Assembly (NCBI GenBank): GCA_022340245.1 | Contig: JAJDOI010000159.1 | Span: forward strand, 1 to 34,621 | DNA from: Thiogranum sp. | GTDB taxonomy: Bacteria > Pseudomonadota > Gammaproteobacteria > DSM-19610 | DNA length: 34,621 bases | Direction of reading: 5' to 3' | Shown: positions 1 through 34,621 of the stretch, piece by piece | Layout: each line of letters begins with the position of its first letter | Position numbering within the stretch: the stretch's first letter is position 1 | The notes under the pieces: generated by a model | The model's database searches: none | Told to the model about the DNA's origin: nothing | What the model saw: only the letters and a program-made list of their open reading frames with translations | Position numbers and translations under genes: made by a program

Positions 1-302
1 CGATCCAGGGTAGCCATCGCCGAGGAGGCCGGCATCAACGACAGCCGATCCACACCGGTGGCCTGCAGCAGCATCCCTGGCAACGGTACATCGCGCTCAT
101 TGGCGCGCGCCTCAAACAGCGAATAGACGCCGTGTTCAACAGCGTCCGGGTTGAGACGGAAATAGGCGCTCAGCGAACCCTGCGGATCCAGGTCCAGCAG
201 TAAAACACGCTGTCCCTGCTCGGCGAGCAGCCCGCCAAGGCACACCGCCGTGGTGGTCTTGCCGACACCGCCTTTCTGGTTGGAGACTGTCCAGATCTTC
301 AC
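1..302 (-). CDS. parC: ParA/MinD-type ATPase, ParC-like polar chemotaxis positioning protein (partial, 3' end beyond the window)
   Basis: Only the first 100 codons are present; the gene runs off the left edge. It starts with GTG at 302, overlapping the motD stop by 4 nt (GTGA), so translation is probably coupled. The visible protein begins VKIWTVSNQKGGVGKTTTAV, a ParA N-terminus with the deviant Walker A box KGGVGKTT, followed by a LLLDLDPQGS Walker A' strand. A ParA family gene directly after motCD is the arrangement in Pseudomonas (PA1462) and in the Vibrio cheA-cheB-parC-parP region, where ParC places chemotaxis arrays at the cell pole. That role is inferred from position and family; a generic plasmid or chromosome ParA is less likely in this context. 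ParP/CheW genes would be expected just outside the window. Confidence 0.85.
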   Translation of the reverse strand, partial: MKIWTVSNQKGGVGKTTTAVCLGGLLAEQGQRVLLLDLDPQGSLSAYFRLNPDAVEHGVYSLFEARANERDVPLPGMLLQATGVDRLSLMPASSAMATLD

Positions 303-1288
303 GGCCCCGGTCCTTTGTCCGAGGAGCCCGGCGGCAGCGGTAGGGTCGTCGCCGCTTGCTGCCCGGGCGGCTCGCCGCCGGGAGGCTCGAGTGCGCCTTC
401 CCGCGTGGTCTGCAGGTGATTGAGGCGTTCGCTGGTGCGTGCATCCGCGCCGGACATAATCACCAGGACCACGCGGCGGTTCCGGGCCCGGCCTTCCGGC
501 GTATCGTTGCTGTCCACCGGCCTGAATTCGCCGTAGCCGATCGCCGCCATGCGCTGCGGATCGACGCCCAGGCGCGTAAACAGGTGCACGACACTGGCGG
601 CACGCGCCGCCGACAGCTCCCAGTTGGACCTGAATTCGAAATTGTTGATCGGGACATTGTCGGTGAACCCTTCAACGTGAATGATGTTCTTCAGCGGCTT
701 CAGGGTTTCGGCCAATTCGCGCAGCACCGGTTCCGACCGCGCCGACAGCTCGGAATTGCCGGAGGCAAATAGAATACTCGACTTGATTTCCACTTCGATC
801 CAGCGCCGGTCGCGGCGCACCTCGATGAGACCTGCGTCAACCAGCTGCGCCATGGCGGATTCGATGGAGTCGGCAAGTTTCTGTCCCGCGGCATCCAGTG
901 TCTGGGCTTCTTTTGCCGGCGGATCGTCTGGCGGATCGGTCGACGCATCGGCCGGCGACCTGTGTTTGTCCTCGACGCGTTCTTCTACCGGCTTGTCGGG
1001 GAAAGGTACCTTGAATAACTCGATAACCGGCTTCTTGTTCTCGAACGGCTTGTCGGACTGCATCGGCGCGCGCAACAGTTGACCGATTTGTATCGGCTCG
1101 AGACTGCGCGCCGGATTACGAAATGCCGCGACTATCGCGTCGGAAAGTACGCGGTATTTGCCTTCGTTGACCGATGAAATCGAATACATCACCACGAAGA
1201 ACGCAAACAGCAGGGTGATGAAGTCCGCATAGGACACCAGCCAGCGCTCGTGATTCTCGTGTTCTTCGGTGCGCTTCTTTCTGGCCAT
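299..1288 (-). CDS. motD: Flagellar motor stator protein MotD (MotB family)
   Basis: This is the peptidoglycan-anchored half of a proton-driven stator, 329 aa. The single N-terminal membrane helix (about residues 17-38) carries SYADFITLLFAFF, with Asp22 as the expected proton-binding residue. The C-terminal OmpA-like domain (about 165-280) contains VEGFTDNVPI and the NRRVVLVIM end typical of peptidoglycan binding. Between them is a charged, Pro-rich linker, and the C-terminal tail is Pro/Gly-rich. It follows motC after 57 nt and overlaps the parC-like gene by 4 nt. Position after cheB and motC matches Pseudomonas MotD rather than the separate MotAB pair; which ion it uses cannot be settled by reading alone. 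Confidence 0.93.
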   Translation of the reverse strand: MARKKRTEEHENHERWLVSYADFITLLFAFFVVMYSISSVNEGKYRVLSDAIVAAFRNPARSLEPIQIGQLLRAPMQSDKPFENKKPVIELFKVPFPDKPVEERVEDKHRSPADASTDPPDDPPAKEAQTLDAAGQKLADSIESAMAQLVDAGLIEVRRDRRWIEVEIKSSILFASGNSELSARSEPVLRELAETLKPLKNIIHVEGFTDNVPINNFEFRSNWELSAARAASVVHLFTRLGVDPQRMAAIGYGEFRPVDSNDTPEGRARNRRVVLVIMSGADARTSERLNHLQTTREGALEPPGGEPPGQQAATTLPLPPGSSDKGPGP

Positions 1289-1345
1289 GGCTGCGTGTCC
1301 GTAGTAGCGGTTCCGGCATCGGGCTGCGCCCGCGCTCCCGGGCGG

Positions 1346-2086
1346 CTACTGGTAAAACCCCTGTAGTTTGGTTTCGATATTGCGTGGATTCTCACCTTCG
1401 GCGATAGAGATAACCCCTTCGACAATCATTTCCCGGAACTGGGTCTGGCTGTGAACCTGGCTCTTCAGCTTGTTGGCCATGGGCAGGAACAACAGGTTGG
1501 CGAAGCCCACGCCGTAGATGGTTGCAACAAAGGCGGTGGCGATACCGCTGCCGAGCTTGGAGGGATCGGCGAGATTGTTCATTACGTGAATCAGGCCCAT
1601 GACGGCGCCGATAATACCGATGGTGGGGCTGTAACCGCCCATGCCGTCGAACACCTTGGCGGCCTGCATGTCCTGGTGCTCCTTGCTGTCGATCTCCACT
1701 TCCAGGATCGAACGAATCACTTCCGGCTCGCTGCCGTCAACCAGCAGCTGCAAACCCTTGCGCGCGAACAGGTCCTGCTCTTCTTCCGCAATCGCCTCCA
1801 GGCCCAACAGGCCTTCGCGCCGGGCGATATTGCTCCAGTTTACGATTTTCTCCGCGACTTCTTCGGGGCGCAGTTTGACCGGGACAAACACCCAGACGGC
1901 GATCCGTATCGAGCGCACAAAGGTGCGGATCGGCGTCTGCACCATGACCGCACCGAGTGTCCCGCCGCCGACAATGATAAAGGCGGTCAGCTGCACCAGC
2001 GACGAAGTATGCCCGCCCTCCAGCAAGTTGCCGCCCAGGATAGCGACCATTGCCAGCAGTATGCCGATCATGCTGAGTATATCCAT
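1346..2086 (-). CDS. motC: Flagellar motor stator protein MotC (MotA/PomA family)
   Basis: This 246-aa four-helix membrane protein is the ring-forming stator subunit that pushes on FliG. Hydrophobic segments are seen near residues 3-20, 31-50, 145-170 and 180-200. The pair GGYSPTIGIIGAVMGLIHVM and GSGIATAFVATIYGVGFANL is the MotA/TolQ/ExbB signature forming the ion path with the MotD helix. The cytoplasmic loop between helices 2 and 3 carries many charged residues (for example RPEEVAEKIV and EEEQDLFARKG), as expected for FliG contact. The ATG is 2 nt after the cheB stop, with GGAGG 7 nt upstream inside the end of cheB. It belongs to the cheA-cheB-motC-motD-parC unit. Confidence 0.94.
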   Translation of the reverse strand: MDILSMIGILLAMVAILGGNLLEGGHTSSLVQLTAFIIVGGGTLGAVMVQTPIRTFVRSIRIAVWVFVPVKLRPEEVAEKIVNWSNIARREGLLGLEAIAEEEQDLFARKGLQLLVDGSEPEVIRSILEVEIDSKEHQDMQAAKVFDGMGGYSPTIGIIGAVMGLIHVMNNLADPSKLGSGIATAFVATIYGVGFANLLFLPMANKLKSQVHSQTQFREMIVEGVISIAEGENPRNIETKLQGFYQ

Positions 2087-2088
2087 GC

Positions 2089-3150
2089 TCAGCCTCCACC
2101 AGCCTGTACCAGTGATGGTCCCATATCGCGCAGCGACAGGACCTGGTCGCTCAGACCGGCCTCTGCCACCGCCATCGGCATGCCATAGATCACACTACTG
2201 GCTTCGTCCTGAGTCCACACAGTGGCGCCCTGTTTTTTCAGCGCGCGCGCGCCTTCGCGGCCGTCGGCGCCCATACCCGTGAGCACCAGCGCCAGTGCTT
2301 TCCCGCCGTAGATCCTGGAGATGGAACCGAAGGTAATATCCGCGCAGGGCTTGTAGTGCAGACTCGCGTCACCGTCGCCGATCTGCACCTGGACGTCGCC
2401 GTCGTGTTGCGCGAAGCTCATCTGGCGACCACCCGGGGCGATCAGTACTTCCCCCGCCCTTAACACATCACCCTGCGCGGCTTCCTTGACCTTGACGGCG
2501 CACTGCTGGTCCAGGCGTGCCGCAAAGGCCGGGGTAAAGCTGGCCGGCATGTGTTGGACAACCACAACGGGATAGCGGAAGCTGGCCGGCAACCGGGTCA
2601 GCACCTGCGCCAGTGCCACCGGCCCCCCCGTTGAACAGGCGATGGCCACCACCTGGAAGTTACCGCGCTTCAGGTTGGCCGGTGGCGGAGCCGCCACGGG
2701 GGCTGCATTTGCCGCGCTGCGACGTGCCGGCACTGTCGCCGCGGTCCTCGACCGTTTGCGGGCCACGGCGTGTATGCGGCGGCGCAACAACAGCTTGGCC
2801 TGGTCACGGTCTCTGGCGATATCTTCAAAACGTTTCGGCAGAAAGTCGACGGCGCCGGCTTCCAGCGCTTCCAGCGTGGCCTGGGCACCTTCATGGGTAA
2901 GTGAGGAGAACATCAGTACCGGCGTCGGCTGCGACGCCATGATATGACGCACAGCGGTGATGCCGTCCATGACCGGCATTTCGATGTCCATGGTCACAAC
3001 ATCGGGCTTCAGCGCGGCAACCTGCTCGACTGCCTCCTTGCCGTTGGCCGCCGTGCCTACCACCTCGATACGCGCGTCGCTCGCAAGTATCTCCACGATA
3101 CGGCGGCGAAAAAACCCGGAATCGTCAACGACCAGAACCCGGGTGATCAT
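2089..3150 (-). CDS. cheB: Chemotaxis response regulator protein-glutamate methylesterase CheB
   Basis: CheB removes methyl groups from chemoreceptor glutamates (and deamidates glutamines), giving adaptation. The 353-aa protein has an N-terminal receiver domain (1-120) with phospho-acceptor Asp55 in VTMDIEMP and the acidic pair Asp9/Asp10, an Ala/Arg-rich linker (about 125-165), and a C-terminal esterase domain with the Ser173-His200-Asp296 triad in ACSTGGP, VVQHMP and TGMGADG. The ATG follows an AAAGGA ribosome site. It is separated from cheA by 125 nt, an unusually long gap for this operon. No cheR is in the window. Confidence 0.96.
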   Translation of the reverse strand: MITRVLVVDDSGFFRRRIVEILASDARIEVVGTAANGKEAVEQVAALKPDVVTMDIEMPVMDGITAVRHIMASQPTPVLMFSSLTHEGAQATLEALEAGAVDFLPKRFEDIARDRDQAKLLLRRRIHAVARKRSRTAATVPARRSAANAAPVAAPPPANLKRGNFQVVAIACSTGGPVALAQVLTRLPASFRYPVVVVQHMPASFTPAFAARLDQQCAVKVKEAAQGDVLRAGEVLIAPGGRQMSFAQHDGDVQVQIGDGDASLHYKPCADITFGSISRIYGGKALALVLTGMGADGREGARALKKQGATVWTQDEASSVIYGMPMAVAEAGLSDQVLSLRDMGPSLVQAGGG

Positions 3151-3275
3151 CGACCCCGTCCTTTCAAACCGGTGCGGCCACGCATATCAGGCAGAGATAC
3201 GCGACTGCAGGTCCCGGAACTTTCGTGTGGCTGCACCACCTCGCATAGCCAATGGCAGGTCACTGTTCATCCTTG

Positions 3276-5354
3276 TTACATGTGCCGAGCGTAAGCTTTC
3301 ATCAGACTGGGTACGTCCAGGATCAGTGCAATTCGACCGTCGCCGGTGATTGTCGCACCGGCGAAACCGGCCAGTCCCTGCAGGAAGGCACCCAGCGGTT
3401 TGATCACGACTTCTTCCTGGCCGACCAGTTGTTCAACGACGAAACCGACCTTCTGGCTGCCCACGTGAACAACCACGACATGGCTCACAGTATCCTCGTG
3501 CGCCTTCGATCCGTCGCCAACCAGCCATTCGCGCAGGTAAAACAGCGGCAAGGCCTTTTTGCGCACCATGACGACCAGCTGGCCGTCGACCATGTTGGTC
3601 CGGGTCTCGTCGAGGTCGAAAATCTCGCTGACACTTCCAAGCGGCAGGGCAAACGGCTGCGCGCCGAGTTTAACCATGAGTGTCGGCATGATCGCCAATG
3701 TCAGCGGCACCCGGATCATCAGGCGAGTACCCTTACCGAGTACCGAATCAATCTCGACGGTGCCGTTCAACTGACCGATACGGGTCTTGACAACATCCAT
3801 GCCGACTCCGCGCCCGGACACATCGGAGATCTGCTCCTTGGTGGAGAAACCGGCTGCGAAAATCAGGTTATAGGCATCACCGTCATCCAGGCGTGCCGCC
3901 GCCTCGGCATCCATCAGGCCTTTCTCAACCGCCTTCTCGCGAAGCTTGACCGGATCCATGCCCTTGCCGTCGTCCTCGATGGAAAGCAGGATATGGTCGC
4001 CTTCCTGTTCGGCTGCAAGAATCACCGTGCCCGCGCGCGGCTTACCCGCGGCCAGGCGCTCTTCAGGGCTTTCGATACCGTGGTCGACGGCATTGCGAAC
4101 CAGATGCACCAGCGGGTCGGCCAGCGCCTCGACCAGGTTTTTGTCGAGGTCGGTCTCCTCGCCCTGCAATTCCAGTTGAATTTCCTTGTTGAGGCTGCGG
4201 GCCAGATCGCGGACCACGCGCGGGAAACGCCCGAACACTTTCTTGATCGGTTGCATGCGCGTCTTCATCACCGCGTTTTGCAGATCGGCAGTCACCACGT
4301 CCAGGTTGGCTATCGCCTTGGACATGTCCTCGTTCGCCATAGACTCCTTCAGCGTCGCCAGGCGATTGCGGGTCAGCACCAGCTCACCGACCATGTTCAT
4401 GATATCGTCCAGGCGCTTGGTATCGACGCGCACTGTGGCTTCGGCCTTGCTGGCGGCAGGCGCCGCGGGCGGCTTCGGCTTGTCGGCGGGCACCGCTGCC
4501 GCGGCGGCCGCCGCGGGTTTTGCAGGCGCTGCAGCTACGGGATTGTCGCCGTCGCCCGCGGCCCCCGGTGCAGGCGCCTTGCCGGCGCCGTGCAGCTGAT
4601 CGAGCAAGGCCTCGAACTCGTCTTCGGTGATCTCATCGGCGCCCCCGGCTGTCTCGGCCACGGACTCGGGCGCCGCCTGGGGCGCGGGCGGCGGGCTGTT
4701 GGGCAGGGTTTCTGCAGTCGGGGCTTTGCCCGCACCGTGCAACTGATCGAGCAGCGCCTCGAACTCATCTTCGGTAATGTCATCACCACCGGATACGGTG
4801 TCCGCCCCGCTCGCCTGCGACGCAGCCTCATCGGGCGATGGCGCCGACTGTTGCAGCATGGCCTCGAATTCAGCGTCGACGGCATCGGCCGCCTGGGCGC
4901 CGTCACCAGCTGGCGCTTCGGGCGCTGCATCCGGCTGCGCCGGGGCAGGCGCAGGCGCGGCGCCACCCGGAGCAATCAGGTTCTCCAGACTCTTCAGCAA
5001 TGCAGGCTCCGCCGGCGTCGGCATGCTCCCGCCCTGGACCTCGGTGAACATGCTGTTGACCACGTCGAGCACCTGCAGGACAGTATCCATAAGATCGGTG
5101 TCAACGGCGCGCTCGCCGTTGCGTAACACGTTAAACACGTCTTCGGCCCGGTGGCAGACTTCAACCAGACCGTCGAGGCTGAGAAAGCTGGCGCCGCCCT
5201 TAATGGTGTGGAAGCCGCGGAAAACGGCATTCAACAGGTCAACATCTTCGGGACGCTGCTCGAGCTCGACCAGTTCTTCATTCAGCCTTTCAAGTATCTC
5301 GCCTGCTTCGACCAGAAAGTCCTGCAGAATCTCATCGTCGGCGTCAATACTCAT
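3276..5354 (-). CDS. cheA: Chemotaxis histidine kinase CheA with tandem linker repeats
   Basis: CheA phosphorylates CheY and CheB in response to receptor state. The protein is 692 aa from the ATG at 5354, which has AGGGA 7 nt upstream; a GTG one codon earlier is possible. Domains: P1 Hpt (about 1-105) with phosphorylatable His49 in FRGFHTIKGGASF; a long Ala/Pro linker (about 108-303) with no recognisable folded P2; P3 dimerisation (about 305-365); P4 HATPase (about 370-545) with RNAVDHGIE, EDDGKGM and GRGVGMDVVK; P5 CheW-like (about 548-692). The linker holds two near-identical copies of DxITEDEFEALLDQLHGAGK and one weak copy. Such polar-type gammaproteobacterial CheAs use this linker for localisation. 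It lies 8 nt after cheZ. Confidence 0.97.
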   Translation of the reverse strand: MSIDADDEILQDFLVEAGEILERLNEELVELEQRPEDVDLLNAVFRGFHTIKGGASFLSLDGLVEVCHRAEDVFNVLRNGERAVDTDLMDTVLQVLDVVNSMFTEVQGGSMPTPAEPALLKSLENLIAPGGAAPAPAPAQPDAAPEAPAGDGAQAADAVDAEFEAMLQQSAPSPDEAASQASGADTVSGGDDITEDEFEALLDQLHGAGKAPTAETLPNSPPPAPQAAPESVAETAGGADEITEDEFEALLDQLHGAGKAPAPGAAGDGDNPVAAAPAKPAAAAAAAVPADKPKPPAAPAASKAEATVRVDTKRLDDIMNMVGELVLTRNRLATLKESMANEDMSKAIANLDVVTADLQNAVMKTRMQPIKKVFGRFPRVVRDLARSLNKEIQLELQGEETDLDKNLVEALADPLVHLVRNAVDHGIESPEERLAAGKPRAGTVILAAEQEGDHILLSIEDDGKGMDPVKLREKAVEKGLMDAEAAARLDDGDAYNLIFAAGFSTKEQISDVSGRGVGMDVVKTRIGQLNGTVEIDSVLGKGTRLMIRVPLTLAIMPTLMVKLGAQPFALPLGSVSEIFDLDETRTNMVDGQLVVMVRKKALPLFYLREWLVGDGSKAHEDTVSHVVVVHVGSQKVGFVVEQLVGQEEVVIKPLGAFLQGLAGFAGATITGDGRIALILDVPSLMKAYARHM
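4572..4637 (-). repeat. CheA linker repeat, copy 2
   Basis: This stretch encodes the 22-residue unit with core ITEDEFEALLDQLHGAGK (about CheA residues 240-261). It repeats the unit at 4719-4784 with one amino-acid difference (DE versus DD at the start). DNA similarity between copies is high but third positions differ, so the duplication is not brand new. Confidence 0.9.
4719..4784 (-). repeat. CheA linker repeat, copy 1
   Basis: First full copy of the linker unit (about CheA residues 191-212), 27 residues before copy 2. A weaker relative, DAEFEAMLQQ, is encoded at 4848-4877. The unit is acidic and amphipathic and is set in disordered Ala/Pro-rich sequence, which is what a short linear docking motif looks like. 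Confidence 0.9.
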
Positions 5355-5365
5355 CACTCGTTCCC

Positions 5366-6124
5366 TTAGAATCCCAAACTCGACAGCAGGTCATCGACCT
5401 CGTCCTGACCGGATACCGACCCGGTAGTGTCGCCGACGCCCGGCACATGCGGCCCGACACCCTGCATCAGCTCGTTGTTCTGCGGCGCGGCCGCCCTGTC
5501 ACCGGCCTCCGTCTCGACACTGCCCGAAAGGCGTATCAGCTCCACGAGGTTGTCCTCGACTTCCTGCACCAGGTTGATAACGCGACGGATAATCTGCCCG
5601 GTCAGGTCCTGGAACCCCTGCGCCATCATGACCTCCGAGAGGTTGCCATGTATCCGCCCGGCATTGTCGCGGGTTACGCTGAGAAAGGCGTCGATTTCCT
5701 TGCTCATGCTGCGGAACTCGTCGACGCTCATGTCCTTGTTGCGAAAACGCTCCCACTGCTCGTGAAGATCGTCGGCGCTGTTCTGCAGTTGCTCGGCAAT
5801 GGGCAGGGTACTTTCCACCGCGGTGAGGGTGCGGTTGGCCGAATCTTCGGTCATGGCAATCACGTGGTTGAGACGCGCCTTGGCATCGGGAATATCCGAC
5901 TCGGCGAGTGATTGCATCCTCGAGTCCAGGGCGAAACTGGTGAGGGAGTCGTGCAGCTGGCGGGTCATTTTGCCGAGTTCCCGGAACAGGCTCTGCTCGC
6001 GGATACGACCAAGCTCGTCGATGGCATGCTCTGCCGCGGCGACGTTTCCGGCCTCCAGTTCCGCGACCAGGGAACGCGCCTGACCCAGCAGGCTCTCGTT
6101 ATTCAATTGTTTTGCCGGCTCCAT
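5366..6124 (-). CDS. cheZ: CheY-P phosphatase CheZ
   Basis: CheZ speeds dephosphorylation of CheY-P and so ends the tumble or reversal signal. The 252-aa protein is mainly helical, as expected for the long dimeric bundle. The catalytic segment is GFQDLTGQIIRR, with Asp173 and Gln177 matching the essential D-x-x-x-Q of enteric CheZ. The last residues, QDEVDDLLSSLGF, are the amphipathic CheY-binding tail, joined by a flexible linker (about 203-238). The gene begins 3 nt after the cheY stop and ends 11 nt before cheA. CheZ places the organism with gamma/betaproteobacterial chemotaxis systems. Confidence 0.96.
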   Translation of the reverse strand: MEPAKQLNNESLLGQARSLVAELEAGNVAAAEHAIDELGRIREQSLFRELGKMTRQLHDSLTSFALDSRMQSLAESDIPDAKARLNHVIAMTEDSANRTLTAVESTLPIAEQLQNSADDLHEQWERFRNKDMSVDEFRSMSKEIDAFLSVTRDNAGRIHGNLSEVMMAQGFQDLTGQIIRRVINLVQEVEDNLVELIRLSGSVETEAGDRAAAPQNNELMQGVGPHVPGVGDTTGSVSGQDEVDDLLSSLGF

Positions 6125-6127
6125 GGC

Positions 6128-6523
6128 TCACCCCGCGGTCGCTGCAACACGTTCAAAAATCTTGTCGATCTTCTCCTTCAGAGTCACCGCGGTAAAAGGC
6201 TTCACAATGTAGCCATTCACCCCGGCCTGTGCTGCCTCGATGATCTGCTCTCGCTTGGACTCTGCGGTCACCATCAATACCGGCAGAGACACCAGCTTTT
6301 CGTCCGCCCGCACGGCCTTCAAGAGGTCGATGCCGGTCATACCGGGCATATTCCAGTCGGTCACCAGGAAGTCGTAGTTTCCGTTTTGCAGCATCGGCAG
6401 GGCGCTGTTGCCGTCATCCGCTTCCTGGGTGTTATTGAACCCCAGGTCACGCAACAGATTCTTGATGATGCGTCTCATCGTGGAAAAATCGTCCACAATG
6501 AGGATCTTCATGTCCTTATCCAA
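6128..6523 (-). CDS. cheY: Chemotaxis response regulator CheY
   Basis: This single receiver domain binds FliM/FliN when phosphorylated and changes motor rotation. It is 131 aa if begun at TTG 6523 and 127 aa if begun at ATG 6511 ([14 protein letters not shown]). TTG has GGGAGG 5 nt upstream, while the ATG has AAGGA only 1 nt away, so I favour TTG. Key residues with the TTG start: Asp11/Asp12, phospho-acceptor Asp56 in VTDWNMPG, Thr86 and Lys108 in IVKPF. The motif [20 protein letters not shown] is that of CheY from polar-flagellum clusters such as Vibrio CheY3 and Pseudomonas CheY. A sigma-28-like promoter lies upstream. Confidence 0.96.
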
Positions 6524-6528
6524 GGGGA

Positions 6529-6534
6529 CCTCCC
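6529..6534 (-). promoter_or_regulatory. Ribosome binding site deciding the TTG start of cheY
   Basis: GGGAGG sits 5 nt before TTG at 6523 and 17 nt before the in-frame ATG at 6511, so its spacing supports the TTG. Confidence 0.55.
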
Positions 6535-6560
6535 GCTATAGCGTATGAGCATTCGTCTGT

Positions 6561-6587
6561 ATTTCGGCACTTGTCCACAGTTCTTTG
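6561..6587 (-). promoter_or_regulatory. Candidate sigma-28 (FliA) promoter of the cheY operon
   Basis: On the minus strand the sequence reads CAAA-N15-GCCGAAAT, close to the flagellar sigma-28 consensus TAAA-N15-GCCGATAA (6 of 8 in the -10 element, exact 15-nt spacing). It begins 4 nt after the fliA stop and would give a leader of about 30 nt before cheY. Late, FliA-dependent chemotaxis transcription fits the known hierarchy. Confidence 0.5.
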
Positions 6588-6590
6588 ACC

Positions 6591-7322
6591 TCAGTCACCC
6601 GTCCATTCCGTCATGCGGGCCCGCAGCCGGATAAGGGCCTGGCCATGAATCTGACAAACCCGGGATTCGCTGACACCCAACACGTCGCCGATTTCGCGCA
6701 GGTTGAGTTCCTCGTCGTAATACATGGCCATTACCAGGCGTTCGCGTTCCGGCAGGTTGGAGATCGCCTCGGCCAGCGCCGCCTTGAAATCGGCGTTGTG
6801 CAGGCTGTCCAGCGGCTCGTTGCGTGGCGCGTCGGCAACCGGCTGAGGCGCGTCATCGCCGTTGACACCCGCGTCGTCGATACTGAAAACGCGGCAACCG
6901 GTGGCGTCCTGCAGGATACGGTGGTACTCATGCAGGTCGATGCCGAGTTTTTCCGCCACCTCGACATCGCGTGCGTCCCGGCCTTCCTGGTTCTCGATTT
7001 CGCGCACGGCTTCGGCTACCTGGCGGGCCTTGCGATGCACCGAGCGCGGCGTCCAGTCGGTGCGCCGTATTTCGTCGAGCATGGCTCCGCGAATACGAAT
7101 GCCGGCATAGGTTTCGAAGCTGGCGCCCTGCGACGCGTCGTAGTTGCGCGAGGCTTCGAGCAGGCCGATCATGCCGGCCTGAATCAGGTCATCGGCCTGC
7201 ACGCTCGGTGGCAGACGACTCATCAGGTGGTAGGCGATACGCTTGACCAGGGCCGCGTGTTTGGAAACCAGGTCTTCGCTTTCAATGTCAGGATTGGTCA
7301 CGTACATAGCGGCTCCATTCAT
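6591..7322 (-). CDS. fliA: Flagellar RNA polymerase sigma factor FliA (sigma-28)
   Basis: FliA directs transcription of late flagellar genes (flagellin, chemotaxis) once the hook is complete. From ATG 7322 it is 243 aa, the usual length; the frame stays open upstream, but this ATG overlaps the flhG stop as ATGA, which indicates coupling. Region 2 is visible at residues 26-100: core-binding HLMSRLPPSVQADDLIQAG, then -10 recognition through YDASQGASFETYAGIRIRGA and MLDEIRRTDWTPR. Region 4 (about 190-235) has LPERERLVMAMYYDEELNLR and the helix-turn-helix IGDVLGVSESRVCQIHGQAL for -35 recognition. FlgM, the anti-sigma factor, is not in the window. Confidence 0.96.
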   Translation of the reverse strand: MNGAAMYVTNPDIESEDLVSKHAALVKRIAYHLMSRLPPSVQADDLIQAGMIGLLEASRNYDASQGASFETYAGIRIRGAMLDEIRRTDWTPRSVHRKARQVAEAVREIENQEGRDARDVEVAEKLGIDLHEYHRILQDATGCRVFSIDDAGVNGDDAPQPVADAPRNEPLDSLHNADFKAALAEAISNLPERERLVMAMYYDEELNLREIGDVLGVSESRVCQIHGQALIRLRARMTEWTGD

Positions 7323-8200
7323 ACCGATATCTCCATGTGTCCACAGTGCGACTGGATGAGACGCTCCACGAAAAACTCGAGGTGCCCACCAGCCGCCGAT
7401 GGCGTCGGCCATCTGTCGGTCTTCTGAGCGAGATTCTTGAAGGCGATCGAGGCGCGACTGCGCGGGTACGCCTGAACGACAGCGCGCTGCTTGCGTACCG
7501 CCTTGCGCAGGTAGTCGTCATGCGGCACAACCCCCATTAATTCCAGGGTGACGTCAAGGTAACGATCGGTAACGCGTGATATCTTGTTAAACAATTCCCT
7601 TCCCTCCTGGGCACTCTGTACCTGATTGGCCAACACGCGGAAATGCTGAACGTCATACTCAGTGCTCAACACCTTGATCAGCGCATAGGCGTCGGTGATC
7701 GACGCCGGCTCATCGCACACCACCACCACAACCTCCTGGGCGGCGCGACTGAAGCTGGTGACACTTTCATTGATCCCCGCCGCGGTATCTATAATCAGCG
7801 TGTCGACATCGTGATTCAGTTCACTGAACGCACGGATAAGGCCCGCATTCTCCATGGTGCTCAGCTCGGCCAGGCGTTTTACGCCGGAAGCCGCCGGCAC
7901 CACCATGATCCCGGACGGCCCCTCGACAATGATTTCTTCCAGTGTGCGTTGGCCGTCGATGACATGCGACAGGTTGCTCTTGGGATGCAGGCCCAGCAGG
8001 ACGTCCACGTTCGCCAGCCCAAGATCGGCATCCATCAGCATCACCCGTTTACCCGCATCGGAGAGCGCCACTGACAGGTTTACCGAGACGTTGGTTTTAC
8101 CGACGCCGCCCTTGCCACTCGTTACCGCAATCACTCTCACCGGGTTAGGTTGTGCCATACGTCGTAATCCAGCCGCCTGGTCGGTTCGCAACTCAGACAT
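7319..8200 (-). CDS. flhG: MinD-like ATPase FlhG (FleN), flagellar number regulator
   Basis: FlhG limits flagellar number at the pole; it stimulates FlhF GTPase and, in Pseudomonas, antagonises FleQ. From ATG 8200 it is 293 aa and overlaps flhF by 8 nt; an ATG at 8206 is also possible. The N-terminus has DQAAGLRRM (residues 7-15), the short helix known to activate FlhF. It is followed by the deviant Walker A SGKGGVGKT (28-36), MDADLGLANVDVLLG (Walker A') and LIIDTAAG (Walker B region). The C-terminus GGHLEFFVERLI forms the amphipathic membrane-targeting end expected in this family. It overlaps fliA by 4 nt. Confidence 0.95.
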   Translation of the reverse strand: MSELRTDQAAGLRRMAQPNPVRVIAVTSGKGGVGKTNVSVNLSVALSDAGKRVMLMDADLGLANVDVLLGLHPKSNLSHVIDGQRTLEEIIVEGPSGIMVVPAASGVKRLAELSTMENAGLIRAFSELNHDVDTLIIDTAAGINESVTSFSRAAQEVVVVVCDEPASITDAYALIKVLSTEYDVQHFRVLANQVQSAQEGRELFNKISRVTDRYLDVTLELMGVVPHDDYLRKAVRKQRAVVQAYPRSRASIAFKNLAQKTDRWPTPSAAGGHLEFFVERLIQSHCGHMEISV

Positions 8201-9419
8201 GAACATTCGTCCGGAATCCTCCAAATTGCTCGGCCATGACTGAGTCGGCGGGCAAGTCACGACCGCTCGCCAGTTCGGCGGCCTGCTCGACAAGGTTCTG
8301 CGCACGCGCGGGATGCAGGTCTTCGGGGACCCGTTGACCGTTGGCGACGAACATCAGCGGCAGGTGTTGTTTGATAACCGTCGACAGGACGCCACCCAGG
8401 CTGGCCGCCTCATCGAGCTTGGTGAGAATCGCCGCGTCCAGTGCGACGCTGGAAAACGCCCGGATGGTTTCATCCATGACCGAGGGATGCAGTGTGGCCG
8501 ACAACACCAGCAGCGTACGGATGGGAATACCGCTGTCGGCCAGGGTGGCAAACTGTTGGCTCAGACGCACATCACGCTGGCTCATGCCGGCGGTGTCGAT
8601 CAGAACCAGGCGCTTGTCGGCCAGGCTGTTCAACGTGGAGCGCAGTTCCTTGTGGTCGGCAGCAACCTGCACGGGTATGCCCAGCAGGCGCCCGTAGGTC
8701 ATCAGTTGTTCATGAGCGCCGATGCGATAGCTGTCGGTTGTCACCAGCGCAACATGGCGCCTGCCGTGGCGCAACACGTAGCGTGCGGCAAGCTTGGCGA
8801 CACTCGTGGTCTTGCCTACGCCGGTGGAACCGACCAGGGCGACGACGCCCCCCTGGTCGCAAAAATCGTTATCGGCGATCGGCAAGGTTGCCGCAAGTTC
8901 GGTCAACGCCAGTTGCCAGGCGTGCCGTTCGTCGCGCGCGTGCACCGCGGGTGCGGACACCCGCTCGACCAGCGCCGGATCCAGTTCCATAGCGGTGAGC
9001 CGACGCATAACCTCGGTGTACAAGGGCTGGCGACGCTCGGTGTCGTTCCATGCCAGGTGTGCCAGCTGGTTTTCCAGCAGGCCGCGCAGTTGCCTGATTT
9101 CCTCGCGCATGGACACAATGGCCGGGTCCTGCGCCCAGTCCACGGGCTGCACCCGCCGCTGCTGCGCCGCCGCCGGCGCGCTGAAGGTATCCGCCGCGTC
9201 GGGCGTTGGGGCTTGCGCGCCTGCTGCGTCCGAACCCGCCGCCTCGGCCGCAGCCGACTGCGGTTCGAGCAACGATTCGTCGTAGTCCAGCGCGGCGATA
9301 ATCTCGATCCCGCCTTCGACCTGCCGGTTGGAGAGAATCACGGCATCCGGGCCCTGGTCCTCGCGCACTTTCTGGATCGCCTGACGCATGTCCGGCGCAA
9401 AGAAGCGTTTAACTTTCAT
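8193..9419 (-). CDS. flhF: SRP-type GTPase FlhF, polar flagellar placement
   Basis: FlhF recruits the first flagellar components (FliF) to the pole. The 408-aa protein has the three expected parts: an N-terminal basic B domain (MKVKRFFAPDMRQAIQKVRE onward, with a variable Ala-rich linker to about 95), a helical N domain (about 100-185), and a G domain with P-loop GSTGVGKT (197-204), the LIDTAGMSQRD G3 motif and the TKLDEAASLGG G4/G5 region. It starts 58 nt after flhA with a GGGAG ribosome site and overlaps flhG by 8 nt. Presence of both FlhF and FlhG points to polar flagellation. Confidence 0.96.
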   Translation of the reverse strand: MKVKRFFAPDMRQAIQKVREDQGPDAVILSNRQVEGGIEIIAALDYDESLLEPQSAAAEAAGSDAAGAQAPTPDAADTFSAPAAAQQRRVQPVDWAQDPAIVSMREEIRQLRGLLENQLAHLAWNDTERRQPLYTEVMRRLTAMELDPALVERVSAPAVHARDERHAWQLALTELAATLPIADNDFCDQGGVVALVGSTGVGKTTSVAKLAARYVLRHGRRHVALVTTDSYRIGAHEQLMTYGRLLGIPVQVAADHKELRSTLNSLADKRLVLIDTAGMSQRDVRLSQQFATLADSGIPIRTLLVLSATLHPSVMDETIRAFSSVALDAAILTKLDEAASLGGVLSTVIKQHLPLMFVANGQRVPEDLHPARAQNLVEQAAELASGRDLPADSVMAEQFGGFRTNVHV

Positions 9420-9477
9420 TGCAACACCCCACTCCCGGTCAAGGCACCTGCGCCTCTGTGTTTATTGTTCGCCCTGT

Positions 9478-11604
9478 TCATCCCGTCAGGCTCCCGTTCT
9501 GCTCGACACCGAGACTCGGTGCTTCTGTTCCTATGTTGGCAACAACTTTTATCTGCTTGTTGTCCGGTATCTCGTTGTAGCCCAGCACCTGAAGCGCCGG
9601 GATGCTGTGGCGGACCAGCCTTGCCAGCCACGGCCGCAGCGGCGGCGAAACCAGCAGTATGGCCGCCTGCCCCGCGGCTTCCTGCCGGTGGGCACTTTCG
9701 GCCAGCGAACGATGCATCCGTTCCGCCAGTCCCGGTTCGATACCGGCGCCGCCTTCCGAGACAGCCTGAATCGAGGATTGCAATATCTGTTCCAGTGACG
9801 GATCAAGCGTAATGACCGGCACTTCAGAGCCCATCCCGTTGATATGCTGGATAATTGATCGGCCGAGCGCGACGCGCACGGCAGCGGTGAGAGCGCCGGG
9901 ATCTTGACTCCGCGGACCGGTCTCGGCGAGCGCTTCGGCGATGGTCCGCATGTCGCGGATCGGAATACGCTCCTCCAGCAGGTTCTGCAGCACCTTCAGT
10001 ACAACGCCGATCGAGAGTGTCTTGGGCACCAGGTCTTCCACCAGCTTCGGCGCCGCCTTGGCCAGCACGTCAAGCAACTGCTGGACCTCCTCGTGACCGA
10101 TAAGCTCGTGCGCATGGCTCTGCAACAGTTCGCTGAGGTGGGTGGCGACCACGGTGCTGGCATCGACTACGGTGTAACCCAGCGTGCGGGCGTTATCGCG
10201 TTCGGAAGGCAGGATCCAGATGGCCTCCAGGCCGAAAGCCGGGTCGCGGGTTTCGATACCCTGGATCGTGCCGAACACCCGCCCCGGGTTGATCGCCAGA
10301 TCCCGGTCGGGGTAAATCTCCGCCTCGCCGACCGGCACACCCATCAACAGGATGCGGTAAGCGTTGGGCGACAGCTCCAGGTTGTCACGGATATGCACCG
10401 GCTGGACGAGGAAACCCAGCTCCTGGGACAGCTTTTTACGCACACCCTTGATCCGGTCCATCATCTGCCCGCCCTGGGCACGATCGACCAGCGGAATCAG
10501 GCGGTAGCCGACCTCCAGCCCGATGATGTCAACCGGACCCACGTCATCCCAGCTGAGGTCGCGCGCCTCCGGCGGTGTCGACTCGGCTTCTGAAGGACCT
10601 TCGGCGGGTAGCAGTTCCTGTTGCTGGCGCTTCCAGGTAAACCAGGCACCGGTACCGGCGGCCGCGGCCAACGACAGGAACGCCAGGTTGGGCATGCCCG
10701 GTATCAACCCCATGAAGCCGATAATGCCGCCCGAAACCGCCAGAACCATGGGGTTACCGAACAGCTGCTCGAACACCTGGTCGGACATTTTCTGCTTGCT
10801 GGACACGCGGGTCACGATGATGGCCGTCGCCGAGGACAGCACCAGCGAGGGAATCTGCGCGACCAGACCGTCACCGATGGTGAGCAGCGTATAGTTATGC
10901 AGGGCGTCGCTGATCGGCAGGTCGAACTGCAGCGTGCCGATGGCCAGGCCGCCGACAATATTGATAAACAGGATCAGGATACCGGCAATGGCATCGCCGC
11001 GAACGAACTTGCTGGCACCGTCCATGGCACCGTAGAAATCCGCTTCGCGTCCGATCTCCTCGCGCCGGGTGCGGGCCTCGTCCTGGGTGATCAGGCCGGC
11101 GTTCATGTCGGCGTCGATCGCCATCTGTTTGCCCGGCATGGCATCCAGGGTGAAACGGGCGCTGACTTCGGACACGCGCCCGGCACCCTTGGTCACCACC
11201 ACGAAGTTGATAATCACGAGTATGGCAAACACCACCAGGCCGACAGCGTAGTTGCCGCCGACCACGAATTCACCGAACGACTCGATGACTTTACCCGCCG
11301 CACCGGTGCCGGTATGGCCGTTGAGCAGGACCACGCGCGTCGAAGCCACGTTGAGCGCAAGACGCAACAGTGTGGTGACCAGCAGGACCGTGGGGAAGAT
11401 ACCGAAGTCCAGCGGCCGCAACGCATAGATGGTGACCATCAATACCACCAGGGACAGGGTGATATTGAAGGTGAAGAACATGTCGAGCGCGATGGGCGGC
11501 AGGGGAATGATCACCATCGCCAGCATCATCACCAGCAGGACGGGTGCGCCCAGGCCCTTGCCGCTGATACCGCGTAAACTCAGTGTTGCTGCTTCAGTAG
11601 CCAT
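9478..11604 (-). CDS. flhA: Flagellar type III export gate protein FlhA
   Basis: FlhA forms the nonameric ring of the export gate, coupling proton flow to export and docking chaperone-substrate complexes. The 708-aa protein has an N-terminal half of about eight hydrophobic helices (about 15-325) and a soluble C-terminal half (about 360-690). The FHIPEP family signature, RVSEVSARFTLDAMPGKQMA, lies in the cytoplasmic loop after helix 4. Also seen are GDGLVAQIPSLVLSSATAII and the C-terminal VVATHLSELLQSHAHELIG. It starts with ATG at 11604 after a purine-rich GAAGAGAGAG leader and follows flhB by 104 nt, enough to hold its own regulatory site. Confidence 0.97.
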   Translation of the reverse strand: MATEAATLSLRGISGKGLGAPVLLVMMLAMVIIPLPPIALDMFFTFNITLSLVVLMVTIYALRPLDFGIFPTVLLVTTLLRLALNVASTRVVLLNGHTGTGAAGKVIESFGEFVVGGNYAVGLVVFAILVIINFVVVTKGAGRVSEVSARFTLDAMPGKQMAIDADMNAGLITQDEARTRREEIGREADFYGAMDGASKFVRGDAIAGILILFINIVGGLAIGTLQFDLPISDALHNYTLLTIGDGLVAQIPSLVLSSATAIIVTRVSSKQKMSDQVFEQLFGNPMVLAVSGGIIGFMGLIPGMPNLAFLSLAAAAGTGAWFTWKRQQQELLPAEGPSEAESTPPEARDLSWDDVGPVDIIGLEVGYRLIPLVDRAQGGQMMDRIKGVRKKLSQELGFLVQPVHIRDNLELSPNAYRILLMGVPVGEAEIYPDRDLAINPGRVFGTIQGIETRDPAFGLEAIWILPSERDNARTLGYTVVDASTVVATHLSELLQSHAHELIGHEEVQQLLDVLAKAAPKLVEDLVPKTLSIGVVLKVLQNLLEERIPIRDMRTIAEALAETGPRSQDPGALTAAVRVALGRSIIQHINGMGSEVPVITLDPSLEQILQSSIQAVSEGGAGIEPGLAERMHRSLAESAHRQEAAGQAAILLVSPPLRPWLARLVRHSIPALQVLGYNEIPDNKQIKVVANIGTEAPSLGVEQNGSLTG

Positions 11605-11708
11605 AGTGGTCTCTCTCTTCTATCTGACCGGGCAGTAGCGCCAGCCTTCCCCTCGCCACGCGCCGCGTCAGCGCACAGGCGGGGTATCCGACTGCCCGGG
11701 CGGACGCA
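11605..11708 (-). other. flhB-flhA intergenic region with a spaced inverted repeat
   Basis: This is the longest gap in the export-gate block. Two 9-nt arms, CCGGGCAGT at 11628-11636 and ACTGCCCGG at 11691-11699, are exact inverted complements 54 nt apart and could fold the leader before flhA. A poor sigma-54-like match, TGGCGAGGGGAAGGCT, keeps the invariant GG and GC at correct spacing but has four mismatches elsewhere, so I do not call it a promoter. Confidence 0.4.
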
Positions 11709-12884
11709 CTATTCCTGGTCTGCATTACGCTCATGACCGGTGCCGGTTTGCGGGCCCTGGAAAAACTCGTCCGGGACCTCCACGGGACCGGGACGGTGCG
11801 GAACCGGGCCACCGTGCACACTGGCTTTCAACTGGAAGACGTAGGCGAGTATCTGGGCGACGGCGAGATACAGGCCGGCCGGCACCTCGTGGTTGATTTC
11901 CGTGCTGTAGTAGAGTGCGCGCGCCAGCGGCGGTGCTTCGTACAGCGGTACTTTGTTCGCCACAGCAACGGTGCGGATCTGGCTCGCCACCAGTTCCACG
12001 CCCTTGGCGACCACGATGGGTGCCGACATCTTCCCGGCGTTGTAGCGAAGTGCCACCGCGTAGTGGGTCGGGTTGGTGATAACCACGTCGGCCTTGGGTA
12101 TCGCTTCCATCATGCGCCGCTGCGCAATATCACGCTGCATCTGGCGTATGCGGGATTTGACTTCCGGCTTGCCTTCGGTGTTCTTGTTTTCGTCCCTGAC
12201 TTCCTGGCGGGTCATTTTCATGTTCTTGGCATGGTCCCAGAGCTGGTAAGGCACATCGATGGCGGCGATCAGCAGCAGGGAAGCGCTCAGCACAATAAAC
12301 GACTTCGACAGGATGCTGCCGGTATGCGCCAGGCCCGCTTCGACGGATTCGCGGCCAAGGCCCATGAGTTCCGGCAGGTAGTGCCACAGCAGGCCCGCGC
12401 CGATGGAACCGATCAGCAGAAACTTGGCCAGCGACTTGACCATTTCCACTACCCCGCGGACAGCGAATATGCGTTTCATGCCCTGCAGCGGATTCAGCTT
12501 GTCGGGTTTGAACGCCAGCGCCTCGGTGCTGAACGACCACCCACCCAACGCCACCGGGGCGGCAAACGCCGTTACCAGCATCACCAGCAGGAACGGCAAC
12601 AGCAGCAACATGGCCTGACCCAGGGCGGTGCCGAACAGCTCTATTACCGCGAAGTGATCAAACGCCTTGGCACGTTCTATCACCAGCCCCTGGTGCATAA
12701 TCTGCCCCAGCTGTTCGACCATGTGACGGCCAAGCAGCGCCATGGACAGCGCCGCCATCAACAGCATGGCCATGCTGGTAAGCTCCTTGGAGCGCGGCAC
12801 CTGGCCCTTCTCGCGGGCCTCCTCGAGTCGTTTGGGGGTCGCGTCTTCTGTTTTTTCCTGACCGTCTTCGTTTTCCTGTGCCAT
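11709..12884 (-). CDS. flhB: Flagellar export switch protein FlhB
   Basis: FlhB switches the export apparatus from rod/hook to filament substrates when FliK signals hook completion. From ATG 12884, 1 nt after the fliR stop, it is 391 aa; a GTG four codons earlier lacks a ribosome site. The N-terminus DGQEKTEDATPKRLEEAREK is typical, followed by four membrane segments (about 38-56, 90-112, 140-165, 190-212). The cytoplasmic domain contains the autocleavage site NPTH with Asn271-Pro272. The tail is Pro-rich and slightly longer than in enteric FlhB (about 383 aa). Confidence 0.96.
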   Translation of the reverse strand: MAQENEDGQEKTEDATPKRLEEAREKGQVPRSKELTSMAMLLMAALSMALLGRHMVEQLGQIMHQGLVIERAKAFDHFAVIELFGTALGQAMLLLLPFLLVMLVTAFAAPVALGGWSFSTEALAFKPDKLNPLQGMKRIFAVRGVVEMVKSLAKFLLIGSIGAGLLWHYLPELMGLGRESVEAGLAHTGSILSKSFIVLSASLLLIAAIDVPYQLWDHAKNMKMTRQEVRDENKNTEGKPEVKSRIRQMQRDIAQRRMMEAIPKADVVITNPTHYAVALRYNAGKMSAPIVVAKGVELVASQIRTVAVANKVPLYEAPPLARALYYSTEINHEVPAGLYLAVAQILAYVFQLKASVHGGPVPHRPGPVEVPDEFFQGPQTGTGHERNADQE

Positions 12885-12885
12885 C

Positions 12886-13680
12886 TTACGGCCCACCCTT
12901 GCCGAGGAGCCCGGCAGCGGTCAGCGCCCCGTCCAGCATATGCCGCAGTTCCGGCAGCAGGTTGGACAGGGCAAACACCAGAACAACGAAACCCAGGGTC
13001 AAAGTCACCGGGAAACCCACACCGAAAATGTTCAGTTGCGGCGCCGAACGGCTGACCACGCCGAAGGACAGGTTCACGAGCAGAACAGAAGCGACCGCCG
13101 GCAGCGCCACCATGACGGCATCGCCGAACATGCGCACGCCCCAGTCAGCGATGACGCGAAAATCCTCCCGGGACAGGGCATCGACACCGATGGGGACTGA
13201 TTGAAAGCTGTCGGCCAGTACCCGCAGCAGCGCCAGGTGACCATTCAGCGCGAGGAACAGCAACGTCGCTATCACCACGTAGTATTGACCGATGACCGGC
13301 ACGCTGACGCCGTTTTGCGGATCGACCATTTGCGCGAAACCCAGACCCATGCCCATGGCGATGGTCTGTCCGGCGATGACCAGCGTGGCGAGTATCAGCT
13401 GCAGGCTGAAGCCCATTGCCATCCCCAGCAGCAGTTGCTGGACGGTGACCAGTGCGCTGGCGGCCGACAGCGGCTCAATGGCCGGCACCGGCGGAATCAG
13501 CGGCAGCAGCACCCAGGTCAGCAGCAGCGCGATGACCAGCCTGACCCGCAGCGGCACAATGCGCGCGCCAAAGATCGGCGCGATAGCGAGCATCGCGGCG
13601 ATGCGCGTGAACGGCCACACCAGGGTCCCGACCCAGGAGGCGATGTCGGCGCTGGTGAAAAGCATGGCCGCGTTGCTCAT
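12886..13680 (-). CDS. fliR: Flagellar export gate protein FliR
   Basis: FliR joins FliP and FliQ in the helical export-gate core. The 264-aa protein is strongly hydrophobic, with repeated membrane segments. Typical family stretches are WPFTRIAAMLAIAPIFGAR near the N-terminus and MGMGLGFAQMVDPQNGVSVP in the middle (about 145-165). It starts 6 nt after fliQ and ends 1 nt before the flhB ATG, consistent with tightly linked expression of gate components. Confidence 0.95.
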   Translation of the reverse strand: MSNAAMLFTSADIASWVGTLVWPFTRIAAMLAIAPIFGARIVPLRVRLVIALLLTWVLLPLIPPVPAIEPLSAASALVTVQQLLLGMAMGFSLQLILATLVIAGQTIAMGMGLGFAQMVDPQNGVSVPVIGQYYVVIATLLFLALNGHLALLRVLADSFQSVPIGVDALSREDFRVIADWGVRMFGDAVMVALPAVASVLLVNLSFGVVSRSAPQLNIFGVGFPVTLTLGFVVLVFALSNLLPELRHMLDGALTAAGLLGKGGP

Positions 13681-13686
13681 CGCACC

Positions 13687-13956
13687 TTACCCGATCAGCT
13701 CCGGTATGCTTTCAATCAGATGCGTCGTAAAGCCGAGCAGGGTGTTCAGCAGCGCGGGGCCGGCGATCAGTATCACCAGGGCGACAACGATCAGCTTGGG
13801 GACAAAGGTCAGCGTCATTTCGTTGATCTGGGTGGCTGCCTGCAGCATACCCACCAGCAGACCGACCACCAGCGCCGACAACAGCAGCGGCGCCGACAGC
13901 AGCGCAGTGACTTTCATCGCCTGGGTACCGATGTCGAGTACGGTTTCCGGTGTCAT
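13687..13956 (-). CDS. fliQ: Flagellar export gate protein FliQ
   Basis: FliQ is a small hairpin protein, four copies of which wrap the FliP-FliR core. Its 89 aa equals the family norm. Two hydrophobic helices (about 14-38 and 52-75) flank the conserved loop LQAATQINEMTLTFVPKL, the FliQ/SctS signature. The gene lies 11 nt after fliP and 6 nt before fliR. Confidence 0.96.
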   Translation of the reverse strand: MTPETVLDIGTQAMKVTALLSAPLLLSALVVGLLVGMLQAATQINEMTLTFVPKLIVVALVILIAGPALLNTLLGFTTHLIESIPELIG

Positions 13957-13967
13957 GGTGCGTCCTC

Positions 13968-14711
13968 CTATACCGAGAAACTGGATGCCAGTGTGCCCAT
14001 GACCAGCGACCAGCCGTCGATCAGCACGAACAACATGATTTTGAAAGGCAGCGAAATTATCATGGGTGACAACATCATCATGCCCATCGACATCAACAGG
14101 GTGGCGATGACCAGATCAATGACCAGGAACGGGATCAGGATCAGGAAGCCGATCTGAAATGCGGTCTTCAACTCACTGGTGACAAAGGCCGGCATCAACA
14201 GCGAGAAGGGTACGTCGTCCGGGCTCTGGAATTGCGGCGCCTTGGAAATATTGGCGAACAGAATAAGGTCGTCGTCACGCGTCTGCGCGAGCATGAACTT
14301 TCGGAATGGCACAGCGGCATGCTGCAGCGCTTCCTGCGCAGGCATTTGCTCATCCAGGTACGGCTCGAGAGCGCTGTCGTACACCTTGTCGAACACCGGC
14401 ATCATAATGAACAGACTGAGGAACAACGCCAGCCCGATCAGCACCTGGTTGGATGGCGAGGACTGGGTACCGAGCGCCTGTCGCAGAATTGCCAGAACGA
14501 TGATCACGCGGGTAAAAGAGGTCATCATCATCAGCGCCGCCGGCAGCAGGCTGAGCGCCGTCATAAACAGCAGGACCTGGATGGTGACCGTGTAGGTTTC
14601 CGAACCGTCCTTGCCGGGCTCGACCTTGAGCGCTGCGAGCCCCGGTTCGGCCAGCGCCATGACCGGGGAAAGACTCAACAGCAGGCTCAGCCAGAACAAC
14701 ACCCGTTTCAT
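13968..14711 (-). CDS. fliP: Flagellar export gate protein FliP
   Basis: FliP forms the pentameric base of the export gate. From ATG 14711 (TGATG overlap of 1 nt with fliO; a GTG at 14714 is the alternative) it is 247 aa. A cleavable signal peptide is evident: [21 protein letters not shown] followed by EPGL. Further membrane segments and the signatures [18 protein letters not shown] and [20 protein letters not shown]-type sequence (here [19 protein letters not shown]) identify the family. The end [20 protein letters not shown] is also conserved. Confidence 0.96.
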
Positions 14712-15193
14712 CACGCTTTACCCTTGCCGAGTATGCGCCCGAGCTGTTCGCCAAACCCGGCGGTGGCTGCACCCTGCTGCGGCTGCAGGGGCCGGTCGAG
14801 CACGTGAAGGGTTTGTACCCGCCCCGGGGCGACGCCAAGAAGCAACTGGGTTTCACCGGCCTGGATAAGTACCACGCGCTCGCGCGAGCCCATGGACAGA
14901 CCGCCAAGCACCCGCAAGCCACCGCCGGCGGCCATCTGGAAACGGCCGCTGCGCTTGAGCAGCCAGGCGATGCCCAGTATCAGGCCCAGCACCACCAGCA
15001 TGCCGAGCGTGAGCTGCCACAGGCTGGCCATTGCCATCGGGTCCTGGGAGGGGGACAACGCGGTGAACGGCGCCTTCGCGGGTTGCGCGCCGGCAGCCGC
15101 CGCGGCCGCCTGTTCGGCGGCCAGCAACGGCTTTGCGGTAAGCAGCGCAGGCAGGCTCATCATCAGGTGCCTTGGTACTGGAATAAGTGTCAT
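14711..15193 (-). CDS. fliO: Flagellar assembly protein FliO
   Basis: FliO helps assemble the FliP ring and is the least conserved gate protein. The 160-aa sequence has a hydrophobic N-terminal stretch (about 9-25, perhaps a signal sequence), an Ala-rich periplasmic part, one clear membrane helix (about 57-78, [20 protein letters not shown]) and a cytoplasmic domain with [20 protein letters not shown] and [16 protein letters not shown]. The latter part is characteristic of FliO. It begins 6 nt after fliN and overlaps fliP by 1 nt. Confidence 0.92.
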
Positions 15194-15199
15194 GCGGAC

Positions 15200-15619
15200 C
15201 TACTTGAGCTTTTTGACGCGTTCCGCCGGACTGATCACATCGGTGAGGCGTATACCGAACTTCTCGTTGACGACAACGACCTCGCCGTGCGCCACCAGGG
15301 TCCCGTTGACCAGGACGTCCATGGGTTCGCCCGCCAGGCGATCGAGTTCCACGACAGAACCCTGGTTGAGTTGCAGGAGGTTACGGATACTGATCTGGGT
15401 ACGCCCGATTTCCATGGAAATCGTTACCGGGATGTCGAGAATAACGTCGAGGTTGGCCTCGTCGCCGGCCGGGCCACCAGAGGTATCTTCCAGGTGCTCG
15501 AACTCCGCCGCAGGCGCTTCGGCGACCGCGGTATCGCTTTCCGCGTCGGCCTGTTCGGCCATCGCTGCGGCCCAGTCATCGACGGCGCCGGCGTCCTGGT
15601 TGTCGATTTCGTCACTCAT
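15200..15619 (-). CDS. fliN: Flagellar motor switch protein FliN
   Basis: FliN forms the lower C-ring with FliM, binds CheY-P and docks the FliH-FliI export complex. The 139-aa protein has an acidic, Ala-rich N-terminal part (1-60) and a C-terminal SpoA domain (about 62-139). It contains ILDIPVTISMEIGRTQISIR, LLQLNQGSVVELDRLAGEPM and the ending GEVVVVNEKFGIRLTDVISP, all diagnostic. It lies 18 nt after fliM and 6 nt before fliO. Confidence 0.96.
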   Translation of the reverse strand: MSDEIDNQDAGAVDDWAAAMAEQADAESDTAVAEAPAAEFEHLEDTSGGPAGDEANLDVILDIPVTISMEIGRTQISIRNLLQLNQGSVVELDRLAGEPMDVLVNGTLVAHGEVVVVNEKFGIRLTDVISPAERVKKLK

Positions 15620-15637
15620 TGGCTTCTCCTGACAGGC

Positions 15638-16621
15638 CTACTGTTCTATTTGGTCGGGCACGATCTTCCGCAGGATCTTCACAGCCCGCGAACCGTTGTA
15701 GATGCCGAACTTGCCGCGAAACACCGGGGTATCCACGGCTTCCAGCGTGACCAGTTCGGGGATATCGATGGGAATAACATCACCGGCGCGCATCTCCTTG
15801 AGGTCGCGCAGCGATATTGTTGCTTCCACCAGCATGCTCTTGAGATCGACCCGGGCCTGTTTCATCTCTTCGCGAATAGCCCGCGTCCAGCGCTCGTCAC
15901 GATCGGAAGAATCACTCTGTACACCGGCGTCGAGCAGCTGGCGGATCGGCTCGACCATGGAGTACGGCATGGTGACGTGCATATCGCCGCCGCCGCCTTC
16001 GAGTTCCACGCGGAAGGTGTTGACCACAACCACCTCGGTGGGGCTGACGATGTTGGCGAAGTGCGGGTTGACTTCGGAACCCTGGTAGTCGAATTCCACG
16101 TTCATAACCGGTGTCCACGCCTGCGACAGGTCCTTGAAGGCAATGTCGAGCACCATCTGGATAACGCGAAGTTCGGTCGGCGTGAACTCGCGGCCCTCGA
16201 TCTTGGTATGGAAACGCCCGCCGCCGCCAAAGAAATTGTCCACCAGGGCGAACACCAGCTTCGGCTCCAGCACAAACAACGCCGTGCCGCGTAGCGGGTG
16301 TACCCGTACCAGGTTGAGACTGGTGGGCACGAACAGACTGTGTACATACTCGGCGAACTTGAGCATCTGTACGCCCGAAACCGAAATCTCGCCGGCACGG
16401 CGCAGCATGTTGAAAAGACTGATACGGAAATAGCGCGCGAAACGTTCGTTGATCATCTCCAGCGTGGGCATGCGCCCACGGACAATACGATCCTGGCTGG
16501 TGAAGTCGTAGCCGCGGACCTCGCCCTCGGGTATCTCTTCGTCGGTTTCGGTCTCGACGTCGCCGCCGCTGACGCCGTGCAGCAGGGCATCGATTTCGTC
16601 TTGAGAAAGGAGGTCATTCAC
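15638..16621 (-). CDS. fliM: Flagellar motor switch protein FliM
   Basis: FliM is the CheY-P receptor of the C-ring. The N-terminal peptide MNDLLSQDEIDALL is the classic CheY-P-binding segment. The CheC-like middle domain (about 45-225) carries TLEMINERFARYFR and the switch region, and a SpoA domain closes the 327-aa protein (about 240-320). It begins 9 nt after fliL and 18 nt before fliN. Confidence 0.97.
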   Translation of the reverse strand: MNDLLSQDEIDALLHGVSGGDVETETDEEIPEGEVRGYDFTSQDRIVRGRMPTLEMINERFARYFRISLFNMLRRAGEISVSGVQMLKFAEYVHSLFVPTSLNLVRVHPLRGTALFVLEPKLVFALVDNFFGGGGRFHTKIEGREFTPTELRVIQMVLDIAFKDLSQAWTPVMNVEFDYQGSEVNPHFANIVSPTEVVVVNTFRVELEGGGGDMHVTMPYSMVEPIRQLLDAGVQSDSSDRDERWTRAIREEMKQARVDLKSMLVEATISLRDLKEMRAGDVIPIDIPELVTLEAVDTPVFRGKFGIYNGSRAVKILRKIVPDQIEQ

Positions 16622-16630
16622 GGGCGCGGC

Positions 16631-17185
16631 CTATTGCATGACAAAACTGGTAAAGAAAACACTTTCGACACCGGGTTTGCCGGTCTCGGCTTTCATCACT
16701 TTCTGGATTTCAGTCAGAGCATCCGCGCGCAGTTTTTCCTTGCCTTCACGGGTGTTGAGAGCTGTCGGGTCCTGGCTGCTGAAGAGCATGACCAGGCTGT
16801 TGCGTATGGCGGGCCGCTGCTCCTTGACGCGCTCCACGGCGTCCGGATCGCGGGTGCCGGCTTCGATGGTAATCTGCAGAAAACGGATATCGCTGTCGCC
16901 GCTGAAATTGACCACAAACGGGGGGTCGAGCGGGATATAGTTCAGGGGAGGCTTGCTGCTGGCGAGCTTATTGCCGGCGCCTTTGTCGGCCTTGACGTCG
17001 GACGCGCTCTGCACATCAGCCGGCTGGTCGCCGCCGGACAGTATGCCGGTCAACATAAGTGTTGCCGTGGCGGAAACGCCCAACAGCAATACCACGACGA
17101 CAATCACAATGAGCATCTTGGACTTGGACTTGGGCGCTTCTGCACCACCCTCGATATCCAGGTCCAAATCGTCTTCCTGTGCCAT
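16631..17185 (-). CDS. fliL: Flagellar basal body-associated protein FliL
   Basis: FliL rings the stator and supports motor torque. From ATG 17185 (AGGGG upstream; the in-frame TTG at 17191 is unlikely) it is 184 aa. It has an acidic cytoplasmic N-terminus, one membrane helix (about 24-47, MLIVIVVVVLLLGVSATATL) and a periplasmic stomatin-like domain with YIPLDPPFVVNFSGDSDIRF and TREGKEKLRADALTEIQKVM. It heads the fliLMNOPQR-flhB run behind a strong sigma-54 promoter and follows the globin-sensor gene. Confidence 0.95.
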   Translation of the reverse strand: MAQEDDLDLDIEGGAEAPKSKSKMLIVIVVVVLLLGVSATATLMLTGILSGGDQPADVQSASDVKADKGAGNKLASSKPPLNYIPLDPPFVVNFSGDSDIRFLQITIEAGTRDPDAVERVKEQRPAIRNSLVMLFSSQDPTALNTREGKEKLRADALTEIQKVMKAETGKPGVESVFFTSFVMQ

Positions 17186-17220
17186 TTGCAAACCCCTGTT
17201 TTAGCTTGTGCTTGAGGGTT

Positions 17221-17236
17221 AGCAAGACGTGTGCCA
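17221..17236 (-). promoter_or_regulatory. Sigma-54 promoter of the fliL operon
   Basis: On the minus strand it reads TGGCACACGTCTTGCT, matching the -24/-12 consensus TGGCAC-N5-TTGCW at every consensus position. The predicted start lies about 25 nt before the fliL ATG. It is the best promoter match in the window and would place the C-ring and export-gate genes under FleQ or FleR plus RpoN. Confidence 0.88.
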
Positions 17237-17306
17237 CGCGGAGACGTATTTTTTGTATATTTAAATCATGTAGTTATTTCAGCCAATCCGTATGGCGCCG
17301 GAGTTT

Positions 17307-17319
17307 TGACTTGTTGATT
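17307..17319 (-). promoter_or_regulatory. IHF-like site upstream of the fliL promoter
   Basis: AATCAACAAGTCA fits the IHF consensus WATCAA-N4-TTR with one mismatch. Its centre is about 100 nt upstream of the predicted start. An AT-rich tract at about 17247-17280 lies between it and the promoter. DNA bending by IHF is common at sigma-54 promoters, but this is a single short match. Confidence 0.3.
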
Positions 17320-17360
17320 GCGCACTTGCCGACAGAAGATTGGCTGAAGGGAGGTGTCCC

Positions 17361-17380
17361 GAATCCGGTCAGCCGGAATC
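17361..17380 (-). terminator. Weak hairpin at the end of the globin-sensor gene
   Basis: GATTCCGG-CTGA-CCGGATTC overlaps the stop codon of the sensor gene; seven of eight arm positions pair. No T-run follows, so termination would be Rho-dependent or inefficient. Confidence 0.3.
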
Positions 17381-19643
17381 AGTGCCTGGCGTGGGACAAC
17401 CACTCGCCAAAGCCTTCGTTCGGCAGCGGTTTGCTGATGTGAAAGCCTTGTACCAGGTCGCAGCCGAGGTCCTGCAGTCGTTGACGGATGATTTCATCCT
17501 CCACGCCTTCGGCGACCACCTGGCAGTCGAGGTTATGGCCCAGTTCGATGATCGAACGCACTACCGCCACATCGCGCGGATTGTTGGCCATATCCTCGAG
17601 GAAGGACTGGTCGATCTTGAGTGTGTGGATCGGCAGTCGTTTCAGGTAGGACAGTGACGAATATCCGGTGCCGAAGTCATCGATGGCGATCGAGACACCG
17701 AGCTCGCTCAGACTGTCGAGCGTCCGGGCGCCTTCTTCGAGGTCGGCCATCAAGGTGGCCTCGGTAACCTCGATCTCCAGGCTGCTGCCCTCAAGACCGG
17801 CCCGTTCCAGGGCGTCTCTGATGCTGCCAACCAGGCCCGGCGACTGGAAGGAGCGTGCCGAAACATTCACCGAGATCGGCATGGGTTTTCCACCGGCTGA
17901 CCAGAGCTTGCTTTGCTGCAAGGCGGTATCCAGTACCCAGTCAGTGATCGGGGCGATCATGCCGAGCTGCTCGGCGACTGCGATAAACCGCGTCGGCAGT
18001 ACCAGCCCCTGTTGCGGGTGCTGCCAGCGTAACAGCGCCTCGGCACCGCGGATTTCGCCGCTGGCAAGGTCTATCTTCGGCTGGTAATGCAGCTCGAACT
18101 CCTGGCGCTCCAGCGCGCCGTGCAGTTGCCCGGAGAACTGCAGGTGCTCGGTCGCCGACGACGGCACGAGGTCAGCTTCGTAAAAAAGGTAGGGCACGGA
18201 ATTCCACTTGGCGCGATACATGGCCCGGTCGGCATGGTTGGCCAGCGCATTGGCATCCTCGCCGTGCTGGGGATAGACCGAAATACCGATGGCACTACTG
18301 AGGCAGAGTTCCCGCTGTTCATGCGAGAACGGCGCCCGCAGCGCGTTGATCACCTCACCGGCGACGCGCTCCACGGCACGCTCGGCATCCTGCAGAAACG
18401 GCAGAACGATACCGAACTCGTCGCTGCCCAGGCGGGCGAGCGTATCGGTGTCGCGCAGTACTCTTTGCAGGCGCCGGGCGATCTGGCGCAACAGTTCATC
18501 GCCGGCCTGTTGGCCGAGCGAATCGTTGTACATTTTGAACTGGTTGATGTCCAGCACCATCACGGCCACTGAGGCTCCGGGATTGCGTCGCGCCACGGCC
18601 AATGCAGAACTGAGGCGGTCGTACCACAGTGCACGGTTAGCCAGCCCGGTGATTTCGTCCTGTGTGGACAGCTGTTCGAGCCGCTCGCGGTCGGTGTGCA
18701 TGTCCGTGATGTCTTCCATGAGACAGTGTACGCGTAACACGCGTCCACGACGGTTGGCCATCGGATAGAAGGCCATTCGAAACCAGCGATCCGTCTGGTC
18801 GTCATTGTCTTCGGCGCACAGGCGAAGTTCCAGCTGTACCGACTCGTTGTCGATCACCTGCTGCCAGGCGGTTAGCACGCGTTCGCGTTCGCTGCCGTAA
18901 ATACGATAGAAACAGGGGATCGGTGCTTCGAGTTCCTGACGGCAGAAAGCCCGGGTCCCGGGACTGGCGTAGCTGATGCTGTTGCTCTCGATGTCCACTG
19001 TCCAGAGCAGTTGCGGGATATTGCTGAGAAGCTCGCCGGCGAGCGACTGTTCGGCGCCGAGTTCGTCGCGCTGGTCGGTCAACTGGTCGATCGCGGCACG
19101 CCAGTAGGCCTCGGTCATCACCGCCAGGTCGCGGAAAATCATTTTGATCAACGCCGACTCGACCGCGTCACGGTCCTCGTGCGCAATCTGCGGGTCGGTT
19201 GCAACCAGTTGTTGCAGGTGGTCGAGGAACAGGCGGTAGGCGCCCAGCGTCCATACCGGTTTGACGCCTCGCCGGTAGTGGGCCCTGCCGATCTGTTCCG
19301 ATTGCTGGGTCACCGCTTCGTCGATATCGCCGCTCAGAAGACCCAGCTTGTGCCCGAGCATCGCGCGCACCAGTTCGCCAATGTTGCCGCCATCGCGCTC
19401 GAAGGCATACAACACATCGGCGATGTCGGGATTGTCGAAGAGGTAGTTGTAACTGGTTTCCGCGAAGCCGGCCGCACCCTGGACCAGCACACCCTGGTAA
19501 CGTTTGAGTAACTCCGTATCCGCAGCGCTCAGCTGCAGAACATAGTTGACCTCTTTGCCAAGCAAGGGGCTGGAGGATTTTTTACGCGCGCCAGTGCGCC
19601 TCTCCTCTTTCGGCCGCCCGCGTTTCCTCGTGGGTGTTGGCAT
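17379..19643 (-). CDS. Globin-coupled PAS-GGDEF-EAL protein, probable heme-sensing c-di-GMP phosphodiesterase
   Basis: This 754-aa protein (numbering here from ATG 19643) begins with a basic, AT-hook-like KRGRPKEERR. A sensor globin follows (about 35-180) with proximal His122 in IGRAHYRRGVKPVW and the LGAYRLF stretch typical of globin-coupled sensors. Next come a PAS-like domain (about 200-312), GGDEF (about 323-490) and EAL (about 503-748). The GGDEF signature is RLGSDEF and the preceding motif reads LDINQFK with Gln for the usual His (SLGQQAGDELL), so cyclase activity is doubtful. The EAL domain keeps EALLRW, NVSARSF, EVTE, IDDFGTGYSS, LKID, AEGVED and QGF, so hydrolysis of c-di-GMP is likely. 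It sits between fliK and fliL, 146 nt after fliK, an unusual place; heme ligand (oxygen, NO or CO) is unknown. Confidence 0.9.
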   Translation of the reverse strand: MPTPTRKRGRPKEERRTGARKKSSSPLLGKEVNYVLQLSAADTELLKRYQGVLVQGAAGFAETSYNYLFDNPDIADVLYAFERDGGNIGELVRAMLGHKLGLLSGDIDEAVTQQSEQIGRAHYRRGVKPVWTLGAYRLFLDHLQQLVATDPQIAHEDRDAVESALIKMIFRDLAVMTEAYWRAAIDQLTDQRDELGAEQSLAGELLSNIPQLLWTVDIESNSISYASPGTRAFCRQELEAPIPCFYRIYGSERERVLTAWQQVIDNESVQLELRLCAEDNDDQTDRWFRMAFYPMANRRGRVLRVHCLMEDITDMHTDRERLEQLSTQDEITGLANRALWYDRLSSALAVARRNPGASVAVMVLDINQFKMYNDSLGQQAGDELLRQIARRLQRVLRDTDTLARLGSDEFGIVLPFLQDAERAVERVAGEVINALRAPFSHEQRELCLSSAIGISVYPQHGEDANALANHADRAMYRAKWNSVPYLFYEADLVPSSATEHLQFSGQLHGALERQEFELHYQPKIDLASGEIRGAEALLRWQHPQQGLVLPTRFIAVAEQLGMIAPITDWVLDTALQQSKLWSAGGKPMPISVNVSARSFQSPGLVGSIRDALERAGLEGSSLEIEVTEATLMADLEEGARTLDSLSELGVSIAIDDFGTGYSSLSYLKRLPIHTLKIDQSFLEDMANNPRDVAVVRSIIELGHNLDCQVVAEGVEDEIIRQRLQDLGCDLVQGFHISKPLPNEGFGEWLSHARH

Positions 19644-19697
19644 CGCCAAGTCCGGTAGTTGTTATAATTGTCCCCGAAAGGTAACACAGCAATATCC

Positions 19698-19719
19698 CTA
19701 AAGACAATCAGTCTCTTAG
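19698..19719 (-). other. Inverted repeat between fliK and the globin-sensor gene
   Basis: Minus strand CTAAGAGAC-TGATT-GTCTTTAG forms an eight-pair hairpin with one bulged base. It lies 55 nt before the sensor ATG. It could end the fliK transcript or be an operator. The nearby TTATAAC at about 19662-19668 resembles a -10 element, but no good -35 sits at a normal distance. Confidence 0.35.
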
Positions 19720-19789
19720 CTGCCGGATACCGGGCCCGGACGTGGGGCTGGCGCGGGTGCGGGCGAATCAGATGCGGGATTTCAACCGC

Positions 19790-21064
19790 TTAGGCAAACA
19801 AGTCCAGACGGCCCCGTGCGACGAATGCGCCAAGCGGTGTTTGGGTGTGGATTTTCAGCTCCGGCTCGCTGACGTCAATATTATGGCTCCAGGGCTGCCC
19901 GAATGAATCCTGCGCGGCCTGCTGCTGCTGGGCGAACGATTGTCCCGACGACACATCCACGTTCACCAACTGAACGCCGGAAGCCTCGAACATGTCGCGC
20001 AAACGCGGTAACGCGGCTTCCAGTGCCTCCCGTACCACGGCATGGTGCGACGTGAACTGGATACTGGCCTGGTCGTTCTGCACCTGGATACGGACTTCCA
20101 TGGGGCCCAGGTTGGCCGGATTCAACTTGACCTGCGCACCCTGCACCTTCTGACTGGCCAGCCACTGGATACGCTCGCCCAGCGCCTGGTCCCAGTCGGG
20201 CTGGCCAAAGGGCGTATTGAGCACAACGGTCGGGGTCGCGGATGCAGCGTGAGCGGCGCCAACAGGCGCGCCGGTCATTGGTGACGCGCCGGCGAGCAGT
20301 GATTCGGCGCGCGGCAGCGCCTCGGACGACGCCGAGCGGTTATCGCTCAACAACCGCTTGAAGGCCGCCGTGAGAACGGCTATGTCGGCAGCGCCGCCGT
20401 CCGGCGGCGCAGTCGACTGTTGCAATTGTGTCCACGCCGTATCCAGCGCCGACGGTTTAGCGTCGTTGGCGACTGACTGCTGGATAGACTGCTGAACCGA
20501 CTGCTGCAGATCCGCAGGCGTATCGGCGGCTTTGTGCGCGACGTTTGCCAATGCGCTGTGGCTCGGCGGCAGTGCCTCGCGCGCAAGCGGACCTGGCGGA
20601 AGTGTCCTGCCCTGTGCAATCGCGTCCAGTACATCGGCGGGCAACGCCGACTTGAGAGCCGGCTGTTCCTGAACCATCTGCTGCAAGGCCAGCGCCAGTT
20701 GTTGCGCCGGGTCCCGGGTGGTGTCCTGTGTCATTACTTTAAGCTTGGCGGCCAGATCCGCCACAAACTTCTTGAGATCAATGCCGCTGGCCGCAACCCG
20801 GTCCAGCGTCTGCTGCAACAGCGGCAACAGCTTGCCGCCCTGCGGCAGCTTTTGCAGCTCGGCAATCAGTTGCTGAGCGTCCACAGGCACCGCACCCGCG
20901 TCCTGCGCGACCGGCGCGAGGCCGGAAACGAGCTGCGCGAGCACCCCGCCGAAGCCGTTGGAAGCCTCGCTATCATATTGATTTATTTTAATATCTAAGC
21001 CTGCCCCGGGCGGCACCCCGGATGCCGTGACGGCGATTGGCAAACCCGGCAAGGATGGGTTCAT
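19790..21064 (-). CDS. fliK: Flagellar hook-length control protein FliK
   Basis: FliK is exported as a molecular ruler and triggers the FlhB switch. From ATG 21064, with AGGAG 7 nt upstream, it is 424 aa; an ATG at 21085 lacks a ribosome site. The N-terminal and middle parts are Gln/Ala-rich and low in structure, as usual. The conserved C-terminal domain (about 295-405) contains LNPANLGPMEVRIQVQNDQA, followed by VVREALEAALPRLRDMF and SGVQLVNVDVSSG. It starts 62 nt after fliJ. Confidence 0.94.
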   Translation of the reverse strand: MNPSLPGLPIAVTASGVPPGAGLDIKINQYDSEASNGFGGVLAQLVSGLAPVAQDAGAVPVDAQQLIAELQKLPQGGKLLPLLQQTLDRVAASGIDLKKFVADLAAKLKVMTQDTTRDPAQQLALALQQMVQEQPALKSALPADVLDAIAQGRTLPPGPLAREALPPSHSALANVAHKAADTPADLQQSVQQSIQQSVANDAKPSALDTAWTQLQQSTAPPDGGAADIAVLTAAFKRLLSDNRSASSEALPRAESLLAGASPMTGAPVGAAHAASATPTVVLNTPFGQPDWDQALGERIQWLASQKVQGAQVKLNPANLGPMEVRIQVQNDQASIQFTSHHAVVREALEAALPRLRDMFEASGVQLVNVDVSSGQSFAQQQQAAQDSFGQPWSHNIDVSEPELKIHTQTPLGAFVARGRLDLFA

Positions 21065-21126
21065 CCCTTCACTCCTGTGCAACATTCAACTCACTTGCAG
21101 GGATGAGAGCAATGCCCGTGCCAGGT

Positions 21127-21561
21127 TTATTTTTTCGGTCTCCGCTGGGCCCGTTCGTCCTGCTCCAGCTGCTCGCGACGCTCCTGTTGCTGGTGTTCCT
21201 GCTGCCGGTAGCGATCGACCACCTTGTTGATGGCCTGGCTGTGACCGCGGGACTCGACCCAGCACTGGCGAGTCTGTTCGTGCTGCGACTCGTAGCGCAA
21301 GACCAGGGCCTCCTGCTGCGCGATAGCCTCTCCCAGACGGTTCAGGAACACGCGGTAATCGCGCAAGCGGGTGGCCTGGAGGCCGTTTTCGCCGCTGGCA
21401 GTGAACTCACGCGCGTACTGTTCCCGATAGCTGCGCAGCTCTTCCAGCTTGGCTTTCTGGGCGTCCAGAAACTGCTGACTTTCGCCGAGCTTGCGCATTG
21501 CGTCCTGCTCCCGGCCGTGGGCGACGCGTTGCACCGGCTGCATGCGTTTGGATCGTGTCAT
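21127..21561 (-). CDS. fliJ: Flagellar export protein FliJ
   Basis: FliJ is the coiled-coil stalk of the export ATPase and escorts empty chaperones. From ATG 21561 it is 144 aa; a GTG three codons upstream (21570) is equally open and neither has a well-spaced ribosome site. The sequence is nearly all charged helix, rich in Glu, Gln and Arg (for example QFLDAQKAKLEELRSYREQY), without Pro, as expected. It follows fliI by about 120 nt; that gap has a small hairpin CCGGA-N5-TCCGG at 21653-21667 but no recognisable promoter. Confidence 0.88.
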   Translation of the reverse strand: MTRSKRMQPVQRVAHGREQDAMRKLGESQQFLDAQKAKLEELRSYREQYAREFTASGENGLQATRLRDYRVFLNRLGEAIAQQEALVLRYESQHEQTRQCWVESRGHSQAINKVVDRYRQQEHQQQERREQLEQDERAQRRPKK

Positions 21562-21685
21562 TGGCTGCACTTCTGCTACTCGCTCCTGGTTGTGTTTCGG
21601 CCGCTACCGAGTCGACATTGAGGCTGAGACCCCCGCCCGACCCGCCGGGTATCCGGACATACTCCGGCCCACCTGCCGGCCGTGG

Positions 21686-23056
21686 TCATCCGCCGGCCGC
21701 CCGGCTCGCCTCCGGCGCCACGCCAAGGGCCGCGGCAAGGCCGGCAAGACTGTCGTTCCAGCCCACCCGTTCACGCATGTGCTGTTGCAGGAAACCACTC
21801 AGACGGGGATGCATGGCAATCGCCTCGTCCACCCGCATATCGCTGCCTGCCTGGTACGCACCGACGTTGATCAGGTCCTTGTTCTGGCGGTAGGTGGCGT
21901 ATATCTGTTTGAAGCGGCGGGCGGCGCGTTCGTGCTCGGGCGCGACAACGTCCACCATGACGCGACTGATCGACGCCTCGATATCGATGGCCGGATAATG
22001 CCCGGCCTCGGCGAGTTCCCGGGACAGGACCACGTGACCATCGAGAATAGCGCGCGCGGCGTCGGCAATCGGATCGTTCTGATCGTCGCCCTCGGCGAGC
22101 ACCGTATAGAATGCGGTTATCGAACCACCGTGCTCGCCGGTGCCGGCGCGCTCCACCAGTTGCGGCAGCTTGGCGAATACCGAGGGCGGGTACCCTTTTG
22201 TCGCCGGCGGTTCGCCGATGGCCAGGGCGACTTCGCGCTGCGCCTGGGCAAAGCGCGTCAGCGAATCCATCAACAGCAAAACCTGCTTGCCCTGGTCGCG
22301 GAAATATTCGGCGATACTGGTCGCCAGCATGGCACCGTGCATGCGCATCAGCGGCGAATTATCGGCCGGGGTCGCCACCACCACCGCCCGCGCCAGGCCC
22401 TCTTCACCGAGGATGTTCTGGACGAATTCCTTTACCTCACGGCCGCGTTCACCGATCAGACCGACCACGATCACGTCCGCATTGGTATAACGCGTCATCA
22501 TGCCAAGCAATACACTCTTGCCGACACCGCTGCCGGCAAACAGCCCCATACGCTGACCACGTCCAACGCTCAGCAGCGCGTTTATGGCGGCGACACCGAC
22601 ATCCAGCGGTTCGTGAATGGGTGGGCGTGACAGTGGATTGATGGAACGCCCCGTCAGGGCCACGCGGCGGTCAGCCTGGATCGGGCCCTTGCTGTCCAGC
22701 GGATGCCCTGCGCCGTCGAGGACCCGGCCGAGCAGGTGCTCGCCGACCGGAACTTCGCAGACACTGTGTGTCGGTGTCACCCGCGCATTCGGCCCCAGCC
22801 CCTGCAGCCCGCCGATCGGCATCAAATAAAGCTTGTCGTCGTGGAACCCCACCACCTCGGCTTCGATGGCATCCCCCGCTGAGGGTTCGATCAGGCAGCG
22901 CGCGCCAATCGTCGCCTGGCAGCCGACCGCTTCGAGGGTAAGCCCCACCATGCGTGTCAACTTGCCGGCGACGACCAGCGGTTGCGGTTGCTCGGCGCGC
23001 GCAAGATACGGGTCCAGCCGTTGCGACCAGATCGCGCTGCGTTGTGTGGGCAGCAT
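21686..23056 (-). CDS. fliI: Flagellum-specific export ATPase FliI
   Basis: FliI is the hexameric F1-beta-like ATPase that energises delivery of substrates to the gate. The 456-aa protein has Walker A AGSGVGKS (174-181), followed by [15 protein letters not shown], Walker [21 protein letters not shown]-type sequence near 258-276, and [20 protein letters not shown]. It starts one nt inside the fliH stop (TAATG), implying coupling. Confidence 0.97.
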
Positions 23057-23682
23057 TATCGGGACTCCCCGTCGCTGCTGCGCTCGCCGCCCAGCACGTG
23101 GGCGATCACCGCATTGAGGCGGGCCTCCACGCTGGCGTCGATCTGAGAGGAATCGGTCAATACCCGGCAGCCGCCGCGGCTCTGCACCGGGTCTTCGACA
23201 ATCTGCATCTGCTGCTCGCCCTGAGCTGTCGGCATGGCCTCGCGCACCAGCGCGGCATCTTCGGGGTGCAGCATCAGGCGCACGTTACGCACCGCAACCG
23301 GCAGCGCACCCAGTGCCTCCCGCACAACCCCGATCACCTCCTCGGGCTCGGTCTTCAACTCGCGGCGCACCAGTTGCCGAGCCACCAGCATGGCCAGCCG
23401 GGCCAGCTGCTGCTCGACGGCTTCATCGAGTTGTGTGAACGGCTGATCGAGAGTTTGCAGCAGCTGTTCCAGCACCGCGATACGGGCCTGCAACTCCTTC
23501 AGCCCGGCGTCGCGGCCTTCCTGCAAGCCTTGCTGGAAACCTTCCTCGCGCGCCTGGTTCTGGATTTCCTCCAACTGGCGCGCAGTAACCGGTTTAGCCT
23601 GCCGGCTGCCTTCCGACTTGACCTCGGGCACCAGCCAGGCCTGGCAATCGACCAGTTCCTCACCGCGGATAATCCTAGACAA
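23056..23682 (-). CDS. fliH: Flagellar assembly protein FliH
   Basis: FliH is the regulator and peripheral stalk of FliI, linking it to FliN. The 208-aa sequence has a short N-terminal part, then a Gln/Glu-rich helical stretch with small-residue spacing ([20 protein letters not shown], the GxxxG-like repeat region of FliH), and a C-terminal domain with [13 protein letters not shown] and [20 protein letters not shown] that binds FliI. It overlaps fliG by 8 nt and fliI by 1 nt. Confidence 0.94.
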
Positions 23683-24682
23683 ACTGCTCCGCTCCCTTGC
23701 CGCCCAGCGCTATCTCGCCGGATTCAGACATACGCCTGGCAATGGCCAGAATTTCCTTCTGCGCACCCTCGACTTCGCTGAGGCGCACCGGCCCCTTGTT
23801 CTCCAGGTCGTCGCGCATCATTTCCGCGGCACGCTTGGACATATTGTTGAAGATCTTGTCCTTCATGGCCTGGTCGGCACCCTTCAGGGCGAGGATCAGG
23901 GTTTCCGACGACACCTCGCGCAGCAACGCCTGGATGCCCCGGTCGTCGACGTCGATCAGGTTGTCGAAAACAAACATCAGGTCCTGAATCTGCTGACCGA
24001 GTTCAGCGTCGGCGTCCTTGATGGCTTCCATGATTTCGCCCTCGATGGAGCTGTCGACGAAGTTGAGAATATCCGCCGCCGCCTTGATGCCGCCGACACT
24101 CGAAGACTGCACGTTCTGATTACCCTGGAACTGGCGCTCGAGTATGTCGTCCAGTTCCTGCAGCGCAGACGGCTGAATACCATCGAGCGTGGCGATGCGC
24201 AGCAACACGTCGTGTCGCGTACGTTCGGGGAAAAACCGGATGACTTCCGCAGCGTGGTCGTTGTCAAGGTAAGACAGGACGATGGCCTGAATCTGCGGGT
24301 GCTCGAGACGGATCAGCTCCGCCACCGCACGCGCATCCATCCACTTGAGGGCTTCCAGCCCCTTGGTGCTGCTACCCAGCAGGATGCGGTCCATCACGCC
24401 CTTGGCTTTATCCTCGCCCAGCGCCTCGACCATGACAGTACGTATATAGTCTTCCGACCCCACACCCAGTGCTGTCTGCTCCTGGACGCTCTCGGAAAAA
24501 TATTCCAGCACCCTGCTGACCTGTTCGCGCGGCACATTGGTCATGCCGGCCATGGCCGATCCGACTTTCTGCACCTCTTTAGGCCCCATGTGCTTCAGGA
24601 CCTCGGCGGCGTTGTCCTCGCCGAGGGTCAGCAGCAGCACCGCAGCGCGCTGGGTACCGTTGAGTTTCGCGCTGTCAACCAT
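23675..24682 (-). CDS. fliG: Flagellar motor switch protein FliG
   Basis: FliG connects the MS ring to the C-ring and is the part the stators push. The 335-aa protein shows an N-terminal FliF-binding domain, a middle domain with EHPQIQAIVLSYLD (EHPQ motif), and a C-terminal torque domain with FDNLIDVDDRGIQALLREVS and MSKRAAEMMRDDLENKGPVR, which hold the charged residues facing the stator. It overlaps fliF and fliH by 8 nt each. Confidence 0.97.
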   Translation of the reverse strand: MVDSAKLNGTQRAAVLLLTLGEDNAAEVLKHMGPKEVQKVGSAMAGMTNVPREQVSRVLEYFSESVQEQTALGVGSEDYIRTVMVEALGEDKAKGVMDRILLGSSTKGLEALKWMDARAVAELIRLEHPQIQAIVLSYLDNDHAAEVIRFFPERTRHDVLLRIATLDGIQPSALQELDDILERQFQGNQNVQSSSVGGIKAAADILNFVDSSIEGEIMEAIKDADAELGQQIQDLMFVFDNLIDVDDRGIQALLREVSSETLILALKGADQAMKDKIFNNMSKRAAEMMRDDLENKGPVRLSEVEGAQKEILAIARRMSESGEIALGGKGAEQFV

Positions 24683-26333
24683 CTTCGCCTACCCAGTTCT
24701 TGACGACCTGCGCCACGCGCTTGGGATCTTCCCTGACGACGCTTTTCGCCGTATCCAGGTTCTGCTCATAGCCTGCGCGGGGACCTTCCAGTTGAGCCTG
24801 CTGCGAACTGCCGCCGGAAAGACTGAGTTGGTCGCCACCCGCGCCGCCGCCGTGCGCGCCGGCCGTTGCACCCGCAGGCACCATCGCGTTTGTCTGCGCG
24901 ATGGCGTGTGCGCCCTTCTCGGCCAGGCTGCGCATGATCGGTTTCAGCACACCGAAGATCAGAATCAGTACCCCGAGGGCGCCGACCGCCTGCTTGGCGA
25001 CATCCCATACCCACGGTTGTTCCATGAGCGAAGGTTCGGGCACGGCCTCCACCTGGGGGGGCGGTACGAACGAGGAGTTTATGATGTTCAGCGTATCACC
25101 CCGGGCGGCGTTGAAGCCGACCGCCTCTTTGGTCAAGGTAGTGAAACGCTCCAGATCCTCGGCGGTCCACGGTTTGCCGAGAGGTTCATCGTTGGCATCA
25201 AGGGCCCGCTTGTTGTCAATCACCACGGCGATCGACAGACGCCGAACGGTACCGGACGCCAGTTTGGTGTGGCTAACGGTTTTATCGAGTTCATAGTTAC
25301 GCACACTGCGTTTGCTGCTGTTCTGCGGCACACCCGGCGCGGCATTGTCACGGGCCGCCGGGTCGCCGGGCTGTTGCAATTGGGCGCCTTCCGGCGGCTG
25401 GTTGCTCAGCGCGCCCGGCACACCCGAGGCGACATCCGAACGTGCCGAGTGATCCTCGCTCACCTGCTCGCTGCGCAGCGCCGGCAGATCCGGGTTAAAA
25501 CTCTCCTGGGTCCGTTCGGTGACAGTAAAATCAAGCTCGGCGTTAACGCTGGCCCTGACGCGCCCGGCGCCCACGATCGGCTCCAATAGCTGACGGATAC
25601 GGTCGGCATAATTCATTTCGAGTTTGCGGTTGTACGCGAACTGGGTGGAGGTTTGCGCCATACCTTTGTCGGCCGCGCCATTGCTGAGCAGTTTGCCGCC
25701 CTGGTCGACGACCGTGACGTTCTCGGGTTTCAGGTGCGGGACGCTTGACGAGACCAGGTGAACAATCGCCGCGACCTGCTCTTCATCCAGACTGCGGCCG
25801 GAATACAGGTCGACCATCACAGACGCGGTGGGCTCGGAACGGTCGCGCAAAAACACCGAACGCTTGGGTATCGCCAGGTGTATGCGGGCGGTGTCGACAT
25901 TGCGCAGCGTGGCGATTGTGCGTCCCAGCTCACCTTCGAGCGCCCGCTGAAAACGCGCCGTCTCGATGAACTGACTGGTACCGAAGCCCTGTTCCTTCTC
26001 CAGCAGTTCGAAACCCATGGCATTACCTTCGGGCAGGCCGTCCTTGGCGAGTTCCATGCGCGCATGCTGCAGTTTGCTACTTTCCACCATGACCGCGCCG
26101 GTGGCTTCGTCCACCTTGAACTGGATACCCGACTTCTGCAAGGCATCCACCACCTGCCCGGCATCCTTGCTGCCGAGATTGGCGTACAACACAGTGTAAT
26201 TGGGGTTCTGCGACCACAATACCACGGCTACGCCAAGCGCCACGCTGGCAGCCAGACCCATCATCAGTCCGATCTGCCGGAATGCCGGCAGGCTCTGGAA
26301 CCCCTGTGCAGTTTCTGCTTTCACCAGTGCCAT
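24675..26333 (-). CDS. fliF: Flagellar MS-ring protein FliF
   Basis: FliF builds the membrane ring on which the motor assembles and is the FlhF target. The 552-aa protein has membrane helices near residues 25-46 and about 450-470, with a large periplasmic part between. YscJ-like ring domains contain LGSKDAGQVVDALQKSGIQF and ARMELAKDGLPEGNAMGFEL. An acidic C-terminal tail ending VAQVVKNWVGEDG binds FliG. It starts 19 nt after fliE. Confidence 0.96.
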   Translation of the reverse strand: MALVKAETAQGFQSLPAFRQIGLMMGLAASVALGVAVVLWSQNPNYTVLYANLGSKDAGQVVDALQKSGIQFKVDEATGAVMVESSKLQHARMELAKDGLPEGNAMGFELLEKEQGFGTSQFIETARFQRALEGELGRTIATLRNVDTARIHLAIPKRSVFLRDRSEPTASVMVDLYSGRSLDEEQVAAIVHLVSSSVPHLKPENVTVVDQGGKLLSNGAADKGMAQTSTQFAYNRKLEMNYADRIRQLLEPIVGAGRVRASVNAELDFTVTERTQESFNPDLPALRSEQVSEDHSARSDVASGVPGALSNQPPEGAQLQQPGDPAARDNAAPGVPQNSSKRSVRNYELDKTVSHTKLASGTVRRLSIAVVIDNKRALDANDEPLGKPWTAEDLERFTTLTKEAVGFNAARGDTLNIINSSFVPPPQVEAVPEPSLMEQPWVWDVAKQAVGALGVLILIFGVLKPIMRSLAEKGAHAIAQTNAMVPAGATAGAHGGGAGGDQLSLSGGSSQQAQLEGPRAGYEQNLDTAKSVVREDPKRVAQVVKNWVGEDG

Positions 26334-26352
26334 GTGTCTGCCCTATGCCCGG

Positions 26353-26682
26353 CTATACCGGCATGCTCATGATGTCCTGGTAAGCGGTCACCAGGCGGTT
26401 TCTGACTTCGGTCATGGCCTGAAAGGCGACACCGGCCTTCTGCAGGGCGACCATCACCTCGGCAACATCGATGTTGGGATCACCGGCGCTGAAAGCCTCG
26501 GAGAGCTTGCCCGCCGCTTTTTGCGTGTCATTGACCTGGTCTATCGATGTTTTCAGTAGCGCGGAAAAGTCCGCTCCCGCGCCCTGGGTCTTGTCGGTAT
26601 TGTCCGGCGGTGCGCTTTGCGCCGCGGCGGTCAACCGCCGCATTTCCGCCAATACCTGGTTTACGCTGCTAATGTCACTCAT
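26353..26682 (-). CDS. fliE: Flagellar hook-basal body complex protein FliE
   Basis: FliE joins the MS ring to the rod and is among the first exported subunits. The 109-aa protein has the family C-terminus, DVAEVMVALQKAGVAFQAMT followed by EVRNRLVTAYQDIMSMPV. Its ATG is 11 nt after the fleR stop with AAGGAG upstream. I found no sigma-54 promoter in the last 150 nt of fleR, so it may be read with fleSR. Confidence 0.95.
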   Translation of the reverse strand: MSDISSVNQVLAEMRRLTAAAQSAPPDNTDKTQGAGADFSALLKTSIDQVNDTQKAAGKLSEAFSAGDPNIDVAEVMVALQKAGVAFQAMTEVRNRLVTAYQDIMSMPV

Positions 26683-26693
26683 CTCAGGTCTCC

Positions 26694-28037
26694 TTATGCC
26701 GGTACCGGTATACCCTGTTCACGCATGCGCGCCAGCTTGTAACGCAGCGTGCGCGGACTGATACCCAGCCGCTCGGCGGCCTCCTTGCGGCTGCCGTGGT
26801 CGCGCAGGGCATTCAGAATCAATTCAAACTCGCGGGACTTCAGCCCGCCATCCAGACACTCGCCTGCCGGCTCGTCGGTCGCCGCGTTGTCCACCGCCGG
26901 CCGGTGTTCGATCGAGACATCCTGTTCGAAACACAGATCACTGACTTCGATCTGCTCACCATTCAACAGGATCAGTGCCCGCTGGATGACGTTGTCCAGT
27001 TCGCGCACATTCCCCGACCAGCGGTGTTCCAGCAAACTCTGCTGCGCCTGCTTGGACAGGTGTGGCACGCAGCGACCTTCGGGCGAGTATTTGCGGATCA
27101 GGCGGTTGGTGAGTGGCAGAATGTCGGCTGTGCGCTGGCGTAACGGTGCGAGGTGCAGCGGGAAGACGTTCAGGCGGTAAAACAGGTCTTCGCGGAAACG
27201 CCCCGCGGCCACCTCTTCACGCATGCTGCGGTTGGTGGTTGCCAGCACGCGTACATCCAGCGAGATAACCTCCTTGCCGCCAAGGCGTTCGACTTCGCGC
27301 TCCTGCAGCACTCTCAGTAATTTGGCCTGCAGGCCCAGGTCCATTTCGGAAATCTCGTCGAGCAGCAGCGTGCCACTCTGGGCCTGTTCAAATTTGCCTG
27401 CGTGGGCCTGGTAGGCGCCGGTGAAAGCGCCCTTTTCGTAGCCGAACAACGAGGCCTCCAGCATGTTCTCCGGAATGGCGGCGCAGTTGATGGCGATAAA
27501 CGGTCCGTTCGCGCGTGCCGAGTGGCGGTGAATCAACCGCGCGAACACCTCTTTGCCGACACCCGACTCGCCGCTGATCATCACCGTGGCGTCAGTCGCG
27601 GCCACCCGGCGCGCGAGATGCGCAAGTTTGCGCGTCGCCTGGTCTTCTGCCACCACCTCCGGATCATCGTCGGCGTGGGGCAGATAGCGCCGGATCATAT
27701 CCACCAGCACTTCCGCCTCGAATGGCTTGACCAGATAATCGGCGGCGCCGGCACGCATGGCGTCGACCGCCTGCCCAATGGTGCCGTAGGCGGTCATCAG
27801 CACCACCGGCAACTCCGGCACACTGGATTTCACTTTCTGCAACAAGGTATGCCCGTCCACGCCCTCCATCTGCACGTCACTGACAACCAGGCTGTAGGCG
27901 CTGCTTTCAACCAGCTGCATGGCCTGAGACCCGTTCTCCGCCGCCTCGACACCGAACCCGGCCAGTTGAACCGTGGCGCACAAGGCATCGCGCAAAGCAG
28001 CATCGTCTTCTACTATCAGGACCGTGGGTTGACTCAT
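26694..28037 (-). CDS. fleR: Sigma-54-dependent response regulator FleR (FlrC)
   Basis: FleR activates RpoN-dependent hook and basal-body genes when phosphorylated by FleS. The 447-aa protein has a receiver domain with Asp54 in VVSDVQMEGVDG, an AAA+ domain with Walker A GESGVGKE, the sigma-54 contact loop GAFTGA and the Walker B LLLDEISEM, then a Fis-type helix-turn-helix at the end (KEAAERLGISPRTLRYKLAR). It overlaps the fleS stop by 1 nt (TAATG). Confidence 0.96.
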   Translation of the reverse strand: MSQPTVLIVEDDAALRDALCATVQLAGFGVEAAENGSQAMQLVESSAYSLVVSDVQMEGVDGHTLLQKVKSSVPELPVVLMTAYGTIGQAVDAMRAGAADYLVKPFEAEVLVDMIRRYLPHADDDPEVVAEDQATRKLAHLARRVAATDATVMISGESGVGKEVFARLIHRHSARANGPFIAINCAAIPENMLEASLFGYEKGAFTGAYQAHAGKFEQAQSGTLLLDEISEMDLGLQAKLLRVLQEREVERLGGKEVISLDVRVLATTNRSMREEVAAGRFREDLFYRLNVFPLHLAPLRQRTADILPLTNRLIRKYSPEGRCVPHLSKQAQQSLLEHRWSGNVRELDNVIQRALILLNGEQIEVSDLCFEQDVSIEHRPAVDNAATDEPAGECLDGGLKSREFELILNALRDHGSRKEAAERLGISPRTLRYKLARMREQGIPVPA

Positions 28038-28966
28038 TACACATACCTCGAATTGGCAATCGCCGCCTTTTGCCGTTGCTTCAAACGCTCGCTGGGAAGA
28101 TGTTGCGGAACCTGGTACCGGGGCAGGCGAATGACGAACCGTGCGCCGTCCTTATATTCCGCATCGAGTTCGATATCACCGCGATGCGCCGCAATGACAG
28201 CACGCACGACGGCAAGGCCGAGCCCGGTGCCGTTGGCGCGCGTGGTAAAAAAGGGATCGAAAATCTGTTCGTGAAGGTCTTCGGCGATACCCGGACCATT
28301 GTCCTGCAGTGCCAGCAGCAGGTCGCTTCCACCGGCGCTGATCTGCCACTCCAGACGCGCGCCGTCGCCACAGGCATCCAGCGCGTTGTTGACAAGATTG
28401 GTGAGAACACTGGCCAGCACCTCAGCCTGCCCCTGTACGGGAGACGGCGCCTTGCCCGAGACACACCAGCGTGCGTCGCAGGTGTCCAGGCGGGGTTGCA
28501 GGGACTGCTGCACCTGCTCGAGCAGGGCGGCGACATCGACCCGCTCTTCGCCACCCTGTCCGCCGCGGGTGAACACCAGCATGTCGTTGACCATGTGATC
28601 AAGGTGTCTCAGCCCCACCAGCAGGCGGTCGACAAAACAATCGTGCTGATCGCGGGGAAGATTCGTCTGCTTGAGTTGCGAGGCGTAGAGTAAAGCGGTG
28701 GACAAGGGGGTGCGAACCTGGTGCGCCAGTCGGGCCGTCATTTCCCCCATGCTCGACAGGCGCTGGCTGCGCGAGGCATCCTGTTGCAGGCCGCGGATAT
28801 CGGCAAGCAACTGCTGTCGCTCGCTACGCGCCGCCGCCAGTTCCTGATTCAGGCTGACAACCTTTTGCTGCAGCGCCGCATAGGACCCGGCGAGCTGTTC
28901 GGAAACCTGGTTGAACAGTTCAAACGCGTCTTGCAGTTGTTGTTGGCTGGCAGCCGTCTGGCTCAT
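28037..28966 (-). CDS. fleS: Sensor histidine kinase FleS (FlrB) lacking a PAS domain
   Basis: FleS is the soluble kinase for FleR. This one is 309 aa. The N-terminal helix FELFNQVSEQLAGSYAALQQ is typical, then a coiled coil runs directly into the HisKA domain with His82 in LAHQVRTPLSTALLYASQL and a HATPase domain with NLVNNALDACGDG (N box), DNGPGI (G1) and GTGLGLAVV (G2). Pseudomonas FleS and Vibrio FlrB carry a PAS domain of roughly 100 residues between coil and HisKA; here nothing fills that place. No membrane helix is present. It begins about 46 nt after a predicted sigma-54 start. Confidence 0.93.
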   Translation of the reverse strand: MSQTAASQQQLQDAFELFNQVSEQLAGSYAALQQKVVSLNQELAAARSERQQLLADIRGLQQDASRSQRLSSMGEMTARLAHQVRTPLSTALLYASQLKQTNLPRDQHDCFVDRLLVGLRHLDHMVNDMLVFTRGGQGGEERVDVAALLEQVQQSLQPRLDTCDARWCVSGKAPSPVQGQAEVLASVLTNLVNNALDACGDGARLEWQISAGGSDLLLALQDNGPGIAEDLHEQIFDPFFTTRANGTGLGLAVVRAVIAAHRGDIELDAEYKDGARFVIRLPRYQVPQHLPSERLKQRQKAAIANSRYV

Positions 28967-29022
28967 GAAGCGGCGTACTCCTGATACTTGTCACTCGGGG
29001 CTTTGGCGCCCATTGCTTACAA

Positions 29023-29038
29023 AGCAAGGAGTATGCCT
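29023..29038 (-). promoter_or_regulatory. Sigma-54 promoter of fleSR
   Basis: Minus strand AGGCATACTCCTTGCT keeps the invariant GG and GC with correct spacing and matches TGGCAC-N5-TTGCW except at the first T and the last C of the -24 box. It lies between fleQ and fleS, where FleQ-RpoN control is known in Pseudomonas. Confidence 0.8.
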
Positions 29039-29054
29039 GGAATAAAAATTCCAG
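29037..29054 (-). promoter_or_regulatory. Perfect inverted repeat touching the -24 box of the fleSR promoter
   Basis: CTGGAAT-TTTT-ATTCCAG has seven-base perfect arms. Its downstream arm overlaps the -24 element by 2 nt. It may be an operator for a dimeric regulator, or an attenuating hairpin at the 3' end of the fleQ message. Confidence 0.45.
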
Positions 29055-29073
29055 CTAAAACAGTAGATTGGGA

Positions 29074-29091
29074 GAACCCGTATGCGGGCTC
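29074..29091 (-). terminator. Hairpin just after the fleQ stop
   Basis: GAGCCCG-CATA-CGGGTTC pairs over seven positions including one G-U and begins 1 nt after the fleQ TGA. The following tract (TCTCCCAATC) is not T-rich, so an intrinsic terminator is uncertain. Confidence 0.4.
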
Positions 29092-29092
29092 G

Positions 29093-30556
<1,464 letters not shown>

Positions 30557-30903
30557 CGACGTGTTGCCTGACTGGTGTGTTTCTCGTGGTTGATCGGCCG
30601 GAAATTTCCCGCCCACGCACAGTTAAGCACTCTTGAACGGCGTTGTCAAAATTTTGTCATAGGGACAGCAAGGCGAAAGCCCCGCACATCTTGCTGATTC
30701 AACTGGATATACTGGCGTCGCACGGAGCGGGACAGCACCGATGGCGGAAAGAATTGCGCCAGGCACTCCCTGGGCAACCCGAAAAACAGGGGTCACGTTT
30801 AGCTAAAGTTCAGGATTTCTCCTGGAGTGCGGACCGGACCCGGTCAAGCCTCCCGGGCGAACGCCCGTCGAGTCGAAACGACGCCGGAACGCGGCCCGGA
30901 TTG
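30557..30903 (-). other. fliT-fleQ intergenic region rich in inverted repeats
   Basis: This 347-nt gap is the largest without a gene. In transcription order it holds GTCG-TTT-CGAC (30872-30882), CGGGCG-TT-CGCCCG (30854-30867), GACCGG-GT-CCGGTC (30832-30845), CAGGA-GAAA-TCCTG (30811-30824, GAAA tetraloop) and TTTAGCTAAA (30798-30807), then five Ts at 30782-30786. It can both end the filament operon and form a structured RNA. The fleQ promoter is in the downstream part. The short open frames crossing it have no ribosome site or known motif. Confidence 0.7.
30621..30649 (-). promoter_or_regulatory. Candidate sigma-70 promoter of fleQ
   Basis: A perfect -35 TTGACA (30644-30649) is followed after 17 nt by TTAACT (30621-30626), a fair -10 with three of six consensus bases. 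The leader to the fleQ ATG would be about 58 nt. Sigma-70 control of fleQ is known in Pseudomonas. Confidence 0.6.
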
Positions 30904-31221
30904 TCAGCCGGAACAGCTCAGGTAGGCGGCGGACACGGCCCGCCCGATTTGCTGGGTATGGATTTCCGCGGCAAGGCGCTCCCTGCAGTCACCGCCGAGC
31001 ACGGTGATTTCCTGGTTTAGACGCAGGATCTCCCTGATACAGACGGCAACCGCCGGCGCATCCTGTTCGCTCGTCGGGCAACGGAAACACTGCATAACCA
31101 GTTCCTTGCGCCTGCCCTCGAGTTCCGCCACGCTGTCCCACTGCAGGGCGCGGGCCTTCTCCAGCATCTGCTGGCTGAGAGCGACAATGTCCTTTAACTG
31201 CTCGCTGCGACGCGTTTCCAT
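30904..31221 (-). CDS. fliT: FliT-like flagellar chaperone (FleP-type)
   Basis: A small protein after fliS is expected to be FliT, the FliD chaperone. From ATG 31221, with GGAG upstream, it is 105 aa; the longer frame to 31278 overlaps fliS and is less likely. The sequence is largely helical (EQLKDIVALSQQMLEKARAL, VAELEGRRKELV, CIREILRLNQEIT), with the small size and charge pattern of FliT, but no decisive motif, so the name rests mainly on position. It has five Cys (45, 48, 61, 79, 103), with Cys45 and Cys48 as CFRC, which is unusual. Confidence 0.7.
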   Translation of the reverse strand: METRRSEQLKDIVALSQQMLEKARALQWDSVAELEGRRKELVMQCFRCPTSEQDAPAVAVCIREILRLNQEITVLGGDCRERLAAEIHTQQIGRAVSAAYLSCSG

Positions 31222-31249
31222 ACTGTCCGTCTCCGATCGTATGCCGCGG

Positions 31250-31666
31250 TCAGGCCGCGGGTTCCTGGCTCGCCGCATGTTCGGCGATCGCTTCCCAGGC
31301 TTCCTTGATCTGCTTGAGCAAATCCGAAACTTCGTCCAGGAGACTAGTATCGTTGCCGCGGTTGGCTTCGATCAGTCGGCGCTCCATGTACATGTACAGG
31401 TCTTCCAGGTTGCGGGCAATCTCGCCACCCTTGTCGTGGTCCAGACTGGCCTTCAGCCCTTCGAGGATGGAAATGGCGCAGCCGATCTGCTCGCCCTTTT
31501 CGCGAATTTCCGCCCGTTCCATGTGGCCCTTCGCCACCGCGATCTTGGCCAGCGCACCTTCCATCAGCATCTGTATGAGCCGGTGAGGGCTGGCCGACTC
31601 GATGCCCGTCCGTACGGCAGTCTGGCTATACTCATTCAGTGCGCTGCGAACATTTGCAAAGCTCAT
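31250..31666 (-). CDS. fliS: Flagellin chaperone FliS
   Basis: FliS binds the C-terminal helix of flagellin and prevents early polymerisation in the cytoplasm. The 138-aa sequence has the family N-terminus ALNEYSQTAVRTGIESASPH, followed by RLIQMLMEGALAKIAVAKGH, LEGLKASLDHDKGGEIARNL and YMYMERRLIEAN. It follows fliD by 67 nt and has CACAGGA just before the ATG. Confidence 0.96.
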   Translation of the reverse strand: MSFANVRSALNEYSQTAVRTGIESASPHRLIQMLMEGALAKIAVAKGHMERAEIREKGEQIGCAISILEGLKASLDHDKGGEIARNLEDLYMYMERRLIEANRGNDTSLLDEVSDLLKQIKEAWEAIAEHAASQEPAA

Positions 31667-31733
31667 TCCTGTGTCCTCGATAACTGGTGCTGGTTCCCGA
31701 CTGGCCCGCCCTGGCCCCTTCTTGTGCCGTGGA

Positions 31734-33050
31734 TCACGGCAACGCCGCCAGCTGCTTGGTCAGAAACTGGCTGGTGCCATTCAACTGACCCATCAGCTCG
31801 TCGAGCGATGTAAACTGTTTGCGTAAGCCGTCCTCGCGCAGCTGTAGCCGGTATTCCATGTCGCTGATACGCTGGTCAGTGGTATCGATGCGAGAATTCA
31901 AACCATCTTCTCGGGTTTTGATCAGTCCGCTGGCCTGCACGAAGCCGGTGATCACGCTGTCGAGTCGAAACAGGTAACCCTGGTCATCATTGGCAAACAG
32001 GTCGGCGACTCCCGAAAAGTCAGTTGCTATCGCGGTATCCAGCGCCGAGCTGTCCACAGACAGCGTTCCGTCCTTTTGGAAGGAAACGCCGATTTCGGCC
32101 AGAAAACTATAGCTGCCCGTCAGGCCCGAAGGCGCCGTATTGAAAACGCCGCGCATCTGGTTTTCCATGCTTCGCAAGGTACTGTCAGCCTCCAGGTCAT
32201 TGCCGACCCCGGACATGCCGTCTATCGTTGTCTTGAGTTCGTTATAAGCATCGACAAAGGTCTGCACATTGGTTTTGATGCCCTCAAGGTCCCGGTCTAC
32301 AGACAGCGTCGCCGTGGCTGCTGTCTGTGCCTTCAACGTCAGTGTCACACCACTCAAGGCATCGCTGATGACATTCGAGGAACGCGTCACCGTAAAGGTG
32401 TTGTCGATGGTTATCTGGGCGTCTTTTGGCGGCGTGATCTGAGTCAATCCGAGATCGGTGCCGAGCGTACCTGTAAACGTCGTGCTGATACTGTTCGTGG
32501 TGCCGGTTTCGTTGGAGGTAAGCACCAGGCGATTGCTGGTACTGGTTTCCGAAATAATACTCGCAGAGACACCGACATTGTTGGGATCGGAATTGATGGC
32601 ATCCCGCAGCTGGGACAACGTCATACCGCCACCGTCAACCACGAATGCGTTGCCATTGACGGTGATCGTCATCTGGTCGCCGCTGCCACCGAGCGTGGTC
32701 GTGCCGGTATCGGCAATGGCCTGAGAGGCCCGCTTGTCGGCGACTGCAAGCTGCACCACGTCAATGCTGTTGGTGCTGATTGCGGCGTTACTGTCAGCGG
32801 TCGCAGTGAAAGCCGCTTCATCGCTGGATGTTGCCGTGAACAACTTGAAGGCATCCAGTGACTTCAAGCCCGACATTGCACTCTGAAAGGTTGACAAGCC
32901 GCTTTTCAGCTTGCCAAACGCACTCAACTGGGCCTGCAGGCCGCGCTTGTCCGCTTCCAGGCGATTGAGCGGCTGACGCTCAACCGCCATCAACTGCGAA
33001 ACGATGGAGTTAACGTCTAGGCCGGAACCCACGCCGGGTGCGCTGATCAT
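31734..33050 (-). CDS. fliD: Flagellar filament cap protein FliD
   Basis: FliD forms the cap at the filament tip that folds incoming flagellin. The 438-aa protein begins ISAPGVGSGLDVNSIVSQLM, the characteristic N-terminus with PGVGSGLDV. The middle domain is Thr/Ser-rich and rather low in charge; the C-terminal helix has FRLDSVITGFVQASGLIKTR and the terminal coil SDMEYRLQLREDGLRKQFTS. It has its own sigma-54 promoter in the 62-nt gap after flaG. Confidence 0.96.
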   Translation of the reverse strand: MISAPGVGSGLDVNSIVSQLMAVERQPLNRLEADKRGLQAQLSAFGKLKSGLSTFQSAMSGLKSLDAFKLFTATSSDEAAFTATADSNAAISTNSIDVVQLAVADKRASQAIADTGTTTLGGSGDQMTITVNGNAFVVDGGGMTLSQLRDAINSDPNNVGVSASIISETSTSNRLVLTSNETGTTNSISTTFTGTLGTDLGLTQITPPKDAQITIDNTFTVTRSSNVISDALSGVTLTLKAQTAATATLSVDRDLEGIKTNVQTFVDAYNELKTTIDGMSGVGNDLEADSTLRSMENQMRGVFNTAPSGLTGSYSFLAEIGVSFQKDGTLSVDSSALDTAIATDFSGVADLFANDDQGYLFRLDSVITGFVQASGLIKTREDGLNSRIDTTDQRISDMEYRLQLREDGLRKQFTSLDELMGQLNGTSQFLTKQLAALP

Positions 33051-33092
33051 ACTGCTGGAACCTCATAATGACTCATGACTGACCTGCTATAA

Positions 33093-33108
33093 AGCAAGAG
33101 CAATGCCA
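33093..33108 (-). promoter_or_regulatory. Sigma-54 promoter of fliD
   Basis: Minus strand TGGCATTGCTCTTGCT matches the -24/-12 consensus with one change (C to T in TGGCAC), with correct GG-N10-GC spacing. It starts 4 nt past the flaG stop and predicts a leader of about 33 nt before fliD. An RpoN promoter before fliD is also known in Pseudomonas. Confidence 0.82.
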
Positions 33109-33112
33109 GCTG

Positions 33113-33526
33113 TCATGCCTGTTCACGAAAAATCAGACTGTCCGCGGCATCCAGGCGTTTGGCAATCCGCAGCGTTTCTTCAGACGGAATCTGACGAATC
33201 ACTTCTTGTGTTTCAGAATCAATAACTTTCACTACCAGGCGTTCGCTATCCTTGTCGATACTGAACACCAGGTCACGCTGGAAGTTCTGTACAAAATCGC
33301 TGATCTGGCTGATCGCCGACTCGACCTGGTCGACGGGCGTCTGCACCGCGACCCGCTGTTTCTGGTTTAACGGCAAATCCTGACCGCCGGCGGCCGTGGC
33401 CTGCCGCTGCACTGGTCCCGGGACCGGCTTCGGCTCATCGGGCCGTTCACTACCTACCAGTGTCTGCGTCCGCTGCAGGCGAGCTGTTTCCGTATTCTGC
33501 ACAGGAGAAATGGAATCGGATGACAT
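33113..33526 (-). CDS. flaG: FlaG family protein
   Basis: FlaG proteins between fliC and fliD influence filament length in several polar flagellates. The 137-aa protein has a disordered Gln/Pro-rich N-terminal part (1-60) and the conserved FlaG end (about 65-137): FVQNFQRDLVFSIDKDSERL, VVKVIDSETQEVIRQIPSEE and TLRIAKRLDAADSLIFREQA. It begins 85 nt after fliC, downstream of a likely fliC terminator. Confidence 0.93.
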   Translation of the reverse strand: MSSDSISPVQNTETARLQRTQTLVGSERPDEPKPVPGPVQRQATAAGGQDLPLNQKQRVAVQTPVDQVESAISQISDFVQNFQRDLVFSIDKDSERLVVKVIDSETQEVIRQIPSEETLRIAKRLDAADSLIFREQA

Positions 33527-33551
33527 AAATCACCTACCTGTCAAATAAACC

Positions 33552-33580
33552 GGGGGGGGCGGCGCATCCCTGCACCCCCC
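33552..33580 (-). terminator. GC-rich hairpin after fliC
   Basis: On the minus strand GGGGGG (33575-33580) can pair with the C8 tract (33552-33559) around a small inner TGC/GCG helix; GGTTTATTTG follows. It could reduce readthrough from the abundant fliC message into flaG. The T-tract is interrupted. Confidence 0.5.
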
Positions 33581-33611
33581 TTCCCTGGCTTGTCTACACG
33601 TTCTGCTGTTA

Positions 33612-34448
33612 TTAACGCAGCAGCTGCAGTGCTGCCTGCGGCAACTGGTTGGCCTGCGCCAGAATGGCTACGCCAGCCTGCTGCAGGATCTGCGATCGCG
33701 TCAGGTTTGCCGTTTCCTTGGCAAAGTCCGCATCCTGGATACGACCTCGTGCCGCAGAGAGGTTTTCGGAATAGGTGGTCAGGTTGACGACGACCGATTC
33801 GAAACGGTTCTGCACGGCACCGAAGGTTGCACGGTTCGTGGACACGCTGTCGATGTCGGTATCGACACTGGCAATAGCGGCCGACGCGGCAGCGGCGGTG
33901 CTGACATCAACAGTACCGGTAGCCGTCAGGGTTGCGTTGTAGGTGTTCAGACCGGTCAGGTCTACACCGCTGACGCTGATCTGGTTGGACGCCGTACCAT
34001 CCTGGCCGATCTGGAAAGTCAGCGTACCGGCGGTGCCGTCGAGCAGCTGGGTGCCGTTGAACTGGGTCGTCGAAACAACACGCGAAATCTCCTGAGTCAG
34101 CTGGTCAACCTCGGCCTGCAGACCGGTACGGTCCTCGACAGTGGCGTTTGCAGACTGAACGGCAATTTCACGAATACGCTGCTGGGCGGCCTGGATCTGG
34201 TCCATGGCGCCTTCGCCGGTCTGACCGAGCGAGATACCGTCCTGGGCATTGCGCACAGCCTGGTTAAGACCGCGAATGTCGGCCGTCATTTTCTGGATAC
34301 TGAAAAGACCGGCAGCATCGTCCTTGGCGCTGCTGACGCGCATACCGGAAGACAGGCGGCGCAGGGAGGTTTCCAGGGTACCCTGGGAGGTGCTCAGATT
34401 GCGCTGTGCGTTCAGCGCAGCAATATTGGTGTTAATGGTCAAAGCCAT
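33612..34448 (-). CDS. fliC: Flagellin FliC
   Basis: This is the filament subunit. From ATG 34448, with AGGAG 8 nt upstream, it is 278 aa. The N-terminal D0/D1 part starts MALTINTNIAALNAQRNLST and has QRIREIAVQSANAT (90-103), matching the TLR5-recognised patch of enteric flagellin. The C-terminal D0/D1 part ends DFAKETANLTRSQILQQAGV then ILAQANQLPQAALQLL. The centre (about 135-200) is short and Thr/Ser/Ala-rich, so surface domains D2/D3 are essentially absent. It is the only flagellin gene in the window. Confidence 0.98.
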   Translation of the reverse strand: MALTINTNIAALNAQRNLSTSQGTLETSLRRLSSGMRVSSAKDDAAGLFSIQKMTADIRGLNQAVRNAQDGISLGQTGEGAMDQIQAAQQRIREIAVQSANATVEDRTGLQAEVDQLTQEISRVVSTTQFNGTQLLDGTAGTLTFQIGQDGTASNQISVSGVDLTGLNTYNATLTATGTVDVSTAAAASAAIASVDTDIDSVSTNRATFGAVQNRFESVVVNLTTYSENLSAARGRIQDADFAKETANLTRSQILQQAGVAILAQANQLPQAALQLLR

Positions 34449-34565
34449 GATAAACACTCCTAATTTCTTAAAGACGCTGAACCCGATATCAAATGGATGG
34501 GGCCCATCGCCTTGTTATGATTAGCGGATATACCATCGGTTTGGTATTCACCGCTTCCGTTGAGG

Positions 34566-34592
34566 TTAGCGTTCGCCGGCAGTGAATCTTTA
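34566..34592 (-). promoter_or_regulatory. Candidate sigma-28 (FliA) promoter of fliC
   Basis: Minus strand TAAAGATT-N11-AACGCTAA compares with TAAAGTTT-N11-GCCGATAA: seven of eight in the -35 box, five of eight in the -10 box, exact spacing. The leader would be about 110 nt. No sigma-54 match was found between it and fliC. Confidence 0.55.
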
Positions 34593-34621
34593 GGCACCGT
34601 GGAGCAGCTCTCGCTTACGCT

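Follow-up and report, generated by a model that had tools for sequence, protein, structure and literature searches.

The 34,621-nt stretch of Thiogranum sp. DNA analysed here (the window; contig JAJDOI010000159.1) contains a large flagellar cluster, in which a gene for a 754-aa globin-PAS-GGDEF-EAL sensor protein (17379..19643, minus strand) lies between its upstream neighbour fliK (19790..21085, minus; PF02120, E = 1e-24) and its downstream neighbour fliL (16631..17191, minus; PF03748, E = 1e-27). The reading frame is open over 17379..19649 from a TTG, and the ATG at 19643, which is also the gene boundary given in the first-pass annotation, is the better start; the corresponding Met was invariant in the 13 rows of alignment A1. 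Numbered from the TTG, the protein matched the Pfam models Protoglobin at residues 37–185 (E = 7e-19), PAS_4 at 254–317 (marginal, 23.5 bits against a cut-off of 23.1), GGDEF at 329–481 (E = 4e-44) and EAL at 508–741 (E = 1e-77). The first-pass annotation had called this architecture and placement from motifs, and both were confirmed by the open reading frame, the Pfam matches and the flanking gene models, with the PAS domain marginal. A chance open reading frame or frame-reading artefact was rejected given the Pfam domains, orthologues within the genus and a confident structure model, and the recurrence of architecture and place in related genomes indicates that the locus is more than chance.

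Among the surrounding genes, a first Pfam scan of the window named fliD, fleQ, fliF, fliG, fliI, an NtrC-type regulator (fleR) and a histidine kinase (fleS), and a second library scan named fliM, fliN, fliO, fliP, fliR, flhB, flhA and flhF; motA, motB, cheB, flagellin, flaG, fliT, fliS and fliJ were likewise library-named. We named fliE, fliH, flhG, fliA, cheY, cheZ and cheA by eye from translation and place, including the flhG/fleN-like ATPase gene that follows flhF (7319..8305, minus), whose product is a FleQ partner in Pseudomonas. The full-length model of the sensor protein (mean pLDDT 86.1, pTM 0.41) was confident within domains and uncertain in their mutual arrangement, with MorA, PA0575, PA0861 and DosP as best PDB fold matches. 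The N-terminus (window 19580-19643, minus) is basic and variable among relatives, with pLDDT <50 at residues 1-20, and includes KRGRPKEERR, which we take to resemble an AT-hook.

We then assessed the protoglobin domain (19095..19541, minus; PF11563) for features of globin-coupled sensors (GCSs). A phmmer search of the sensor globin against PDB sequences gave two matches only, HemAT (1or4, E = 5e-4) and AfGcHK (E = 1e-3), both weak. In the HemAT alignment, the sensor segment IGRAHYRRGVKPVW falls on IASIHLRIGLLPKW, such that His122 (754-aa numbering) lies on the His of HemAT 'IHLRIG', which we take to be the proximal heme ligand, and therefore occupies the proximal ligand position; Tyr65, on the distal side, aligns with HemAT Tyr70 by hand count. 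The globin-only model (pLDDT 92.8) gave 16 matches in the PDB with E no higher than 0.001, 15 of them named GCS globins (HemAT, AfGcHK, G. sulfurreducens GCS and B. pertussis GCS chains) and one a Thermosynechococcus globin domain, with DosC next at 2e-3. The protein thus combines an N-terminal protoglobin/GCS-type globin with an output domain, a proximal His and a distal Tyr, and the first annotation's suggestion to check fold and heme pocket was borne out by the match to solved globin-coupled sensors with both residues in place. These residues and the modelled fold suggest that the sensor globin binds heme and O2. The equivalent His/Tyr pair in DosC is H98 (proximal) and Y43 (excerpt of PMC5549716). 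E. coli DosC and B. pertussis BpeGReg share the globin fold and the His/Tyr pair with the window's protein, and both are globin-coupled cyclases; E. coli DosP, whose structures are among the full-model fold matches, senses by a heme-PAS domain instead.

On the output side, the GGDEF domain (18207..18665, minus; PF00990) carries a GSDEF motif and an intact RxxD I-site (R397, D400), and the EAL domain (17427..18128, minus; PF00563) retains its EAL motif and all eight checked metal and catalytic residues (E535, N593, E625, D655, D656, K676, E712 and Q732), which we take to be the catalytic positions. From these residues, the main output of the enzyme is predicted to be c-di-GMP hydrolysis, and its own GGDEF domain may also be an active cyclase. 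A second globin-coupled sensor, with globin and GGDEF domains only (354 aa), is encoded on another contig of the same genome (C220; L001:952-2013, minus) and had orthologues (E <= 1e-40) in 9/13 genus genomes searched, own included; it is likely a cyclase and a possible opponent of the window's enzyme.

Exact TGGC-N7-TTGC sites occur six times in the window. Three lie on the coding strand before fliK (TGGCACGGGCATTGC, 21109..21123, minus), fliL (TGGCACACGTCTTGC, 17222..17236, minus) and fliD, and the others lie inside genes, at 4436 (+), 16960 (+) and 20683 (−). Across loci, an exact sigma-54-type site preceded fliK in 21/23 and fliL in 12/23, and none was found within 220 bases upstream of the sensor gene in any of 37 loci (L033 and L048 being one genome). 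A sigma-54 promoter belonging to the sensor gene itself was unsupported, as the five one-mismatch sites equalled the background of ~0.14 per 220 bases, and a scan for sigma-70 promoters and terminators returned nothing above shuffles. With a site before fliK and no exact one before the sensor gene, fliK and the sensor gene look like one sigma-54 transcription unit, likely driven by the fliK promoter sequence. In Pseudomonas, fliK is a class III gene (sigma-54 and FleR) and fliL a class II gene (sigma-54 and FleQ; excerpt of PMC8036289).

The placement of the sensor gene was conserved in relatives. Orthologues were found in 16/17 genomes of the genus, own included, the copies of G006 and G012 being truncated where their contigs end. 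Two of the three other genomes of the window's family also have one, and in the third (G019) a globin fragment of 56 residues lies near fliK where the contig ends. fliK was upstream in all 17 copies with upstream sequence (18 copies in the family in all; the contig of G005 is cut upstream, with fliL present downstream). fliL followed within 260 bases in 10/18 copies and at 2.7 kb in G008 and 1.1 kb in G010; no fliL was found after the gene inside the fetched region of G003, and in five copies the contig ended first. The only member of the genus (of 17) that lacks the sensor gene, G007, is 82% complete, and a search of that genome for FliI returned distant ATPase paralogues only and no FliI. 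Two further observations concern this family: a 470-aa ORF without Pfam match is inserted between the sensor gene and fliL in G008 (L037:5694-7103, minus), and fliK and the sensor gene of G003 (L041) lie far from fliI and near a PAS-GGDEF gene, through either rearrangement or an assembly fault.

Beyond the family, we counted each genome once (L062 is G410, L063 is G411, L064-L070 are seven genomes of G376's order, and L046-L061 are G genomes already searched). In the order of G140, the sensor gene was present in 11/11 genomes and preceded by fliK in 11/11 (for G405, the automatic neighbour row took another ORF, and the fliK neighbour was taken from other scans of the locus), with fliL within 350 bases downstream in six and about 8 kb away in G412. 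Genes of HNH type and for an IS-type transposase follow the sensor gene in Thiohalobacter thiocyanaticus (L063), where the fliI and fliG models also match in two or more frames, as frameshifts in the draft would produce. G101, alone in its order, has the arrangement fliK-sensor gene-fliL (1/1). The order of G247 carried the gene in 4/6 genomes, three with fliL downstream on contigs that end upstream; the fourth copy (G415; L142/L145) directly follows a HAMP-MCP signalling gene, not flagellar genes. A second type of placement was found in the order of G376, in which 17/23 genomes have the gene, fleQ is upstream in 15/15 copies with flank, and flhG- and fliA-like genes are downstream in 9/9 loci with enough downstream sequence. 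Neighbourhood conservation, which the first-pass annotation had proposed as a check, therefore held in several families (fliK 17/17, 11/11 and 1/1; fleQ 15/15). Its opposite, a gene limited to one strain, failed against the same placement in related genomes, and with orthologues across the genus, the family and other orders we rejected a one-strain oddity.

In a wider sample of the class (369 genomes), 24 genomes matched the sensor protein at E <= 1e-12, the match of G357 falling outside the globin. Half of the matches (12/24) were in fliK, fliL or fleQ/flhG placements and 12/24 had no recognised flagellar neighbour in the fetched stretch. In three genomes of one family (f22), a small FlhB-like ORF lies several kb from the match, and at four scanned non-flagellar loci the neighbours were of topoisomerase and citrate-transporter type, a CBS-domain gene and an unmatched gene, of PhzF and YdjM types, and of PBP/OmpA and hexapeptide type, respectively. 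As a placement control, FliL was found in 25 of 56 class genomes, which gave 30 loci and 23 distinct fliL-fliM places; the window's alone has a sensor gene upstream (0/22 others), and the fliK model matched upstream in 13/22 control loci, the other flanks being unrecognised. A sample of the phylum (398 genomes, E <= 1e-30) matched only the window's own sensor and so showed no wider spread. An enzyme gene that merely happens to sit in the operon and is inherited along would fit the inheritance of gene order within families and the tolerance of inserts past the gene (2.7 kb in G008, ~8 kb in G412, the IS-type transposase in Thiohalobacter). We nevertheless consider such an unlinked insertion very unlikely, as the placement is conserved in several families, the second place is again beside fleQ/flhG/fliA-type genes, the EAL residues are conserved, and the sole genus member without the gene also showed no fliI.

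FleQ, the sigma-54 master regulator, is encoded within the window (29093..30616, minus; PF06490) and aligned with its best PDB match, FleQ 8p53, over residues 29-503 of 507 (E = 1.7e-170). The c-di-GMP contacts of FleQ named in the available part of PMC10723142 include R138, R144, R151, R185, E330, R334 and Glu332, and the same source reports that c-di-GMP inhibits FleQ. The window's FleQ keeps the first six, Glu332 not being placeable in the alignment, and these six were intact in 14/14 FleQ sequences, window included, 10 of them from fleQ-type loci. The LFRS and VARN motifs noted at the outset as c-di-GMP-binding are both present. FliM, the flagellar marker searched, was found in only one (G281) of the 10 fleQ-type genomes searched. 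Since seven of the ten are near complete (>=90% complete, <=5% contaminated; FliM in one of those seven), incompleteness alone is a poor explanation of the missing FliM. In G281, the flagellar cluster is on a separate contig, with a fliK-fliL junction that has no sensor gene and with its own flhF-flhG. Because one family has the gene after fleQ, with nine of ten genomes without FliM, the sensor gene appears to be linked to FleQ rather than the structural flagellar operon.

Some details of these loci are reported here as side observations. The flagellar contig of G281 also carries an ORF (L189:12773-14926, minus) that scores 532 bits against the sensor-enzyme model and lies ~6 kb past flhG. The cassette fleQ-sensor-flhG-fliA is found in L064-L070, L093 and L099, with AMMECR1, Memo and GlgB genes close by in L066, and the L069 contig with this bacterial-type locus is titled Halobacteria archaeon, probably a mislabelled bin.

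To place these copies relative to each other, we built a tree from 51 of the 53 proteins gathered, omitting L136 and L137 as short. The residue table covered all 53 rows, and relatives alignment A3 held 37 of 42 relative ORFs (L094, L097, L109, L110 and L112 omitted as short, fragmentary or odd); G350, G171, G391, G406 and the own-genus copies L004, L008, L013 and L018 were not gathered. fliK and fleQ copies formed one clade (37 rows, support 100/100), with the fleQ copies as a subclade (99/95) adjoining the window's family (29 rows, 100/99), and the 14 rows outside it were 11 copies in other placements and the three fliL-side rows of G247's order. As the tree was rooted by midpoint only and has flagged long branches (among them L110, L101, L127, L135 and L020), the direction of the gene's move is not proved.

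The residue table showed uneven conservation of the three domains. Distal Tyr65 was Tyr in 42/42 fliK-, fliL- and fleQ-side copies. His122 was kept in 21/24 fliK, 3/3 fliL-side, 8/15 fleQ and 11/11 other copies, and replaced in 1/22 full-length fliK copies, both short fliK copies and 7/15 fleQ copies, which requires at least four changes on the tree. Because this residue was lost repeatedly at the same gene places, heme sensing appears dispensable in relatives and would not be what holds the gene at its places. All eight EAL positions were complete in 21/24 fliK, 3/3 fliL-side, 15/15 fleQ and 8/11 other copies, the three incomplete copies in the last group being one family; the full-length G101 copy has E625D. 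Among truncated copies after fliK, G350 (L094) has 480 residues and no EAL domain, with Tyr at the His place by eye (outside the residue table), and G405 (L137) and G409 (L136) are short, without GGDEF or proximal His and with altered EAL residues. That such copies (and, to the extent visible on its cut contig, that of G406) stay after fliK without heme ligand, GGDEF or EAL would be expected if the protein acted as a trigger or scaffold that binds c-di-GMP or GTP and contacts FleQ, FlhG or the export apparatus, with catalysis secondary; this is unlikely, as the intact EAL positions in the fleQ copies and most fliK copies go beyond what a scaffold needs.

Canonical GGDEF was found in 16/24 fliK, 3/3 fliL-side, 1/15 fleQ and 11/11 other copies, and GSDEF in 3/24 fliK copies, namely the window's and its two nearest relatives. 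This pattern bears on a two-way switch, in which the gas state would decide between synthesis by GGDEF and destruction by EAL, so that FleQ is blocked or released. DcpG of Paenibacillus dendritiformis provides the precedent, having like the window's protein globin, GGDEF and EAL in one chain, and showing phosphodiesterase activity with O2 and diguanylate cyclase activity with NO (excerpt of PMC10882959). The two output domains and RxxD I-site of the window's protein, together with the GGDEF or GSDEF motifs of most fliK copies, are consistent with such a switch. We regard it as doubtful because copies near flagellar genes have repeatedly lost canonical GGDEF (the tree requires five changes or more) while mostly keeping the EAL residues, and because the motif in the window itself is GSDEF. 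The window's protein differs from DcpG in this GSDEF motif and in its PAS-like middle domain, and the excerpt states no flagellar gene context for DcpG.

Other known systems share parts of this arrangement. Chp1 of Azorhizobium caulinodans is a protoglobin phosphodiesterase activated by O2, as proposed here, and PdeO is also listed as O2 (+), whereas AxPDEA1, a heme-PAS phosphodiesterase, is O2 (−) (excerpt of PMC8846402). Mobile elements of Acidithiobacillus likewise encode GCS-GGDEF-EAL and Protoglobin-GGDEF-EAL-CZB proteins, and one ICE lists a FleQ-like protein too; these differ in that plasmids or ICEs carry them and some include CZB, and the available part of the source states no fliK-fliL or fleQ-flhG placement (PMC6416229). 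ACAty_c1319 of Acidithiobacillus caldus is likewise a c-di-GMP enzyme encoded beside fliL, motA and motB, but it is a diguanylate cyclase, is located downstream of those genes and is not described as a globin in the excerpt of PMC4331095. The literature covered, including parts of PMC9600515, PMC6956133 and PMC12805357, describes no GCS between fliK and fliL or next to fleQ, and as most subscription papers were outside the search this is weak evidence of novelty. The parts of the sensor are thus of known kinds, and we found no report of their coupling, conserved at two places, in the literature searched.

Taken as a whole, we favor, at a probability of roughly 55%, a globin-coupled sensor that mainly hydrolyses c-di-GMP, is produced from the fliK unit and acts on the c-di-GMP pool read by FleQ. 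FleQ and then FleR would start the flagellar units with sigma-54, as established in Pseudomonas and applied here since FleQ, FleSR and the promoter sequences are present. The promoter before fliK would also transcribe the sensor gene, whose globin would bind heme and O2, and the ligand state would set EAL activity, most likely with O2 as the activating state by analogy with DcpG, Chp1 and DosP/PdeO. A fall in c-di-GMP would then free FleQ, an effect also established in Pseudomonas, so that oxic water would strengthen commitment to the flagellum and falling O2 or rising NO would release it. Analogy does not settle the sign of the O2 effect, given the opposite response of AxPDEA1, which counts against this reading. 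With fliK in class III in Pseudomonas, the enzyme would be made later than the first step of FleQ, and its effect on c-di-GMP may be global rather than local. The circuit from oxygen or NO through FleQ to motility in the first-pass annotation is partly supported, by the residues, the fold, the EAL domain, the FleQ contacts and the conserved neighbourhood; heme sensing as what holds the gene was not upheld, the His being lost in relatives, and the partner appears to be FleQ instead of the structural operon.

An enzyme of this class in the fleQ-flhG family would act for FleQ directly, including where no flagellum is evident. This would also suit a mobile partnership, in which a globin-linked phosphodiesterase dedicated to FleQ is older or wider than its flagellar role, with one lineage in the fliK unit and another as fleQ-enzyme-flhG-fliA in bacteria mostly without an evident flagellum, where FleQ, its c-di-GMP site intact, would control genes for the surface or pili in response to oxygen or a different cue. 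We regard this as plausible at somewhat short of even odds; if true, the heme ligand's repeated loss in that lineage would point to a globin retuned to some signal other than heme.

Judged from sequence and by analogy, the window's protein is probably an O2-tuned, FleQ-linked phosphodiesterase. Sulfur bacteria such as Thiogranum and Thiohalobacter, the names of several related contigs, live in oxygen gradients. How the many c-di-GMP enzymes of a cell are matched to their receptors has long been asked, and a sensor enzyme tied genetically to FleQ at two chromosome places offers a testable case of enzyme-receptor pairing, with natural variants available in which the heme ligand, the cyclase motif or, apparently, the flagellum is missing.
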